Assembly: GCA_020056225.1 (NCBI GenBank)
Contig: JAGVIE010000050.1
Coordinates: forward strand, 1 to 64,000
Length of the DNA: 64,000 nucleotides
Source of the DNA: Bacteroidota bacterium
GTDB lineage: Bacteria > Bacteroidota > Ignavibacteria > UBA10030 > SZUA-254
Reading direction: 5' to 3'
Shown: in pieces, positions 1 through 64,000 of the stretch
Numbering within the stretch: position 1 is the first letter of the stretch
Layout of the letters: the number at the start of each line of letters is the position of its first letter
The notes under the pieces: model-generated
The model's database searches: none
Told to the model about the DNA's origin: nothing
What the model saw: only the letters and a program-made list of their open reading frames with translations
Program-made: the position numbers and the translations under genes

Positions 1-122
1 GATTGATTCTCTTGCTGATATTGAATAGCAGCTTCCCTTAATTCTACAATTTTTTCTTGTGCTTCAATTGTTGCACCTTTTTTAATTAAATCAAGTATTT
101 CTCGATAATTAGGTAACATCAT
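1..122 (-). CDS. Small conserved protein, N-terminal part only (runs off the window start)
   Basis: On the minus strand an open frame starts at ATG 122-120 (a second ATG follows at once) and continues to the window edge. About 40 residues are visible. They begin MMLPNYREILDLIKKGAT and continue into a charged, probably alpha-helical stretch rich in Glu and Lys. From memory this resembles the start of short conserved proteins that carry a helical N-terminus followed by a zinc ribbon, but the ribbon would lie outside the window, so function cannot be called. No clear ribosome binding site is seen upstream. The start is supported by the two adjacent ATGs and the absence of a longer conserved-looking extension. 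Confidence 0.55.
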   Translation of the reverse strand, partial: MMLPNYREILDLIKKGATIEAQEKIVELREAAIQYQQENQ

Positions 123-227
123 TATTGAATCGCTATTGTTAATTTATTGTTATAAGTTATTTAATCCTATCTCATACGTGCCAATGTAACAAGAATGCAG
201 GAAAGTATCAACCCAAACCACGTTTCC

Positions 228-253
228 AGCGTCCTGAATTTGTTTCAGGGTCT
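228..253. repeat. Short palindrome, REP-like
   Basis: An exact 6-base inverted repeat (CCTGAA at 233-238 and TTCAGG at 244-249) encloses a 5-base loop. The flanking bases partly extend the stem. It lies in the intergenic space between two divergent genes. Its layout (CCTGA arm, TTTGT-like loop, TCAGG arm) resembles the palindromes at 22.1 and 23.4 kb without being the same sequence. It could be a member of a dispersed palindromic family, a terminator without a T-tract, or chance. The short open frame covering it (195-377) is not considered a gene. Confidence 0.35.
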
Positions 254-394
254 AAGTTTGGTAGTACATGGGCGCTTATCTTTTCGAGATACGAAGATAA
301 AACAGCTTTTTCTTTTTAGTTTAGCATCTCACCCGAAAAATCCCTATCTTTTCAAAGTATTTCGACAGAAAAATTAAATCCTACAGGAACTGCC

Positions 395-862
395 ATGAAG
401 CGAATTATAATGTTAGTATTTTTATTCTTATCCGTACTGAACTTTGTTTTATCTCAGGTGCCATCCGACCGTACCGCTCTTTTAAACGGTGATGAAGGCA
501 CACAGGCAAAAGTAGCCGAGACGCTTGGTTATCCCTCACCGAAGAGTATAATAGAACAAGCCGGTACGCTTAAACTTTCCGATACTCAGCGCAAATCTAT
601 AAATGAAATTTACATCGAGTCCGTTTCGCGGGCAAAAGATTTAGGAAAGCAGATCGTGAAAATCGAGGAAGAACTTCACGAGGCACTGCAAACCGGTTTT
701 GTCAATGAGAAATCTTTAGCCGACGACGCCCAGCAAATCGGACGCTTGCGAGGACGGCTCCGCGGAGTATTCCTGGCGGCTCATCATAAAACACAGAAGA
801 TGCTGACTTCAACTCAGATCGAATTGTGGAAGAAGTCGTGGCAGGGAGATGTAAAGAAATAA
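395..862 (+). CDS. Spy/CpxP-like periplasmic protein
   Basis: This 155-residue protein begins with a clear signal peptide (residues 1 to about 20, basic MKR, a long hydrophobic core, cleavage near LSQ). The mature part is predicted helical and carries two LTxxQ-like motifs, LSDTQ near residue 68 and LTSTQ near residue 139, the latter followed by LWKKSW. This is the hallmark of the Spy/CpxP/heavy-metal-sensor type of small periplasmic chaperone. Length and layout fit that group, but the overall similarity is judged by eye only. An AGGA at 385-388 sits six bases before the ATG. It precedes uvrA by about 60 bases on the same strand and could be co-transcribed, although no functional link is obvious. 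Function in envelope stress is an inference. Confidence 0.6.
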   Translation: MKRIIMLVFLFLSVLNFVLSQVPSDRTALLNGDEGTQAKVAETLGYPSPKSIIEQAGTLKLSDTQRKSINEIYIESVSRAKDLGKQIVKIEEELHEALQTGFVNEKSLADDAQQIGRLRGRLRGVFLAAHHKTQKMLTSTQIELWKKSWQGDVKK

Positions 863-923
863 TAGACAGAACGGTTTACGGAATAAAATGGAGCGAAGGG
901 TAATTAAGCGGTAAGAGATCAAA

Positions 924-3767
924 ATGGGCAAAAAGAAAAATGATACTGTGATTCAATCGAAACCGGCGGCTGTGAACGATCGTCGAAAAAATACAATCCT
1001 TATCCGCGGCGCACGGGTACATAATTTGAAAAATATCTCGCTCGAGCTTCCGAGAAATAAACTGATTGTGTTCACCGGCGTGAGCGGATCGGGAAAGTCG
1101 AGTCTCGCTTTCGATACAATTTATGCCGAGGGACAGCGACGGTTTGTTGAATCGCTTTCATCTTATGCACGTCAGTTTCTAGAACGGATGGATAAACCGG
1201 ATGTTGATCTTATCCAGGGAATCAGTCCGGCAATTGCTATCGAACAAAAAACTACCGGACGAAATCCACGCTCAACCGTAGGAACAACCACTGAGATTTA
1301 CGATTACCTTCGCCTGTTGTTCGCGAGGGTGGGAAAGACATATTGTCCGCAGTGCGGACAATTGGTTCGGAGAGATTCTGTCAAAAGTGTAATCGATTTT
1401 TTAACTGATACGGCAGAAGGGAAAGGGGAGGTTAAGTTGTATGTTCTCTTTCCGATGCATCACCACAAGGATGCGACCGTTAAACAGGAGATTGAAAATC
1501 TGAAACGGCAGGGGTTTTTCAGATTTCTTTATAAAGATGAAATCATCGATCTCAACGAGAAGCCCCTTCCCTCAAAAGCGAAACTACACGATATTCATGT
1601 TCTCGTTGACCGGTTGATTTTCAGAAAGGATAAAGAAAACAACCGGCTTGCCGACTCGGTTGAAACAGCTTTTCTTAACGGTGACGGCTATGCGTTAATA
1701 AAATTTTTAGATAATGGAAAAGAGCAACGTTTCAACCAGCACTTCGAGTGTTCTGAGTGTCATATTCGATTTGAAGAACCCGATCCGCGGCTTTTCTCGT
1801 TCAATAATCCGTATGGTGCGTGCCCGAAATGCCAGGGTTTCGGTCGCTCTATCGGAATTGATCTTGATCTTGTTGTTCCGAACAAAGACTTATCAATTCG
1901 CGACGGCGCGATTCAGCCGTGGACTACTCCAAAGTGGCACAACTATCTTCGAAATCTTCTCCGCATCGCGTACGATACAAAGATCCGTGTCGATGTACCG
2001 TTCAGGGAATTAACAAAACGTGAACTTGACATCATCATGAACGGCTATGATGATTTTGACGGCATCGATGAGTTCTTTAAGCACGTCGAGAAAAAATCTT
2101 ATAAAATTTACTACCGCGTACTGCTGAGCCGTTATCGCGGCTATACTACATGCGATACATGCCACGGTGCACGTCTGAGACCTGAAGCTTTAAATATCAA
2201 GATCGACGGCAAGACCATACATGATGTGGTCAGCATGACTATCGATGATGGGGAGAAGTTTTTCCGAAGTCTTCGACTCTCTCCGTTCGAATTAGAAGTC
2301 GGCAGAAGAATTTTAGATGAACTGAAAAAGCGAATCAGCTATCTTGTAAATGTCGGTATAGGTTATCTCACTCTAGATCGTTTATCAAACACACTCTCTG
2401 GCGGCGAATCCCAACGCATCAATCTTGCAACAGCACTCGGCTCTTCACTCGTTGGTTCACTGTATGTTTTGGATGAGCCAAGCATCGGTTTGCATCCGCG
2501 CGATAATGAGAAGCTCATTAACATTCTGAAATCACTCCGTGATGTTGGAAATACCGTTATTGTAGTTGAGCACGATGCCGATATGATGAAAGCTGCTGAT
2601 GTTGTTGTTGATATGGGTCTGCAGGCAGGAGAGTTTGGCGGTGAGATTATCTTTCAGGGTGATTTCAAAGAATTGTTGAAGGATAAAAATTCCATCACCG
2701 GAAAATACATCACAGGCGAAAAGTCGATTCCCGTTCCTGCACGTCGGCGGAAAGCATCAAAAAAGAAAATATCCATCCGTGGTGCGGCTGAACATAATTT
2801 ACGATCCGTCGATATCGATATACCGCTCAACATCTGTGTAGCAGTAACGGGTGTAAGCGGATCGGGGAAGAGCACGCTCATCCATGAAATACTCTACGCG
2901 GGACTGAAACGGTTGAAAGGAATTTTTTCCGAAAAAATCGGCGCACACAAAGCGATTGAAGGCGCTGACCTGATCGGTGATGTTGAGTTGGTTGACCAAT
3001 CGCCAATAGGGAAGACGCCGCGCTCGAACCCGACTACTTATATTAAAGCGTTCGATTTGGTGCGAGATGTATTTGCGGGAACTCAGGCGGCGAAGATACA
3101 CGGATACGCACCGGGTTATTTTTCTTTCAACGTTCCCGGCGGCAGGTGCGAAACGTGCGAAGGAAGCGGCATACAGACAATCGAAATGCAGTTCCTCGCC
3201 GATCTTGAATTGACTTGCGAAGTGTGTAAAGGAAAACGATTCAAGAAGGAAGTTCTCGAAATACGTTATCATGGGAAAAATATTGACGATGTTCTGTCCA
3301 TGACCGTTATAGAAGCAATTCAGTTTTTCGGCTCGAAGGCAAATGGGAAACGGATTGCAAAACGATTGCAGGTCTTGGACGATGTCGGGCTGGGGTACAT
3401 TCGTCTCGGTCAATCTGCGACTACGCTATCCGGAGGCGAAGCACAGCGTGTAAAGCTTGCATCGCATCTTGTTAATCAGGAGGAGGGGAAACACACGCTC
3501 TTTATTTTTGATGAGCCGACTACCGGACTTCATTTCGATGATATCGCAAAGCTGTTGAAGTGTTTCGATGCGTTGATTGAGAAAGGGAATTCCGTTCTTA
3601 TCATCGAGCATAATATGGATGTCATCAAATGTGCGGACTGGATTATCGATCTTGGTCCTGAAGCGGGAGACGAAGGGGGCAGAGTGGTTAAGGTTGGTAC
3701 GCCTGAAGAAGTTGCTGGATGCAAAGAATCGTACACAGGGAGATTTTTAAAACACTATCTTTCATAA
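924..3767 (+). CDS. uvrA: UvrA, excinuclease ABC subunit A
   Basis: UvrA is the damage-recognition ATPase of nucleotide excision repair and loads UvrB on lesions. The 947-residue product has the full architecture: a first Walker A (GVSGSGKSS, residues 52-60), an inserted zinc module (CPQC near 139 and a later CxxC pair in the CSEC/CPKC segment), the first ABC signature LSGGESQR with [13 protein letters not shown], a second Walker A (GVSGSGKST), a second zinc finger (CETCEGSG and CEVCKG) and the second signature LSGGEAQR with [10 protein letters not shown]. Length is normal for the family. uvrB and uvrC are not in the window. The last roughly 45 codons and about 60 bases past the stop are present again in decayed form at 10.6-10.8 kb. 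Confidence 0.97.
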
Positions 3768-3830
3768 CAGACCAAGCTTAAGTAAAATGAGATGAGGAAA
3801 AATCGATTCATTTATGCTGATTGGGAGTTA
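3592..3830 (+). repeat. Parent copy of the duplicated uvrA 3' end
   Basis: This segment covers the end of uvrA (from the VLIIEHN codons), its stop codon and about 60 bases of downstream sequence. It matches 10611-10811 in the same orientation. After the stop codon the two copies can be aligned with about eleven differences over 66 bases by eye. The coding part of the second copy lacks about 14 codons. The two copies are direct repeats flanking the giant CARDB gene. Confidence 0.8.
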
Positions 3831-3856
3831 ACTGAAAAAATTATCCTCATACTATC

Positions 3857-3885
3857 TTGACAGTTTGGGAGAAATTCTGTACTTT
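3857..3885 (+). promoter_or_regulatory. Candidate promoter for the CARDB gene
   Basis: TTGACA at 3857-3862 is followed by a 17-base spacer and TACTTT at 3880-3885, a good sigma70-type match. It lies about 170 bases upstream of the start codon of the CARDB protein. The corresponding position after the decayed uvrA copy (10842-10870) also carries TTGACA, 17 bases and TACATT. Promoters of Bacteroidota can differ from this consensus, so activity is unproven. Confidence 0.45.
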
Positions 3886-4054
3886 ACTGCGTAATTTACG
3901 ATTGGTTCTAGACAGGTAATCCGTTGAAACGATGGATGATGCAAACACCTGAAATGCTAGAAACAATAACCCTGTATTGTTATTCCAAGTTCAAAGTATA
4001 ATTGAAATCCAGAAAAACAATCTAACATTCACTTTTCGTAGGAGGTCTACGCGT

Positions 4055-7000
4055 ATGACAAATTATCATGTAATATTCCGAAAGATGTGGATGATGAGCA
4101 CGCTCATCGCCTTCTTTTTCACTGGAACCGTTTTTGCACAACTACCCGACCTGACTATTTCGAACGTGTCAGTTCCGGTATCTGCCTCGTCTGGTGAATT
4201 CATCACCATAAAGTGGACTACCTCGAACATTGGAAGCGAATCTACCGGCAGTGGATTCTTGCTTGATGGGATCTACCTTTCCTCCGACCAAATCTTCGAC
4301 AAAGCAACTGATACATATATCAGCGCATACTTTCACTCCTCCCCAATCGCAGCCGGAGCGAGTGAAGAAGATTCGGTGATGGCGTTAGTGCCAGATAGTT
4401 TGGATGGAAACTTCTACATTTTTGTGTATGCCGACGATTTTTCGTTCGTTACTGAATCGAACGAAACAAACAATTTTGCTTCCTCGGCGGTGATTAATAT
4501 CAGCACGAACGCTCCCGATCTCAATATGCTGAGCGTTGACGCACCAGCGACCGGATCATCGCAGCACTATATTCAGGTCAGTTATTCAGTCTCTAACATC
4601 GGGACAAAAGATATCACTAGTCAGGTATGGTACGATTATATTGTTCTTTCGACTGATACGGTCTTTGATAACGCTGATGATGTAGTACTCGGCTCGGTAG
4701 CGATGGATACCTCCTTAACAATAGGAGATTCGTATACCCGAACAAGTTCCGTTTATCTGTCTACCGGCTTGAGTGGCATATACTATATTTTGGTTCGCAC
4801 GAATGCTTTCGATTTCCTTCGTGAATTGAATACGAACAACAACCTTGGCAGATCAGCTCCAATTAGTATAGATTTCAAGAGGCCCGATCTTATCGTATCG
4901 CTGATTAACAGACCCGACACTGTGAACGCAGGGGATAAGCTCCGATTCTCATATCAGATCACCAACATCGGTGATACGAGCACTAACTCTCAGGAATGGG
5001 TTGATGAAATTTTCTTATCATCTGATTCTCTCGCGGAGAACGACACACTTCTGACACTCCGCTTCCATTCGACGAATCTCGCTCCGGGTCAGAGCTTGAC
5101 GGTAAACGACAGCGTTTATTTGCCGTTCGGATTAGTCAAAGGAAATTACCACATAGTGATCGTGTGTGACGTACTGAACCAGATTAACGAATCAAACGAG
5201 ACTAACAACACGCGAATCTCGAATCCATTTCTTTATGGCTTCAGCGGTCCTGACCTCATAGTAACGCAGGTGCAAACGCCTGCAAGCGCGTTTTCCGGAC
5301 AACAGATCCAAATCAATTGGATCGTGAAAAATAACGGCACTCTCGCGACGAATGCGCCACAATGGTACGATCGGGTTTACCTCTCGCCAAGCCCTGTCTT
5401 CGATCCGTTGGGCGTTACAACCCTGGGATTTTTTGATAACATGAGCTACCTCGGTCCCGGAGAGAGCTATTCAAACACTCGGAGCGTCACGTTACCAAAT
5501 GGGATAAGCGGAAGCTATTATATCTTCGTGCAGACAGATGCATTCTCACAAATAACAGAGATGGATGAATCAAACAACTTCACGAAGAACGATACCGCGA
5601 TGCTAGTGAACCTTTCAGCATCACCCGATCTGATTGTAAGCACGTTCTCGAAACCAAGTACTGCGTTCTCGGGAGACACGATTAATATTTCTTACACAGT
5701 AAAAAACGTCGGAAACGGATCGACAAGCACAACGCAATGGTACGATGCCCTCTACTTCACGCAGGACACTGTCCTTGATATACAAACTGCCCGACAGCTC
5801 TCATGGTATCAACATAACGGTGCTCTTGCACCCGAAAGTTCATATACGGGTACGGACCGCGTCGTCCTCCCGAATGCGATCTCAGGGAAGTATTTCTTCT
5901 ATCTTAGCTCGGACATTTTCAATTATGTCTATGAGTTCACCGCAGAGAGCAATAACACACGCCGTGACTCGATTGATGTTATTCTCACGCCGCCTCCCGA
6001 TCTTGTCGTCACGAATGTTTCGGGACCATTGAACGGAAATTCAGGCAAGCGTATCCCTGTCTCGTGGACAGTACAGAATCAAGGTTCGAATCCGCCGTTT
6101 GAGTGGGGATGGCAGGACCGGTTGTATATTTCATCGTCATCAACATTCTATCCTGAATCATCATCCGTTCTTGGAACGTTCACTCGCTACGGAATTCTCG
6201 AACCTGATTCAAGCTATACAAAGACCGACAGTGTTCTCATTCCTGACGGTTTGTCGGGGCAGTATTACATCTACGCAAAGACCGATTGGAAGAATGAAGT
6301 TTTCGAGAATCTCTTCGAAGACAATAATGTAACACGTTCCACGGCAAGCATTTTGGTACAGCTAAGTCCCTGGCCCGATCTTGACATCATCTCGATGACA
6401 AACCCTTCAACTGCCGCCGCAGGTCAACAAGTAACAATCAACTGGAACGTTACAAACTCCGGTCTTGGTGCGGTAACATCCCCATTATGGAAAGACAAAG
6501 TGTACATTTCATCTTCTGCCGCTTGGGACTCTGCTACCTCGACGTTATTAAAAGATGTTCCGCGTACTTTGCCGCTATTGCCGTCGGGCAGTTATTCACA
6601 GACCACAACCGTGACATTGCCTGTTACAATTTCCGGAACATACTACTTCTATATTATCACCGATGCCGGCAACAATGTTTATGAGCATATAGACGAAGGA
6701 AATAATATCGAGCGAAGCTCCGCGGTGCTCGTTCAGCCCTATCCGCCCATTGATCTGCGCGCCGTGAATATCGTCATTCCGTCGTCGGGATCGTCCGGAC
6801 TTCCGGTTTCAGTGCAATTCACCGTTCAGAATATCGGCACGGGAAAAACTCTCGCAACGAAATGGGATGATGCCGTCTATCTTTCAACCGATACAGTTTT
6901 CAATCCCGGGCAGGATAGTTTGCTGACTGTCGTCCGCCGGCAGGGCGCGCTCGACGTTGGAGAAAGTTACACACGAGATCTCAGCGTCCGATTGCCGGAC

Positions 7001-10000
7001 GGTATTTCAGGAAATTACTATTGTTTAGTACGGACTGATACCGGAAACGCCGTGAGTGACAGCGACATCCTGAATAATCTTGGCTATTCTCCATCTACGA
7101 TAGCCATTGTTCTTTCACCGCCACCCGATCTCCACGTCGCATCCTTCTTGGCGCCGAGTAATGGTCAATCAGGACAGCCGATCACAGTTCAATGGACGAT
7201 CCAAAACAGTGGATCGGGACAAACACTCGTTCCATCATGGAATGATGCAATCTATCTTTCGAGCGATATCTATCTCGATCCTGTCGATACAAGACTTGGA
7301 ACGAAAACACGAAACGGTGTACTGCCCGCCAGTCAATCGTATAGTGATAGTCTCGAAGTCGTGATACCGAATTACGCATCGGGTGATTTGTTCCTCCTAA
7401 TGCAGACCGACAGCAAGAACGAAGTCTTCGAACAATCGGGTGAAGGCAACAATGTTCTCAGTCGACCGATTACAGTGAATATTGCGGCGCCTTCCGATCT
7501 TATCATCTCAAACATCGCAGTTCCGGATAGCGCAATATCAGGCGAGGATGTAACGATCTCGTGGACAATTCGAAATCAAGGAGCAAACCCCGCAACGGGT
7601 TGGATTGATGACGCAGTCTATCTTTCTTCCGATCAAACGTGGGAAGTAACCGATCCGGTTTTTGGAATCTATAGAAGAAACATCAACCTCGCACCCGGCG
7701 TTTCTATGGAAGCTAGCGTGAAGGCAAAGATCGATCAAGCGTTCTTTTCCGACTCTGCAGGAAACCTCACCGGTCCAGTGCCCGGCTTCGCACCGGGAAA
7801 TTACTACGCGATTGTACGAACGGACATCCGTAACTACATCCACGAGAGCACTGAAAATAACAATGCGGGAACATCGACAGGAACAACCCGCATCGATGTC
7901 CCGACGCTTCAACTTGACATCCCAACAATAACGTCACTCACCGAAGGGGAACAAAAATATTTCCGGGTGAACGTGACTGCGGGACTAACACTCAAGATCA
8001 CACTCGACGGCAGCGCACCGTCCGGCAGTCTTGAAATGTACGGACGATTTGGTGCAGTACCCTCAAGGTCGCAGTTTGATGTTGCGTATACAACAGCATT
8101 CTCCCCTGATCAGCAGATAACGATCCCCGAAACGAACACTGGCACCTATTACATTCTGATCTTCGCCGATCGTGTTGCGGGCGATTCTATCGTGGCGACA
8201 ATTCTCGCTCAGGCAGTCTCGTTCGGCATCACCTCGGTATCACCGGCAAGAGGAGGAAATTCAGGCGAAGTGACAATGATGATTGAAGGCGCCCGTTTCG
8301 TAACGGGAAGCACAGTAAAGCTCATCGGTTCAGGCGGTGCACTGCCAAACCTCATCAAGAGCACTTTCATCGACGCGTCACGGATCGATGCGACGTTCGA
8401 TCTGACAGGCAATCTCCCTCTTGGCGCATATGATGTTGTTGTCCGACGTCCGGATAATTCAGAAGCCACTCTTGCCGGCGGATTTACACTGGAGCCGGGG
8501 AAAAACATGACTGCAAACTTAGGCTTCGCACCCCCAAGCGCAATCGCGCGTGGTGGATCGGGATTTTACTCAATCTCCGTCGAGAACACTACTAATATTG
8601 ATCTTCCCTTCATGACTGTATACATCATCATACCGTCAGGACAAGGTTACAATGTCAACTCGAATAACATGCAAACTCTTAGTCAGCTTCTCCCTGACAC
8701 ACTCAAGAGCGTTATTCATCTTCAGAATCATTTTGACGAGGGATTTTGGCGGTTCGTACCGCTGACTGCGAGAAATGTCCGCGTTGGTCAACGGTTAAAC
8801 ATTGCACTTCAGGTGAGCGATGTTCAGGGAACCGAATTCCCGATCCAGATTGCTGTCGATGCTATTGACCGAAAAGGATTTGTCGAGGGACAACTTCTCT
8901 ATCTCGAATTGTTCCGTCAAGCGCTCCTGAGAGACACGAGCGGTAAATTCGCTCCTGAATTCTACAACCTCGCACAGACTCCACAGACGTTCCTCAACAC
9001 ACTGATGCAAGTTTACGTCGATCTTGGTATTCTGACAGCATCGGACATTTCGCTTGTTACTTCTAAACAGCTTCAGGAAACTGTTAATAAAGTTTCTCGT
9101 CTTCCGCTCGATCAGAAAAAGCTTAAAGCTGTGTTCAGACCGATGCTCACTTCGTGCGAGAACGAGTTGAATTGGCTTGAGCTTGGCGGAAGATTAGCCA
9201 TCATCGCCATTGGATTGGTGACGGGCGCATTACTTGCACCGGTGGCTCTTGGCGTCGGAGCGGTTCTTGCCGTTATTAGCGGGCTTGGCTTGGGTATGAA
9301 TATCGGCGCGATCATCAATGGCTCACCCGGACTGATGTCAAGAATATTCTGCGACGATCCCCGGACGCCCACTCCCGTTATCGCGTCGAAAGATCCAAAC
9401 GACATTATGGGTCCGGCCGGTTATGGAGAAAAGAAGTGGGTAGCCGTCACGCAGACGATGACCTACACGGTGCGATTTGAAAACGATCCGAAACTCGCAA
9501 CAGCTCCCGCTCAGACCGTCAGCGTCAACATGGAAGTTGACAGCACGCTGGATGTTCGTTCATTCCGTCTTGGTAACTTTGGGTTTGGGAGTTTCACATT
9601 CAACGGTGCGGATAACCGGTCGCACTACTCAAAGCGGTTGGATGTTCTTGACTCGCTCAGCATATATGTTGATGTCAGCGCCGGAATCGATGTAGATAAG
9701 AATAAAGCTTTCTGGATATTCAAATCCATCGACCCGGCAACGGGAGAACTTCCGTCCAATCCGCTTTCCGGATTCCTTCCCGTCAATGATTCGCTCCATC
9801 ATGGCGAGGGATTTTTAACATTCTCTGTCAAGCCTAAAGCAACTTCACGTACAGGTGATAGCGTACATGCGAAAGCGCGTATCGTCTTCGATGTCAACGA
9901 TCCGATCGATACACCGCCTATATTCAACACGATAGATGCGGGTTTACCGTTCAGCAGTGTGCGCTTGCTTCCGCCCATCACTAAAGATACAACATCCTTC

Positions 10001-10549
10001 CTAGTGAAATGGGCAGGCACAGACGATTCAACCGGATCGGGACTTAAAAATTATTCGGTCTTTGTTTCAAGAAATGATAGTCCATTCGTTCCGTGGCTCT
10101 CAAACGTAACGGACACGATGGCAACGTTCACAGGTGAATCGGGAAATCAGTATGGCTTCTTCAGTTTATCGGCAGATAACGCGGGCAACATCGAGATCGT
10201 GAAGGCTTCAGCCGACGCGGTGACGTTGCTGACCGGAATCGATGAACTGCTTCAGGCGATTCCATCCGTATTCAAACTTCATCAGAACTACCCGAATCCC
10301 TTCAACCCTGGCACGGGGATCCACTACGAACTTCCAAAGACTTCGCACGTAACGCTTACAGTCTTCAACGTGCTGGGGCAGAAAGTTGCAACAATTGTTG
10401 ATGAAGTTCAGGAGATGGGTTACAAGACGGCGGAGTTCAGTGCCTCCCATCTGGCAAGTGGTGTTTACTTCTATCGGATGGAGGCAGTGAGTATAGCCGA
10501 TCCGGGCAAGACGTTCACACAGGTAAAGAAGATGGTGCTGATGAAATAA
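4055..10549 (+). CDS. Giant secreted CARDB-repeat protein with T9SS sorting domain
   Basis: An exported, probably surface-bound or released protein of about 2,164 residues. The ATG at 4055 is chosen because AGGAGG at 4040-4045 sits nine bases upstream and a signal peptide follows directly (to TVFAQ). An in-frame start at 3977 would bury the signal. Ten CARDB-type beta-sandwich repeats of about 120 residues follow. Nine begin with PDL or a close variant, with conserved SG, W, Y and ESNE-type positions. Next are a PPC-like domain (LTEGEQKYFRVNV), a TIG-like domain (ITSVSPARGGNSGEVTM), an uncharacterised region with a 50-residue Ala/Gly/Leu/Ile-rich hydrophobic stretch near DNA 9180-9320, a DPNDIMGPAG segment with further beta structure, and the type IX sorting domain (LHQNYPNPFNPGTG ... 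KKMVLMK). CARDB proteins are often adhesins. The actual ligand is unknown. Confidence 0.85.
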   Translation: MTNYHVIFRKMWMMSTLIAFFFTGTVFAQLPDLTISNVSVPVSASSGEFITIKWTTSNIGSESTGSGFLLDGIYLSSDQIFDKATDTYISAYFHSSPIAAGASEEDSVMALVPDSLDGNFYIFVYADDFSFVTESNETNNFASSAVINISTNAPDLNMLSVDAPATGSSQHYIQVSYSVSNIGTKDITSQVWYDYIVLSTDTVFDNADDVVLGSVAMDTSLTIGDSYTRTSSVYLSTGLSGIYYILVRTNAFDFLRELNTNNNLGRSAPISIDFKRPDLIVSLINRPDTVNAGDKLRFSYQITNIGDTSTNSQEWVDEIFLSSDSLAENDTLLTLRFHSTNLAPGQSLTVNDSVYLPFGLVKGNYHIVIVCDVLNQINESNETNNTRISNPFLYGFSGPDLIVTQVQTPASAFSGQQIQINWIVKNNGTLATNAPQWYDRVYLSPSPVFDPLGVTTLGFFDNMSYLGPGESYSNTRSVTLPNGISGSYYIFVQTDAFSQITEMDESNNFTKNDTAMLVNLSASPDLIVSTFSKPSTAFSGDTINISYTVKNVGNGSTSTTQWYDALYFTQDTVLDIQTARQLSWYQHNGALAPESSYTGTDRVVLPNAISGKYFFYLSSDIFNYVYEFTAESNNTRRDSIDVILTPPPDLVVTNVSGPLNGNSGKRIPVSWTVQNQGSNPPFEWGWQDRLYISSSSTFYPESSSVLGTFTRYGILEPDSSYTKTDSVLIPDGLSGQYYIYAKTDWKNEVFENLFEDNNVTRSTASILVQLSPWPDLDIISMTNPSTAAAGQQVTINWNVTNSGLGAVTSPLWKDKVYISSSAAWDSATSTLLKDVPRTLPLLPSGSYSQTTTVTLPVTISGTYYFYIITDAGNNVYEHIDEGNNIERSSAVLVQPYPPIDLRAVNIVIPSSGSSGLPVSVQFTVQNIGTGKTLATKWDDAVYLSTDTVFNPGQDSLLTVVRRQGALDVGESYTRDLSVRLPDGISGNYYCLVRTDTGNAVSDSDILNNLGYSPSTIAIVLSPPPDLHVASFLAPSNGQSGQPITVQWTIQNSGSGQTLVPSWNDAIYLSSDIYLDPVDTRLGTKTRNGVLPASQSYSDSLEVVIPNYASGDLFLLMQTDSKNEVFEQSGEGNNVLSRPITVNIAAPSDLIISNIAVPDSAISGEDVTISWTIRNQGANPATGWIDDAVYLSSDQTWEVTDPVFGIYRRNINLAPGVSMEASVKAKIDQAFFSDSAGNLTGPVPGFAPGNYYAIVRTDIRNYIHESTENNNAGTSTGTTRIDVPTLQLDIPTITSLTEGEQKYFRVNVTAGLTLKITLDGSAPSGSLEMYGRFGAVPSRSQFDVAYTTAFSPDQQITIPETNTGTYYILIFADRVAGDSIVATILAQAVSFGITSVSPARGGNSGEVTMMIEGARFVTGSTVKLIGSGGALPNLIKSTFIDASRIDATFDLTGNLPLGAYDVVVRRPDNSEATLAGGFTLEPGKNMTANLGFAPPSAIARGGSGFYSISVENTTNIDLPFMTVYIIIPSGQGYNVNSNNMQTLSQLLPDTLKSVIHLQNHFDEGFWRFVPLTARNVRVGQRLNIALQVSDVQGTEFPIQIAVDAIDRKGFVEGQLLYLELFRQALLRDTSGKFAPEFYNLAQTPQTFLNTLMQVYVDLGILTASDISLVTSKQLQETVNKVSRLPLDQKKLKAVFRPMLTSCENELNWLELGGRLAIIAIGLVTGALLAPVALGVGAVLAVISGLGLGMNIGAIINGSPGLMSRIFCDDPRTPTPVIASKDPNDIMGPAGYGEKKWVAVTQTMTYTVRFENDPKLATAPAQTVSVNMEVDSTLDVRSFRLGNFGFGSFTFNGADNRSHYSKRLDVLDSLSIYVDVSAGIDVDKNKAFWIFKSIDPATGELPSNPLSGFLPVNDSLHHGEGFLTFSVKPKATSRTGDSVHAKARIVFDVNDPIDTPPIFNTIDAGLPFSSVRLLPPITKDTTSFLVKWAGTDDSTGSGLKNYSVFVSRNDSPFVPWLSNVTDTMATFTGESGNQYGFFSLSADNAGNIEIVKASADAVTLLTGIDELLQAIPSVFKLHQNYPNPFNPGTGIHYELPKTSHVTLTVFNVLGQKVATIVDEVQEMGYKTAEFSASHLASGVYFYRMEAVSIADPGKTFTQVKKMVLMK

Positions 10550-10581
10550 ACTAAACGAGGCGCAATTCATAAATGTTATTG

Positions 10582-10614
10582 GAAAAACCCTGATCAGCGA
10601 TGATTGGGGTTTTC
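10582..10614 (+). terminator. Probable terminator after the CARDB gene
   Basis: AAAACCC at 10584-10590 can pair with GGGTTTT at 10607-10613 around a partly self-complementary loop, giving an A-rich/T-rich hairpin of the bacterial intrinsic type 33 bases after the stop codon. The T side merges into the start of the decayed uvrA copy. Confidence 0.55.
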
Positions 10615-10749
10615 TATATCATCGAACACAATAAGGATGTTATCAAGTCTGCTGATTGGATTATTGATTCAGGACCTAAGCAGGTGACGGGGGAGAAGGA
10701 TTGTAAAGAATCATACGCCGGGAAATTTTTAAAACACTATCTCTCGTGA
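10611..10749 (+). pseudogene. Decayed second copy of the uvrA 3' end
   Basis: In the frame beginning at ATC 10617 the sequence reads IIEHNKDVIKSADWIIDSGP, then a short altered stretch, then CKESYAGKFLKHYLS and a TGA at 10747-10749. The end of UvrA reads [20 protein letters not shown] ... [15 protein letters not shown], so the match is unmistakable and is still in frame. About 14 codons of UvrA (the [11 protein letters not shown] part) are missing. There is no start codon, no nucleotide-binding domain and no room for a gene, so this is a relic. Similarity continues past the stop to about 10811. It may derive from a local duplication or from the tail of a lost second uvrA gene. Confidence 0.85.
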
Positions 10750-10841
10750 CAGACCAAACGGAAGTAAAATGAGATGCCGCGAAATCGATTCGTTTAGCTG
10801 ATAGGGAGTTAGATTGTGGGAAATATAATTCCCAAAATATT

Positions 10842-10870
10842 TTGACATTTATTTGAACATTTAATACATT
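10842..10870 (+). promoter_or_regulatory. Candidate promoter for the restriction-modification operon
   Basis: TTGACA at 10842-10847, a 17-base spacer and TACATT at 10865-10870 form a strong sigma70-type match, about 150 bases before the methyltransferase start. The sequence between uvrA relic and methyltransferase (10812-11022) is AT-rich and shows no gene. A G-run followed by CCTCC at 10898-10914 could form a small hairpin. Confidence 0.5.
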
Positions 10871-11022
10871 AACCAACAATAAAAAAATGGTATTTAGAAG
10901 GGGGGAAGACCTCCGTAGGATGATCATACGTGAAAAAGTAGCGTTCAGCTAATATTTTAAAAAATTGGATTATCCACTCTCCTTTTACTATCTTTATCTA
11001 TAACTCATTGATAGTTTTTCAA

Positions 11023-12444
11023 ATGCATGAATTAGTCGATATATTCCCAAGCGAACGGCAGAAACTTTATAACAAGTTTTCGGATAAACTGGAAACAGCG
11101 TTTAACTTTAATCGCCAATTTGTGAGTTTCCAAACGAACAAAGAAGAACCGATATACCGCTGGTTCAAGTATAAAGAGGGTTTTTCTTCAGGTCTTGTAA
11201 GATACTTTCTCACTAAGTTTTCTGATAAGCCAGGGAAGGTCTTGGATCCGTTTGCTGGAGTTGGCACAACATTATTTGCTGGACAGGCACTTGGCTGGGA
11301 GTCTTACGGTATTGAACTTCTACCCGTGGGTATTTTCGTTATGGAAACCCGGGAAGCATTACACAAGATCAACCCGGAAAAACTGAAAAAGAGCATCGGC
11401 AACCTTTGGCAAGACATAAACAAGATTGAAAACCCATCAACTCACTTCAACCATATTTCAATCACACGAGACGCCTTCCCTGATGATACGGAGATCGCTC
11501 TCAATAAATTCCTCACATATTGCAGTAACATCAAGAATAAAGAAACACAAACTCTCCTTAGGTTTACAGCATTCTCCATACTTGAAGAACTTAGCTATAC
11601 AAGGAAAGACGGACAATACTTGAGGTGGGACTATCGTTCCAAACGAGATTTGGCAGGAAAACCTTTTAACAAGGGTAAGATATACTCGTTCGAACAGGCA
11701 ATGAAACAAAAATTGTCTCAAATGCTTGCCGACGTATCGCCTCAAAATGATTCACTTTTTGATTCTGTTAAAGGCAATGGACACGATCAACACAATATTA
11801 ATATCATTGAAGGGTCTTGCCTTGAGGAACTCCCAATGATAGAAGAGGGTTTTTTTGATTTTATTGTAACTTCTCCACCCTATTGTAATCGATATGACTA
11901 TACAAGGACCTACGCTTTGGAATTAGTCTATCTTGGATGCGACAATGATAGAGTTAGGTCACTTCGACAAGAATTGTTATCATGCACCGTTGAGAACAAA
12001 GAGAAGTTAGACTATCTAAACCAATTATACACCTCTATGGGTAGAAAGGCAAACTTTGATAAGGTGCTCAGTACTTATAATTCGTCTGCAACCATGAAGG
12101 AAGTGAATTCTATTCTTGATGAACTAAACAAACTCGATAAACTCAACAACAACAATATTCCACGAATGGTGAAAAACTATTTCTTAGAACTCTGCTTTGT
12201 GATTTTTGAGATGGCCAGAGTTACGAAAAGTGGTGGTTACTGCGTTATGGTGAATGACAACGTTCGATACGGTGGAGAAGAAATACCAGTTGATCTTATT
12301 CTTTCTGAATTTGCGGAAAGTTTTGGATTCAACATTCAAAAAATATTTGTCCTTCCACGAGGCAAAGGTAACAGTAGTCAACAAATGGGCAATTATGGAC
12401 GAACTGAAATAAGGAAGTGCGTATACCTATGGCAAAAAAGATGA
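11023..12444 (+). CDS. Type II DNA methyltransferase, probably N4-cytosine (AvaI-like system)
   Basis: This protein of 473 residues methylates DNA so that the neighbouring endonuclease cannot cut the host. The AdoMet-binding motif DPFAGVGTT is at residues 75-83 and the catalytic TSPPY is at 283-287. The order, with the binding motif first, and the serine-type catalytic motif suit an N4-cytosine or N6-adenine amino-methyltransferase. The ATG at 11023 is preferred over an in-frame TTG at 11008. The next gene starts within its last 16 bases, so the two are one operon with methylase first. Hand count of one line (12121-12180) gives 19 G+C in 60, clearly lower than uvrA, which suggests acquisition by transfer. 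Site specificity is inferred only from the partner nuclease, which resembles enzymes cutting CYCGRG. Confidence 0.85.
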   Translation: MHELVDIFPSERQKLYNKFSDKLETAFNFNRQFVSFQTNKEEPIYRWFKYKEGFSSGLVRYFLTKFSDKPGKVLDPFAGVGTTLFAGQALGWESYGIELLPVGIFVMETREALHKINPEKLKKSIGNLWQDINKIENPSTHFNHISITRDAFPDDTEIALNKFLTYCSNIKNKETQTLLRFTAFSILEELSYTRKDGQYLRWDYRSKRDLAGKPFNKGKIYSFEQAMKQKLSQMLADVSPQNDSLFDSVKGNGHDQHNINIIEGSCLEELPMIEEGFFDFIVTSPPYCNRYDYTRTYALELVYLGCDNDRVRSLRQELLSCTVENKEKLDYLNQLYTSMGRKANFDKVLSTYNSSATMKEVNSILDELNKLDKLNNNNIPRMVKNYFLELCFVIFEMARVTKSGGYCVMVNDNVRYGGEEIPVDLILSEFAESFGFNIQKIFVLPRGKGNSSQQMGNYGRTEIRKCVYLWQKR

Positions 12445-13397
12445 AATCGAATATATTTATTCAATCTGCAAATGATTTAGTTACCTCTAAAGAAAAAACG
12501 AGGGCTGGTTTTATTTCTCTTGCTTTGGAGAAGAATTATTTAGCTGTTCCATACATTGAAGAAGCAAAAGCATTAAAATCCCTAGCAAAGAAGGTCACGA
12601 AACCCAAAGACCTTCTAGAATTTAATGACCTTAGAGTTGGTTTACTCACTGCATCCGGTCTTTCCGAAAAATCCCTCAATTATTTGACAGAAGATGACAA
12701 AACACTCGCTATCAAGGGTTTAATCGAAAAGTTTCTTGAGCCAGCAGGCGAGGATTTCATTGACGAACTTGTTTACCGATACTTACTAACCAAAGGAGAC
12801 GCTTTAGGTGGTAAAGCAAGAAACTTAGCTGGGGTATTGGGAGAAAGAAAATTTCTTCGTTCTTTATTATCTGTGTTCAGTCTGGCTGGAATTGATTATC
12901 AATGGAAAGATGACGATGCAGGCACATGGTTGCCAAAGCCGAAAGATGATACCGGTATCGAAAAGCGCATTAATGGTCTTTGCTGGTCAAAGAACAAAGT
13001 CAATCGGCTTCTTATTATGAATATAAAAGTTCCGGTCGTCAAGAAGAACGTTGACCTGTCAATTTTAGAAGGCACACCTGAGGACTTAAAGAAGGGTAAG
13101 CAGTCTATCATTCATGACGTTAATTCTTATGTAGCGTTCGGTGAACTGAAAGGTGGACTAGATCCAGCAGGCGCAGATGAACATTGGAAAACTGCTAATT
13201 CCGCTTTGGAAAGAATTAGAAAGAGCTTTGCAAAAAAGAAAAAAAAGCCGCTCACATTCTTTATTGGAGCGGCAATTGAAAACAGTATGGCTTCTGAAAT
13301 ATTCAAACAATTGAGATTGGGATTACTTAACAATGCAGCTAACCTCACCACCGATGAACAGTTGGCATCAATATGCGAGTGGATTATAAATTTGTAG
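12429..13397 (+). CDS. Type II restriction endonuclease, AvaI/BsoBI-like
   Basis: A protein of 322 residues, about the length of AvaI and BsoBI. The segment GGKARNLAGVLGERKF and the block GELKGGLDPAGADEHWKTA are typical of this endonuclease family. Glu239 and Lys241 of GELKGG, with Asp209 upstream, match in number and spacing the PD-(D/E)XK-type active site known for BsoBI (an Asp about 28 residues before an ExK). The ATG at 12429 is chosen over an in-frame GTG at 12417, with AAGGAAG at 12411-12417 as a possible binding site. It overlaps the methyltransferase end. Family assignment is from memory of the motif. Recognition of CYCGRG is expected for the family but not shown by sequence alone. 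Confidence 0.78.
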   Translation: MAKKMKSNIFIQSANDLVTSKEKTRAGFISLALEKNYLAVPYIEEAKALKSLAKKVTKPKDLLEFNDLRVGLLTASGLSEKSLNYLTEDDKTLAIKGLIEKFLEPAGEDFIDELVYRYLLTKGDALGGKARNLAGVLGERKFLRSLLSVFSLAGIDYQWKDDDAGTWLPKPKDDTGIEKRINGLCWSKNKVNRLLIMNIKVPVVKKNVDLSILEGTPEDLKKGKQSIIHDVNSYVAFGELKGGLDPAGADEHWKTANSALERIRKSFAKKKKKPLTFFIGAAIENSMASEIFKQLRLGLLNNAANLTTDEQLASICEWIINL

Positions 13398-13477
13398 ATA
13401 ATAGAAGAAAAAAATAATCTATCTTGCCTTCTCAGAGTGGTGCCCTCATTGAAGAATAATCAGAAATAGAATTTGTT

Positions 13478-13939
13478 ATGTTCAGGACAATCGGTTATTA
13501 CATAATTTTCTTTTACGTAACTGTTGCTTCAGTCTCAGCACAGCAACCATCGGATACGCTCATGCTCTCACGGCAAGCGATTGTATTCTTTGGACCAACG
13601 CAAGCAGAACGAGATTCCTTAAATCTTATTAAAGATTCTGGTATCGAAGAGGTGCTTGATGATTATCTTCTCTACGTCGGCAGGATCAGAAACTTCATAG
13701 ACTCGAATAAAATCTCCACCCACGAGACGACTGCCCGAACATTTATCCTCCTGCAACAAGGTAGGAAGCCCGTACGCCTCAGTCGAAAATCAATCGGGTC
13801 GGATGTCGGATTCATCTTCATAAAGCATGGCAAGAAGCCGAAAATACTCAAGGGTGTTTATACCGATCTTGATCTCCGGCTGCTTATCAGTGATTACTTT
13901 GGATTGAAAGCCAGCATAAAACCAAGCGACAGGCACTAA
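13478..13939 (+). CDS. Exported protein of unknown function
   Basis: A 153-residue product with a signal peptide (residues 1 to about 21, ending SVSAQQ). The mature part is small, basic at its C-terminus, and has no cysteine and no motif that I recognise. It contains a helical-looking stretch (residues 45-75) and then beta-type segments (TFILLQQ, VGFIFIKHG). It follows the restriction module by 80 bases on the same strand and is followed by 277 bases without a gene. Its composition is closer to the host-like genes than to the AT-rich restriction genes, so it is probably a resident gene. No function is proposed. Confidence 0.65.
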   Translation: MFRTIGYYIIFFYVTVASVSAQQPSDTLMLSRQAIVFFGPTQAERDSLNLIKDSGIEEVLDDYLLYVGRIRNFIDSNKISTHETTARTFILLQQGRKPVRLSRKSIGSDVGFIFIKHGKKPKILKGVYTDLDLRLLISDYFGLKASIKPSDRH

Positions 13940-14216
13940 CCATCCGGCAGTCGGCGGTTGATAATATCCGGCTTTTATCTACACAGATCAAATTAGAATG
14001 CCTTCCAATCTCCCCTGAGAGTTTATTCGAAATTACTATAAATATTCCGTATTCGCCTCAATAAACGTCATTTTACGCCCTTGTAAATATTCTTTCGATC
14101 ATGGTTCCCCGAATGAAACTATTAACAATAATAATCTGTTAAGATACTATTCAGGTTTCGGATAAAAAAGTCTTAAATAATAAATCTATTTCAAAACAAT
14201 TCTGTAAGGATCAACA

Positions 14217-17200
14217 ATGAAATGCTTTAAAATATTTTTTATTAGCATGCTCATAGTTCTGGTGCTGGTGAATGTTAACCAAGCCATAGCTCAAGGTGCT
14301 TCTTATTCAAACGATAACCTGCCGACTTACGGTCAGTACGTCGGTGCGGGCGAAATTACCTATCCGCCAACAACGGCGCGGGTAATGGTACATGCAATTC
14401 ATAACGGTAGGACGCAGGCGGCGCCGCCGGAACCCGGTATGTCAGCGACATATTCTGTGGACTTTAGTTACACGTTGTCTGTTTCAACTGATGACGGTAC
14501 AACATGGACAACTTATGATGTGCCCGGTGCATTATCTTTTAGCGCTCAATATTCATCAGGTTCGAGCGACGAAAGAGTGTTTGATACAGAGATGCTCGCA
14601 TTAAATCTTGCCGGCGGTTCGCTCCCTGCGGATGTAATGCTTCGCGAAAGTCCTACACTTGCTTCAACAGGTACTACAAAAATAAAAAGAGTAGCGGATG
14701 GCTCATATCGCATCAGCAGTTTCTTCGATATATTTACAGAGATTAGTTTGGACGGCGGAGCCACATGGACGCGTTCTGCAACTTCATCACGCGTTAGCTT
14801 ATACAACCCGCCCGCGGCACATCTTTTCGCTTCAGATAATTTCCCGCCTGAAGGTGTTTTTGCTTCTTCATCAGGCAGTTCAACAGGTGTTTTCGATCCA
14901 ACAAAATGGAATATATTAGTCTCTACTCATTTATCATTTTCACCGTTACCGGCACTCGGTGCATCATCGAATGAAACGGTTAGTATAAATTTCACAAAGG
15001 TCAGTTTTTCGCTCGACGGTGGAGTTACTATAAATGATTATTCCGCAACAGGCGAAATGCAGATTCGCCTTTTGCACGTCGCTGATCTCGGTTCGGATAG
15101 AATGTTCGACACCGAGATGCTACAATTAAATATTTCCGGCGGAACACTTCCTCCGGGTATAATGCTTCGCGAAAGTCCGACAAGAGCATCTACAGGTCGT
15201 ACTTCCATAAGAACCTCAGCAAGTGGACATATGATCAGCAGTTTCTTTGATGTCTTTACCGAAATCAGTTTAGATGGCGGAGCCACATGGGCGCCCGCAA
15301 GCGAAGCAGTTTCTTTAGATTTCAGCAGTTCACCGCCGAGTATATCAGCGGCAATAAATAATTTTCCTCCCGAAGGTATGGATTTTACACCTTCGAGTTA
15401 CGGAACAACAACATTTGAAAACGGTGTGATGATTAGAAATATGGAGTTGCGTCGGTTTGGGGTCGGCCTGCCCATGCCTGAAGGACCACTCGGTGTAAGC
15501 AGTTCTGTCAGCTCATTCTTCGATGTCTTCACAGAAGTTTCATTAGATGGATCAACATGGAGTCCGCGAAGCAATGTGGCCCCCGTGATGTTTTCCATTA
15601 CGAGACAGCATGATGATGGAACAAGCAGTTTCTTTGACACAGAAATGCTCGCGTTGAATCTGCAACCTTTTGGCGGTGGTTTGATGATTCGAGAAAGTCC
15701 GACAAGAGCATCTACAGGAAGAGTATTCCCCACACTTATGTCTGACGGGAAATTTCAAGTCAGCAGCTTCTTCGATGTCTTTACGGAAATCAGTTTAGAT
15801 GGCGGAGCTACATGGTCGCCTGCAACTGCACCAACGCATATAGAGTTAACTAATGCAACAGCAAATCCACGTCCAGTAATAACCTCCATCTCACCGTCAA
15901 CCGGACCGGTTGGTACAATTATAACTATAACGGGTAGTGGTTTTTCAACCCTGGCATCTGAAAATCTTGTAACACTCGGAGATAACACTCCAATAATAAA
16001 AGGATCAACTTTTACTGAATTGAGAGTTGTTTTAACTCAGCCGATAAGTCCACTATCAGGCGGTGTTTTTCCCGTAAGTGTAACTGTCGGTGGCTTATCT
16101 AATTTACCGCCGGGACCGGAATTTACAATATTACCAAACGTTGTCTCTTATCTTCCTAATATCAGTGACCTTCAAATGTTGGATGTACAAACCGGCGATT
16201 TGGATGGCGATGGGTTAGATGAAGTAATGATGCTCGGTAAAAAAGATTTTAAAGGACATGTAACGCTTCTCAAACGAGGTGGTGATGGTTCACAGAGAGT
16301 GTCATCGGTAATCTCTTTTCCGGATCTGGATTTGGGTACTACATTTACTGGATTGCTCGATGCCGACTGCGATGATGATGGTATAGTTGATTACGTGGCA
16401 CTCAACGTAACAGTACCAAAACAGACGCAAGGGGCAACATTCGGAGAGAAGGTTTTGGCGGTATTCCAAAACGATCCAGCAAGCCGCGGAAGATTGAAAT
16501 CATACCGCAGGGTATTACTCCAACAGGGGCGCGTGTTACTTGATGCAGAACTTACCCAATTATCCAATGATGATTCTTTGGATATTGTATGTGCTTACGC
16601 AGCCGGAGATGGAATGCCTGCATCACTTCAGGTCATAAAGAATATCCCTGGAGGAGGTGCTGCAGCTGCATCATATGCAGCAACTGGATTTACAATTCCA
16701 CTCGGAGGCGGCGATTGCGATGATCTTGATATTTATGATATGGATAGCGATGGCGATTTAGATATTGTTGCCGCAACTGGCGCTGGTATTTATATATTCC
16801 AGAATAACTCAGCAGATTTTGAATTTGTCCGCACCCAGATTGTTGATGAAACGCACCCATACTCTGGTGTAGCTATCGGTGATCTCGATGGCGATGGGCA
16901 TCCCGATGTCGTTGCTTTACGCAGCGACTCCGGAATTGTCAATGTCTGCTTTGGAGATCCGCTCGCTCTCGGATCTGTTAAAGCTCCACGAGATGCTGCT
17001 TCCGGCATGGCAACAGGCAAGCGTCAGCATAAACCACTTATGGTAACTGATGCCGACGGTGATGGCGATCTTGATATAATTTGTCCGAGCGGAGAACCAA
17101 ATCAAACTGCCAGCGTTTTGTTGCTCGGCGGTTCGTTACCCGGCGGAGCAATAATTTCAGCGCGGCTGAATATGGATGATTGTGATGATCAGGATTCTGA

Positions 17201-20108
17201 CGGCGACGGTATAATGGACGCAAAATTATTTGCAGTCGGTAAATTTGATACTGACCAGGATTGTGATTTTGCATTCACAAGCTGCCGTTCTACTACAATT
17301 AGTCCTCCGGTCGTTTCGAGTTTCTCGCCTGATATTAGTCCTGCTGGAGCTTTGGTAACTATCGAAGGTGATAATCTTCAGGAAGCATTTTCAGTTCAAA
17401 TCGGTGATTTTGATGCAACGTTTATCCGCGAAAGTCCAACAAGATTGCGAGTTACAGTTCCGCTTGCGGCACGTACTTTTGCAGCACCACATGTTTTGGA
17501 TAAAATAACAATCTCTTGCCCATCTGGTGTTTGTGACGCAATTAAATCATTTACAGTTTCTGCGGTAATCCTTCATCCTCGTCAACGGATCGATCAGTTG
17601 GAAAGCAGATTTGTTCTTGGCGGTGATATGGATGGTGATGGAAAGGGAGATATAGTTTCGCTGAGTAAACATACTAAAACCGGACACGTTACACTTATGA
17701 AGAGATCTGATAACGGTAGTTCTTCAAGAGCTATGGTTACTTCTTTCTTTGATGGTGTAGATGATGATTGCGACGGTTTATCAATCGGTGATCTTGACGG
17801 AGATGGGCTTTCGGATGTTTGTGTTGCCTTAACATCGAGAAGTACCGGCGCTACAAATTTTGAACTTTTATTCGGTGATCCAGCTCGACCGGGAATGTTC
17901 CGGGAGAGTCCTACAAAAATTCAGAAAAAATGGTTACCCGCAAATTTCCGTCTCCGCACAATGGCGCCTGAGATGGAAGATATCGATGGCGACGGTAAAG
18001 CTGACATCGTGTTTGCAATCCAAGGTACAATTGAGGATACTCTCGTGATCATTACCAATCCATTATCAGAAGCAGGCATGGTTGTGCGCAAACTCCCGGG
18101 ACGTACTTCCTATGCTGCAATCACATTAGAACAAAGTGTTGCTTCCGGGTCATCATTCTTCGATGTTTTTGTTGTCGGTGATTCGCTTGTCGATCGCTAC
18201 TCGTGGTCGGGTGGTGGTGGTGGCAGTGGCGGCTCAATCCAGTTAGCAGCGAGAGGCACAGTTAAATTTTTCAATACATCAAAAGGGTTCCGCCAGTTAG
18301 CCGTTGGTGATCTTGACGGTGATGGCAGTACAGATGCCGTTGTTTTTGATACAGATTCCAGCGTTGTTACAGTTTGTTTGGACAAGGGAGATGGTACTTT
18401 CCGTGTACTCGCGCCCAGAGATCCTCCAAGTGGACAATCGACTGGGAAAAGATCGCATCTCGTTGTTACCGATCTCGATGGAGATGGTAAACTTGATATT
18501 GCTATAGATGAACCGGGTATGCATTTTGCACCTGCTAAAGCTGCGAGAAGCATTTCGGATTTCACCTACCAAAAAATTGGATGGACTGTTTTGTATAACA
18601 GAACAACTCCATCCGATACAGCCGTAAGTTTTGAATCTAAAACAATGGCAATGGATGATTGGGATACAGGAGATAACGACGTAGCGGTTTGTGATCTCGA
18701 TGGCGATGGTGTTCAGGATATTGTAGTTGCAGGAACTTCTTCATCGGTTGTGAGACCGCCATTCATTGAACGTGTATCTGCAACCCGACAAGTTGAAAGC
18801 GTATCGTTAAATTGCTGGGGAATGAATTTTAGTTCTGTCTCGACCGTTGATGTCTGCAGTCCGTGCATTACTGCTTCGAGTTTCAGCGTTCTTTCAGATT
18901 CTCAGCTCGCGATTATTTTGCCGCCTAGGTATGGCGATAAATTCTTATCGATATCCAATGACGATGGAATCGTCAGCTTAGCCTCACCGATTACAATTCT
19001 GAGCGATACATTGAAATACAGAACCTTCACATATGAACAACTGAGAGATGCTTCTCAAGAAAAGCCAAAGAAGGTTCCGTCGAAAAAAGTACCGAACACA
19101 AGACAGCCATGGTACGCGCCCAACACAGCGAATCTTATCGATAAGATCTTGAAGGATGAAGCCGGATTTATGCAAGTCGGTCAATCAGGTAGATTCTACC
19201 CATGGGGAAAACCGGCTCCATATCTGCGGCCGGCAAAACAAGGAGATGTCTTTAAAACATTCAATGATAAAAAGACGCCCTTTCATATTAATCCGCCGGG
19301 TGGTCCTCAACCGATGAACTACAATGACAAGGGTGGTATTATTTCAGGATTGAAGAAAAGCATAACACCTAAAGAAAAGAACGATGTCCTGATTGCTGAA
19401 TTGTTAACGCTCCAAGTAAATCTTGAGGCGAGCGATAAAGGTCACACAACATCCGGATTGGGAAGTTTGGTTTACACGTGGCACGGTCCTTGGGGACAAA
19501 ACGTAACAATCGATTCACTTGTACTCTTTGGTGATAAGATAATGACGAACGGATTCTTCGGTATGATCACACCTATGCCGGTTAATCCGACCGACTACGA
19601 CAGTTTATATAATGCCGTAAGACGAATCAATCTGGCATTTTCTTCACCGGTACTGGATGATACTTCAACTGATGGTGGATGGCGCGGTAGCCCGATGAAG
19701 TTCAAATGGCTGGGTGCACACTCGCCGATAGAATATGATTTCTTGATTGCACTCTCCGGTATTACACCGCGTGTGCGACCTGCGGCTGAACCGGAAGTAT
19801 TGCCGGTGATATATACATTAAACCAGAATTATCCGAATCCATTTAATCCAACTACCATGATTAGTTTTGGCTTACCGGAGCCATCAATTGTAACGTTGAA
19901 GGTTTACAATCTGCTAGGTCAGGAATTGGTTACTCTGCTCAATCATGAGTCGATGGAAGCCGGAGTGCAGGAAATTGAATTCAATGCTAACAATTTTCCC
20001 TCTGGAGTATATTTCTACCAGATTGCCGCGCAAGGCATTACCAATGAGGCAGAAAACACGGGTGGGAAAACATTCAATACTACACGGAAGATGCTCTTAG
20101 TAAAGTAG
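14217..20108 (+). CDS. Giant secreted repeat protein: RESPT/SFFDVF repeats, TIG, FG-GAP repeats, T9SS sorting domain
   Basis: A 1,963-residue exported protein. A signal peptide (to about residue 26, NQAIAQ) is followed by three repeats, each with FDTEML, a RESPTxASTG block and SFFDVFTEISLDGGATW. Then a TIG-type domain (ITSISPSTGPVGTIITITG), a long FG-GAP/VCBS-like propeller region with many DLDGDG calcium-binding-type loops, and a second TIG-like domain (SFSPDISPAGALVTIEG). A further TIG-like piece precedes an uncharacterised region near 19380-19760 that is shared with the protein at 35617. The end is a type IX sorting domain (LNQNYPNPFNPTTM ... RKMLLVK). FG-GAP loops usually bind calcium and serve adhesion. 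The substrate is unknown. A hairpin terminator follows at 20134. Confidence 0.85.
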   Translation: MKCFKIFFISMLIVLVLVNVNQAIAQGASYSNDNLPTYGQYVGAGEITYPPTTARVMVHAIHNGRTQAAPPEPGMSATYSVDFSYTLSVSTDDGTTWTTYDVPGALSFSAQYSSGSSDERVFDTEMLALNLAGGSLPADVMLRESPTLASTGTTKIKRVADGSYRISSFFDIFTEISLDGGATWTRSATSSRVSLYNPPAAHLFASDNFPPEGVFASSSGSSTGVFDPTKWNILVSTHLSFSPLPALGASSNETVSINFTKVSFSLDGGVTINDYSATGEMQIRLLHVADLGSDRMFDTEMLQLNISGGTLPPGIMLRESPTRASTGRTSIRTSASGHMISSFFDVFTEISLDGGATWAPASEAVSLDFSSSPPSISAAINNFPPEGMDFTPSSYGTTTFENGVMIRNMELRRFGVGLPMPEGPLGVSSSVSSFFDVFTEVSLDGSTWSPRSNVAPVMFSITRQHDDGTSSFFDTEMLALNLQPFGGGLMIRESPTRASTGRVFPTLMSDGKFQVSSFFDVFTEISLDGGATWSPATAPTHIELTNATANPRPVITSISPSTGPVGTIITITGSGFSTLASENLVTLGDNTPIIKGSTFTELRVVLTQPISPLSGGVFPVSVTVGGLSNLPPGPEFTILPNVVSYLPNISDLQMLDVQTGDLDGDGLDEVMMLGKKDFKGHVTLLKRGGDGSQRVSSVISFPDLDLGTTFTGLLDADCDDDGIVDYVALNVTVPKQTQGATFGEKVLAVFQNDPASRGRLKSYRRVLLQQGRVLLDAELTQLSNDDSLDIVCAYAAGDGMPASLQVIKNIPGGGAAAASYAATGFTIPLGGGDCDDLDIYDMDSDGDLDIVAATGAGIYIFQNNSADFEFVRTQIVDETHPYSGVAIGDLDGDGHPDVVALRSDSGIVNVCFGDPLALGSVKAPRDAASGMATGKRQHKPLMVTDADGDGDLDIICPSGEPNQTASVLLLGGSLPGGAIISARLNMDDCDDQDSDGDGIMDAKLFAVGKFDTDQDCDFAFTSCRSTTISPPVVSSFSPDISPAGALVTIEGDNLQEAFSVQIGDFDATFIRESPTRLRVTVPLAARTFAAPHVLDKITISCPSGVCDAIKSFTVSAVILHPRQRIDQLESRFVLGGDMDGDGKGDIVSLSKHTKTGHVTLMKRSDNGSSSRAMVTSFFDGVDDDCDGLSIGDLDGDGLSDVCVALTSRSTGATNFELLFGDPARPGMFRESPTKIQKKWLPANFRLRTMAPEMEDIDGDGKADIVFAIQGTIEDTLVIITNPLSEAGMVVRKLPGRTSYAAITLEQSVASGSSFFDVFVVGDSLVDRYSWSGGGGGSGGSIQLAARGTVKFFNTSKGFRQLAVGDLDGDGSTDAVVFDTDSSVVTVCLDKGDGTFRVLAPRDPPSGQSTGKRSHLVVTDLDGDGKLDIAIDEPGMHFAPAKAARSISDFTYQKIGWTVLYNRTTPSDTAVSFESKTMAMDDWDTGDNDVAVCDLDGDGVQDIVVAGTSSSVVRPPFIERVSATRQVESVSLNCWGMNFSSVSTVDVCSPCITASSFSVLSDSQLAIILPPRYGDKFLSISNDDGIVSLASPITILSDTLKYRTFTYEQLRDASQEKPKKVPSKKVPNTRQPWYAPNTANLIDKILKDEAGFMQVGQSGRFYPWGKPAPYLRPAKQGDVFKTFNDKKTPFHINPPGGPQPMNYNDKGGIISGLKKSITPKEKNDVLIAELLTLQVNLEASDKGHTTSGLGSLVYTWHGPWGQNVTIDSLVLFGDKIMTNGFFGMITPMPVNPTDYDSLYNAVRRINLAFSSPVLDDTSTDGGWRGSPMKFKWLGAHSPIEYDFLIALSGITPRVRPAAEPEVLPVIYTLNQNYPNPFNPTTMISFGLPEPSIVTLKVYNLLGQELVTLLNHESMEAGVQEIEFNANNFPSGVYFYQIAAQGITNEAENTGGKTFNTTRKMLLVK
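14578..15826 (+). repeat. Three intragenic RESPT/SFFDVF repeats
   Basis: Units lie at about 14578-14780, 15101-15298 and 15632-15826, with an extra SFFDVFTEVSLDG half-unit near 15510-15560. Each unit encodes FDTEML, then a Gly-rich turn, RESPTxASTG, and SFFDVFTEISLDGGATW. DNA identity is high in the blocks (the bases coding for SLDGGATW are almost the same) and low between them, as expected for an old tandem protein repeat under selection. Confidence 0.8.
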
Positions 20109-20133
20109 AACGTTGTATTCTATTAAAATAATG

Positions 20134-20171
20134 AATCCCGACGGGTTTAGTGCTTGTCGGGATTTTTTTTT
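20134..20171 (+). terminator. Intrinsic terminator after the FG-GAP protein gene
   Basis: AATCCCGAC at 20134-20142 pairs exactly with GTCGGGATT at 20156-20164, a nine-pair stem with a 13-base loop, followed by seven more T. It lies 25 bases after the stop codon at 20108. It is the clearest terminator of the window. Confidence 0.85.
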
Positions 20172-20217
20172 ACGCGAGCAAATAAATCTTACATGGAAAT
20201 CTATATATGCTCAGTTC

Positions 20218-20853
20218 TTACCACGCACTCCCAAAACTCAACGTGATATAAAATCCGCCGAACTGTTTTTTAATTGTATTGGTCATACTTCGAATCCCGC
20301 CGCTTACCGGAACAATATAATACCTGATATTCAAACCCAATAAAGTCGAGCGCTCGGAGCCAAAGTAAACACCGCCGCCGATGTAACCACCAAGAGTGTA
20401 TTTAGGGCGTCCTTTACCGATGGCTTGGAAATATTCCATGTCGTATGGGAATACGTATATCATCGTCGGTCCGGCAGCCGCTGTTATGTATGGTCGGAAA
20501 TTATCTACTATATCGTCTTTAAATAATCGCTGCTGAACGCCAATGTAGAGTGGAAGGACGAGAAACCTATTGACCTTTCCCGGTGTAAAAGTCTGGCTCG
20601 TGTAATAATCGATGTACTCGACTTCATTTTCGTCGGCAGCTTCGGAGATTGAAAATTCCATGAAGCCTGAAAAATTATCGGAATATTCATGGCGGTAGAA
20701 TGTCCCGAGACCGATACCGTTGGTAGAGAGCAAAATATCCACGCCCCATGCGTGCTTCCGGATTGTAGAATCCTGAGCGTTAAGAGATTGGACTGAAATA
20801 GATAATGTTAATAGTACGATGAATGTTATATATGATTTCAAGCTTGCCTTCAT
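20218..20853 (-). CDS. Outer-membrane beta-barrel protein
   Basis: The 211-residue product has a signal peptide (to about residue 26, SLNAQ) and then alternating amphipathic beta strands with Gly/aromatic turns, for example GVDILLSTNGIGLGTFYRH and YTLGGYIGGGVYFGSE. It ends in strand-like ITLSFGSAW with a terminal aromatic residue, as in proteins recognised by the BAM machinery. This is a small barrel of the OmpW/OmpX-like or PorT-like kind, probably eight strands. It is convergent with the preceding secreted protein gene and 67 bases downstream of rlmI in the same direction. Specific function is not visible. Confidence 0.7.
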   Translation of the reverse strand: MKASLKSYITFIVLLTLSISVQSLNAQDSTIRKHAWGVDILLSTNGIGLGTFYRHEYSDNFSGFMEFSISEAADENEVEYIDYYTSQTFTPGKVNRFLVLPLYIGVQQRLFKDDIVDNFRPYITAAAGPTMIYVFPYDMEYFQAIGKGRPKYTLGGYIGGGVYFGSERSTLLGLNIRYYIVPVSGGIRSMTNTIKKQFGGFYITLSFGSAW

Positions 20854-20919
20854 ATCTGTTCAGATTTAAATTGCTTCACTTCGTTAAGTCTGACAACCCT
20901 TCTCTAATAAATATAACAA

Positions 20920-22089
20920 TTATTCCACGGAAAATATCCCGAACTTAAGATACTTTGTCTCAGGCATGGAAGGGAGAACGGGATGGTCGGGTGCCGCACC
21001 ATGCCATTCAAGTATGCTTATCTTCCTGCCCAAATCGTTTGCGCATTCATTTATAATATCCAAAAAAGTTTCTTCCGTGATGTTGTACGAACAAGAAGCG
21101 GTTGAAAGTATGCCGCCTTTCTTCAAAAGCTTGAGTGCGTTCGTGTGAATTTCTTTGTATCCCCGTTTTGCTTTTCTGACGGTCTTCTTACTTTTAGCGA
21201 ATGATGGAGGATCGAGATTTATTACATCGAATTGTTTGTTCTGATTAACGGCTTGTTCAAGGTATTCGAATGCATCTGAAGTAATGAACTGCGTTTTAGA
21301 TTCGAGCTTATTGAGTTTTGCATTATTTGATGCGCGCTGGATAATCGATTCAGAAACATCAACACCGATAACACTTGCCGCTTCAGCATATGCCGCATGA
21401 AGTGCAAATCCGCCTTCGTTGCAAAAACAATCAAGAACATTTGCGCCCTTCACGTACCGCCTGAATGCCCGTCGGTTTTCACGCTGGTCGAGGAAGAAAC
21501 CGGTTTTTTGTCCTTCAAGTAAATCAATTGTATAATGAATGCCGTACTCCGATATAGTTACCGGTTCAACTGCTCCTCTAAGAATTCCTTTTCGTTGTTC
21601 TAATCCCTCGACGGTGCGGATAAGCGCTTCGTTTCTTTCGACAATTCCTTTTGGATGGAAGAGCGATTCAAGCACGTCACAGATGAGAGTGAGACGTTTA
21701 TCCATTCCAACGGAGAATGTCTGGATAGAAAAATAATCGTTGAACTTGTCGACGATTAATCCGGGTAGGAAATCCCCTTCACCATGAACGAGCCGGAAGG
21801 TGGGGTTATCGTGATAGAATTTTTTCCGAATTTCATGTGCCGTCTCAATGCGTTTGAGGAAAAACTGAAAATCAATCTCTTCCTTCTCACGTGATAATAA
21901 GCGCACTGCGATGAGGGAGTGAGGATTATATGCGCCGATTCCTAATAATTTATTTTGGTGATTTAACAGCTCAACGATATCGCCCGGTTGCGGTTCACCT
22001 TTCACCTCTGCGATTTCATTGCTGAATGCCCAGAGGTGTCCGTTTGCGATGCGGTGGTCTTCGTTTTTTTTGAGAATGACGGTATTCAT
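20920..22089 (-). CDS. rlmI: RlmI-like class I rRNA (cytosine-C5) methyltransferase
   Basis: A 389-residue SAM-dependent methyltransferase. An N-terminal PUA RNA-binding domain (residues 1 to about 75, with ILKKNEDHRIANGHLWAFSN and PGDIVELL) leads to a Rossmann methylase with NVLDCFCNEGGFALHAAY as motif I, VIGVDVSES as motif II, the catalytic DPPSFAK, and the TASCSYN segment with the second conserved cysteine. This set and the length match the YccW/RlmI family, which methylates 23S rRNA. The target base in this organism is an inference. Its transcript may end at the beta-barrel gene. Two palindromic repeats lie just upstream. Confidence 0.85.
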   Translation of the reverse strand: MNTVILKKNEDHRIANGHLWAFSNEIAEVKGEPQPGDIVELLNHQNKLLGIGAYNPHSLIAVRLLSREKEEIDFQFFLKRIETAHEIRKKFYHDNPTFRLVHGEGDFLPGLIVDKFNDYFSIQTFSVGMDKRLTLICDVLESLFHPKGIVERNEALIRTVEGLEQRKGILRGAVEPVTISEYGIHYTIDLLEGQKTGFFLDQRENRRAFRRYVKGANVLDCFCNEGGFALHAAYAEAASVIGVDVSESIIQRASNNAKLNKLESKTQFITSDAFEYLEQAVNQNKQFDVINLDPPSFAKSKKTVRKAKRGYKEIHTNALKLLKKGGILSTASCSYNITEETFLDIINECANDLGRKISILEWHGAAPDHPVLPSMPETKYLKFGIFSVE

Positions 22090-22138
22090 AACATTCTAAG
22101 ATAAGAATACAGATGTGAAATAACAATTAGAATTAAAA

Positions 22139-22215
22139 CAGTCACCCTGAGTTTATCGAAGGGTGACTGAGATATGTTTTACTTATGGTCATCCTTCGAC
22201 AAGCTCAGGATGATC
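22139..22215. repeat. Pair of palindromic REP-like elements, inverted
   Basis: Unit 1 (22139-22169) has perfect arms CAGTCACCCT and AGGGTGACTG around GAGTTTATCGA. Unit 2 (22187-22215) has arms GGTCATCCT and AGGATGATC around TCGACAAGCTC, the reverse complement form of the same core. They face each other across 17 bases between rlmI and the aldolase gene. Two further members lie at 23417-23466 with different arms but the same core. This is the pattern of dispersed palindromic repeats, which may also act as transcript ends. Confidence 0.8.
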
Positions 22216-22232
22216 ATCAAAGTATTTATTAA

Positions 22233-23291
22233 TTATGCAACCGTTACATCCTTGCAAAGATAAACATCCTGTATGGCATTGAGAATTTTTACTCCTTCAT
22301 TCATCGGTTTCTGGAATGCTTTCCTTCCGGAAATCAATCCCATGCCGCCTGCACGTTTGTTAATTACTGCGGTGCGAACAGCATCTGCTAAATCGGATGC
22401 GCCTTTCGATTCACCGCCGGAGTTGATCAATCCCATCCTGCCCATGTAGCAGTTTGCCACTTGATACCGGCACAGATCGATGGGGTGATCGGTCGTAAGC
22501 TCTGAGTACACTTTAGCATGTGTTTTTCCAAACTTGAGCGCGTTATATCCGCCGTTGTTCTCAGGCAATTTTTGCTTGATGATGTCTGCTTCGATAGTAA
22601 CACCGAGGTGGTTTCCTTGTCCGGTTAGATCGGCTGAAACATGGTAATCTTTCTCCGGTGTCTTGAAGGCAGGGTTTCTGAGATAGCACCAGAGAATTGT
22701 TGTCATACCCATCTCATGTGCCTGCTGAAATGCAAGCCCGACTTCCTGAATCTGCCGCTTTGCTTCAGGTGAACCGAAATAAATCGTTGCGCCCACAGCG
22801 ACCGCACCCATATCGAATGCCTGCTTCACTCTGCCGAACATTATCTGGTCGTATGTGTTTGGATATGAGATGAACTCGTTATGATTGATTTTCAATATGA
22901 ACGGAATCTTATGCGCATACTTTCTGGCAACAGCGCCGAGGACCCCGAGCGTTGAGGCAACAGCGTTGCATCCGCCTTCAATGGCGAGCTTGACGATATT
23001 TTCAGGATCGAAATAAATCGGGTTGGGTGCGAACGATGCACCGGCAGAATGCTCGATGCCCTGATCGACAGGCAGTATTGAGACGTACCCGGTGTGTGCT
23101 AATCGCCCTTGGTGGATCATCCAGTTCAAGCTTTTAAGAACAGGAGTCGGACGGTCTGAAAGCGCGAACACTTTGTCGATATAATCCGGTCCGGGAAGAA
23201 TTAATGTTTCTTTAGGAATACCCTTGCTTTTGTACTCAAGCAGGTTCTTTGCATCTTTGTCTAATAGTTTTTCTATTTCGTTGAATGTCAT
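22233..23291 (-). CDS. fbaB: Class I fructose-bisphosphate aldolase (DhnA/FbaB type)
   Basis: This 352-residue enzyme is expected to cleave fructose 1,6-bisphosphate to dihydroxyacetone phosphate and glyceraldehyde 3-phosphate through a Schiff base. The [15 protein letters not shown] block, [25 protein letters not shown], the ADIIKQKLP segment with the likely Schiff-base lysine, and the C-terminal [19 protein letters not shown] phosphate-binding motifs identify the archaeal-type FbaB family. Length fits. It lies between two groups of palindromic repeats and is probably transcribed alone. The paired role with a class II aldolase, in glycolysis or gluconeogenesis, cannot be judged here. Confidence 0.9.
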
Positions 23292-23416
23292 GATAGCTCC
23301 GTTCGGTGGAATAAAATTGATTTTCTAATAGTGTCAAGTTTTGATTGATTTAATATAAGAAAAAGGAGGGAAAAGGTAAAACTATAGCTGGGATCGCCAA
23401 AAGGTCTGAGGCAGTG

Positions 23417-23466
23417 TCACATTGAGCTTGTCGAAATGTGAAATAAAGCCTTTGATAAGCTCAGGC
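23417..23466. repeat. Second pair of palindromic REP-like elements
   Basis: Unit 3 (23417-23441) has arms TCACATT and AATGTGA around GAGCTTGTCGA. Unit 4 (23448-23466) has arms GCCT and AGGC around TTGATAAGCTC. Compared with the units at 22.1 kb the arms differ on both sides in a matched way, so the hairpin is kept. The pair is again inverted, in the space between the aldolase start and the end of the next minus-strand gene. Confidence 0.75.
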
Positions 23467-23505
23467 AGACAATAATATTTTCTTTTTGGACAACCCTATA
23501 TCGCA

Positions 23506-24831
23506 TTATCTGATGAGGATCATTTTCTTTGTTTGGATAAATCCTGTCATCTGAATCTGATAAATGTACACTCCGCTCGATACTCCTTCCGCGTTCCACT
23601 CAAATTCATAACTACCCGGCTGTTTTAGTTCGTTTATTAGTGTCGCAATCTCTCGTCCCAACACATCAAAAACTTTTAGCGTCACCAATCCCAAATCTCT
23701 AATCTCGAATCTTATATTTGTTGCTGGATTGAACGGATTAGGATAATTTTGAGCAAGATAAAAATTTGTAGGCAATTCTAATTCATGTTCCTTGACACTA
23801 GTCACTAAGTCAAGTCGAAGAAGTGCATTGTTTGTTCCCATTGCATATACAACTTTTTCATTATGGAGAACATTCACTCGTGTTATATTGGAATTAAGTC
23901 CACTTTCGAAGGCACTCCATGCTGTTCCTCCATCCATTGTTTGCCAGATCCTGCCGCAACAACCTGTTACCCAGCCTGTATCTTGATTAAGAAACTCTAC
24001 ATCAAATATTTCTCCTGTTCCATTGATAACTGAACCATTCCACTTAGTACCACCATTTGAAGTCCAGCCAAAAATTCCATCAGAAGAAATTGTAAATGCC
24101 CTACTTGAATCAATAGCGTCTACAGCACACATTAGTCCAGCAACTATTTTACCCTGCGCTACGGTATCTCCCTGATACAACCATGTGTATCCTCCATCGG
24201 TAGTTCCGTCAATAATTCCCGTATCAGTGAACCAAGGATTAACCGTACAACTTACCCAACCAGCATTTCTACTCCCAAAATGTATATCTGAACATCCTCT
24301 TAACAGTGTTGTGGTATCTATTCTCGACCAGCTTTTTCCACCATCCGTCGTCAACCATGAATATTCGTTGACTGCAATTCCTTCCTCGGCATTAAAAAAG
24401 AAAATCCCCCCAAATGGCCATCCCCAATGTTTATTTGAGACACTCGTTGAATCCCAAGTTATTCCTCCATTAGTGGTTATTAAGAGTTCCCCTCGTGCGT
24501 CTCCGAGTATCCAACAATGCATCGAATCAATAGCAAATATTTTTACAAAACGAGAAACGTTGAAATACTCCTGCTGTAATACCCATCCATACCCTCCGTC
24601 AGTTGTTTTGAATAGTTTATTATAGACATTACCAACAGAATCAAATTTATTTGTTATTACCCAACCAGTGCTTTTTGTTATAAATACTCCACACGATAAA
24701 TCAACGATTGTATCACCAGTTGAAAATTGTGGATTTATTTTTATCCAGTCCTGGGAAAAAGAATTCCCAATATAAAATGGAGAAAATAAAATAATGGAAA
24801 TTATTGTTTTAAGGATCATGGCTTTCATCAT
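23506..24831 (-). CDS. Secreted YCF48/BNR-like beta-propeller protein with T9SS sorting domain
   Basis: A 441-residue exported protein. A signal peptide (to about residue 27, NSFSQD) precedes repeated propeller blades with the pattern LFKTTDGGYGW, LLITTNGGITW, SWLTTDGGKSW, GTTDGGYTW and IWQTMDGGTAW, the typical Asp-box/YCF48 motif of sialidase-like and HCF136-like propellers. The end is a type IX sorting domain (LAQNYPNPFNPATN, VTLKVFDVLGRE, TKKMILIR). Two ATGs at the start (24831 and 24828) are equally possible. No catalytic residues of sialidases are evident, so it is likely a binding or structural protein. It stands divergent to the HAD phosphatase gene. Confidence 0.8.
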   Translation of the reverse strand: MMKAMILKTIISIILFSPFYIGNSFSQDWIKINPQFSTGDTIVDLSCGVFITKSTGWVITNKFDSVGNVYNKLFKTTDGGYGWVLQQEYFNVSRFVKIFAIDSMHCWILGDARGELLITTNGGITWDSTSVSNKHWGWPFGGIFFFNAEEGIAVNEYSWLTTDGGKSWSRIDTTTLLRGCSDIHFGSRNAGWVSCTVNPWFTDTGIIDGTTDGGYTWLYQGDTVAQGKIVAGLMCAVDAIDSSRAFTISSDGIFGWTSNGGTKWNGSVINGTGEIFDVEFLNQDTGWVTGCCGRIWQTMDGGTAWSAFESGLNSNITRVNVLHNEKVVYAMGTNNALLRLDLVTSVKEHELELPTNFYLAQNYPNPFNPATNIRFEIRDLGLVTLKVFDVLGREIATLINELKQPGSYEFEWNAEGVSSGVYIYQIQMTGFIQTKKMILIR

Positions 24832-25114
24832 TTCTCTTAAATGAAATAATCCATTCCGTTATTCTCAGACTTATAAGACACAAGTAGTCGTGTTTTCATC
24901 ATCAGGTATTGTCTATTTAGACAAGTTATATTTCGCTCCTTCATTCAAACCTCACGCAAGAATATAAAACTAAATTCGGTGAGTGTCAATACTTTTGAAA
25001 AATATTTATTCCCCGCAGAAACACATATCCCAAATCTCAGATCTCATATTGCATCTTTCTCTTTTGTATCTTTCTCTTTGTTTCTCCACTCACTTTTAGG
25101 TATATTTTATCACC

Positions 25115-25771
25115 ATGAAACGCATTTCCTGCATTATTTTCGATCTTGACGGCACTTTAACCCAAACTAACGAGCTTATTTTTGCCACATTCAATCATGT
25201 TGCAAAAAAATATATGGGAAAGATTTATACGCCAGTTGAAATCACAACAATGTTCGGTCCTCCGGAGGATATAGCAATTGAGCGGCTCGTAGGTAAAGAT
25301 AGAATCGATGAAGCGATGGATGATTTTTATTCATTCTACGAAAAACATCATCCCCGAATGGCGAACGCTTATGACGGCATTCGTGAGATGCTGGATTATT
25401 TGAAGTCGAAGGGGTTGCTTTTGGCAATCTTCACAGGCAAAGGAAAACGAAGCACGCTCGTCTCACTTGATATGCTTGGAATAAAAAATTATTTCGATAT
25501 CATCATCACGGGTAATGATGTGGATAATCATAAACCATCCGGCGATGGTATCCGGAAAGTAATGGCGAAATTAGGACTCGAACCCGATCAGGTGTTGATG
25601 GTGGGCGATGCGGTGGCAGATGTTCGGGCGGCACGCGAGACAGGGGTTCAGATAGCTGCTGTTCTTTGGGATTCTTACGGAAAAGAAAAAGTATTGGAGA
25701 TGGATGTAGATTACAAGTTTCATAATGTCCCTGAATTTATCGAGTGGCTGAAAACATTCATCTCGGTGTAA
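25115..25771 (+). CDS. HAD-family phosphatase, phosphoglycolate phosphatase-like
   Basis: A 218-residue hydrolase with all four HAD motifs: FDLDGTLTQT near residue 9 (nucleophile and acid Asp), FTGKGKRST (motif II Thr), the lysine in NHKPSGDGI (motif III) and MVGDAVADVRAA (motif IV acidic pair). A helical cap lies between motifs I and II. This is the layout of the Gph/PpaX group that dephosphorylates small phosphoesters such as 2-phosphoglycolate or hydrolyses pyrophosphate. The substrate is not determined. It is followed at 57 bases by an oxidoreductase gene on the same strand, with which it may form an operon. Confidence 0.85.
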   Translation: MKRISCIIFDLDGTLTQTNELIFATFNHVAKKYMGKIYTPVEITTMFGPPEDIAIERLVGKDRIDEAMDDFYSFYEKHHPRMANAYDGIREMLDYLKSKGLLLAIFTGKGKRSTLVSLDMLGIKNYFDIIITGNDVDNHKPSGDGIRKVMAKLGLEPDQVLMVGDAVADVRAARETGVQIAAVLWDSYGKEKVLEMDVDYKFHNVPEFIEWLKTFISV

Positions 25772-25828
25772 AATTAATTCCATTCTTGTAACTCAGTTTA
25801 ACTATTCAAAAAATTATCGGAAATAAAT

Positions 25829-26821
25829 ATGGAAAAATTACCTATCGGTGTTATCGGTGTCGGTCATCTTGGCGGATTGCACGCGAAAATGTTTGCAGAC
25901 ATCCCAACCTGCACATTGGTCGGCGTGTTCGATGCAAATTCTGAACGTGCACAGCACATCGCAAATGAATATAAGACAAAAGTGTTTTCTTCGGCGACGG
26001 AACTTTTGAAGAATGTAAAAGCTGTAAGCATAGCCACGCCGACCAGCTCGCATTATGAAATTGCAAAGATCGCAATCGAACATGGGGTTCATCTATTCAT
26101 AGAAAAACCAATCACCCAAACTACCCAAGAAGCTGAGACGGTGGTTCAACTTGCGAAACAAAAAAGATTGCTGATACAGGTGGGACATATCGAACGATTT
26201 AATCCGGCACTTCTTGCTTTGGAAACCTATAATCTCAAACCGATGTTTATAGAATCACACAGGCTGGCACAATTCAATCCGCGCGGAACAGATGTCGCCG
26301 TTGTGCTCGATCTGATGATACACGACATCGATATAATTCTAAGCTTGGTTCGCTCTCCGGTTCGGTCGATCGAGGCAAACGGCCTTGCCGTTGTGTCAGA
26401 TCATATCGATATAGCAAACGCGCGGCTACAGTTCGAGAATGGGTGTGTTGCAAATGTAACTGCGAGCAGAATATCACAGAATAAGATGCGCAAGATGCGC
26501 CTCTTCCAGCGGGACGCATATCTGTCGATCGATTTTTCGGAAGGGCAAACAGAAATTTTCCGGCTAATAGATGAGAACGAGGATATTCCAAATCTGACGA
26601 TGCAATTGGGGCAGATACAAGCCGGCACAAAAAACCGGAAAATTGTTTATGAACGACCGGAAACAAAAGAAGTAAACGCTCTCAAGTATGAATTGGGATT
26701 ATTCGTTAATTCGGTGATGAACGGTACAGAACCTGTTGTAAGCGGACAGGATGGATTACAGGCGCTGAAAGTTGCACATGATATCATGGAGAAGATAAGT
26801 AGCCAAAGGTTATCGCTGTAA
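25829..26821 (+). CDS. Gfo/Idh/MocA-family NAD(P)-dependent oxidoreductase
   Basis: A 330-residue dehydrogenase. The N-terminal Rossmann fold shows GVIGVGHLGGLHAKMF (GxGxxG) and the family motif EKPIT near residue 93. The C-terminal alpha/beta domain has VGHIERFNPA and a MIHDIDIIL motif that carries the usual catalytic HD pair. The IERFNP motif recalls enzymes of UDP-amino-sugar metabolism such as UDP-GlcNAc 3-dehydrogenase, but no aminotransferase partner or lipid A gene is next to it, so the substrate stays open. Its stop codon overlaps the ATG of the CCA-adding enzyme by one base, indicating translational coupling. Confidence 0.85.
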   Translation: MEKLPIGVIGVGHLGGLHAKMFADIPTCTLVGVFDANSERAQHIANEYKTKVFSSATELLKNVKAVSIATPTSSHYEIAKIAIEHGVHLFIEKPITQTTQEAETVVQLAKQKRLLIQVGHIERFNPALLALETYNLKPMFIESHRLAQFNPRGTDVAVVLDLMIHDIDIILSLVRSPVRSIEANGLAVVSDHIDIANARLQFENGCVANVTASRISQNKMRKMRLFQRDAYLSIDFSEGQTEIFRLIDENEDIPNLTMQLGQIQAGTKNRKIVYERPETKEVNALKYELGLFVNSVMNGTEPVVSGQDGLQALKVAHDIMEKISSQRLSL

Positions 26822-28242
26822 TGAAAAATGATTTGCAAAAAAATATTGAACTGACCCAGCCGATCCTTCTTCAAATCGGTTCAATTGCCGATGAACAGGG
26901 AATTGAAGCGTATGTGGTTGGCGGATATGTCCGCGATAAGCTTCTCGGCAAAGAAGTGAAAGATATCGATATCGTTGTTCTTGGAGATGGAATTAGCTTT
27001 GCGAGGATAGTCGCCGATATCATCGGCCATAAGAACGTAATCACTTTTGAAAAATTCGGGACAGCCATGCTGCCGCTCGAAGATGGCAAGATCGAATTTG
27101 TATCTGCGCGCGAAGAAAGCTACGAACGGGAATCGCGCAAGCCGAAAGTTACAAAAGCTTCACTTGAAAGCGATCTCGCCCGGCGTGATTTCACAATCAA
27201 TACAATCGCCGTCTCACTTAACCGGAGCAATCGTGGAGAGTTGATCGACCGGTTTGAGGGGATTTCGGATCTGCAAAAGAAAATACTTCGTACGCCTCTT
27301 GAGCCGGAAAAAACTTTCGATGACGATCCGCTCAGGATGATGCGCGCGATTCGGTTCGCTTCGCAATTACATTTTAACATCGATGAAAAAACATACCATG
27401 CGATCTGCGCAATGGCAGATCGGATCGCGATCGTATCGATGGAGCGAATTACCGATGAATTTTTTAAAATTCTCGCTTCATCAAAACCTTCCATCGGGTT
27501 GAAGTTATTTAACGAAACCGGATTGGCAGCGCATGTCTTTCCGGAACTCGTTGATATGGTCGGTATCGATCAGCGAAAAGATTACCATCATAAAGACGTT
27601 TTTCTCCATACGATGAAAGTTGTAGACAGTATCAGCCAGACGGCCGAAAACGTTTGGCTGCGTTTTGTAGGACTTGTTCATGATATTGCGAAGCCAAAGA
27701 CGAAGGCATTTAAGGAAGAAATCGGCTGGACTTTTCATGGTCATGAGGAAATCGGCGCACGGATGATGAAACAGATTTTTCGCCGAATGCGTTTGCCGAT
27801 GGACAAACTCCCGTATGTTGAGAAGCTCGTTCGTCTTCATCTTCGTCCAATGGTTTTGGTGAGTGAAGAGATTACAGATTCTGCTGTCCGGCGAGTCATG
27901 TTCGAAGCAGGTGAAGATGTCGATGATCTTATGCTGTTATGCCGCGCCGATATTACATCTCAAAATCCTCAACGTGTCGCTCAATATTTACAGAACTATG
28001 AGAATGTTATCCAAAAGATGAAGGAAGTTGAGGAGAAGGATAAGATTCGGAATTGGCAGCCGCCGGTGCGCGGAAACGAAATAATGGAGGTTTGCAACAT
28101 TAATCCAAGTCCGTTAGTCGGTGTCTTAAAGAAGAAGATTGAAGACGCAATCCTGGATGGAATTATTCCAAATGACCATGATGCCGCGCTTCAATATCTG
28201 CTGAAAATCAAGGATGATATTCTAAAAGAATATTTCGAATAA
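26821..28242 (+). CDS. cca: CCA tRNA nucleotidyltransferase with HD domain
   Basis: This 473-residue enzyme adds or repairs the CCA end of tRNAs, or belongs to the closely related poly(A) polymerases. The head has GGYVRDKLLGKEVKDIDIVV with the catalytic acidic pair DID and later RRDFTINTIAV, with DPLRMMRAIRFAS as the nucleotide-binding neck. A C-terminal HD phosphohydrolase domain follows (HHKDVFLHTMK, GLVHDIAKP), as in many bacterial long forms. The start ATG overlaps the preceding stop. CCA-adding activity versus poly(A) polymerase cannot be separated by eye, but the former is more usual for this architecture. Confidence 0.88.
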   Translation: MKNDLQKNIELTQPILLQIGSIADEQGIEAYVVGGYVRDKLLGKEVKDIDIVVLGDGISFARIVADIIGHKNVITFEKFGTAMLPLEDGKIEFVSAREESYERESRKPKVTKASLESDLARRDFTINTIAVSLNRSNRGELIDRFEGISDLQKKILRTPLEPEKTFDDDPLRMMRAIRFASQLHFNIDEKTYHAICAMADRIAIVSMERITDEFFKILASSKPSIGLKLFNETGLAAHVFPELVDMVGIDQRKDYHHKDVFLHTMKVVDSISQTAENVWLRFVGLVHDIAKPKTKAFKEEIGWTFHGHEEIGARMMKQIFRRMRLPMDKLPYVEKLVRLHLRPMVLVSEEITDSAVRRVMFEAGEDVDDLMLLCRADITSQNPQRVAQYLQNYENVIQKMKEVEEKDKIRNWQPPVRGNEIMEVCNINPSPLVGVLKKKIEDAILDGIIPNDHDAALQYLLKIKDDILKEYFE

Positions 28243-28344
28243 TGATATAACATATTGTAACTTTTTATGAATCAAATCGTTAAAGAGGGTATCTTTTCGA
28301 GCCCTGTCAAACGCTCACATTAACAAAAAATTGGAGTCTTTCTA

Positions 28345-29664
28345 ATGAAGCTGTTCTCAGTCACGCTCTTACTGGTTGCTTTTATAACATTAACGAATGC
28401 ACAGCAACCTACGATTCTCACGCTCGATCAAGCGATCAAACTTGCACTCGAGAATAATTTATCAGTCATCAAGGCACAAAATAATGTTGATGCCGCTCAA
28501 AGTAGTGTCCTTGCGGCTTATGGAAGTTATCTTCCAACATTGTCTGCGTCGGGAAGTTGGGATCGCACAAAAAGTGATGCTGCCGCTACCGCTTTACAGC
28601 CGGCAGTTTCTTCTATTGGTAATTCATTTCGGGCAGGTGTTAGCCTCGGCTACACTATATTCGATGGCTTTCGGCGTGAAGCAAGCTTCAACAGAACGAC
28701 TGCATCGGCTACCGCTACTGAGCAAACAGCAGTCAGAATGCGACAGTCAATTCGGTTTCAAACCGAGTCGGAATTCCTGAATATTTTAAGACTCGAGCAA
28801 TTGGTAAAAGTCAGTGAAGAAAATTTGAAACGAGATCAAAGACAGCTTGAGCGAATCACCGAATCGAACCGGGTTGGTGCGCTCTCGCTTGCCGATGTCT
28901 ACCGGCAGCAATCGCAAGTTGCAACCGACGAATTGAATGTGATCAATGCGCAGAATAATTACAATAAAGCAAAAGCCGATTTGATAGCATTGATCGGTTT
29001 GGATATGAGCACCGAATACCAGTTTGCCGATGACGGACTTTCGATTATGATCGACCCGAGTGAATTGAAAGCGTCGGCAGAAAAGTATAAAAATTTTGAA
29101 GACCTTGTTCAACGAGCTACAACAGCACGTCCTGATTATCTTGCCGCGAGAGAGAGTTTCAATGCTTCCGAGTCCGGCGTCACGAGCGCCCGCAGCGGAT
29201 ATTTCCCACGTATCTCCGCATCAGCGGGATATGGTTTATCGAATTCAGAGTTATCCAAACTTTCAGACAATAAGAGTCTTTCTTGGGGAGTCGGCATTAG
29301 CTGGAGTATTTTCGATGCCTTCCAGACAAATGAAGCTTTACAAACTGCTATCGTTACAAAGAAAAATTCTGAAACATCGTTGAAACAAGCTGAGCGTGAA
29401 ATTGGTGTCGAGATAAAAAAAACATTGCTCGATCTTGAAGCCGCACGGAAACAAGTGGAAGTGAGTCAGAAGGGGCTACGGTCGGCAACAGAGGACAGGA
29501 AGATCGCAGAGGAACGGTATAATCTAGGCGCAGGCACATTACTAGATCTTCTCACGGCTAATGCGAATTTTGTAAACGCTGAAGCGAATACGATCAATTC
29601 ATCTTTTTCGTACAATATCGCAAAGCGTAATATGGAATATGTTATAGGTGAGCGAGCAAATTAA
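28345..29664 (+). CDS. TolC-family outer-membrane efflux protein
   Basis: First gene of a six-gene export operon. The 439-residue product has a signal peptide (to about residue 19, LTNAQ) and then two repeats of the OEP fold: TLDQAIKLALENNLSVIKAQ at the start and a second TTARPDYLAARES helix region, with long coiled-coil segments such as QLERITESNRVGALSLADVYRQ. Together these form the trimeric tunnel across the outer membrane. A strong GGAG lies before the ATG. The next gene, a membrane-fusion protein, follows after 42 bases. Confidence 0.9.
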   Translation: MKLFSVTLLLVAFITLTNAQQPTILTLDQAIKLALENNLSVIKAQNNVDAAQSSVLAAYGSYLPTLSASGSWDRTKSDAAATALQPAVSSIGNSFRAGVSLGYTIFDGFRREASFNRTTASATATEQTAVRMRQSIRFQTESEFLNILRLEQLVKVSEENLKRDQRQLERITESNRVGALSLADVYRQQSQVATDELNVINAQNNYNKAKADLIALIGLDMSTEYQFADDGLSIMIDPSELKASAEKYKNFEDLVQRATTARPDYLAARESFNASESGVTSARSGYFPRISASAGYGLSNSELSKLSDNKSLSWGVGISWSIFDAFQTNEALQTAIVTKKNSETSLKQAEREIGVEIKKTLLDLEAARKQVEVSQKGLRSATEDRKIAEERYNLGAGTLLDLLTANANFVNAEANTINSSFSYNIAKRNMEYVIGERAN

Positions 29665-29706
29665 ATTTTTATAAACAAGTTTCAGGATATGCAGGAGTAA
29701 TAAATT

Positions 29707-30957
29707 ATGGCAAATAATAAAAAATCAAAAAAGAAAATTATTATCTTTTCAATCATCGGTGTGCTGGTGATTGTTCTAACTCTGCTCGTTATTCTTGGCA
29801 GCAAGAAAGAACCAGTATACACGGTGCAGACAGAAAAAGTGGCGCGACGAACTATCACCCAGACCGTCACAGCGACAGGGAAGATTTATCCGGAAGTTCA
29901 GGTGATTATTACTCCTGAAGTCAGCGGTGAAATTATATTGCTGCCGATGAAAGAAGGAACGAAAGTAAAAAGAGGCGATTTACTGCTCAAGATTAAACCT
30001 GATATTTATCTTGCTATGCGGGATCAAGCGGCATCGGGACTTGCCTCTACAAAAGCCAGCCTTCTCAGAGCTGAAGCAGAATATAAACGTTCCCAGGAAC
30101 TATCCTCGAAAGGTCTCATCTCTACGTCCGAGCTCGAACAGGCGAAGATGTCGTACGAAGTTGCCAGGGCTCAGTTCGATCAAGCCGATGCACAATTAAA
30201 ACAGTCGAACGAGAGTCTATCGAAGACATCGATCTTTTCTCCTATGGACGGTACAATCTCCGATTTAAAGGTAGAGCAGGGTGAGAGAGTTCTCGGTACC
30301 AGCCAATTCCAGGGTACTACAGTGATGACAGTAGCCGATCTATCGAGGATGGAAGCGCGTGTTGATGTAGGGGAGAATGATATAATACTAATTTCAATAG
30401 GCGATACAGCCCGGATCGAAGTCGATGCGGTGCAAAATAAAAAATTGAACGGAATTGTTTATGAGATCGGAAATTCGGCAAAGACGAAAGGTCTCGGGAC
30501 TCAGGAAGAGGTAACAAATTTTGAGGTGAAGATCAGAATTATCGATAAAGATGTGATACTCCGCCCCGGCATGTCGATGACTGCCACTGTTGAGACCGAA
30601 ACAAAGAAAAATGTTCTTACCGTCCCAATCCAGAGCGTTACAACACGCGCTATGGAAAAAGATAAAGACAAGGCACAAACTCCGGATGAGAGTGATGAGA
30701 TGGCATCCAGCGACACAAGGATAAAACAGAAAACTGAAAAAGTGAAAGAGATTGTTTTTCTTGTGGATAATAATGCGGTAAAAACTATTGAAGTAAAACG
30801 CGGCATCTCTGATGATTCTTATACGGAGATTACTGCCGGATTAGAAGAGAACAAGGAAGTGGTGTCGGGGAGTTATAAAGCTATCAACAGGGAATTAGAA
30901 GACGCTGCCAAGATAAAAGTGGACAATAAGAAACCGAAGTCCAAAAAAACTGAATAA
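29707..30957 (+). CDS. MacA/HlyD-like periplasmic adaptor
   Basis: A 416-residue membrane-fusion protein linking an inner-membrane transporter to TolC. It has an N-terminal membrane anchor (residues 11-31), a barrel-sandwich half (TQTVTATGKIYPEVQ, EGTKVKRGDLLLKI), a helical hairpin (residues about 105-165) with the paired LLRAEAEYKRSQELSSKG, the second half (SIFSPMDGTISDL, VEQGERVLG), then the beta-barrel and membrane-proximal domain. A charged 30-residue insert (KDKDKAQTPDESDEMASSD) before the last domain is unusual, and the C-terminus is lysine-rich. AGGAG precedes the ATG. Confidence 0.9.
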   Translation: MANNKKSKKKIIIFSIIGVLVIVLTLLVILGSKKEPVYTVQTEKVARRTITQTVTATGKIYPEVQVIITPEVSGEIILLPMKEGTKVKRGDLLLKIKPDIYLAMRDQAASGLASTKASLLRAEAEYKRSQELSSKGLISTSELEQAKMSYEVARAQFDQADAQLKQSNESLSKTSIFSPMDGTISDLKVEQGERVLGTSQFQGTTVMTVADLSRMEARVDVGENDIILISIGDTARIEVDAVQNKKLNGIVYEIGNSAKTKGLGTQEEVTNFEVKIRIIDKDVILRPGMSMTATVETETKKNVLTVPIQSVTTRAMEKDKDKAQTPDESDEMASSDTRIKQKTEKVKEIVFLVDNNAVKTIEVKRGISDDSYTEITAGLEENKEVVSGSYKAINRELEDAAKIKVDNKKPKSKKTE

Positions 30958-30974
30958 AAAAAATAAGGTAAATT

Positions 30975-31700
30975 ATGTCGATCAGTAATCATGTAGTTAT
31001 CAATCTTCAGCAAATCAAAAAAATATATGATATGGGCGGAGCCGAGGAAGTTCAAGCGCTTCGGGGTGTTTCGCTTCAAATCCAGAAAAATGAATATGTC
31101 GCAATTATGGGACCGTCGGGATCGGGTAAATCTACGTTAATGAACATCATAGGTTGCTTGGATACACCGTCGTCAGGATTATATGAATTTAACGGTGTCA
31201 ATGTCAGTGAGATGAATGACAATCAGCTTGCTAAGATTCGGAATAAAGAGATTGGATTCGTTTTTCAGACTTTCAATTTGCTTGCCCGATCTGATTCACT
31301 TCATAACGTTGAACTGCCTCTGATTTATGCTGGTGTTACGTCGGCAGACCGCAAACGGCTGGCGCGTGAAGCTCTTGAGCATGTCGGCTTGGGAGATAGA
31401 GGACATCATAAACCTAACGAACTATCCGGCGGTCAGCGGCAGCGTGTGGCAGTTGCGCGCGCGCTCGTAAACAGACCGTCGATATTACTTGCCGATGAAC
31501 CGACCGGCAACCTCGATTCAAAGACGGGTGACGAGATTATGGTTCTTTTTGAAGAACTTCATTCGCAGGGTAATACAATTATATTAGTAACTCATGAAGA
31601 GTACATCGCGGAACATGCCCATCGCATAATTCGCATCCGTGATGGAATGATTGAGATTGACGAAATCGTAAAAAACCGGAAAAAAATAAACACAGCCTGA
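30975..31700 (+). CDS. MacB/LolD-like ABC transporter ATPase
   Basis: The single ATP-binding subunit of the operon, 241 residues. Walker A is GPSGSGKST, the Q-loop is [13 protein letters not shown], the signature is LSGGQRQR, Walker B is [16 protein letters not shown] and the switch histidine is in LVTHEE. The sequence class is that of MacB, LolD and FtsE partners of mechanotransmitting permeases. It must serve the three permeases encoded directly downstream. Seven bases separate its stop from the first of them. Confidence 0.92.
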
Positions 31701-31707
31701 AGAAGTT

Positions 31708-32931
31708 ATGTACTTTCTGAATGAAATAAAAGAAGGATTAATTATCGCCTTTCGGGCGATCAGGGCAAACAAGATGCGTTCTGTATTGACGACGCTTGGA
31801 ATTGTCATCGGTATAGTTTCTGTAACCTTGATGGCAACTGCCATAGAGGGTGTAGACCGCGCATTCGAAAAAAGTGCATCTGCCTTCGGATCGAAAGTTC
31901 TCTACGTCCAAAAATTTCCCTGGGTACAGCACGACGATTGGTGGAAGTACAGAAATCGGCGCGATATGAAAGTAGAATATGTAAGCACTATTTCCCGGCA
32001 GGCGACGCTGGTCGATGCCGTTGCGCCCTCGGTTCTGACTTTTAAAGATGCCCGCTTCGGTTCGAGAACAATGTTGAGCGCATTTGTAACCGGAACAACG
32101 CATCAATACCAGGAAGCCTCAGGTACAACTATTCAGGATGGACGTTTTATTTCACAGGAAGAGTCCGATGGCGGACGGCCTGTTTGCGCGATCGGTGCCA
32201 ATGTAGCTGAGACGCTATTTCCATCTATCGATCCTATCGGACAAACAATCAAAATAGGCGGTTTTCCGTACACCGTGCTCGCGGTTTTTGAAAAACAGGG
32301 CGGAATGTTCGGAACTTTTACTTCGGATAATCGGATTTTTGTTCCGATAAATTCATTCATGAATCAATTCGGGTCACGGCGCGATGTGCTGATCAGCGCG
32401 CGCGTAGCAGCCGGAGTTGATATTGAAGAAGCGAAAGAAGAACTTCGGGGTGTCATGCGCAAGATACGCCACTTAGAACCGGGCGAGCAAGATGATTTTA
32501 ATATCAATGAACAGGAGATGTTGACACAAATCTTCGGTGCGATAACAGCAGTCATTGCCGGTATAGGTTTCTTCATTACCGGGCTGTCGCTTTTTGTCGG
32601 CGGTATCGGCATTATGAACATAATGTATGTTTCCGTGACTGAACGAACCAAAGAAATCGGAATCCGGAAAGCTATCGGTGCCCGTAGACGAACCATTCTT
32701 TTTCAGTTCCTCGTTGAAGCCGCGCTCATATGTCTGATCGGCGGTATTATCGGTTTGATGATCGCCTATCCGCTCAGTCTGATAGCCGATCAAATATTAC
32801 CGACTGCTATGCCGATATCCGTAGTGATACTCTCGCTATTTGTTTCGCTGTTTGTAGGTGTTATCTCGGGATTTCTCCCGGCATATAAAGCATCAAAGTT
32901 AGATCCTGTAGACGCGTTGCGGTACGAGTAG
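31708..32931 (+). CDS. MacB-like ABC permease 1
   Basis: A 407-residue permease of the MacB/FtsX type. The N-terminal segment has the typical AIRANKMRSVLTTLGIVIGI helix. A large periplasmic domain follows, then three C-terminal membrane helices, with GGIGIMNIMYVSVTERTKEI and the coupling-helix sequence IGIRKAIGARRRTILFQF before the second. It is clearly the most divergent of the three permeases here. Its stop is three bases before the ATG of permease 2. The natural assembly is two permeases and two ATPases, so heterodimers are possible. Confidence 0.9.
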   Translation: MYFLNEIKEGLIIAFRAIRANKMRSVLTTLGIVIGIVSVTLMATAIEGVDRAFEKSASAFGSKVLYVQKFPWVQHDDWWKYRNRRDMKVEYVSTISRQATLVDAVAPSVLTFKDARFGSRTMLSAFVTGTTHQYQEASGTTIQDGRFISQEESDGGRPVCAIGANVAETLFPSIDPIGQTIKIGGFPYTVLAVFEKQGGMFGTFTSDNRIFVPINSFMNQFGSRRDVLISARVAAGVDIEEAKEELRGVMRKIRHLEPGEQDDFNINEQEMLTQIFGAITAVIAGIGFFITGLSLFVGGIGIMNIMYVSVTERTKEIGIRKAIGARRRTILFQFLVEAALICLIGGIIGLMIAYPLSLIADQILPTAMPISVVILSLFVSLFVGVISGFLPAYKASKLDPVDALRYE

Positions 32932-32934
32932 GCA

Positions 32935-34194
32935 ATGACCGGGGCGCTTGAAACATTTCTTCACGAAGTAAAAGAAAGTCTCACGATGGCAATTGTTTCC
33001 ATCAAGACCAACAAGCTTCGTTCTATACTTACCCTCCTTGGTATCGCTGTAGGTGTCTTTTCTATCATCGGTGTTATGACTGCGATGGGCGTGCTTATCA
33101 GCAGTATTGAAAACGGAATGACATTCCTTGGTGCGAATACGTTTCAGGTTCAGAAAACCTCGCCCATGATGACCGGTGATATTAAAGAGAGGCTCAAGAT
33201 GATGAACAGGAAAAAGATTACGTACGAACAAGCCCTCAGAGTAAAAGAATCTTCAACGCTTGCCAAAGCAGTCGGGATGTTTTGTTATCTTAACGGTTCC
33301 AAGGTTGTCGTTGCCGAAGACGGAAGAAAAACAAATCCGAGTGTGAATGTATCGGGCCGTGATATTGAAAGTTTCCTGGCGAACAACTGGATCATTGAAG
33401 ATGGCAGGCTTTTCAGCCAGGGCGAAATGAATTCCGGTAGTTACGTTGCGATTCTTGGAGCCGATGTCGTTAAAAAACTTTATCCTAAAAGTGATCCTAT
33501 AGGTCAAACAATTCGAGTAGACAAACGTAAATTTCAGGTAATCGGGATAGTACAATCGAAAGGATCCGTCTTGGGCGGTGGTGATGAATCGTTTGTATTG
33601 ATTCCACTTAACACATTCTTTGGAATTTACGGGAAAGATCAGGAGTTCTCATTCAAAGTGCAAGCCGATGCGATGGCTATCGACGATTGCATGGAGCAGG
33701 TTAGGGGAATTTTACGAACTGCGCGCCACGTTCCGCCCGGGGCAGAAGATGATTTCGCTATTGTCTCAAACGATTCGTTGATCAGTCAATTTAATGATTT
33801 TACGAAATATCTTCGGCTCGGCATAATTATTATCAGCAGTATTGCACTGCTTGCCGCAGGCGTCGGCATAATGAATATCATGCTCGTCTCTGTTACGGAA
33901 CGTACCAGAGAAATCGGAATACGCAAGGCGGTTGGAGCGCGAAGGAACAATATCATGACACAGTTTGTTCTTGAAGCGGTTCTCGTCAGTGAATTCGGCG
34001 GGATGATAGGTATTATATTCGGTATTCTTGGTGGAAACATAATCGCGCTGACGATGAATGCGAGTCCGGTTATACCGTACGATTGGGTGCTGATCGGTTT
34101 TATTACATGCAGTTTTATAGGGATCGTTTTCGGCGTCTATCCGGCATGGAAAGCGGCGAATCTCGATCCGATTGAATCTTTAAGATATGAATGA
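32935..34194 (+). CDS. MacB-like ABC permease 2
   Basis: A 419-residue permease with the same four-helix plan. The N-terminal NKLRSILTLLGIAVGVFSII segment and the C-terminal GVGIMNIMLVSVTERTREIG are nearly identical in permease 3, showing that permeases 2 and 3 come from a tandem duplication. The periplasmic part has drifted more (FQVQKTS against FQIQRTS and beyond). The final residues PAWKAANLDPIESLRYE are typical of the family. It lies 34 bases before permease 3. Confidence 0.9.
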   Translation: MTGALETFLHEVKESLTMAIVSIKTNKLRSILTLLGIAVGVFSIIGVMTAMGVLISSIENGMTFLGANTFQVQKTSPMMTGDIKERLKMMNRKKITYEQALRVKESSTLAKAVGMFCYLNGSKVVVAEDGRKTNPSVNVSGRDIESFLANNWIIEDGRLFSQGEMNSGSYVAILGADVVKKLYPKSDPIGQTIRVDKRKFQVIGIVQSKGSVLGGGDESFVLIPLNTFFGIYGKDQEFSFKVQADAMAIDDCMEQVRGILRTARHVPPGAEDDFAIVSNDSLISQFNDFTKYLRLGIIIISSIALLAAGVGIMNIMLVSVTERTREIGIRKAVGARRNNIMTQFVLEAVLVSEFGGMIGIIFGILGGNIIALTMNASPVIPYDWVLIGFITCSFIGIVFGVYPAWKAANLDPIESLRYE

Positions 34195-34228
34195 CATATG
34201 ATATTTTCTGATTTTATTATTGATTGAT

Positions 34229-35488
34229 ATGGGACAAGTATTCGAAACTATAGCGCACGAATTTCGTGAGAGCTTGGCGATGGCGCTCATCGCTCTGCGG
34301 ATTAATAAACTAAGATCGATTCTTACACTGCTTGGAATAGCCGTTGGCGTATTCTCGATCATCGCTGTCATGACGGCGATGGGAGTACTGCTCAATAGTA
34401 TCGAAAGCGGGTTAAGCCAGTTGGGCGCTAACACATTCCAGATACAAAGAACGTCCAATTTCAATACCGGTAATCCGCAGGAACGTGCCAAAATGAGGAA
34501 CCGGAAAAATATTAAATATGCCCAGGGATTACTCGTCAAGGAGCGAGCCACGCTGGCTAAGGCGGTTGGCTTAGAGGCTTGGAGCGGCGGGAAGATTGTC
34601 GCAACTTTAACCGGGCAAAAATCCAATCCTGATGTCGCGATTGTTGGTGAAGATATCGAAGGATTTGCTACGAACAACTGGGATATTGGTGATGGCAGAT
34701 TATTCACGCAGAGCGAGCTGAACTCAGGACGGAAAGTTGCTATACTTGGAATTCAAGTTGTAAAAAAAATCTTTACCAAATTGGATCCGATCGGACAAAC
34801 AATTCGGATTGACGGACAGGAATACGAAGTCATCGGTACTATTGAACCTAAAGGCGGAATGCTTGGCGGTAACCAGGATAATTTCGTCGCTATCCCGCTA
34901 ACGACATTATTCGATGTATATGGAAGTAACCGGGATATCCATATTATGGTGCAGGCTTCTTCGCGGGAGACATTCGATGATTGCGTTGAACAAGTCAGGG
35001 GGATTTTACGATCCGCCCGGCAGGTTTCACCGGGTGTGGACGATGACTTCTATCTCTTCTCTAACGATTCGATGATCGAACAGTTTAACGATTTCACTAA
35101 GTATGTCCGGCTCGGTATTATGGTCATCAGCGCAATAGCATTAATTGCAGCCGGTGTCGGAATCATGAACATAATGCTCGTATCAGTTACCGAGCGAACG
35201 AGAGAAATCGGCATACGGAAAGCTATCGGCGCGAAGAAAAATAATATCCTCTCCCAATTTATTCTCGAAGCGGTTGTCATCAGCGAACTCGGTGGAATGA
35301 TAGGAATCATAATCGGTATACTCGTCGGTAATATTCTTGCAATCACTTTATCCGTTCCCGCTATTATTCCATGGGATTGGGTCGCAATCGGGTTTTTAGT
35401 TTGTTCGTTAATCGGGGTAGTCTTTGGTGTATATCCTGCCTGGAAAGCCTCTAATCTAGACCCAATTGAAGCTTTAAGGTATGAATAG
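34229..35488 (+). CDS. MacB-like ABC permease 3
   Basis: A 419-residue paralogue of permease 2. The ATG at 34229 is chosen. An in-frame TTG at 34220 is less likely. The helix NKLRSILTLLGIAVGVFSII and the IGIRKAIGAKKNNILSQF coupling segment are conserved. It ends the operon, followed by 128 bases without a gene. Functional exchange between permeases 2 and 3, for instance for different substrates, is an inference. Confidence 0.9.
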   Translation: MGQVFETIAHEFRESLAMALIALRINKLRSILTLLGIAVGVFSIIAVMTAMGVLLNSIESGLSQLGANTFQIQRTSNFNTGNPQERAKMRNRKNIKYAQGLLVKERATLAKAVGLEAWSGGKIVATLTGQKSNPDVAIVGEDIEGFATNNWDIGDGRLFTQSELNSGRKVAILGIQVVKKIFTKLDPIGQTIRIDGQEYEVIGTIEPKGGMLGGNQDNFVAIPLTTLFDVYGSNRDIHIMVQASSRETFDDCVEQVRGILRSARQVSPGVDDDFYLFSNDSMIEQFNDFTKYVRLGIMVISAIALIAAGVGIMNIMLVSVTERTREIGIRKAIGAKKNNILSQFILEAVVISELGGMIGIIIGILVGNILAITLSVPAIIPWDWVAIGFLVCSLIGVVFGVYPAWKASNLDPIEALRYE

Positions 35489-35616
35489 GCTTTTTCCGAT
35501 TTTCCTATTCTGACAGTCCATTTTTATACTATTGCTTGACTTTGGATGTTTTAATATCGAAATTTAAGTTAAGTTAATACTCACTTATACCTTGTTACAA
35601 TCATAGGAGAACTTCA

Positions 35617-37014
35617 ATGCGACGAAATGCTATCAGTTGCTTTCTCATAACAGTTTTCATAATCTTTTCCTCTTCGATTGCTTTTTCCCAGACTAAGTAT
35701 CGAACATTCAATCAATACGATTTATCCCTTAAGAAAGCCAAAGCCGGCAAAGTTCTAAACAGTAATGTCAGTTTTGTGTTTAAGAATGACAGCCTTAGTT
35801 TTGCTGTTAATGGTCTTCATGCAAGATTGAATTCATCGATCAACGGGATAATAGATTCAGGTGGATTTACCAATATAGTTATAAGTGAAAGAGGAAAAGT
35901 GTTTACTGCAACCGGTCGATCTGTTGTGGCTGGAGATTCGGCGAGGCTTATTTTCAATCTCGATAAGAAAGCCCCCGGTGCAAAAGCAAGTAAATGGTGG
36001 TGGTATATGGATGGTGTTCAGGTTGGAAATAAACGCCGTGAATTAGCCGGAACTTATCAGCCAATTCAGATCCAGCCAAACGGCGGAACAATTCTAGAGT
36101 ATATCTATAAGCGCATTATTCATCGCCCGCAAGGTTTAATTGTTGGAATGGTCACTGATACTCTAAAGGTCGGTTGGATCAGATATAAGAATGCGGACCG
36201 TAAATATTTCCCGCATACTGATGATGCTCGTTGTTTCGATCTCATCGCGACTGGGTCAACTAGTACTAGACCCTTCGATCACAAACTGCAAAATCCACAC
36301 GTCAAGAAACATAACAATCACTTGCTCGGTGAAGTTCATGCGCTCAAGCTTGCGATCATCGCGAATGATTCCGGTGCAACACAACCATTGGATACTACGG
36401 CATTGGGTGATTTGATTTATAACGATCTCACTAATCCGGGCGATCCGGGTAACGGTTTAACATTGCGTAACCTTGTAGCGTATATCGATTCAGCGCTCAC
36501 TTACTGCCGTCATTTCGATTTGATGCCCGGCATCTATTCAAAATTCGATACAAGCATTTCCAGAATTAATCGCGCTTTCGACGGTTCATATATTGCCGTT
36601 ACATTTAATCCATTCGTGCTTGCAGGAACACATGCAGTTGAAGAAATTCCATTCCTTCATCCAAATCCTGCCGCTGCACCCGTTATGAGACGCGGTTCAA
36701 AATACTCGATACTCGATCAGATGCCTGAACTGTTCACTCTCCGGCAAAACTATCCTAATCCTTTCAATCCATCGACTACGATTAATTTTAATTTAGCTGA
36801 ACCCGGCATCGTGACATTGAAAGTATTCAATCTTCTCGGACAGGAAATCGCTACATTATTAGACCGTGAAGAATTGGAAGATGGTGAACAATCTGTCGAG
36901 TTCAACGCGAGCAATCTAACTTCCGGAATTTATTTTTACAAAATATTTGCGCAAGGGGCAGGCGAAAGTAAAATGCAATTACAGGCAACGAAGCGGATGA
37001 TGTTAGTGAAATAG
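35617..37014 (+). CDS. Secreted protein of unknown function with T9SS sorting domain
   Basis: A 465-residue exported protein: signal peptide (to about residue 25, IAFSQT), then an uncharacterised beta-rich region (residues 30-200). The segment at about DNA 36330-36640 (LGEVHALKLAIIANDSGAT, DLIYNDLTNP, LTLRNLVAYIDSALT, RINRAFDGS) has a counterpart before the sorting domain of the 1,963-residue protein. A type IX sorting domain (LRQNYPNPFNPSTT, VTLKVFNLLGQE, ATKRMMLVK) follows. AGGAG is placed before the ATG. A good terminator follows at 37052. Confidence 0.8.
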   Translation: MRRNAISCFLITVFIIFSSSIAFSQTKYRTFNQYDLSLKKAKAGKVLNSNVSFVFKNDSLSFAVNGLHARLNSSINGIIDSGGFTNIVISERGKVFTATGRSVVAGDSARLIFNLDKKAPGAKASKWWWYMDGVQVGNKRRELAGTYQPIQIQPNGGTILEYIYKRIIHRPQGLIVGMVTDTLKVGWIRYKNADRKYFPHTDDARCFDLIATGSTSTRPFDHKLQNPHVKKHNNHLLGEVHALKLAIIANDSGATQPLDTTALGDLIYNDLTNPGDPGNGLTLRNLVAYIDSALTYCRHFDLMPGIYSKFDTSISRINRAFDGSYIAVTFNPFVLAGTHAVEEIPFLHPNPAAAPVMRRGSKYSILDQMPELFTLRQNYPNPFNPSTTINFNLAEPGIVTLKVFNLLGQEIATLLDREELEDGEQSVEFNASNLTSGIYFYKIFAQGAGESKMQLQATKRMMLVK

Positions 37015-37051
37015 TATTTAAGAAGGTTTCTGATTTAATCAAGCTGTATGT

Positions 37052-37086
37052 GAAAGCCCCGGGCGAAATGCCTGGGGTTTTTCATT
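37052..37086 (+). terminator. Intrinsic terminator after the 465-residue T9SS protein
   Basis: AAAGCCCCGGGC at 37053-37064 can pair with GCCTGGGGTTTTT at 37070-37082 using G-T pairs, loop GAAAT, with T residues following. Its opposite side also ends the minus-strand M28 peptidase gene at 37104, so it may work in both directions. Confidence 0.7.
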
Positions 37087-37103
37087 TAATATCACACAAG
37101 TCC

Positions 37104-39377
37104 TCATTTCATGTACGAGTACTTTGCTGTGTACTTTGTTCTCGGAATGACATCCGTCATCTTACCCTCTACCTTTATCGGGTATGCAAGTTTATCAAAT
37201 ACTACTTCGATATTTTCCTTCACGCTGTCGTTTCCGATGGTTGAAAACTTAACGGGTATCGTAAGAACCGAATCCGGAAATGAATACCAGTAAATATTCT
37301 TACCTGATTTATTCGTACGGAATTGCCACGGTGTATCGAAAGCATTCATCTCTTTACCTGCGATTGAATAGGTGACAGAGACTGTATAAGGTCGGGATTT
37401 AGCGCGAAGCGTTAATTCAATATCGGAGTGTGTAGTATCGTGGAATCTATGTTTTTGTTCCTGCCGTGTTACCGATACCCATGATGTGTCAAATCCGGTT
37501 TCGGGTTTTATATCCATGGAAGTTATTCTTTCCCCGATCAGCGAATCGCCGCCTTGACTTTCGATCTTCAAACCATCCAGATACTCAGATCCTTTGACGC
37601 TTATTGTTTTTACACCCGTACTCATATTGTACTCTTGCGCTATCTCGACATTGCGGTACCAGAGCGAATTAAATCGTGGAATGGAGAATAAATAGCAACT
37701 GAGACCGACGAAGAATGCGGTTAGCACGATGAATGTTGTTCGGGATCGCAGCTTCACAATAAACAGATTAAGCGGGATTGAATCTTTAATAACTGCGGTG
37801 ATCGCAAAAAGAAAAGGGAGAATGTAAACGCTAAAAATAAGTATGACCCCGGCATTAAGAAATAATTTTACGATTACCGGTATGCTGATGTTTGTGCTGA
37901 CATTCAGTAAGGCATCGCCCCACTCAGAGAATATCAACCGGATCATCCACCAGGGTGAGAGGGCAATAAAAATTAATTTCAGAATCGGTTTTCTGACGAG
38001 TATTGCGAGACTTATGAATAACAACGCAATCCCCGGTTCAACGACGAGTTTAAGATTGGCAAACCAAAGTGTTACTAAGATAACCAGAAGGATTATTACC
38101 GCCCGTTTAAAATGCACATACGGACATTGCGATAGTTTGAGTCTCAAGCTGATACGAAGAACTATCCAGCCGCCGATAGACATGGCAATAGCGGCAAGTA
38201 AATAATACCAGCCGATTTCGCCAATCCAGGGAAAGCGATTACCCTTAATCCATCCGACCAAGTCCGGGGAAAACCATCCGCATGTCACGATGATTATCGA
38301 AAAGAGAAACATTTTTATTCCTGACCATCGGATTCTTGCGGGTAAGTCTACAGGTTCGCGCCGTTTCCTGGCTGCTATGAAAGCAGATATGGTCAGGACT
38401 AAGACTAAGCTAATGAAAATCCACAAACCCCACACTGGAATAAAAACCGGTATATCCCAAAGAAGATAGAGCCAGTATGTTTCAAGGTTGCGCGAAGGGA
38501 CACCTTGATCGAATCGCTCAACCAACTTGACTATTATATCTCCCGAACGTTTTAATCCCGCCTGGTCAAAATTTTCAAAATTATCGCGCGGTGTGTGAAT
38601 AGGCTTGGAAACATCCGAGATGAATGCGATAGCGGGAATTCCTTTTTGCAGGAACGGTTCATGATCGGATCCCGGTCCGTCAGTCAGCGAGTAATTCAGC
38701 GAGTTGAAATGCGTAGAGTATCGAAGATGTTTGTATCCAAGGTTATTGTATTCTTCAACAGCCGCGCTTACTAACCATTTTGGCGCACTTGAACTTTTGT
38801 GAGCATTGGGATCCATATCGAGAATGCCCAGACCGTTTGCCATATCGATCTGCAGCATCATAACCACACTGTCGATATCGGGGAAACTTGATACGAAATG
38901 CTTCGAGCCGATAAGCCCCTGCTCCTCGCCGCCGAAACAGCAGAAAACAATTGTGGACTGCATCTGCCGTTTTCCAAATACATGTGTGGCTTCTATTACG
39001 ACTGCGCTTCCGGAACCGTCATCATCTGCACCTGGAATCTCCGGCTCTGCCGAATCGATATGCCCGCCGATAACGATGATGCGTTTCGTTATTCCGCGCT
39101 TAATTCCGACTGCAACGCCGCTGTTCGTATTGCCGTGAGAAAAACGGCCGATCTTCATGATATAAGCAGTATCGCATCCGTACTCTTTGAATTTTTCTGC
39201 CGCATAGTTCAGCGCTTGCCATTCTGCCGGTGATCCCATAGTGCGCGGACCAATATCGACACTCAGGTGTCTTAAAATCTGCGTTGCATTCTCTTGAGAA
39301 AATTCGGTTTGTGCTTGTAGAAAAGAGGTAGTTAAGAAGATGAGGAAGATCGGAAGAATGAACCCCGGAAGTTTCAT
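37104..39377 (-). CDS. M28-family zinc metallopeptidase with polytopic membrane domain
   Basis: The start is set at ATG 39377 (MKLPGFILP), giving 757 residues and a signal peptide. An in-frame upstream start would add 21 unrelated residues. The ATGA overlap with the preceding hydrolase stop supports it. Residues 25-310 form an M28 aminopeptidase-type domain: VIGGHIDSA (His), GADDDGSGSA (bridging Asp), CCFGGEEQG (Glu-Glu), LQIDMAN (Asp) and SDHEPFLQKG (His) give the full two-zinc set. About eight to nine membrane helices (from YWLYLLWDIPVF to LSCYLFSIPRF) and a C-terminal periplasmic domain follow. This resembles eukaryotic ERMP1-like membrane peptidases in plan. The peptide substrate is unknown. 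Confidence 0.88.
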   Translation of the reverse strand: MKLPGFILPIFLIFLTTSFLQAQTEFSQENATQILRHLSVDIGPRTMGSPAEWQALNYAAEKFKEYGCDTAYIMKIGRFSHGNTNSGVAVGIKRGITKRIIVIGGHIDSAEPEIPGADDDGSGSAVVIEATHVFGKRQMQSTIVFCCFGGEEQGLIGSKHFVSSFPDIDSVVMMLQIDMANGLGILDMDPNAHKSSSAPKWLVSAAVEEYNNLGYKHLRYSTHFNSLNYSLTDGPGSDHEPFLQKGIPAIAFISDVSKPIHTPRDNFENFDQAGLKRSGDIIVKLVERFDQGVPSRNLETYWLYLLWDIPVFIPVWGLWIFISLVLVLTISAFIAARKRREPVDLPARIRWSGIKMFLFSIIIVTCGWFSPDLVGWIKGNRFPWIGEIGWYYLLAAIAMSIGGWIVLRISLRLKLSQCPYVHFKRAVIILLVILVTLWFANLKLVVEPGIALLFISLAILVRKPILKLIFIALSPWWMIRLIFSEWGDALLNVSTNISIPVIVKLFLNAGVILIFSVYILPFLFAITAVIKDSIPLNLFIVKLRSRTTFIVLTAFFVGLSCYLFSIPRFNSLWYRNVEIAQEYNMSTGVKTISVKGSEYLDGLKIESQGGDSLIGERITSMDIKPETGFDTSWVSVTRQEQKHRFHDTTHSDIELTLRAKSRPYTVSVTYSIAGKEMNAFDTPWQFRTNKSGKNIYWYSFPDSVLTIPVKFSTIGNDSVKENIEVVFDKLAYPIKVEGKMTDVIPRTKYTAKYSYMK

Positions 39378-40282
39378 GTTAGATGTTTCCCAAAATATTC
39401 CAGCAATTTTTGCCCGTATTCTTTTCCTGCAATATCCCACATGTTGTTGTGTGACGCTCCATGGATTGGGAAAATCTCTTTTGGCTGGTTCGCTTTTTCA
39501 AAAAGCATGAGCGAGTATTGATGCTTGATTAGATGATCGTCTGTGCCGTATACGATCAGTATCGGGATGTGAATTGTCTGTACGGCTTCGAGCGGTGAGA
39601 CTTCACGTGCTTTAAATTTTGCCCGTAATTCCGCGTGAACGATCACGAGATTCCTAAGGTAATGGAACGGCAGTTTTATCATTCTCTTTTGATAATCATC
39701 GAAGATGGTGCGGAGTGTGGCAAATGAATTTTCAGAAACGACCGCAGTTATACGTTTATCTATTGCGGCGGCTTGAATCGCGACTGCCGCTCCCATCGAT
39801 GTTCCGAACAAACCGATTTTACCAAGCTCGATATCTTTTCTTGCCGCAAGGTAATCGATGACGCGTGAGACATCGTGTTTTTCATAGAAACCATAAGTAC
39901 AATAGTTGCCGCCGCTTTTCCCATGCCGGCGCGAATCATAAAGGAAGATGTTGAAGTGATTATCGTGCATCAACTTGGCGAATCGTATTCCGTCTATTTT
40001 GCAATCGGCAACACCGTGCAAGTAAATGATTGTTCCCTTGACAGGCGCGGCGGCTTTGATGAGCCATCCATCAAGTTTAATATTATCAGTGGTGGTGATA
40101 ATGATTTCTTCGCAAGTTAGATCCATTTCGGATGGCACGGTCGGTAGACCAAGCTTTTGATAAAATTCGGCGTTTCTTCTTCTCGGTTGCAGGAGAAGCG
40201 TTGGACCGACAACGAAAAGAATAATTGTTGCCGAAGCTAAAAACGTAAATAACGCTATTGCAAGCGCTATGAATAAAACCAT
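39374..40282 (-). CDS. Membrane-anchored alpha/beta hydrolase
   Basis: A 302-residue protein with an N-terminal membrane helix (residues 3-30) followed by an alpha/beta hydrolase domain. The oxyanion region is IIYLHGVADC, the nucleophile elbow is GTSMGA, the acid is in YGTDDHL and the histidine is in HGASHNNMW, so the triad is complete. The DSRRHGKSGG segment is typical of the BEM46/YqkD-like group of hydrolases. Its TGA overlaps the ATG of the M28 peptidase by four bases (ATGA), so both are translated from one message. A joint role in peptide or ester turnover in the periplasm is possible but not shown. Confidence 0.85.
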   Translation of the reverse strand: MVLFIALAIALFTFLASATIILFVVGPTLLLQPRRRNAEFYQKLGLPTVPSEMDLTCEEIIITTTDNIKLDGWLIKAAAPVKGTIIYLHGVADCKIDGIRFAKLMHDNHFNIFLYDSRRHGKSGGNYCTYGFYEKHDVSRVIDYLAARKDIELGKIGLFGTSMGAAVAIQAAAIDKRITAVVSENSFATLRTIFDDYQKRMIKLPFHYLRNLVIVHAELRAKFKAREVSPLEAVQTIHIPILIVYGTDDHLIKHQYSLMLFEKANQPKEIFPIHGASHNNMWDIAGKEYGQKLLEYFGKHLT

Positions 40283-40403
40283 GCTTTACCTTTATGTTGG
40301 AGAGGATTCATTGCTATTACAGCAACTTCACAAATATATGAAGCGATTGTTTGGAATGCAAGACTTATCAAAGAAGTTTAACTTTTAAGAAGGTAAGGTG
40401 GAT

Positions 40404-40432
40404 TTGACAAAAGATAGTACAGTGATTATATT
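40404..40432 (+). promoter_or_regulatory. Strong promoter candidate of the cas operon
   Basis: TTGACA at 40404-40409, a 17-base spacer and TATATT at 40427-40432 match the sigma70 consensus better than any other site seen in the window. The start of transcription would lie near 40439, leaving about 110 bases of leader before the first cas-like frame. Confidence 0.6.
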
Positions 40433-40450
40433 GAACGATAGTAAAACAAA

Positions 40451-40519
40451 CCCCCTAGGTGAAGGACGTAAGGCAAAAGCCTACGGTAGATATCAACAGA
40501 GCAACTGTCTTTTAGGGGA
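40451..40519 (+). ncRNA. Possible structured leader RNA of the cas operon (three-way junction)
   Basis: Three stems can be drawn. P1 pairs CCCCTA (40452-40457) with TAGGGG (40513-40518). P2 pairs 40467-40474 with 40479-40485, seven base pairs with one bulged A and an AAAA loop. P3 pairs ACAG (40496-40499) with CTGT (40505-40508). Together they would form a three-way junction directly downstream of the promoter and upstream of the cas3 relic. I do not recognise a known riboswitch class. It was compared mentally with c-di-GMP-I and rejected. It may be a regulatory RNA, the remnant of something else, or chance pairing. Confidence 0.35.
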
Positions 40520-40549
40520 TTGAATTTCTCATCCTCATTGGGATAACAC

Positions 40550-40732
40550 ATGTTTTTTGCGCATTCTGAAAATACGGCAGGGACGAAACATATTCTAAAG
40601 GATCACCTCGAAAGCACTGCGGATATTTGTCGGTTGTTTGTACCATCTGCAAAGTTTGAGCAGTTGTTCTATCTTGCAGGGTTGGTGCATGATGGGGGAA
40701 AATTTCAGGATGGATTTCAAGTTATAGGGTGA
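40550..40732 (+). pseudogene. Relic of a cas3 gene: N-terminal HD domain fragment
   Basis: A 60-residue frame that starts MFFAHSENTAG, continues KDHLESTADICRLF and reaches LAGLVHDGGKFQDGFQ before a stop. These are the opening motifs of a type I-C Cas3 HD nuclease, which normally continues for some 700 residues. The usual HDxGK form is kept as HDGGK. The remaining HD ligands and the helicase are absent, and only 41 bases separate the stop from cas5c, so the rest was deleted. It occupies the position where cas3 stands in standard I-C operons. It differs in sequence from the complete Cas3 at 44438, so it is not a partial duplicate of that gene. Confidence 0.75.
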
Positions 40733-40773
40733 ACAAATGAAAATTATATTCAAACTATGTATAGGAGACTTTT

Positions 40774-41397
40774 ATGAGTCCACAAAATAAATCTTATGAA
40801 GTTCAATTTGAGATTGCGGGAACGGCGGCTATGTTTACCAGACCTGATACTGGGGCAACGCCGGTTTCTTATCCTGCGCCAACATATTCAGCGGCAAAGG
40901 GAATGTTCGAATCCATTGTGCGATTGAAAAGTGCACATATTAGACCGACGAAAGTTGAGATATGTGCGCCGATTCATTATCACCGTTACACAACCAATTA
41001 TGGTGGACCACTAAGAAAAAGTAATCAATTGAGCAAAGGTAGTTCATATCAACTGTTTGCCACTATCCTTGTAGATGTTTGTTATCGTGTTTACGGCGTA
41101 GTGGAAGAAATAGAAAGAGCGCCAATAGATCGCACAACAAACCACTTACATTACCTTCAAGATAAATTTGAAAAACGACTTCGTAACGGTAGATGGTATC
41201 ACGTACCTTGTTTGGGATGGAACGAATTCACTCCATCATATGTCGGACCATTTCGTGAAACAACCAAAGTGGAAGAATCTGTTGAGCAGATTATTCCGTC
41301 AATGCTTTTTTCTGTTTTCAGCAGGCCGGGAGTTTACTCTCCGTCATACAAGCAAGACGTTTGGATAAAGAAAGGAGTTCTTGAATATGTTGAATGA
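40774..41397 (+). CDS. cas5c: Cas5c, type I-C CRISPR RNA-processing and Cascade subunit
   Basis: In type I-C systems Cas5 replaces Cas6: it cuts the pre-crRNA and stays on the 5' handle. The 207-residue product shows MFTRPDTGATPVSYPAPT, SAAKGMFESIV, and VEICAPIHYHR, then a Cas5c-like LQDKFEKRLRNGRWYHVPCLGWNEF block. An AGGAG precedes the ATG. By eye the position that holds Lys in the known Lys-His pair of Cas5c (for instance KH in the Bacillus halodurans enzyme) reads LH here (NHLHYLQDKF), which is doubtful and needs alignment. Its 3' end overlaps the start of cas8c by 11 bases. No cas6 is present, as expected for type I-C. Confidence 0.82.
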   Translation: MSPQNKSYEVQFEIAGTAAMFTRPDTGATPVSYPAPTYSAAKGMFESIVRLKSAHIRPTKVEICAPIHYHRYTTNYGGPLRKSNQLSKGSSYQLFATILVDVCYRVYGVVEEIERAPIDRTTNHLHYLQDKFEKRLRNGRWYHVPCLGWNEFTPSYVGPFRETTKVEESVEQIIPSMLFSVFSRPGVYSPSYKQDVWIKKGVLEYVE

Positions 41398-43522
41398 AGG
41401 ATATGCTCTTCATAAAAGTCTGGAACGATGCGGAGTGCGGCTTATAAATCGACATCCAGACGTAAAAGAACCAGGTAAGAAGGATGGATTAATTGTCGGA
41501 TTAGATAAAAAAGGGAAAATCGTCAGAATAGAATACCGAAAAGCCGAAGACATCTCCAATCTGTGGACGACAAGAGAGGGAATGCAAAATAGCTTTCCGG
41601 TATTAAAACTACAACACCCCTTATGGAAGATCAGCCAAAACGATCCGCTTCGAAAAAAGCTTATCAATCTGAATGCAGATGAAATAGAGAAACGCAAACT
41701 GCTTAACCACCAAACTCATAGATTGAATATCTCATTAACTGAGAAAAATTGGTGGAATAGGCTACAAGAACGGGTCAAAATTTTACATCCATTTTTTGAA
41801 ACAACAAATAAAGATTATATGGCATTGTACGAGTTGACCAATCGTTATCTTCTTGCGAAAAAGGTCAATGATTTTGCTGAAGAATTATTAAATAAGGTGA
41901 GAAAACTTCAAAAAGAGATTCCATATACTCTTTATGAGAATATTTTAATAGGCAATATATATAAAGCAAAGGACAAAGGATATCGTGCGGAGATTCCACT
42001 TGTGCTTGATTTGAGCGACTGGGAAAAATATTCAGTGCGAGTTGCCAGTCCCAAGATGGAGCCCTTTGTAAATGAGTGTTTATTCAAGATGCAAAGCCCT
42101 GATTTAGTTGACGACAATAAGGCAAGTGACAACGTATCGCCAAGTGCATTATCGGGTAGCAAGGTACAGTTAGAAGATGATAAGTTTCCAAATCCTAAAT
42201 TACCAATAATAGGAAACACTTATCTTTTTTCTGTAAACGATCAAACGCCTTGTCAAACTCGATATAAAAAAACCAGCACAGATATTATTTCTATCGGGCG
42301 CCAAGAAGCAAACAAAATTCAAGACTCTCTAAACTGGATTACGAGTAAAGAACGAAAAGGAAAAACATGGTATCCCATACCAGGGTTGAATGAGGGCAAA
42401 AGCGACTTACTTATCACTTATCTTGAGAACAAACCCAATCTTAATGTGAATAAGGCATACTTGTTAGGTGGTATTAGTAAAAATGATTTTAGTGACAGTA
42501 CATATGAAGCAATATCCAGTGTAGCAATCGACGCTTTAAAAGGTGAACAAATTGTGCGAGCAAGCGACCTCATTAGAATCTTTTCTCTTCGTAAAGCCGA
42601 TCCGGGACGTACACAGGTATCTTTGCAGCGAGTTTATACAATTTCTAATCTCGTACAAGCTGATAAGACATGGAGGGAAGCAGCACTAAATGTCCCGAAT
42701 ATTTCTTTGCCTTTCTTCCGCAAAGAAATTGAAAAGACAATTGCCAGACAAGAAAATATTGCTGTGTCAATTTCGCAATTTCTCGCAGATAAAGAATTGA
42801 AAGCAACTTTTCTCTCACCAAGTTGTCCTTTCCCCGCCGATCTTGTTCAACTTACACAAAAGCAATGGATACGATTTGGAGAAGATTCTACTTCGGTATC
42901 TGGCGTTGCACTTGGAGATTTGTATGATATCTTTTTTGCCCACGGAACTATTGAAAGAAGTCTGGCGGAATATTTGTTAAGTATAACACTTCAACGTACA
43001 CAAGCTATACTTATTGGACTTGGACAGGCAGATCATAAAAACGAGATATATACAGTTAAGCCCGAAGCACGATTTACAGTATTAAAGACAATTTCAGCAT
43101 TTGCTATTTACTTATACAAACTCGGAATTAAAAAGGAGAATTATATGAAGGATACATTTTTCTATGTCGGCAGATTTCTGTCGCTGATTGATATATTACA
43201 TTTAGAATACTGTAAGAATGTTCGTGGTGGAAACATACCGCCACAACTTTTAGGAAATGCCCATCTTCAAATCGCGCTGGACAATCCAGTCTCAGCACTT
43301 GATATACTATCGCGGAGAATAAATATATATCAGGCGTGGACAAGAAAAGAGCAAGGAGAACAAGTTAAATTAGCACGATGGTCAGTCGGGCAACTTGGAA
43401 AAATTTCAACCTTACTTGCTGAAAAATCTCTGCCAATTTGCACGACGAATGTTGATAGGGCCCAAATTCTTTTAGGTTATTTAGCCAAATCGGAAGAGAT
43501 CCTTGAAGAAGAAAAAAAATAA
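41387..43522 (+). CDS. cas8c: Cas8c-like large subunit of type I-C Cascade
   Basis: The 711-residue product stands between cas5c and cas7c, where the I-C large subunit (Csd1/Cas8c) belongs, and is somewhat longer than usual. Individual motifs are weak. It is assigned by position, size and the C-terminal region, which reads like the Cas11c part (see the internal start at 43145). ATG 41387 is chosen, with GGAG at 41374-41377 nine bases before it. An in-frame TTG at 41381 is less likely. PAM recognition and R-loop stabilisation are the expected roles. Base composition is low in G+C (20 of 60 in 42481-42540 by hand count). Confidence 0.68.
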   Translation: MLNEGYALHKSLERCGVRLINRHPDVKEPGKKDGLIVGLDKKGKIVRIEYRKAEDISNLWTTREGMQNSFPVLKLQHPLWKISQNDPLRKKLINLNADEIEKRKLLNHQTHRLNISLTEKNWWNRLQERVKILHPFFETTNKDYMALYELTNRYLLAKKVNDFAEELLNKVRKLQKEIPYTLYENILIGNIYKAKDKGYRAEIPLVLDLSDWEKYSVRVASPKMEPFVNECLFKMQSPDLVDDNKASDNVSPSALSGSKVQLEDDKFPNPKLPIIGNTYLFSVNDQTPCQTRYKKTSTDIISIGRQEANKIQDSLNWITSKERKGKTWYPIPGLNEGKSDLLITYLENKPNLNVNKAYLLGGISKNDFSDSTYEAISSVAIDALKGEQIVRASDLIRIFSLRKADPGRTQVSLQRVYTISNLVQADKTWREAALNVPNISLPFFRKEIEKTIARQENIAVSISQFLADKELKATFLSPSCPFPADLVQLTQKQWIRFGEDSTSVSGVALGDLYDIFFAHGTIERSLAEYLLSITLQRTQAILIGLGQADHKNEIYTVKPEARFTVLKTISAFAIYLYKLGIKKENYMKDTFFYVGRFLSLIDILHLEYCKNVRGGNIPPQLLGNAHLQIALDNPVSALDILSRRINIYQAWTRKEQGEQVKLARWSVGQLGKISTLLAEKSLPICTTNVDRAQILLGYLAKSEEILEEEKK
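43145..43522 (+). CDS. cas11c: Cas11c small subunit from an internal start in cas8c
   Basis: Inside cas8c, AAGGAG at 43133-43138 lies six bases before an in-frame ATG at 43145 (residue 587 of Cas8c). Translation from there gives 125 residues, MKDTFFYVGRFLSLIDILHL to the natural stop, a helical protein of the size known for Cas11c. Separate production of the small subunit from inside cas8 is established for several type I-B, I-C and I-D systems. Here the strong binding site in the correct place supports the same. It would line the target-strand belly of Cascade. Whether both products are made is not proved by the sequence. Confidence 0.72.
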   Translation: MKDTFFYVGRFLSLIDILHLEYCKNVRGGNIPPQLLGNAHLQIALDNPVSALDILSRRINIYQAWTRKEQGEQVKLARWSVGQLGKISTLLAEKSLPICTTNVDRAQILLGYLAKSEEILEEEKK

Positions 43523-43562
43523 AAAACCAAACTTTGTTTAACTAACTAATTGGAGAAAAACC

Positions 43563-44441
43563 ATGTCAAAGACAATACAAGAAGAAGTTATTAATCGAGC
43601 CACAGGGCTGTTGATTATTGACGTTATAAATTCCAACCCAAACGGTGATCCAGATAAAGAAAGCGATCCTCGCCAAAGATCAGATCAAAAAGGAGAGATT
43701 TCGCCGGTTTCTTTTAAGCGAAAGCTTCGAGATCTCATCGAAGACAAGGATGGACCAGTATGGAAAAAAAATGAAAAGGATGCTTCGTTGAACCAAGATG
43801 AGTTTTTCATTCTTGAAAGCCGGGGACGAGATCGTGGTGAAATTAAGAAACTGCTTGAGAAGAATCCCGATGCATTTAAGAATAAATACTGGGATGCTAG
43901 GATTTTTGGTAACACTTTTCTTGAAGAAGGAGCATCAACAAGTATCAAAACAGGTGTTATTCAGTTTGGACTAGGAATTTCTGTAGCTCCAGTACGAATC
44001 GAGCGCATGACGACGACCAATAAGTCTGGAGTTGAAGAAGGTAAAGACCGTGGTATGGCACCGCTAGGTTATCGAATAGTTGAGCACGGAGTTTATTGCA
44101 TGCCCTTTTTTGTCAACCCTACGGCTGCCATTAAAACCGGATGCACTAAAAAAGATATTGATCTTCTCTTAAGAGTCATTCCACATACCTACAAACACAC
44201 AGCATCATACATTAGAAGCAATGTGGATATAATTCATGCTTGGTATATTGAACATAAGTCTCCGCTGGGTTCTTGTTCCGACTTTGATTTGATTGCAGCG
44301 TTGACTCCAAAGAAGAATAATAAGCCCGAAGAACCCTCAACATCAAGAGCCGATTATACTCCAATACCGACAGAACAGAATGTACCGGAAGAACTTCGAA
44401 AGAAAGTACTTCCGATTAGAGATTTAATGAAAGAAATATGA
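43563..44441 (+). CDS. cas7c: Cas7c backbone subunit of type I-C Cascade
   Basis: A 292-residue RAMP-type protein that coats the crRNA spacer. Its opening GLLIIDVINSNPNGDPDKES is the signature of the Csd2/Csh2 Cas7 family. The segment DARIFGNTFLEEGAS and then IQFGLGISVAPVRIERMTTT and the later MAPLGYRIVEHGVYCMPFFV are also typical. TTGGAG 8-10 bases before the ATG is a good binding site. Its stop overlaps the cas3 start as ATGA at 44438-44441. The C-terminal region is charged and less conserved. Confidence 0.88.
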   Translation: MSKTIQEEVINRATGLLIIDVINSNPNGDPDKESDPRQRSDQKGEISPVSFKRKLRDLIEDKDGPVWKKNEKDASLNQDEFFILESRGRDRGEIKKLLEKNPDAFKNKYWDARIFGNTFLEEGASTSIKTGVIQFGLGISVAPVRIERMTTTNKSGVEEGKDRGMAPLGYRIVEHGVYCMPFFVNPTAAIKTGCTKKDIDLLLRVIPHTYKHTASYIRSNVDIIHAWYIEHKSPLGSCSDFDLIAALTPKKNNKPEEPSTSRADYTPIPTEQNVPEELRKKVLPIRDLMKEI

Positions 44442-46684
44442 TGGCTGTGTTGCTTGCGCATAGTGCGGGCAAGAATCCACCTGTACCGCCTCAGCCTTAC
44501 TTGACACATGTTTCAAATGTATTGCGTCGGGTAATGGAGAATACCGAGCGTCTTTCTCCGTACTACGGAGGCGATCTGAATTACTTCCGTGAAGCTGTAA
44601 GGGCGTCAGCCATCTTTCACGACTTGGGAAAGTTGGATGATGAGAATCAAAAAATTCTTTTACGTGGCGGTGGAAGAGGTTTGCCCGTGAATCATGTTGA
44701 TGCTGGAACTGCAAACTTGCTTGCGAACGATTTGGCGGAATCAGCTCTCATTGCTTATGCACATCATATTGGGTTACAGTCGATTCCTGAAGAGCGAGCA
44801 AAGGAAGAATTGTTTCTACGCGATCCGAATTTGGTTACTCGGACAGAACAGTATCTTGCGGATTATCTTTCAAAGCATATTAATTCGGGGTCAGGAAAGT
44901 TAGAAAAAACAGCAGATGGTGTTTCTGATTGGACCGGATTAACACGACGAATAGCTCTCTCATGTTTAGTAGACGCGGATCATGGAGATACAGCACACAA
45001 TTACCAACAAGAATTCCCCGTATCACATCCATCTCCAAGATGGAAAGAGCGACTTGAAAAACTTGATGAATATGTAAAAGGGCTGATAAAAGAATCGAAT
45101 CCTAATGAAGAAAGGAATCGGCTTCGTCAACAAATATATCAATCTTGTCGTGATGCAGATACAACTCCTTCTTTTTATGCATGCGATAGTCCAGTTGGAA
45201 CAGGTAAAACAACGGCGGTCATGGCTCATCTTTTAAGAATGGCGATAGATAAAAACCTTCGTCATATTATTGTTGTGTTGCCATACACAAACATCATCAA
45301 ACAATCTGTTGAGGTTTATCGAAAAGCACTCGTTTTGCCAGATGAGAACGCTGATGAAATAGTTGCAGAACATCATCATCAAGCAGATTTTGATGATCTC
45401 AATACCCGTCAATTAGCAACGCTATGGAAATCGCCGATTATTGTAACAACAGCAGTTCAATTCTTTGAGACCATAGCAAGTAATCATCCGTCAAAACTCA
45501 GGAAACTTCACGAACTTCCCGGAAGCGGTGTCTTTATAGATGAAACACACGCGGCGATACCGTTTCATTTATGGCCTCAAACGTGGAAGTGGTTGAAAGA
45601 GTTCTCAGAGAAATGGGATTGTTATTTTGTATTTGCGTCCGGCTCGCTTTCGAGATTTTGGGAATTGAAAGATATGATTGAAGAGCCAGAAATAATTCCA
45701 GATTTGGTGTCGAAGCAATTACGAGAAGAGGCATTACGCCAGGAAAGAAAACGAATTATACCTGTCCGACATCCATCTGTATTAAACGATACAGAATTAA
45801 TTAACCTCGTTCTTAGCAAGCCAGGTCCCCGATTGGTTATTATGAACACAGTTCAATCAGCCGCTGTGCTTGCGGATAGATTAGCAAAGAAGATTAATGG
45901 AAAAGAAGAATATACAATAGATGTACATACTTCAAAGGTATTGCATTTGTCTACTGCTCTATCTCCAATTGATAGAGAGGTTATCGTAAAAAAAATCGAA
46001 GAACGGCTTGCTTTACCAATTGACAATTCAAGAAGAGATTTCACACTTGTTGCGACAAGTTGTGTTGAGGCGGGAGTAGATTTTTCTTTTCGTTCGGCAT
46101 TTCGTGAACGTGCCGGGACAGCAAATCTTATTCAGATAGGAGGTCGGGTTCGTAGAAATAATGAAGACTTTGAACCGACACTAATAGACTTTAGGATCGA
46201 AGCACCTCTTTTTAATCGTCATCCTGCTTTTACTTTGTCGAGTCAAATATTGGAAAAATTGTTTAACGAAAACAAGGTTGAATCAGACCCACCTGCTGAC
46301 CTCGTTACAGAAGCATTGCGGAGAGAATTGATGTCAGATACCAGTGAAAGACATAAAAGATTGCAAAAGATGGAAAGAGAAATGGATTATCCAGAGGTAG
46401 CAAAATTATATCAAGTGATTTCGAGTAACACTATTCTTGTTTTAGTAAATCAACAAATAATAGAGAATCTTAAGAAGAGAGAAAAAGTATATCCAAAAGA
46501 AATAAATCGCAACAGCGTACAAATTTGGATGAATAAAATTGGGAAGACTTGTGCTTATCCACTGGATGCATTTCCCGGTCTATATGGATTAGACAAAGAT
46601 AATTATGATAAAACATTTTTGGGGTATATGAAGGGAATGTTGCAACAATTAAAACAAGATTCTGAGGGTGGTGGAGTGATCTAA
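44438..46684 (+). CDS. cas3: Cas3 HD nuclease-helicase, complete
   Basis: A 748-residue Cas3 that degrades target DNA after Cascade binding. The N-terminal HD domain has THVSNVL (first His), FHDLGK (residues 60-65), NHVDAGT and AYAHHIGL. The SF2 helicase has Walker A GTGKTTAV, DETH Walker B, the FASGS motif III and QIGGRVRR as motif VI, preceded by SCVEAGVDF. All essential motifs are intact. It sits between cas7c and cas4, not at the head of the operon as in typical I-C loci. Its N-terminus is unlike the relic at 40550. Two ATGs stand at the start (44438 and 44441). Confidence 0.9.
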   Translation: MMAVLLAHSAGKNPPVPPQPYLTHVSNVLRRVMENTERLSPYYGGDLNYFREAVRASAIFHDLGKLDDENQKILLRGGGRGLPVNHVDAGTANLLANDLAESALIAYAHHIGLQSIPEERAKEELFLRDPNLVTRTEQYLADYLSKHINSGSGKLEKTADGVSDWTGLTRRIALSCLVDADHGDTAHNYQQEFPVSHPSPRWKERLEKLDEYVKGLIKESNPNEERNRLRQQIYQSCRDADTTPSFYACDSPVGTGKTTAVMAHLLRMAIDKNLRHIIVVLPYTNIIKQSVEVYRKALVLPDENADEIVAEHHHQADFDDLNTRQLATLWKSPIIVTTAVQFFETIASNHPSKLRKLHELPGSGVFIDETHAAIPFHLWPQTWKWLKEFSEKWDCYFVFASGSLSRFWELKDMIEEPEIIPDLVSKQLREEALRQERKRIIPVRHPSVLNDTELINLVLSKPGPRLVIMNTVQSAAVLADRLAKKINGKEEYTIDVHTSKVLHLSTALSPIDREVIVKKIEERLALPIDNSRRDFTLVATSCVEAGVDFSFRSAFRERAGTANLIQIGGRVRRNNEDFEPTLIDFRIEAPLFNRHPAFTLSSQILEKLFNENKVESDPPADLVTEALRRELMSDTSERHKRLQKMEREMDYPEVAKLYQVISSNTILVLVNQQIIENLKKREKVYPKEINRNSVQIWMNKIGKTCAYPLDAFPGLYGLDKDNYDKTFLGYMKGMLQQLKQDSEGGGVI

Positions 46685-46687
46685 TAT

Positions 46688-47314
46688 ATGTACTCCGAAG
46701 ACGACTTCATACAACTCAGCGCTCTGCAACATTACGTATTTTGCCCGCGGCAATGTGGGTTGATACATGTGGAAGATGTATGGGCGGATAACGTCTTTAC
46801 CGTGCGCGGAGAAATCCTGCACGAAAAGGTGGATACCGATACGTACGAAACGCGAGGCACGCTGAAAACGGTGCGTGGGTTGAGAATCCATTCAACACGA
46901 CTTGGCATTGTTGGTAGGTGCGATGTTGTAGAATTTCGAAAAGGTAAGAGCGAACAGGAAGAAGTAATGCCTGTGGAGTTTAAGTCTGGCGAACCCAAAG
47001 AAGATGTGAGTGATAAGGTGCAGTTATGCGCGCAAGCATTATGCTTAGAAGAAATGATGAACACGCAGGTGAAGCGCGGAGCGTTCTTCTATGGTAAAAT
47101 CCGACGTCGTGTTCAGGTTGAGCTTGATGACGAACTAAGAAAGCAAACAGAAGAGATCATTGCTGCCGTGCATGAGATTGTCTCGCAAAAGAAAGTGCCT
47201 GCGGCTCGTTACAATGAGAAATGCAGAAATTGTTCTCTCGAAGAAACGTGCATGCCAAAGGCAATGAATGAAAGAAAACTTCATAAATATATTGAAACCT
47301 TGTATCAGCCATGA
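46688..47314 (+). CDS. cas4: Cas4 nuclease of spacer acquisition
   Basis: A 208-residue RecB-type nuclease with the iron-sulfur motif of Cas4: one cysteine group in HYVFCPRQCGLI near residue 20 and three cysteines in CRNCSLEETC near the end. The PD-(D/E)XK core reads GRCDVVEF, then MPVEFKSGEP with Glu and Lys. It trims prespacers and helps choose PAM orientation for Cas1-Cas2. It starts four bases after cas3. G+C rises sharply from here (34 of 60 in 46801-46860, against 19 of 60 in 46381-46440 of cas3), so the adaptation genes probably have a different history. Confidence 0.9.
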   Translation: MYSEDDFIQLSALQHYVFCPRQCGLIHVEDVWADNVFTVRGEILHEKVDTDTYETRGTLKTVRGLRIHSTRLGIVGRCDVVEFRKGKSEQEEVMPVEFKSGEPKEDVSDKVQLCAQALCLEEMMNTQVKRGAFFYGKIRRRVQVELDDELRKQTEEIIAAVHEIVSQKKVPAARYNEKCRNCSLEETCMPKAMNERKLHKYIETLYQP

Positions 47315-48339
47315 AAAAACATCTCAACACACTCTATATTACTTCTGACGATGCCTATGTCCACAAAGAACGGGAAACATTTGTTGTGGAGGTGAACAAC
47401 GAAAAAGTCTTTCAAGCTCCTGTTCACTCGATTGAGAATATTGTCTGTTTCGGTTTCAAGGCGCTGAGTCCGCAACTGATGGCATTTTGTGCGGAGAATA
47501 ATGTTGGGATTAGCTATCTTTCGGAGAACGGAAAGTTTCTTGCGCGCGTATATGGCGCACAAAAAGGAAATGTTCTTCTGCGGAAAGCACAGTATGCTAT
47601 TTCTGACAACGAAATGGAATCCCTTTCAATTGCAAGGCCAATAGTTGCGGCGAAGGTGGCTAACTATCGCAGTTTGCTGCTTCGCCATCAGCGTAATCAT
47701 CCGAATGAATGTCCTGATTCAGTTGGATTAACGGCGGAGACGATGGGATGCCGACTGATGGAAATTCAAAGATCGGAATCATTGGATGGACTCCGCGGTT
47801 ACGAGGGTGAATGTGCGGCGTTGTATTTCGGAGTGTTGTCGGCACTTATCACGGTTCAACGGGAAGATTTCATATTTACTGGTCGAACGAAACGACCGCC
47901 TCTTGATCCTGCGAATGCTCTTCTTTCGTTCTTGTATGCAATTTTGGCAAACGATGTGAGGTCGGCACTTGAGACAACCGGACTTGATCCGCAGGTAGGT
48001 TTCTTGCATCAACTAAGATCGGGAAGACCGAGTTTAGCGCTCGATCTTATGGAAGAATTCCGGGCATATCTTGGCGACAGGATAATGTTGAATCTCATTA
48101 ATCTAAAACAAGTGACAAAGGATGATTTCGAAATTCGTGAATCTGGGGAAGTCCGCATGTCTGACGATGCGAGAAAGACAGTGATAACCGCATATCAGAA
48201 GCGCAAACAGGAAGAGATCACACATCCGTTTTTAGACGAAAAGATGACAATTGGTTTACTGCCACACATTCAAGCACAACTTCTCGCAAGATACATACGA
48301 GGAGATATTAAAGAATATCCACCATTTTATCTTAAGTGA
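47311..48339 (+). CDS. cas1: Cas1 integrase of type I-C
   Basis: A 342-residue Cas1 that inserts spacers into the array. The fold is recognisable from the N-terminal LYITSDDAYVHKE strand, GLRGYEGECAALYFGVL with the metal-binding Glu, LDPANALLSFLYAIL (with the Asn-Ala-Leu-Leu-Ser-Phe block), GLDPQVGFLHQLRSGRPSLALDL with His, and DLMEEFRAYLGDR with the third acidic ligand. Its ATG overlaps the Cas4 stop (ATGA). The sequence is the standard I-C type Cas1 and is better conserved than the effector proteins upstream. Confidence 0.93.
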   Translation: MKKHLNTLYITSDDAYVHKERETFVVEVNNEKVFQAPVHSIENIVCFGFKALSPQLMAFCAENNVGISYLSENGKFLARVYGAQKGNVLLRKAQYAISDNEMESLSIARPIVAAKVANYRSLLLRHQRNHPNECPDSVGLTAETMGCRLMEIQRSESLDGLRGYEGECAALYFGVLSALITVQREDFIFTGRTKRPPLDPANALLSFLYAILANDVRSALETTGLDPQVGFLHQLRSGRPSLALDLMEEFRAYLGDRIMLNLINLKQVTKDDFEIRESGEVRMSDDARKTVITAYQKRKQEEITHPFLDEKMTIGLLPHIQAQLLARYIRGDIKEYPPFYLK

Positions 48340-48346
48340 AATCGCT

Positions 48347-48637
48347 ATGATGGTTCTAGTAAGTTATGATATGTCAACAAAGACAGCAGGCGGGGTTCGT
48401 CGGCTTAGAAAAATCTCGGAGATGTGTTTGGATTATGGATTGCGTGTACAAAATTCGGTGTTTGAATGCAATGTTGATCCGGCGCAGTGGGAAATTTTAA
48501 AGGATAGATTGTTATCTTTGTATAATGCGGAAGAAGATAGTTTGAGATTTTATTATCTTGGATCGAACTGGAGACGGAGAGTAGAACACAATGGCAAAGG
48601 TGTGATAGATGATATTGAGGAACCAATAATTGTATAG
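48347..48637 (+). CDS. cas2: Cas2
   Basis: A 96-residue Cas2, the dimeric partner of Cas1. It opens MMVLVSYDMSTKTAGGVRRL with the usual beta strand and Asp, continues GLRVQNSVFECNVDP, and ends in IIV. ATG 48347 is chosen, eight bases after the Cas1 stop. A second ATG follows at 48350. A longer in-frame extension into cas1 (from 48251) is not real because it overlaps Cas1 and lacks Cas2 sequence. The CRISPR leader follows directly. Confidence 0.93.
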   Translation: MMVLVSYDMSTKTAGGVRRLRKISEMCLDYGLRVQNSVFECNVDPAQWEILKDRLLSLYNAEEDSLRFYYLGSNWRRRVEHNGKGVIDDIEEPIIV

Positions 48638-48807
48638 CGCTAACCGAAGCACACGATGAAATACCAGGGGGTTAGCTTTGAGAAAATAGATTGAAAGGAG
48701 CAGTTTAATATGTTACAGAGAAAATTTCGTAAAATTGCCTAGACCTAAGCGATGGATGGTCTGAATTCAATGATTCTGATATTTATTAAATAAGTTTAGA
48801 AGTAACA
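48638..48807 (+). promoter_or_regulatory. CRISPR leader with inverted repeat
   Basis: The 170 bases between cas2 and the first repeat contain no gene and are AT-rich towards the array, as is usual for a leader. An exact inverted repeat of seven bases (GCTAACC at 48639-48645 and GGTTAGC at 48670-48676) stands just behind the cas2 stop. I recall similar hairpin-like sequences after cas2 in other type I-C loci, but this is from memory. It could end the cas transcript or help leader recognition. Confidence 0.55.
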
Positions 48808-48907
48808 GTCGCGCTCCGTACGAGCGCGTGGATTGAAACCAGATCAGGCGAAATCTTGAAAAGAAGAAAAATCTTGTCGCGCTCCGTACGAGCGCGTGGA
48901 TTGAAAC
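48808..48907 (+). CRISPR. Minimal CRISPR array, two repeats and one spacer (type I-C repeat)
   Basis: Two identical 32-base repeats are at 48808-48839 and 48876-48907 with a 36-base spacer at 48840-48875. The repeat holds a seven-pair stem (CGCGCTC and GAGCGCG, loop CGTAC) and ends TGGATTGAAAC, the 11-base 5' handle expected after Cas5c cleavage. It is the type I-C repeat form, in the orientation expected from the cas genes and leader. Beyond 48907 there is no further repeat. The GTGTGGATTCGAT around 48938 recalls the repeat end but is out of register. The array is real but very short, or shortened by deletion or assembly. Confidence 0.93.
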
Positions 48908-49095
48908 ATAATGAACGCTTGGTCATTCTCTCAGGATGTGTGGATTCGATGATATAAAAATATGGTGTTGATTCGGTAACGTCTATTCCATAAAACACAA
49001 ATGATCCAATTCATATTATGGGTCGGCTTTTTTATTTTGTCGGAGGTACTCTCAGTTTGAGGGTCTCCAACATTCTTCGTATATTGCTTCCCACG
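48908..49095. other. Intergenic region after the array
   Basis: These 188 bases hold no CRISPR repeat and no gene that I can support. An in-frame extension of the glycosyltransferase from 49018 exists but lacks family features. A weak resemblance of GTGGATTCGAT (48940-48950) to the repeat end is noted. Confidence 0.5.
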
Positions 49096-50217
49096 ATGAA
49101 GAATGTTAGAAATATTGCACTGGTACACGATTGGCTTGTCTCGATGCGCGGCGGAGAAAAAGTTCTTGAGGTGCTCTGCGAGCTTTTCCCGGATGCAAAA
49201 TTATTCACTCTCGTGCATAAAAAAGGAAAACTTTCTTCGCCCATCGAGAGGATGAACATCAAGACGTCTTTTCTCCAGAAGATGCCGCTGGCAACGAGCA
49301 GGTACCAATATTATCTTCCTTTGTTCCCCGCGGCAATCGAACGGTTTGATATGAGTGAGTTTGATCTGGTTATTTCGAGCAGCCATGCCGCCGCAAAGGG
49401 CGTCCGCGTTCACAAGAATGCGCTTCATATCTGTTATTGTTACACGCCGATGCGGTACATCTGGGATCAATACGAACAATATTTCGGCAATAAACGCGCT
49501 TCGCTTATCGCACGCACGTCCATGAAGCTGGTGCTCAACTATTTGCGCAGATGGGACGTTGCGTCTTCGCGCGGTGTTAATGAGTTCATAGGAATATCTA
49601 GCGCTGTGCGTGACCGCATCCGCCGCACTTATAACCGAGATGCGGTCGTGATTTATCCTCCTGTGGATGTAAATCGTTTTTCCATCAGTGATAGAGATGA
49701 AGGATACTATCTCATCGTATCGGCGCTTGTTCCTTACAAGATGATCGACCTTGCGGTTGAAGTATTCAACCGTCTCGGAGAGCGATTGATTATTATCGGC
49801 ACGGGGAACGAAGAGAAGAAGCTGAAAGACCTTGCAAAAAGAAATATTGAATTTCTTGGATGGGCTGACGATGACGAGGTGAAGAAATATTATGAAGGAT
49901 GCCGCGCATTGATATTCCCCGGTGAAGAGGATTTTGGTATAGTGCCCGTCGAGGCGATGGCGTGCGGAAAACCCGTTATAGCTTTCGGCAAAGGCGGCGC
50001 CTTGGAAACCGTCGTGGATTCGAATACTGGTGTGATCTTCAAAGATCAAACCGTTGAAAGCTTGGTTGCGGCTGTTAAAGAACTTCAAGGGAAATCGTTC
50101 GATTCGAAGATAATTCGAGAACACTCGATGCAATTCGACAGGAATATATTTAAAACTTCGATAGAGAATTTCATCAGCACCAAATGCAATGAATTCTTTT
50201 CATCCGGTAATTCTTGA
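49096..50217 (+). CDS. GT4-family glycosyltransferase (WbaZ/mannosyltransferase-like)
   Basis: A 373-residue GT-B glycosyltransferase. The start at ATG 49096 (MKNVRNIALVHDWL) is chosen over 49018. The N-terminal domain has HDWLVSMRGGEKVLE, and the YTPMRYIWDQYEQYF segment, typical of WbaZ-like mannosyl- or glycosyltransferases. The C-terminal domain shows VSALVPYKMIDLAVEVF, IIGTGNEEKKL, and the EX7E region EEDFGIVPVEAMACGKPVIA. It lies directly after the CRISPR array and is likely concerned with lipopolysaccharide or exopolysaccharide. Donor and acceptor are unknown. Its end is 28 bases before the patatin gene. Confidence 0.85.
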   Translation: MKNVRNIALVHDWLVSMRGGEKVLEVLCELFPDAKLFTLVHKKGKLSSPIERMNIKTSFLQKMPLATSRYQYYLPLFPAAIERFDMSEFDLVISSSHAAAKGVRVHKNALHICYCYTPMRYIWDQYEQYFGNKRASLIARTSMKLVLNYLRRWDVASSRGVNEFIGISSAVRDRIRRTYNRDAVVIYPPVDVNRFSISDRDEGYYLIVSALVPYKMIDLAVEVFNRLGERLIIIGTGNEEKKLKDLAKRNIEFLGWADDDEVKKYYEGCRALIFPGEEDFGIVPVEAMACGKPVIAFGKGGALETVVDSNTGVIFKDQTVESLVAAVKELQGKSFDSKIIREHSMQFDRNIFKTSIENFISTKCNEFFSSGNS

Positions 50218-50245
50218 TTTTGCCGGAGGAATTTTCTAATTTGGA

Positions 50246-53014
50246 TTGAAAAATTCAAAGATAGGACAGGATTTGCTTCGTAAAATTACAATAGCATTGC
50301 GTATCATCCTTTCAACTGTTCTGTTGAACGGCGTTCTCTTTCTACCGGTGCTCACCCAATCGAAAATAATAGTTCGCCCCACAATTATTCAAAAAAAATC
50401 TCCATCGGTTTGGTTTCGATCTTCACAGCGATTGAGCAGACCTAAAATCGGGGTGGTACTGAGCGGCGGCGGAGGAAGAGGTCTGGCACAAATAGGCGTC
50501 TTGCGGGCGCTGGAACGTCATCAAATACCTGTCGATTTGATTGTAGGCACGAGCCTTGGAAGTGTTATCGGAGGATTATATTCCACAGGCTATTCAACTA
50601 CAGAAATTGAAAGCATTGCCGTCAATACAAACTGGGGTGAATTACTTTCCTTCACAGAAGAAACACAGCGCAGCGATTTGTTCGTGGGACAGAAACAAAC
50701 TCAGCAGGAAGGTTATTTCTCGATTCGCTTCGATGGATTGGAGCCGATAATCCCATCATCGATATCCGGCGGACAGCGTCTTTCGAATTTTTTCTTTTAC
50801 CTTACACTTCAGGCATTATATCACCCTGACTCGAGTTTCGATAACTTGAAAATTCCGTTTCGTGCTATCGCAACAGACATCATTTCAGGAAAGCGCGTTA
50901 TCATTGACCATGGTTCGCTCGCTGAAGCGATGCGCGCAAGTATTACCGTGCCGCTGTTATATTCTCCCATCGAAAAAGATTCGATGTCGATGGTGGACGG
51001 CGGACTGACATCCAACATTCCTGTAGATGTTGCCAAAGATCTTGGTTGTGATATCGTGATCGCGGTGAATTCCACCAGTTCGATGAGGGGTTTGAACGAC
51101 CTCAAAGCGCCGTGGGAAGTTGCCGATCAGATTATGACGATCATGATGCAGGAATCTAACAAACAGCAATTGAAGCTTGCCGATGTTGTTATTACTCCTG
51201 TTACAGGCGATCGGATTGTTTCGGATTTTTCAGGGATAGATTCTCTGATCCGTGCCGGTGAAATCGCTGCCGAACAAAATATCCCTGCTATCTCTGATGC
51301 GCTTGGTAAGCTTCTGCAGATACAGGAGCAAACAACGGCATCGGAGTCGGTGCGGGTAACGGTTAATTTCGATAATGAAACGGATGACGATGAAATTAAG
51401 CAAGGAATATTTAATGATGTGAACCGGAACGATCTTTCACTGACGCGGGTTCAGGAATATGTCAATAAATTTTATGGCACCAGTAAGTATCGTGATGTTG
51501 AAGCAGAAATAGTCGATTCGATAAATCAAAGAAATGTTAACTTTCATCTAACTGCGTGCAGGAAAATCAACAATGTGCAGTTTAGCGGGAACACGCTTCT
51601 TCCGAATGATCGCATTAAAACTGAAATTGATTCCTGCCGAGGTAAATACCTGACTGATCCATATATAACACGGGCTTTCGAAAATGTAATTTCGCTCTAT
51701 CGTCAACAAGGATATTCACTCGCACGGATTGAGTCGGTACATGTCGATTCTTCAAACGGCATGTTAGGATTCAAAATACATGAAGGGAAGATCGCCGATA
51801 TCCGGTATGTCGGTAATGATAAAACGCGCTCGTATATAATCAGAAGGGAATTTCCACTTGAGGTTGGCGACGTGTTCAATATCGACAAAGCTTCTCAGGG
51901 GATAGTGAATATCAAAAGCACGGGATTATTCGAATACGTTCTGGTGGATGTTCAATATAAAGATGATGATCCTGTTATCGTTTTGAAAGTCAAGGAAAAA
52001 AGCTCAGAGCTGATGCGTATCGGTTTCCATGCCGATGATGAGCACGGTATCGTTGGCACTATCGATTCGAGAGACGCGAATTTTAGAGGCGCGTGGGAAG
52101 ACCTTGGGATCAGTGCGCGATACGGATACCGTGACCGATTTGTTCGTGCGGAATATACCGTTAATAGAATCTTTCATTCGTATTTCACTTTCAATTTGCG
52201 GGGATATTTTAAATCGCGTGATGTGTTCACTTACGCGTATGCTCCATCGGCAAGTTTGGAAAGATGGGATAAGTTAGAAGAGGGTAAGTACCGGGAAAAT
52301 AAATACGGCGGGACGATCACTTTCGGCAGTCATTTTAAACGCTTCGGCGATGTAACGGCTGAACTGCGTCTCGAGAATCATCAGATTACATCGCTTTCCG
52401 GAGCGGGGTATACACCTGTGCGGTACCAGTTTTCAAGTATAAAAATTCAAAGCACAATAGACACCGAAGATAAATTTTCATTTCCGACAAAAGGTGTTTA
52501 CCTGCAAATTACATTTGAATCTGCATCCAAGAAGTTGGGAAGCGATGTCGGGTTCGGGAAACTAACTGCAGTTTACGAAAACTATTTTACTCTTTTACCA
52601 AGGCATACAATCAGGCCAAGAATAACATTCGGGTTTGCCGATCAAACGTTGCCTGTCGCCGAGCAATTTAGTTTGGGCGGATTAAATTCGTTCTATGGTT
52701 TGCGCGAAGATGACAGCCGGGGAAGGCAAATCTTTTTAATCAATGCCGAATATCGCTTCTGGTTACCCTTCAAGTTAATTTTCGAAACATATATTAAGCT
52801 GCGATACGATCTTGGGACAATCTCTTTAGAACCGATAGAGTTAAAATTCAATAGGTTTCATCACGGTTTTGGTACTGCTATCGCTCTTGATACTCCGATT
52901 GGGGCGGCTACATTCGGAGTGGGTAAATGTTTCTTCTTCCAGCAGGGATTGCCAAAATCTCCGATCGCCGTCGGTCCGCTTCTTTTCTATTTTTCAATCG
53001 GTCCGAATCTGTAA
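50246..53014 (+). CDS. Patatin-like phospholipase with POTRA and BamA-type barrel
   Basis: A 922-residue outer-membrane protein with a start on TTG 50246 (a stop codon is in frame just upstream and GGAGGA is at 50225-50230, about 15 bases away, so this start is uncertain). The N-terminus is signal-like. Residues 70-310 form a patatin domain: GVVLSGGGGRGLAQIG (oxyanion), GTSLGSVIGG (nucleophile Ser) and MVDGGLTSNIP (Asp). About residues 390-570 look like POTRA-type repeats, followed by a C-terminal barrel (RATDIDSR... to PLLFYFSIGPNL) as in PlpD or BamA surface antigens. Such proteins hydrolyse lipids and may export the catalytic part. Confidence 0.85.
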   Translation: MKNSKIGQDLLRKITIALRIILSTVLLNGVLFLPVLTQSKIIVRPTIIQKKSPSVWFRSSQRLSRPKIGVVLSGGGGRGLAQIGVLRALERHQIPVDLIVGTSLGSVIGGLYSTGYSTTEIESIAVNTNWGELLSFTEETQRSDLFVGQKQTQQEGYFSIRFDGLEPIIPSSISGGQRLSNFFFYLTLQALYHPDSSFDNLKIPFRAIATDIISGKRVIIDHGSLAEAMRASITVPLLYSPIEKDSMSMVDGGLTSNIPVDVAKDLGCDIVIAVNSTSSMRGLNDLKAPWEVADQIMTIMMQESNKQQLKLADVVITPVTGDRIVSDFSGIDSLIRAGEIAAEQNIPAISDALGKLLQIQEQTTASESVRVTVNFDNETDDDEIKQGIFNDVNRNDLSLTRVQEYVNKFYGTSKYRDVEAEIVDSINQRNVNFHLTACRKINNVQFSGNTLLPNDRIKTEIDSCRGKYLTDPYITRAFENVISLYRQQGYSLARIESVHVDSSNGMLGFKIHEGKIADIRYVGNDKTRSYIIRREFPLEVGDVFNIDKASQGIVNIKSTGLFEYVLVDVQYKDDDPVIVLKVKEKSSELMRIGFHADDEHGIVGTIDSRDANFRGAWEDLGISARYGYRDRFVRAEYTVNRIFHSYFTFNLRGYFKSRDVFTYAYAPSASLERWDKLEEGKYRENKYGGTITFGSHFKRFGDVTAELRLENHQITSLSGAGYTPVRYQFSSIKIQSTIDTEDKFSFPTKGVYLQITFESASKKLGSDVGFGKLTAVYENYFTLLPRHTIRPRITFGFADQTLPVAEQFSLGGLNSFYGLREDDSRGRQIFLINAEYRFWLPFKLIFETYIKLRYDLGTISLEPIELKFNRFHHGFGTAIALDTPIGAATFGVGKCFFFQQGLPKSPIAVGPLLFYFSIGPNL

Positions 53015-53052
53015 TTGTTGGAATTACTTCATCGAATTTGTATCTTCTCAGA

Positions 53053-53472
53053 ATGCAGAAAGATTATTCAATTTTAGAGCATCCGTCGGATCTCGGCATT
53101 GAAGCGCAGGGTTCTTCTTTGATTGAGGCATTTCAGAATGCTGCAACCGCCCTGATGTCTATCATCCTTGATCTGAAGACAGTAACGGCAACGGAATGTA
53201 GGCATATAACCGTTTCAGCAATAGATGAAGAACAGTTGCTCGTAAAATGGTTGTCGGAGATTTTATACGTTTATGATGGACAAAGATTTGCGTGCAGCGA
53301 ATTTAATATAGCCGAGTTAGACCGGACACATCTCGAAGCGTCTGTGCGGGGTGAAATGTTTCTGGAGACGAAGCACCGCCCGAAATTGGATGTTAAAGCG
53401 GTAACATATCATCAGTTGTCGGTGAAGGAAAACGATAACAAGTGGATTGTTAGAGTTTTTTTTGATATTTAG
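53053..53472 (+). CDS. Archease, RtcB partner
   Basis: A 139-residue protein of the archease family, which activates the RtcB RNA ligase. Start at ATG 53053. The opening DYSILEHPSDLGIEAQG is the conserved strand with the metal-binding Asp, later LLVKWLSEILYVYD, the HRPKLDVKAVTYHQL block, and the C-terminal WIVRVFFDI. It is placed directly before rtcB (41 bases), a typical pairing. The longer in-frame start at 52927 lies inside the patatin gene and is rejected. The 5' end of the operon is not clear because the patatin gene ends only 38 bases before it. Confidence 0.9.
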   Translation: MQKDYSILEHPSDLGIEAQGSSLIEAFQNAATALMSIILDLKTVTATECRHITVSAIDEEQLLVKWLSEILYVYDGQRFACSEFNIAELDRTHLEASVRGEMFLETKHRPKLDVKAVTYHQLSVKENDNKWIVRVFFDI

Positions 53473-53512
53473 TACAATGAACAGTCCCTGACTTTAAAAT
53501 CAGAAAAAGTAG

Positions 53513-54937
53513 ATGCTCAAGAAGCTTGATAATTATCGTCATCTGATTCCAAAATCATACAAGCAAGGAATGCGTATCGATGGAATGATTTATGCAGATG
53601 ACGAGTTGATAAAGCAGATCGAAAAAGATCTCACCAAAGAACAGGTTGCAAATGTCGCAACATTGCCCGGACTGGTTGGCCGGTCTTTAGCGATGCCCGA
53701 CGCACATCAAGGATACGGTTTCTGTATTGGCGGTGTAGCGGCGGCAGATGTTGACGAAGGCATTGTCTCAGCCGGCGGTGTTGGCTTCGATATAAACTGC
53801 GGCGTTAGATTACTTTCAACTCCTTTTGAAGTTGATGGTATACGTGCTAAGCTTGAACAATTAATCAATCAGCTTTTCCGCGATATACCCTGCGGTACAG
53901 GACGAAAAGGTTTGCTGGAGGTGACAAAGAGCGAACTCGATAAAGTTCTAATAAATGGTGCACAGTGGGCAATAACAAATAATTACGGTGACGACAAAGA
54001 CATCGCCCGCATCGAAGAGTACGGTAAAATTCCCGATGCCGATCCATCGCTTGTAAGTCGCCGCGCAAAAGATCGCGGGCAACATCAGCTCGGAACGCTC
54101 GGATCCGGCAATCATTTTCTTGAGATTCAAGTCGTCGATGAAATTTATGAACCTGAAGTTGCATCGAAATTCGGGCTTCACCATAATCAAATAGTCGTTC
54201 TTATACACAGCGGTTCACGCGGTCTGGGACATCAGGTCTGCACTGATTATCTCGACATGATGCAAAACGGTATGAAGAAATACGGTATCTCAGTAGTAGA
54301 TCGACAGCTTGCGTGCGTTCCGATCAAATCCGTTGAGGGACAAAATTATTTGAAAGCTATGGCTGCTTCGGCTAACTTTGCGTTTGCAAACAGGCAGATG
54401 ATAACACACTGGACACGGGAAGCCTTTAAGCGAATTCTGGGAAGAGGCGATCTAAAAATTGTATACGACGTTTGCCACAACATAGCGAAGTATGAGAATC
54501 ATGATGTTGATGGCTCACAAAAGCGTTTGCTTGTACACAGAAAGGGAGCTACGCGGGCATTTCCAAAAAATCATCCGGCGTTGCCGGATGATTTGAGAGA
54601 TGTCGGGCAACCTGTACTTATTCCGGGCAGTATGGGGACATGCTCGTACGTTCTTGTCGGCACCGACAAAGCGATGAAAGAAACTTTCGGCTCTTCCTGT
54701 CATGGGGCAGGGCGGGCGATGAGCCGGACGCAAGCTAAGAAAGAAACCTCAGCCGATCAGTTGCTAAATGAGATGAAAAGCAAAGGCATATACGTTCGGG
54801 GAGAAAGCCGGTCGGGTTTGACCGAAGAAAAGCCGGATGCATACAAAGATGTAAGTCGGGTTGTGGAAGTTGTTCACGGCGCAGGGATTGCGAGGAAAGT
54901 AGCAAAGATGCTGCCACTCGCGGTAATGAAAGGATAA
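53513..54937 (+). CDS. rtcB: RtcB, RNA-splicing/repair ligase
   Basis: This 474-residue GTP- and manganese-dependent ligase joins RNA 2',3'-cyclic phosphate or 3'-phosphate ends to 5'-hydroxyl ends. The family signature is complete: AMPDAHQGYGFCIGGV, GVGFDINCGVRLL with the metal-binding Asp and Cys, GSGNHFLEIQ with catalytic-site His, HSGSRGLGHQV, DVCHNIAK, PGSMGTCSYVL and SCHGAGRAMSR with the His that carries GMP. Together with archease it forms an RNA repair unit. In bacteria the natural substrates, damaged tRNA or rRNA, are only partly known. Confidence 0.95.
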   Translation: MLKKLDNYRHLIPKSYKQGMRIDGMIYADDELIKQIEKDLTKEQVANVATLPGLVGRSLAMPDAHQGYGFCIGGVAAADVDEGIVSAGGVGFDINCGVRLLSTPFEVDGIRAKLEQLINQLFRDIPCGTGRKGLLEVTKSELDKVLINGAQWAITNNYGDDKDIARIEEYGKIPDADPSLVSRRAKDRGQHQLGTLGSGNHFLEIQVVDEIYEPEVASKFGLHHNQIVVLIHSGSRGLGHQVCTDYLDMMQNGMKKYGISVVDRQLACVPIKSVEGQNYLKAMAASANFAFANRQMITHWTREAFKRILGRGDLKIVYDVCHNIAKYENHDVDGSQKRLLVHRKGATRAFPKNHPALPDDLRDVGQPVLIPGSMGTCSYVLVGTDKAMKETFGSSCHGAGRAMSRTQAKKETSADQLLNEMKSKGIYVRGESRSGLTEEKPDAYKDVSRVVEVVHGAGIARKVAKMLPLAVMKG

Positions 54938-54954
54938 TATAATCCAAGCATCTA

Positions 54955-57900
54955 ATGTTAACTGAAAATCAAAAGGAAGCTCTCGAGTTTCAACGCCATA
55001 TTTCCGTAACGGCAAATGCCGGCGCCGGAAAAACTTTCGTGCTTGTTCGCAGGTTCGTTGAGATACTAATGAAAACCGATACTCATGTTAACGAATTGGT
55101 AGCGATTACATTTACGGAAAAAGCTGCAAGCGAGCTGCGAAAAAAAATTGCAGATTATATTGAAGAAAGAATTTATTCAAATCCCGGTTCAGGGGAGCTG
55201 ATAAGACTCGAACGCATCCGCGATCAATTGATCTCATCAAATATAGGAACGATTCATTCATTTTGTGCTCAGATTCTCCGCGAATATCCTATAGAAGCCG
55301 GTGTCGATGCAGCATTTACCGTGCTCGAAGGCGTAGATCAGCAGATTGCAGAACAGGATTCGGTTCGTGAGACATTTGAGGCAATCCTGAATGATGCAAC
55401 TGAAATGAAACGAGCCGAGGAACTTAGATATCTTGTTCGCACATTAGGACGAAACACCGTCGAAAGCTATCTGTCAATCTTTCTTGCTAAGCGTGAACCT
55501 ATCGAACGTTTTCTTCAAGATGGCGCTTGCCTGGATGAGCGCATTGAAGACGAAAAAATTATTCAAAACTGGAATGAAATTTTAGTCTCAGCAATACTTA
55601 AACGGCTTACCGATTCATTCTTTCTGTCATCACTGGAGAGAGTGATGCAAACTGCATCAGGCAAGACATCTGACGAAGTGCGGGATATATATTCAAGATG
55701 GACTACGAATATTAATCCCGATGATACTATACGAATTTACGCGCAGATGGCAGAACTAATCTTCACTCAAAAAGATATGCCAAGGAAGGAATTTATAGGA
55801 TCGTTAACTGCGAACTCGCCGATAGAAAATGATCTTGCAATTATTGTCGAATGCCAGAAAAATATCTCGAAACCGATAAAGAGCTTAGAGTCTGATAAAG
55901 TTCTAAAGGGAAACAAGATACTGCTTCACGCATTAAGGATTCTGCTGGATATTTTTCGGTTAGCAATCTCCCGTTATGATGAAAAGAAGATAGAATACGC
56001 ATATTTAGATTTTGAAGATATCTTAATTAAAGCCAAAATATTGCTGGGCAAAGATGAAGTTCGAGAAGCAATTGTCAAAAAATATAAGTTCATAATGGTA
56101 GATGAATTCCAGGATACAAACCGCCTGCAGTATGAAATTCTCCAGGCGCTGGTCTCGAATTATCAATCGGGAAATCTTTTCATAGTCGGCGATCCGAAAC
56201 AATCTATCTATGGATTTCGGGATGCTGAAGTTGAGATTTTCGAAAGTGCGAAAGAAGAAATTCTTATGAAGGCAAACGGCAAGGGAGTCATTCTTGCCGA
56301 GAGTTACCGTCTTCTGCCGGATCTAATCGATTTTGTCAACAGGTTGTTTTCAAAAATCATCGTTTCAAAAGGATCGCGGTATGAAGTCCAATATGATGAG
56401 CTTGTGCAAGGAAGGCAAAGCGACGGTGAAGGTACGGTCGAATTGATGATGGTTCCCGTAGATGATAACGCACGCAACGGAGAGTCCCCAGAACAGGGAA
56501 ACGATACAAACGATTATGTTCAGGATGAATGCAGATTGGTTGGTGCACGCATTATTAAGTTAATACGGGATGGTTTCGTTATCTACCAGAAAAAAAATGA
56601 GAATCCAAGACCGGTTGAATTTAAAGATATTGCTATACTCTTAAGAAAAAGGACGCATCTTGCGACACTGGAAAAAGTGTTAACGGAATATCGCATTCCT
56701 TTTGTGCTGACCGGTGGAATGGGCTTTTACCAGACTCAGGAGGTTTTGGATTTCTTAAATTATTTCAAATTCCTTTTAAATCCAAAGGATGATATTTCAC
56801 TTGTGGGAATATTGCGCTCAAATTTCTTTTCGATATCCGATGCGGAATTATTTGATGTATCATTCGCTGATGGTGAATCGTTTTGGACCAAGATGATAAT
56901 TTATTCTCACGATCAAGATATCTCAGCTAATTTCAAGCGGGCGGTTAAAATATTGACGAAGCACATTGGTCTTGTCAATCGTATTAATATTTCACTGTTA
57001 GTAGATGAAATATTATCGTCGACGGGGTGGAGTGGAACTACTGCCGGGTTGCCGTTCGGCGAACAGAATGCGGCTAATATTAAAAAATTTCTTCGCATTG
57101 CCAGGGATTTTACAGCAAGAGGATATACAACACTGTATGATTTTGTGAGGCGATTGTCGGTATTGATGGAAAATGAAGAACGTGAGGGGCAAGCGCCGCT
57201 GGAAATTACCGGGAATTGTGTTCAGGTATTGACAATTCATTCAGCAAAAGGTTTGGAATTTCCCGTTGTATTCATCCCATTTATACATCAAAAGTTCCGG
57301 TATGATAATCCGCCAATCCTCGATTCTGATTTAGGAATTGCATTTAAAGTTAGAGACAAGGTAAATCTTGATGAGGAGATTGTCCCGTCAATCCTGCATG
57401 CTTTCAAGGAACGAAGCAAACACAAAACTGAAGCGGAAGAAAAACGTATATTTTATGTAGCATGTACGCGCGCGCGCGATGCGCTCTTTTTATCTTGTCA
57501 ATTATCGTTAGATGGTTCCCATAGTACATACCTTAAATGGTTAACTGATGCATTAGAGATTGAGCCGAAGACGCTTAGAGATAATAAAATAATATTTCCC
57601 GCAACGGAATTGAGAACGTTGGAACGTACCGAAGAAACTTCTAAAATAAAAAGGAGCTTACATCAATTATCTATCAATGTGAGATTCTGGGATCGGATTC
57701 AAATGTCTAATCTTCCACTTCCCGCAAAATCAGCAGTCGTAATTCATCCAAACAAGATATTGATATCAACCCTTGCCGGCAAATCGCGAGGTGAATATTT
57801 TTCATCGACAAAAATAAAAACATATCTCGAGTGTCCCCGAAAATATTATTTGAAATATGTTCTTGGTATGCCCGATATAAATTCTGTCCCGGATCAATTT

Positions 57901-58587
57901 CACGAATCAGAAGATTCTGATGATATCCTGAAAGGTGATATTGAGGGGAAAATAACACATGCAGTCTTACAAAAAATTAATAACCTGAGTACATCCGAGG
58001 AAGATATGCGAAAATGGATATATATGCTTGCTAAGGAAACTTGGTTATTAGCGCCCGCCGATCTCAATGATGTATGCAAAAGTATAGCAAAAAATATAAT
58101 AGGTTTGATAAAGACACCATTCGGTATCGATATGTTTTCTGCACAGGAATCTAAGAATGAATATTCTATTGAAGCAATCTATCAAGATGATTATCTCGTG
58201 GGCATAATTGATAGACTTTACAGGGATGCCGAAGGTAATTGGAATATTGTTGACTATAAAACAGATAAAATAAATTTAAATCAGATTAAAGAGAAAGCAG
58301 AAATATACAAGCCGCAGCTACTTTTTTATGCGTTTCTTGTCAATATTCTATATCAACAGTCAATGGTGAAGGCGTCTCTGGTGTTTTTAAAATTGCCGGC
58401 ATATCCGTATCATTTTGAATTTTCAATTCAAGACTTCGATAATCTACGCAAGACATTGACTGATTCAATAACGCTTATTAAGTTAGGAGATTATCAAGAT
58501 AATATCAATGAGTGCTCAAATTGCCGCTACAAAAAGCAAAATGAATGCCTCGCAGTCGATTACCTGCCTTTGAAGAGTATTGGGTAA
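54955..58587 (+). CDS. UvrD/AddA-like helicase with C-terminal iron-sulfur PD-(D/E)XK nuclease
   Basis: A 1,210-residue SF1A helicase-nuclease. The motor has Walker A TANAGAGKT (residues 19-27), TFTEKAASELRKKI, DEFQDTN (Walker B), GDPKQSIYGFRDAE, LTIHSAKGLEFPVV and YVACTRARDAL. After about residue 930 a RecB-type nuclease follows: GKITHAVL, GIIDRLY and VDYKTDK (catalytic Asp and Lys). One cysteine in YLECPRKYY and three in CSNCRYKKQNEC form the spacing of a 4Fe-4S cluster, as in AddB, AdnA and Cas4. It resembles AddA in the motor but has the iron-sulfur nuclease known mostly from AddB. No addB partner is beside it. Its role in double-strand break end resection is inferred. Confidence 0.88.
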   Translation: MLTENQKEALEFQRHISVTANAGAGKTFVLVRRFVEILMKTDTHVNELVAITFTEKAASELRKKIADYIEERIYSNPGSGELIRLERIRDQLISSNIGTIHSFCAQILREYPIEAGVDAAFTVLEGVDQQIAEQDSVRETFEAILNDATEMKRAEELRYLVRTLGRNTVESYLSIFLAKREPIERFLQDGACLDERIEDEKIIQNWNEILVSAILKRLTDSFFLSSLERVMQTASGKTSDEVRDIYSRWTTNINPDDTIRIYAQMAELIFTQKDMPRKEFIGSLTANSPIENDLAIIVECQKNISKPIKSLESDKVLKGNKILLHALRILLDIFRLAISRYDEKKIEYAYLDFEDILIKAKILLGKDEVREAIVKKYKFIMVDEFQDTNRLQYEILQALVSNYQSGNLFIVGDPKQSIYGFRDAEVEIFESAKEEILMKANGKGVILAESYRLLPDLIDFVNRLFSKIIVSKGSRYEVQYDELVQGRQSDGEGTVELMMVPVDDNARNGESPEQGNDTNDYVQDECRLVGARIIKLIRDGFVIYQKKNENPRPVEFKDIAILLRKRTHLATLEKVLTEYRIPFVLTGGMGFYQTQEVLDFLNYFKFLLNPKDDISLVGILRSNFFSISDAELFDVSFADGESFWTKMIIYSHDQDISANFKRAVKILTKHIGLVNRINISLLVDEILSSTGWSGTTAGLPFGEQNAANIKKFLRIARDFTARGYTTLYDFVRRLSVLMENEEREGQAPLEITGNCVQVLTIHSAKGLEFPVVFIPFIHQKFRYDNPPILDSDLGIAFKVRDKVNLDEEIVPSILHAFKERSKHKTEAEEKRIFYVACTRARDALFLSCQLSLDGSHSTYLKWLTDALEIEPKTLRDNKIIFPATELRTLERTEETSKIKRSLHQLSINVRFWDRIQMSNLPLPAKSAVVIHPNKILISTLAGKSRGEYFSSTKIKTYLECPRKYYLKYVLGMPDINSVPDQFHESEDSDDILKGDIEGKITHAVLQKINNLSTSEEDMRKWIYMLAKETWLLAPADLNDVCKSIAKNIIGLIKTPFGIDMFSAQESKNEYSIEAIYQDDYLVGIIDRLYRDAEGNWNIVDYKTDKINLNQIKEKAEIYKPQLLFYAFLVNILYQQSMVKASLVFLKLPAYPYHFEFSIQDFDNLRKTLTDSITLIKLGDYQDNINECSNCRYKKQNECLAVDYLPLKSIG

Positions 58588-58908
58588 GTTACACAGATTT
58601 TATGTGAAATAAAGATAATTATTGATATTCCTTGATTTACTCGATATCCGACACAATCTCGAGGTGTGGATAAATGGTAGCAATATCCTTCAAAATGAGC
58701 TAATTTCTATGTTATACATGGAGGAAAGATTGTGGATAAAGAGCGCTTAGTCGTAATATCAGTAATTAATACTATCACCTAAAGCCTTTCTTAAAAAAGT
58801 ACTTGCATCTTATTTAAAAAATACGTATTCTCAAAACGGATGACTACCTAGGGCATACACAGCCTATAATTTTATAACCTCATTTATAAACATGTTCATA
58901 GGATCATT
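58588..58908. other. Intergenic region before the hybrid kinase gene
   Basis: No gene is seen in these 321 bases. The promoter candidate at 58803-58831 and nothing else of note were found. There is no clear terminator for the helicase gene. Confidence 0.5.
58803..58831 (+). promoter_or_regulatory. Candidate promoter of the hybrid kinase gene
   Basis: TTGCAT at 58803-58808, a 17-base spacer and TATTCT at 58826-58831, about 80 bases before the ATG at 58909, fit a sigma70 site reasonably. Confidence 0.4.
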
Positions 58909-61326
58909 ATGAATTCTCCAGAGAAATATGTCGAAATTCTTGAAGGTATTTCAGGTGGATTTTTTGCGCTTGATAACGAATTTCACTTTACATACTGGAA
59001 TCGTGCCGCTGAAATAGGGACAGGATTAAAGAAAGAGGACGTTTTAGGTAAAAATGTCTTCGAAATATTTCCTAACGCACGCGATGCCGAACTTGGTGAG
59101 AAATACAAATTAGCTATGGAAAAGAAGATTTTTCAGGGCTTTGAAACTTGTTACAAAGATGAACGGTTCGAAGCGTGGTACGATATCCGGATTTATCCTA
59201 CCGAAAATGGTATATCGGTCTTTTTTCAAGATATTACGGATCAAAAGAGAGAGCAGAGACAAAAAGAAATGCTCATGGAAGTTTCTCATGTGATTAATGT
59301 GGCTCCTCATCTGGACGATTTATGCTTAAACGCCAGTGAACGTATCGCACAATTTATGGAGATACCGCCTAAATTTGTATGCATATATCGTTACGACCAA
59401 CGCTCCTCATTATTGCATCTAATGGCACCATCATTAGTGGATGTTCGAGTCGATCCCGAAGTGGAACATCAGATAGTGCATGAGAAAACGAACACAATCG
59501 CTGTACAGACTGCTCTCGGAAGGAAAATAATTATCTCGGATGAATTATCTCGTAGTTCTATCGCGTCATATTTTTTGAGCGAGACCGAGGCATTAAAATT
59601 AAAAACACTTATCTCTATTCCGTTGATGGTTCAAAATGAACTCCAGGGTATCCTTGAAGTTCTATCTCCCAAAATCGATAGGTATGTCAAAGAAGAATTA
59701 AAACTATTGTCGATTATCGCGAATGAACTATCCATTGGAATGAGTCGTAAACGGTTAATGGATGAAGTGACAATCAAGAATATTGAACTTGAGAATGAGA
59801 AAAAGAGAACTGACGATGCGAATGAAACGCTGAAACGTTTTTTAGCTACTTTCAGTCATGAACTGCGCGCTCCATTGAATGCTATAGTCGGATTTTCAGA
59901 AATTCTTACTTCGGATCTAAACTCCCTGCCGCCTGAAAAGGTGAGTGATTTTATGAAAAACATAAACGAAAGCGGTAAACATCTTCAGGGGCTAATCAAC
60001 GATATTCTTGATCTCTCTAAAATTGAAGCGGGTAAGATGGAACTGCATATCGAAGCATATCCGGTATCCTATTTTACCGAAAGCATCCAGCGCGTAATGC
60101 AGGCTGCGGCATCACAGAAAAATATTAATTTATCATTTGAAATTGCACCTGATATCGACCAACTTGTTGTCGATCAGACAAGATTCAAACAGATATTGAT
60201 GAATCTTGTTTCTAATGCGGTTAAATATAGTCATAATGACGGCAAAGTAGTAGTCGTTGTACGGCGTTTTGTCAATGAGATCGAGATCGCCGTGAAGGAT
60301 GAAGGCGTTGGTATTAAACCGGAAGATTTAAGCCGGCTATTCCATGCATTTCAGCAGGGAAAGAATTCGCGCGGCGTGAAAGAAGGTACCGGCTTAGGAT
60401 TAGTCATTACGAAACGACTCATCGAATTGCATGGAGGTCAAATTTGGGTTGATAGCGAATGGGGGAAGGGTAGCGCTTTCCGCTTCCGTATCCCGATGGT
60501 TGTAGCCGGTGAAGTTGTTGAATCGGCAGATCAACTCCTGCGAATTGTGAATGAACAACCCGTTACCACGACTACTGGTGAAAAACCTTTAGTTCTAGTC
60601 ATTGAAGATAATCTTCAGGCAAGTCAGCTAATCCAGATGTATTTGCAAGAAGCCGGTTACCGGACGGAGCTGGCTAAGGATGGAGCTGAAGGTATCGAGA
60701 TGGCAAAGCGACTTAAACCGCATATCATCACACTCGATATGATCATGCCGATGAAAGACGGTTGGCAGGTTATCAAGGAAATAAAACGTCATCCTATATG
60801 CAAGAATATACCGATTATTATCATCTCTATCACAGATGAAAAGAAATTAGGCTTCAGCATGGGTGCAGTAGATTATTTTGTCAAACCCGTGAACCGCGAG
60901 GAATTGATCAACGCTCTCAAGAAAATTCCGCTCCGCGGGCTCGATCATAAACAGCATCCGAAAGTATTGATAATTGACGATGATCGAACCGCATCCGAAC
61001 TCATCCAGGTTATGCTGGAGGCGGAAGGGTACGAAGTCATTAAAACTATGAATGGCAAAGATGGCGTTCGTTTGGCAAGTTCGGAAGAACCCGATTTAAT
61101 AATCCTGGATTTGATCATGCCAGATATTTCAGGATTCAATGTCGCATATCAGCTTAAGCAACAGCCTAAAACACGCAACACGCCGATCATCATTCTTACA
61201 TCAATGGAAGTTGATGATGAAACAAGAGAACAGATGCAGGGTTTCATCTCTACCATCATGAGTAAATCGAGATTTACTAAGAAGGATTTACTGAGGGAAA
61301 TAAATTCGATTGAGAAAATGAAATAG
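58909..61326 (+). CDS. Hybrid sensor histidine kinase: PAS, GAF, HisKA, HATPase, two receiver domains
   Basis: An 805-residue soluble kinase with no membrane helix. A PAS domain (residues about 5-110, GGFFALDNEFHFTYWNRAAE) and a GAF domain (about 120-280) sense an internal or diffusible signal. HisKA has FSHELRAPLNAIVGF with the phosphate-accepting His317, and the HATPase has LVSNAVKY, DEGVGI and GTGLGLVI. Two receiver domains follow, with Asp610 in LDMIMP and Asp734 in LDLIMP. No output domain is attached and no response regulator is encoded nearby, so phosphate probably passes to a separate regulator or the two receivers buffer the signal. Confidence 0.9.
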   Translation: MNSPEKYVEILEGISGGFFALDNEFHFTYWNRAAEIGTGLKKEDVLGKNVFEIFPNARDAELGEKYKLAMEKKIFQGFETCYKDERFEAWYDIRIYPTENGISVFFQDITDQKREQRQKEMLMEVSHVINVAPHLDDLCLNASERIAQFMEIPPKFVCIYRYDQRSSLLHLMAPSLVDVRVDPEVEHQIVHEKTNTIAVQTALGRKIIISDELSRSSIASYFLSETEALKLKTLISIPLMVQNELQGILEVLSPKIDRYVKEELKLLSIIANELSIGMSRKRLMDEVTIKNIELENEKKRTDDANETLKRFLATFSHELRAPLNAIVGFSEILTSDLNSLPPEKVSDFMKNINESGKHLQGLINDILDLSKIEAGKMELHIEAYPVSYFTESIQRVMQAAASQKNINLSFEIAPDIDQLVVDQTRFKQILMNLVSNAVKYSHNDGKVVVVVRRFVNEIEIAVKDEGVGIKPEDLSRLFHAFQQGKNSRGVKEGTGLGLVITKRLIELHGGQIWVDSEWGKGSAFRFRIPMVVAGEVVESADQLLRIVNEQPVTTTTGEKPLVLVIEDNLQASQLIQMYLQEAGYRTELAKDGAEGIEMAKRLKPHIITLDMIMPMKDGWQVIKEIKRHPICKNIPIIIISITDEKKLGFSMGAVDYFVKPVNREELINALKKIPLRGLDHKQHPKVLIIDDDRTASELIQVMLEAEGYEVIKTMNGKDGVRLASSEEPDLIILDLIMPDISGFNVAYQLKQQPKTRNTPIIILTSMEVDDETREQMQGFISTIMSKSRFTKKDLLREINSIEKMK

Positions 61327-61338
61327 TCTGAGCGCTCA

Positions 61339-62748
61339 TTAACGCAATATTACCAATTTCTTAGTTTCGCTAAAATGCGCCGTCATCATGCGATAGAAGT
61401 AAACACCCGTAGGGAATTGATTTGCCTCGATTGATAACTTGTAATTCTTTGCTTCCTGATATTCATCTACCAGCGTTGCAACTCTCTGTCCCAGAATATT
61501 ATATAGAACGATTTTAACATGGTCCGGTACCGGAAGAACATATTCTATCTGTGTAAAGCCGTTTACCGGGTTTGGATAGTTTTGCATAAGCACATGCGTT
61601 GTCGGTTGAACGAGTTCTCTTGCAGTTCCATGTCGGTATAGAATTGCCCCTCCAATTTCAATAGACTCCGACCAAACATAATGAACGTTGCCGCCGGATG
61701 CAGCGACACACGGCTCACCCGAGTTACTGCCCGACGATAAAGTATCTTTCGGGCAAAAATTATTTGCCTCGTCGGCGCTGTAACAGTTTTGAACATATCT
61801 TTTGTCGATCTCATAATTATCCCACACTGCCGTTACAAATTTTCCCGTCACGCCAACATCTAGAAAAACAGCATACCTGTCTGCGGAAACAACAATGCGC
61901 GGTAACCAAAGCAGATTGTCATCTTCATCGTAACCGTTACTGCGGCGTAGCATAACATTCCCGGTATCGTTCCAAACAATATAAATTATCCCTGCATCGT
62001 TCACTGCAATCTTCGGCTGAATCGATGGTACGGGATCTTCACGTGATATTATCCCTGAAGCATACCAGTTTGCGCCCTGATTTGGACTATAATAATACTC
62101 AACTTCTGAATGAACTCCCGTTATAGTTCCAACTCCATGAAACATATTGCTTGTTAACTGAAAGTCATCAAGCAGGAACATATCCAAGTTCACCGCTTGC
62201 CATGTAACTCCATTATCGTCGCTTCTAAGTAATCCGTTGTTCCCCCCACGCTGGCTTTCATAATGGATGTAAACATTGGATTCAATTGCTCCTATCAACC
62301 TTGGGCGTGTGTTTGGAAGAATCATTTCCGGTTGTTCCCATGTTATGCCTGCATCCGTACTGCGTTGAAAGATTATTCCGAAGATACCGTCCATAAATCC
62401 CGTGTATGAGACATAAACATATTCATCAAAGCAAGAAATGATACCGGGGTTAAATGCCGAGTCGGAAGAAATAATCGTGATTAAGGGTGAAAATGATTTA
62501 CCGCCATCGAAGCTGTGGCAGTATTGAATCCCGTCGCTAGATGATGTTTGAAGAATGTCTAATGCAAACCAGATCGCATGAACTGTATCGCCGGTAACCG
62601 ATATTTGAGGCGAGAATAACGGAATAGAATCTAAAGCGAGCGTAATTTGATCAGACAAAGAGATATCGCATAAATTCTCCTGTGAGGCGGCATTGTAAGG
62701 CAGAAGTAGATGGTAAACTAAAAGAACACCGAAGAAAGCACGAGCCAT
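61339..62748 (-). CDS. Secreted BNR/sialidase-like propeller protein with T9SS sorting domain
   Basis: A 469-residue exported protein on the minus strand. The start at 62748 (MARAFFGVLLVYH, AAGGA before it) is chosen over an upstream TTG. A signal peptide is followed by propeller blades with Asp-box-like motifs: CHSFDGGKSFSP, QRSTDAGITW, LLRSDDNGVTW, YYSPNQGANW. The end is a type IX sorting domain (LMQNYPNPVNGFTQ, VKIVLYNILGQRV, TKKLVILR), where NPF is replaced by NPV. It is convergent with the kinase gene with only 12 bases between them. No sialidase active-site set is recognised. Confidence 0.8.
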   Translation of the reverse strand: MARAFFGVLLVYHLLLPYNAASQENLCDISLSDQITLALDSIPLFSPQISVTGDTVHAIWFALDILQTSSSDGIQYCHSFDGGKSFSPLITIISSDSAFNPGIISCFDEYVYVSYTGFMDGIFGIIFQRSTDAGITWEQPEMILPNTRPRLIGAIESNVYIHYESQRGGNNGLLRSDDNGVTWQAVNLDMFLLDDFQLTSNMFHGVGTITGVHSEVEYYYSPNQGANWYASGIISREDPVPSIQPKIAVNDAGIIYIVWNDTGNVMLRRSNGYDEDDNLLWLPRIVVSADRYAVFLDVGVTGKFVTAVWDNYEIDKRYVQNCYSADEANNFCPKDTLSSGSNSGEPCVAASGGNVHYVWSESIEIGGAILYRHGTARELVQPTTHVLMQNYPNPVNGFTQIEYVLPVPDHVKIVLYNILGQRVATLVDEYQEAKNYKLSIEANQFPTGVYFYRMMTAHFSETKKLVILR

Positions 62749-62946
62749 AAACTTCCTTGAAAGATTTTTTGTGAATCTCTTAAAGCCTGTCAACTAATGG
62801 ACCCCCTTTCATTTACCATTAATAGAATTATAGCAATATTGCACGAGTAATTCAACTTATAATGATTATTTATTTAGGGAAAAAATACTTACATTTAATT
62901 AACCAAATTTGATTCCTCTAATTTTTCTCATTTAAAAGGGTATTAT

Positions 62947-64000
62947 ATGAAATTTCGGCTTATACCGGTTATGGTATTACTGTCGATTGTCTTCTTTGCT
63001 AAAGGCTATTCTCAGAGTATTATCATAAATGAAATTTATAATTCTTCAGCCAGTACGGATGAATGGATTGAACTTCTTGTTGTTCAAGACGGTCTTGATA
63101 TTAGGGGTTGGAATATTCAAGATTTTACGAACGCTGGCGCGGTAGGTGTTACCCTAACGTTTTCGACTAATTCTCTTTGGGCATCCCTAAAAAGCGGAAC
63201 AATAATTGTGATCGGTCAATCAGGATTTACTACTACTGAGGATACCGATCCATCAGACTATATCGTACAGATAAAATCCAGCAATGCAACATATTTCAGC
63301 GGCTCTGTGTTTACAATAGGAGGAGCAAGTGAAGCTATTCACATCCGTGACGTTTCGAACACACATATATTCGGAGTTTCATGGGGAACGGCAAATGCAT
63401 CTAGTCTTCCTCAACCAAAAGTACATTTCAGCGCTGCGGCTACATCAAGTACTGCGACTGCATTTCAGGGCGATTCCGTTTCACAGCTTGTAAACACAAC
63501 GAGTTGGGCACAAAACACTCCAACAGTTACACGTGGTACCGGAAACAGTGCTGCAAACACAGCGTGGATAAATAAATTAAGAGCGCGTCCCGAGGGATCG
63601 GGAACAGCATCGGTAAGCCCTGTCGTTATCGATGGCAGTATCGATACTTCTTTAGTAGTTACATATAGGCGCGACACTACTTTCAATATCACTAACCTGA
63701 GAGTCGTCATTCCTCCGGAGTTCAGTTGGTCGCATAATCTTAGTGATGTGTCATATTCGAATATAACGGCAACTGTGTCAATATCGGGAGATACTATATA
63801 TTTCATTGGAGTTGCATTTGCTCTCGATTCAACAGAAATTACAATTCAAAATGTTGTTTCACCGATCTATACAGGTTATTATAAGATTAATGTTCAATCG
63901 GGGTCAGGTGTATCATACGGAGATGTCGCTCCAATTCCGGTCGTCACAGTCTACGGTGCGGCAATATCGATCGCAGATGTTAAAGTGAACGATGCTAATG
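62947..64000 (+). CDS. Secreted lamin-tail-domain protein, 5' part (runs off the window end)
   Basis: The frame begins at ATG 62947 and is open to the last base, giving about 351 residues with no stop in the window. A signal peptide (to about residue 23, KGYSQS) is followed by a lamin-tail domain: IIINEIYNSSASTDEWIELL, a WNIQDF strand and IIVIGQSG are typical of this beta-sandwich, which is common in large secreted proteins of this group. Later beta-rich sequence (VTYRRDTTFNITNL) may be a filamin or TIG-like domain. A T9SS sorting domain is expected further on but not seen. Function is unknown, possibly with an attached nuclease or adhesin part. Confidence 0.75.
   Translation, partial: MKFRLIPVMVLLSIVFFAKGYSQSIIINEIYNSSASTDEWIELLVVQDGLDIRGWNIQDFTNAGAVGVTLTFSTNSLWASLKSGTIIVIGQSGFTTTEDTDPSDYIVQIKSSNATYFSGSVFTIGGASEAIHIRDVSNTHIFGVSWGTANASSLPQPKVHFSAAATSSTATAFQGDSVSQLVNTTSWAQNTPTVTRGTGNSAANTAWINKLRARPEGSGTASVSPVVIDGSIDTSLVVTYRRDTTFNITNLRVVIPPEFSWSHNLSDVSYSNITATVSISGDTIYFIGVAFALDSTEITIQNVVSPIYTGYYKINVQSGSGVSYGDVAPIPVVTVYGAAISIADVKVNDAN

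Follow-up and report, generated by a model that had tools for sequence, protein, structure and literature searches.

It is established for CRISPR-Cas loci that effector modules can be exchanged in situ while the adaptation modules remain fixed (PMC6452270), and the 2025 classification lists this among the main trends (PMC12669027). In the described cases (PMC5704561, PMC6452270, and PMC12669027), the adaptation genes stay in place, the effectors change as a block, and the boundaries are drawn from flanking synteny, also where the exchange takes place within 1 subtype. Within-subtype exchange with boundaries at the nucleotide level is reported for I-A, I-B, I-D, and I-U in PMC5704561, which describes I-C Cas4 as monophyletic and compact. 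Standard type I-C loci, such as that of the Nitratidesulfovibrio vulgaris plasmid (L122), read cas3-cas5-cas8c-cas7-cas4-cas1-cas2.

We analyzed a stretch of 64,000 nucleotides (the window), representing contig C5 of a 3.5-Mb genome. The window shares the gene set of standard type I-C, with all features of the locus (40508-48907) on the forward strand. We identified cas5c (40774-41397; PADLOC Cas5c, 1.6e-21), cas8c (41405-43522; PADLOC PDLC01562 Cas8c, 6e-146), cas7 (43563-44441; Pfam Cas_Cas7, 2.3e-51; PADLOC Cas7, 6.8e-52), and a cas3 gene encoding both HD and helicase domains (44438-46684; PADLOC Cas3c, 5e-97), with the motifs HDLGK at residue 61, GTGKTT at 254, and DETH at 368. These are followed by cas4 (46688-47314; TIGR00372, 1.4e-40), cas1c (47311-48339; TIGR03640, 2.5e-144, above the cut-off), cas2 (48347-48637; PADLOC Cas2c, 3.7e-37), and a CRISPR array of 2 identical 32-nt I-C repeats with one 36-nt spacer (48808-48907). 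The subtype I-C markers thus comprise the Cas5c and Cas7 families, Cas8c, Cas1c, and a repeat of I-C type (GTCGC...GTGGATTGAAAC), and, as in the standard operon, no cas6 was found between cas5 and cas2. No Rfam family was found at 40280-40780 or anywhere in the window.

The locus nevertheless departs from standard type I-C in that cas3 does not come first but follows cas7 as the last gene of the effector module, and its Cas3 belongs to a clade of its own. The variant Cas5 is only 25-27% identical to standard type I-C references; in the window, Asn stands in place of the Lys of the standard Lys-His (KH) pair for crRNA processing, and 88% of 72 variant Cas5 proteins retain the His (H126). The window Cas8 had no match in NCBIfam, unlike standard Cas8c, nor in Pfam, and none in the plasmid collection. 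Since it matches PDLC01562 over its length, the large subunit is already catalogued as I-C, although this model (Cas8c of CAS-I-C) is silent on gene order, on the associated Cas3, and on replacement.

We refer to the type I-C variant effector cassette cas5-cas8-cas7-cas3 as VAR. A Cas3 alignment scanned against bacterial and archaeal genomes yielded 80 loci; adding those found at class level brought the annotated set to 83 distinct loci. The order cas5-cas8-cas7-cas3 was found in 73 of these, from 19 named phyla and unnamed ones, with the remaining 10 interrupted by contig ends, and cas4-cas1-cas2 lay directly 3' of the VAR set in 49 loci. We filed the window locus as an I-C variant because cas3 follows cas7 both here and in every one of the spanning variant loci. 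With the order fixed in 73/73, the place after cas7 is the normal VAR position of Cas3, and no separate cas3 insertion is needed; the earlier note had proposed one between cas7c and cas4, and this is not supported. The order is ancestral for the cassette.

Upstream of the cassette, an open reading frame of 60 amino acids (40550-40732) matched Cas3 HD models (TIGR01596, 2.2e-7, profile positions 1-50 of 178; PADLOC Cas3c, 2.4e-10). It comprises the first ~57 codons of a standard cas3, then 3 unrelated codons and a stop; it ends just past the HD motif, with the remainder of the nuclease and the entire helicase missing, and is too short for a nuclease. In phmmer, this stump scored ~1 bit against the complete variant Cas3 of the window and 74 bits, with 64% identity, against the standard Cas3 of G484, the genome that also holds the closest relative of the window Cas1. 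Since the identity is only 64%, G484 is a relative of the recipient and not the recipient itself. The comparison supports the stump as a relic of a resident standard-order cas3 and the present Cas3 as being of other origin. The HD-domain start before cas5c, the complete and dissimilar Cas3 after cas7c, and the loss of the original cas3, the first two seen and the last proposed earlier from the letters alone, are thus borne out.

At the DNA level, the locus is a mosaic. Positions 40508-40742 matched 2232-2472 of locus L137 (G484) at 64%, from ~50 bases 5' of cas3, taking in the resident leader sequence (40508-40549), into codons 57-62, and the similarity stops after TTTCAA. From 40763 to 46710, the window resembles the VAR locus of G597 (68-81%, two contigs), a block that covers cas5 to cas3, and from 46687 onward, the DNA is again like G484, reaching 82% within cas4. 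The resident and incoming DNA therefore meet in a left junction zone at 40743-40762 and in a right one at 46685-46710, at the cas4 start. The proteins follow the same division: the VAR Cas3 is 82% identical to that of G597 and 66-69% to those of G294 and G004; Cas4 is 87% identical to that of G484 and G411 and 73% to that of VAR G597; and Cas1 is 90% identical to that of G484 and 87% to that of G411. In these alignments, the mosaic and both of its junction zones are demonstrated. The earlier suggestion that the Cas3 was possibly brought in with a new effector set is supported. Replacement of cas3 only, with a foreign gene entering between cas7 and cas4 of a retained I-C Cascade, would account for a complete Cas3 dissimilar to the stump; we give it practically no credence, since cas5, cas8, and cas7 come from one variant set together with this Cas3, in an order that is fixed in 73 loci, the G484-type standard-order effectors are gone, and the block held in common with G597 runs from cas5 to cas3. 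The best explanation, and a highly probable one, is in situ replacement of a resident standard I-C effector module by a VAR cassette. Because a standard-cas3 relic precedes the cassette, the direction is fixed: the standard locus was there first, and the VAR cassette arrived later.

We searched 391 genomes of the class with the window Cas1 and retrieved 32 genomes, the window's own included; among the 31 others, 25 had a Cas1 at least 79% identical to that of the window. Yet the effectors upstream were either VAR (the window, G597, G581, G294, G004, and G333) or one of three dissimilar standard-order groups, labeled A, B, and C. In the cas4+cas1+cas2 tree of the 32 class genomes, the six VAR loci were scattered singly among standard loci, requiring 6 label changes, the same as with shuffled labels. 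The window was sister to G484 (group C effectors) and G411 (group B effectors) with support of 97/96. On this tree, VAR as a single clade was rejected (p-AU 0.0033), as was a grouping of the window with G597 and G581 (p-AU 0.0002). In the Cas3 tree, VAR formed one clade with support of 100, and groups A, B, and C formed one clade each. The window thus combines close adaptation genes beside dissimilar effectors with conflicting adaptation and effector trees, two of the signs by which replacement is recognized. Congruent Cas3 and Cas1 trees with an ancestral gene order had been named beforehand as evidence against replacement; the order is indeed ancestral for the cassette, but the Cas3 and adaptation-gene trees are not congruent.

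A second case was found in another family, in the closed genome G294, which consists of one 3.86-Mb contig and carries VAR effectors behind a different stump. The best matches of this stump were the group A Cas3 proteins of G480, G051, G124, and G132 (95-106 bits), and homology continues beyond its stop codon. The VAR cas3 is followed directly by the terminal part of a standard cas7, in a stretch 75% like G480 DNA. On these matches, G294 is an independent swap with scars visible on both sides, a cas3 start and a cas7 end, and as in the window, the swap boundaries and the direction can be read against relatives. Assembly error is an unlikely source of the window architecture, since this single-contig genome shows it too, with a stump that differs from that of the window.

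Standard Cas3 proteins were also searched against 72 upstream regions from 71 distinct VAR loci, with reversed and shuffled queries as controls. Matches were obtained in 20 of the 72 regions and in none with the controls. The matches in L089 and L100 were dropped as WYL regulators, hit only through the WYL fusion present in the reference Cas3 of L128. This left standard-cas3 relics upstream in 18 of the 71 distinct loci. All of them lie on the cas strand, and 17 of the 18 match only the N-terminal part of Cas3, with best segments ending between residues 54 and 134. Two further relics sit at contig edges (L062 and L075). Scars of this kind thus recur, and the matches are not due to chance. About three quarters of VAR loci are without a cas3 relic, and for those, the tree argument alone applies, made in one class only. 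Additional "cas4" matches in the gap after VAR cas3 are mostly the leading end of the full cas4 open reading frame itself; those in L085, where the fragment is 93% identical to the locus's own full cas4, and in L097 (within the class, G484, G561, and G371) look like separate fragments.

A stump of this kind could instead be a conserved functional small gene, such as a mini-HD protein or a leader peptide for cas5. Consistent with this, both class stumps (window and G294) are open reading frames with substitutions concentrated at third codon positions, and several of the stumps touch the cas5 frame or run into it. The third-position pattern is, however, equally shown by intact cas3, so that decay and constraint are not separable by codon-position comparison, and we regard the pattern as mainly a legacy of time spent inside an intact gene. 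Stump lengths vary from ~20 to 134 residues, and not all stumps include the HD motif; none is present in G597 or G581, the nearest variant relatives; the nearest standard Cas3 group differs for each class stump; and in G294, the homology runs past the stop codon. We therefore discarded the small gene as very improbable on the grounds of variable length, absence from the nearest variant relatives, and different nearest Cas3 groups, and for the same reasons consider the stumps to be independent relics. The earlier note had named the same HD stub, conserved as a small gene in relatives, as a finding that would refute its reading; stumps do occur in relatives, but not as such a gene. The retained cas3 start may still serve some purpose, such as helping to express the new operon.

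The relics also bear on the route of exchange. A VAR cassette could have been inserted between standard cas7 and cas4, giving a tandem of two effector modules with one adaptation module, from which the old effector module was later deleted save for the cas3 start. In L098 and L068, the VAR set is preceded by standard cas3, cas5, cas8, and cas7, with a single cas4-cas1-cas2; these loci look like intermediates of this kind, and L079 has an internally deleted standard cas3 and a standard cas7, both upstream of VAR cas5. Against this, VAR cas3 is followed by the end of a standard cas7 in L032 (= G294), L045, L085, and L101, and weakly in L118. Since a cassette placed past an intact cas7 would leave no 3' cas7 ends, at least the swaps in G294, L045, L085, and L101 look direct. 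We give the tandem route for the window somewhat less than an even chance.

Under replacement in situ, the ancestral locus would have been a standard-order I-C locus (cas3-cas5-cas8-cas7-cas4-cas1-cas2) like the present one of G484, in which a foreign cas5-cas8-cas7-cas3 cassette took over the span that begins near codon 58 of the resident cas3 and extends to the cas4 start. The leader, the first 57 cas3 codons, cas4-cas1-cas2, and probably the array would have been kept from the resident; the array of G484 falls beyond its contig end. The retained leader and cas3 start may still provide the promoter of the operon. The incoming Cas3 would act together with the Cas5-Cas8-Cas7 that arrived alongside it and is expected to use crRNAs made from the I-C repeat family that the resident adaptation genes serve. 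From what is known of I-C, crRNA would be processed by Cas5, most VAR versions of which retain the His but not the Lys of the standard pair, targets would be found by Cas8-Cas7-Cas5, cutting and unwinding would be done by Cas3, and spacer addition would be continued by Cas4-Cas1-Cas2. We infer the recombination route and the activity of the hybrid, and the selective reason may be escape from anti-CRISPRs, as proposed in PMC6452270.

The repeats are compatible with such a hybrid. Throughout the class, a single I-C repeat family is used irrespective of effector group, with identical repeats beside groups A, B, and VAR (G148, G411, and G004) and beside A, B, C, and VAR (G364, G368, G228, and G333), so that, in principle, an old array could be read by newly arrived effectors. 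Arrays of 38 and 95 repeats were found in G294 and G004, respectively. In the window, the array has one spacer, and the rest of the genome contains no further copy of its repeat, which makes activity doubtful. The spacer had no exact match in IMG/VR. A broader reading is that exchange in I-C loci has a preferred site, an "effector slot" from the cas3 start to cas7/cas4 that is repeatedly loaded with whole cassettes of differing gene order while the adaptation genes and array stay the same, the first cas3 codons being kept for operon promoter or start signals; we consider this speculative and rather unlikely.

The type of swap seen in the window is known; here, its cut points are readable, and it is found repeatedly across many phyla. 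That Cas3 and Cascade can be swapped in vivo, as the earlier note expected, agrees with our results for the module as a unit; as a novelty it falls away, being already contained in PMC5704561, PMC6452270, and PMC12669027. The within-subtype search in PMC5704561 covered I-A, I-B, I-D, and I-U, whereas the window has an I-C locus, a re-ordered cassette, and truncated resident genes left as scars. We found no description of an I-C swap, a re-ordered cassette, or widespread gene stumps in the main texts of the openly readable literature. For annotation, a Cas3 fragment limited to the HD part and located next to an I-C locus can be a scar rather than a gene. The locus provides a natural record, with readable junctions, of the exchange of a whole Cascade-Cas3 set with Cas4-Cas1-Cas2 kept, in a subtype outside the within-subtype survey of PMC5704561. 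Because dissimilar effector groups stand beside identical repeats in one class, it is testable whether a new effector uses the old spacers and PAM choice.

The CRISPR array of the window (48808-48907) consists of two repeats and one spacer; no further copy of the repeat was found anywhere else in the genome, and the single spacer had zero exact matches in IMG/VR.

We also noted features in other loci carrying the variant type I-C cassette (cas5-cas8-cas7-cas3). A second cas5-like frame follows the variant cas3 at the contig end in L117 (10290-10616). In L113 (4875-5057), the variant cas5 is preceded by the end of a standard cas7 on the opposite (minus) strand. At the corresponding place in L121, likewise upstream of the variant cas5 and opposite to it in strand, another standard cas7 end was identified, with both L113 and L121 being archaeal loci. 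Separate frames encoding WYL regulators were found just upstream of the variant cas5 in L089 (4613-5212) and L100 (4542-5069), and in L128, on an Allomeiothermus plasmid, a WYL/WCX regulator (7981-8970) forms the front part of a fusion with standard I-C Cas3.

Fragments of cas4 were also identified. In the standard-order locus of G484 (L137), a cas4 fragment of 67 codons (7988-8188) follows cas7 and is 87% identical to the full cas4 copy, located approximately 860 bases downstream; cas4 fragments similar to this one were observed in G561 and G371. Between the variant cas3 and full cas4 of G597 (L140, 2366-3645), approximately 9 codons after cas3 are similar to a cas4 start (MYTEDDFIR), followed by approximately 1.25 kb before the full cas4 that contains a frame reading NIKLFEQKQIQSVWNEAEQKRYF. 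The same interval in L085 (11291-13963) harbors 2 standard cas7 ends and a cas4 fragment of 137 residues, 93% identical to the full cas4 copy, and this arrangement looks as if there had been 2 rounds of swap or duplication.

What the first reader, a model, noticed from the sequence alone, without database searches (positions are those of the whole stretch)
43133..43522. Internal ribosome binding site and start for Cas11c inside cas8c
AAGGAG, six bases and an in-frame ATG at 43145 would give a 125-residue C-terminal product, the expected Cas11c size. Internal translation of the small subunit is established for several type I systems. Here the signal is unusually clean for a divergent cas8c.
Basis: partly seen in the sequence, partly recalled or inferred. 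Interest (0 to 1): 0.55.

Follow-up and report, generated by a model that had tools for sequence, protein, structure and literature searches.

The report
Gene-within-a-gene start inside cas8c
This CRISPR gene carries a second, conserved start signal near its end that very probably makes a separate small subunit of the DNA-targeting complex, the same trick already known from related type I-C systems.

Summary
In this one sequence it is suggestive only: given the peptide, 11% of synonymous shuffles recreate the hexamer, although it is the only such site among 740 internal in-frame start codons of the window. Comparison settles it. In 11 divergent Cas8c genes (family PDLC01562) the start codon is ATG in 11 of 11 and AAGGAG lies exactly 6 nt upstream in 10 of 11; the eleventh has AAGGAT. 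It is the strongest synonymous-conservation peak of the gene. In 21 canonical Csd1/Cas8c genes of the same class AAGGAG precedes the homologous start in 21 of 21, with GTG replacing ATG in two and the hexamer in a shifted reading frame in four: selection acts on the RNA signal, not the peptide. The downstream domain is homologous to solved Cas11c proteins through the canonical family; a direct match failed and the predicted models are unusable. Internal translation of Cas11c is published. A well-supported new member of a known kind.

The parts
43133..43138 (+). Internal Shine-Dalgarno hexamer AAGGAG (codons for Lys-Glu in Cas8c)
   Evidence: Read; synonymous conservation peak; present in 10 of 11 divergent and 21 of 21 canonical genes
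43139..43144 (+). 6-nt spacer AATTAT between the hexamer and the start codon
   Evidence: spacing of 6 nt in 22 of 32 genes
43145..43522 (+). [quoted passage not shown]
   Evidence: expression itself not shown
41387..43522 (+). cas8c, 711 aa from ATG 41387 (alternative TTG at 41381), divergent family PDLC01562; its own AAGGAG lies at 41372-41377 inside cas5c
   Evidence: PADLOC PDLC01562, E 1.2e-149; no NCBIfam match
40774..41397 (+). cas5c
   Evidence: PADLOC Cas5c, E 1.6e-21
43563..44441 (+). cas7 (I-B/I-C type)
   Evidence: E 6.8e-52
44438..46684 (+). cas3 (HD plus helicase), placed after cas7 in this clade
   Evidence: Cas3c, E 4.9e-97; order in relatives
46688..47314 (+). cas4
47311..48339 (+). 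cas1 (type I-C, over the NCBIfam cut-off)
   Evidence: TIGR03640, E 2.5e-144
48347..48637 (+). cas2
48808..48907 (+). CRISPR array of two identical 32-nt repeats and one 36-nt spacer
   Evidence: no other copy of the repeat in the genome

Best explanation
One mRNA region makes two proteins. Ribosomes that start at the cas8c start make full-length Cas8c (711 aa), the large, PAM-reading subunit of a type I-C Cascade. [quoted passage not shown] By analogy with the solved type I-C complexes, copies of this small subunit stack on the Cas8c C-terminal domain along the Cas7 backbone and hold the displaced DNA strand while the guide RNA pairs with its target, before Cas3 is recruited. Shown here: the site, its conservation at the RNA level in two Cas8c families, and homology of the domain to canonical Cas11c. 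Inferred: that the site is used in this organism, the 2:1 stoichiometry and the role in strand holding.
For: Exact site. ATG in 11 of 11 divergent genes, AAGGAG at exactly 6 nt in 10 of 11, with pairwise protein identity of 23-68%, median 32%. Strongest synonymous-conservation window of the divergent gene: Lys-Glu, 100 of 100 comparable codon pairs identical against 58.5 expected; next best is the start region of cas8c itself. In 21 canonical genes of the same class AAGGAG precedes the homologous start in 21 of 21, at 6 nt (12), 7 (1), 8 (1), 9 (5) or 11 nt (2); two use GTG, turning the residue to Val while keeping a start codon; in four the hexamer sits in a different codon phase and encodes Lys-Gly-Gly, Glu-Arg-Ser or Lys-Gly-Asp instead of Lys-Glu. 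Product sizes 118-158 aa. The divergent C-terminal domain aligns to the canonical one by HHalign with probability 96.4%, E 1.2e-9; the canonical profile matches solved Cas11 chains 8g9s_H (E 1.5e-40) and 7kha_K (E 9.1e-38) from their second residue on, and D. vulgaris Cas8c from residue 490, agreeing with the published Cas11c boundary at 489-612 (PMC7684278, passages).
Against: No expression data. Given the peptide, the hexamer in this single gene is not improbable (11%). The anti-SD of this genome could not be read, and only 15 of 36 long ORFs in the window show a SD-like 4-mer near an early start (ORF set and starts are rough). A direct profile search of the divergent domain against solved structures found no Cas11. 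AlphaFold models from two sequences were unusable (mean pLDDT 45.5 and 32.4). L006 has AAGGAT, not AAGGAG.
Confidence: 0.93

Rival explanations
1. The Lys-Glu-x-x-Met motif is conserved only because the Cas8c protein needs it, and AAG GAG is a codon coincidence; no second protein is made.
For: The Met and Lys are invariant in the six-sequence divergent alignment, and in the window gene alone the hexamer arises in 11% of synonymous shuffles.
Against: In the 22 genes, divergent and canonical, that encode Lys-Glu four and three residues before the start, the codons are always AAG GAG (log10 product of codon probabilities -25.7, independence assumed); four canonical genes keep AAGGAG in another codon phase with other amino acids, and two change Met to Val but keep a start codon, GTG.
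Confidence: 0.03
2. The hexamer is a ribosome-pausing signal inside cas8c that helps Cas8c folding, not an initiation site.
For: SD-like hexamers can slow ribosomes (recalled, from no call); the site lies just before a domain boundary.
Against: A start codon follows at 6-11 nt in 31 of 31 genes with the hexamer, two of them GTG; pausing needs no start codon. Solved type I-C complexes contain the free domain as separate chains (PMC7684278, passages).
Confidence: 0.02
3. The small protein is released by proteolysis of Cas8c rather than made by internal translation.
For: The product would be nearly identical; fragmentation was once proposed for an archaeal Cas8b (cited in PMC11899642, passage).
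Against: Does not explain the conserved SD and start codon.
Confidence: 0.02

Closest known systems
Desulfovibrio vulgaris type I-C Cas8c/Cas11c (7KHA and related entries; PMC7684278)
   Same: Internal in-frame start in the last fifth of cas8c makes a ~124-aa helical small subunit identical to the Cas8c C-terminus; boundary at the same place in the alignment.
   Different: D. vulgaris Cas8c (612 aa) is found by the canonical profile; the window protein is 711 aa, belongs to PDLC01562, and does not match TIGR01863 or any solved Cas8c by sequence.
Neisseria lactamica type I-C Cascade Cas8/Cas11 (8G9S and related entries; organism name recalled)
   Same: Separate Cas11 chain of 124 aa corresponding to the C-terminus of a 582-aa Cas8.
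   Different: Named Csd1 family in the entries; no direct match from the divergent profile.
Internal Cas11 of type I-B and I-D (cas8b, cas10d), e.g. Haloferax Cas11b (PMC11899642)
   Same: Same gene-within-gene principle for the small subunit (passages).
   Different: Different large subunits; the Haloferax site has only a potential SD, GGATG (passage).

Membership tests
Cas11c (internally translated type I-C small subunit) | In-frame internal start with a ribosome binding site in the 3' part of cas8c | tested here: met
Cas11c (internally translated type I-C small subunit) | Site conserved at the nucleotide level in related cas8c genes | tested here: met
   11 of 11 divergent (10 AAGGAG, 1 AAGGAT) and 21 of 21 canonical genes
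Cas11c (internally translated type I-C small subunit) | Product of about 120-140 aa covering the whole C-terminal domain | tested here: met
   125 aa; range 118-158 in the genes compared
Cas11c (internally translated type I-C small subunit) | Homology to the canonical Cas11c domain, starting at the same residue | tested here: met
   HHalign probability 96.4%, E 1.2e-9, colinear from residue 3 to 116
Cas11c (internally translated type I-C small subunit) | Direct sequence match to a solved Cas11c (supporting, not defining for a divergent member) | tested here: not met
   No Cas11 among matches of the single sequence or of the divergent profile; only through the canonical family
Cas11c (internally translated type I-C small subunit) | Helical-bundle fold | tested here: inconclusive
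   Model is all-helical (five helices) but mean pLDDT 45.5; no fold search was run on it
Cas11c (internally translated type I-C small subunit) | Made as a separate protein and present in the Cascade complex | not testable with these tools
   Needs proteomics or purification
Type I-C CRISPR-Cas | cas5c, cas7, cas8c, cas3 with cas4-cas1-cas2 | tested here: met
   PADLOC and NCBIfam; Cas1c over the curated cut-off, type-specific Cas5, Cas7 and Cas3 models below theirs, Cas8c matches PADLOC only
Type I-C CRISPR-Cas | Canonical gene order with cas3 before cas5 (typical, not strictly defining) | tested here: not met
   cas3 follows cas7 here and in 9 of 9 divergent loci where the place is visible; canonical order in 4 of 4 canonical loci fetched
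Canonical Csd1/Cas8c (TIGR01863) | Match to the NCBIfam model | tested here: not met
   No match; own genome has none at E 1e-20

The most novel reading that the evidence does not exclude
The internal Cas11c start is older than the split between canonical Csd1 and the PDLC01562 Cas8c family and has been held as an RNA signal ever since, drifting in reading frame and spacing but never lost in the 32 genes examined, so that making the small subunit from inside cas8c is an ancestral and obligatory feature of type I-C, even in a clade with rearranged gene order.
Probability: 0.65. Interest if true: 0.42.

Novelty: new member of a known kind. Interest (0 to 1): 0.3.

Why it matters
Anyone who clones or annotates this divergent type I-C system must keep the internal start (codon optimisation would destroy it) or supply Cas11c separately. 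The set of 32 genes also gives a clean example of a nucleotide signal kept under a changing peptide, useful for finding other genes within genes.

Tried and rejected
Direct PDB searches with the window proteins and with the divergent profile found no Cas11; the weak hit to RPB10 homologues (E 0.0038) is taken as chance because it vanishes with the profile.

Own anti-SD: the 16S match ends at model position 1387 at a contig end, so a generic anti-SD was assumed for energies.

A script of mine listed candidate starts in some canonical loci out of frame, because its scan began at a position that was not a multiple of three; its 'start' lines are wrong and were replaced. The notebook entry repeats the mistaken impression that five loci lack an SD. 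My note says Cas1 is 77-83% identical to canonical neighbours; the numbers are 73-83%.

Viral contigs held no relative, plasmids none, genome contigs one.

The lone CRISPR spacer (48840-48875) has no match in the phage collection.

Rows dropped before counts: L001, L003 (copies of the window) and L009 (same gene as L005) as duplicates; L034 (N-terminal fragment only). L004 breaks off 8 codons after the start and is counted for the site but not for product length. The stops that one search reports inside L013 and inside L031 did not interrupt the frames used (open frames of 709 and 618 aa).

Literature: McBride et al. 2020 (10.1016/j.molcel.2020.11.003) and Tan et al. 2022 (PMC8964063) are not held, so their conservation analyses are unseen.

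Full report
What is there. The stretch reads exactly as described: AAGGAG at 43133-43138, six bases, ATG at 43145 in frame with the ORF that ends at 43522, giving 125 residues. The ORF is the large-subunit gene of a type I-C operon: cas5c 40774-41397, cas8c 41387-43522, cas7 43563-44441, cas3 44438-46684, cas4 46688-47314, cas1 47311-48339, cas2 48347-48637, then two CRISPR repeats with one spacer.

Is it more than chance in this gene? Moderately. Holding the peptide fixed and shuffling synonymous codons within the gene, AAGGAG at 4-10 nt arises in 11.35% of 4000 shuffles. In the window as a whole it is the only one of 740 internal in-frame start codons in 36 long ORFs with that hexamer at that distance, 6 of 292 internal ATGs pair as strongly with a generic anti-SD, and only 2.7% lie in RNA as weakly folded. 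Its predicted pairing energy (-8.7) is about that of the cas8c start itself (-8.2; also AAGGAG, nine bases before ATG 41387) and stronger than cas7 (-6.4) and cas5 (-7.3).

Relatives. PDLC01562 is rare: 2 of 395 genomes drawn from the phylum, 2 of 98 of the order, 5 of 391 of the class (counts include the window's genome), and 5 of 296 of the phylum of a Spirochaetaceae genome, itself included. With the locus from genome contigs (the same Spirochaetaceae genome) and one phage-collection record this gives 11 distinct genes, 23-68% identical to each other (median 32%). The start codon is ATG in 11 of 11; AAGGAG lies exactly 6 nt upstream in 10 of 11, and the eleventh (L006) has AAGGAT.

Synonymous constraint. 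Among all two-codon windows of the divergent alignment the Lys-Glu pair scores highest (100 identical codon pairs of 100 comparable, 58.5 expected, z 8.5); the second is the beginning of cas8c, which overlaps the end of cas5 (z 7.8). Over the whole alignment synonymous identity is only 1.10 times the codon-usage expectation, so synonymous sites elsewhere are near saturation. The z values treat sequence pairs as independent and are inflated; the rank is the point. In 12 canonical genes with the Lys-Glu motif the same pair is the best two-codon window outside the gene start (z 10.0); with five-codon windows it is nearly tied by another internal stretch (10.6 against 10.5).

The canonical family. 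22 Csd1 (TIGR01863) matches came from 21 of 245 genomes of the same class; one is an N-terminal fragment. In the other 21, AAGGAG precedes the homologous start in 21 of 21: 6 nt in 12, 7 in 1, 8 in 1, 9 in 5, 11 in 2. Two genes have GTG: the full-length protein has Val there, yet a start codon is kept. In four genes the hexamer sits in another codon phase and encodes other residues (Lys-Gly-Gly twice, Glu-Arg-Ser, Lys-Gly-Asp). A peptide constraint cannot explain that; a ribosome binding site can.

Is the product Cas11c? The divergent domain aligns with the canonical one from just after the start Met to near the end: HHalign probability 96.4%, E 1.2e-9 (96.7%). The canonical profile finds the solved Cas11 chains of type I-C complexes (8g9s_H, E 1.5e-40; 7kha_K, E 9.1e-38), whose N-termini coincide with the internal start, and residue 490 onward of D. 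vulgaris Cas8c. PMC7684278 (passages) gives Cas8c residues 489-612 as the small subunit, two copies per complex, made from an internal ribosome-binding site, lying where the non-target strand runs. Against: the divergent profile alone does not find these chains, and predicted structures were of too low confidence to use, although the model of the domain is all-helical.

Mechanism. The best reading is dual translation of one cistron: Cas8c from 41387 and Cas11c from 43145. The site and its RNA-level conservation are shown; use of the site, copy number and role in holding the displaced strand are inferred from homologues.

Surroundings. In this clade cas3 follows cas7 (9 of 9 loci where the place is visible), whereas four canonical loci fetched from the same class have cas3 before cas5. 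Just upstream of cas5 the window has a 60-aa ORF that is the N-terminus of a Cas3 HD domain (PADLOC E 1.3e-10), cut soon after the HD motif. It resembles canonical Cas3 (best E 4.3e-7) more than Cas3 of its own clade (best E 0.14). G294 has a 65-aa counterpart, 75% identical to a canonical Cas3 of the same class (E 1.8e-33), while its best match to Cas3 of the divergent clade is 32% (E 4e-4). Together with Cas1 at 73-83% but Cas7 at only 24-29% identity between the window and the four canonical loci, this looks like the scar of an exchange in which the divergent effector genes replaced the canonical ones beside a retained adaptation module; that is inference.

Novelty. Internal translation of the small subunit is published for types I-B, I-C and I-D (PMC7684278, PMC11899642, passages). 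In the searches I saw no listing that treats this Cas8c family, and the passages read of the 2025 classification (PMC12669027) mention I-C only once, for transposons; the key paper (McBride 2020) is not held, so I cannot say whether this family is in its survey. I file it as a new member of a known kind.

Noticed in passing
window 40550-40732 (+); also L040 upstream of cas5: A 60-aa stub of a canonical-type Cas3 HD N-terminus directly upstream of cas5, with a 65-aa counterpart in G294 (L040) that is 75% identical to a canonical Cas3 of the same class; L044 and L045 have a 12-residue candidate (weak, E 0.02). Likely scar of an effector-module swap into a canonical I-C locus.
   Followed up: partly
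window 44438-46684; L005/L046, L006, L040-L045: Gene order cas5-cas8-cas7-cas3, then cas4-cas1-cas2 where present, in 9 of 9 visible divergent loci, against cas3 first in 4 of 4 canonical loci of the class.
   Followed up: yes
window 48808-48907: The array has only two repeats and one spacer, and the repeat occurs nowhere else in this 3.5-Mb assembly; the system may be little used, or the array lost or unassembled.
   Followed up: partly
L006 (MT837094.1, phage collection, human gut): A contig deposited as a phage carries cas5-cas8-cas7-cas3 of this clade with no cas4, cas1 or cas2 hit in the 8.9 kb held, next to a TnpV gene and the N-terminal part of a phage-type integrase: an adaptation-less I-C cassette on a likely mobile element.
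   Followed up: partly
window 41372-41397: The start of cas8c lies inside the end of cas5c and has the same AAGGAG hexamer, at nine bases; this region is the second synonymous-conservation peak of the gene.
   Followed up: partly
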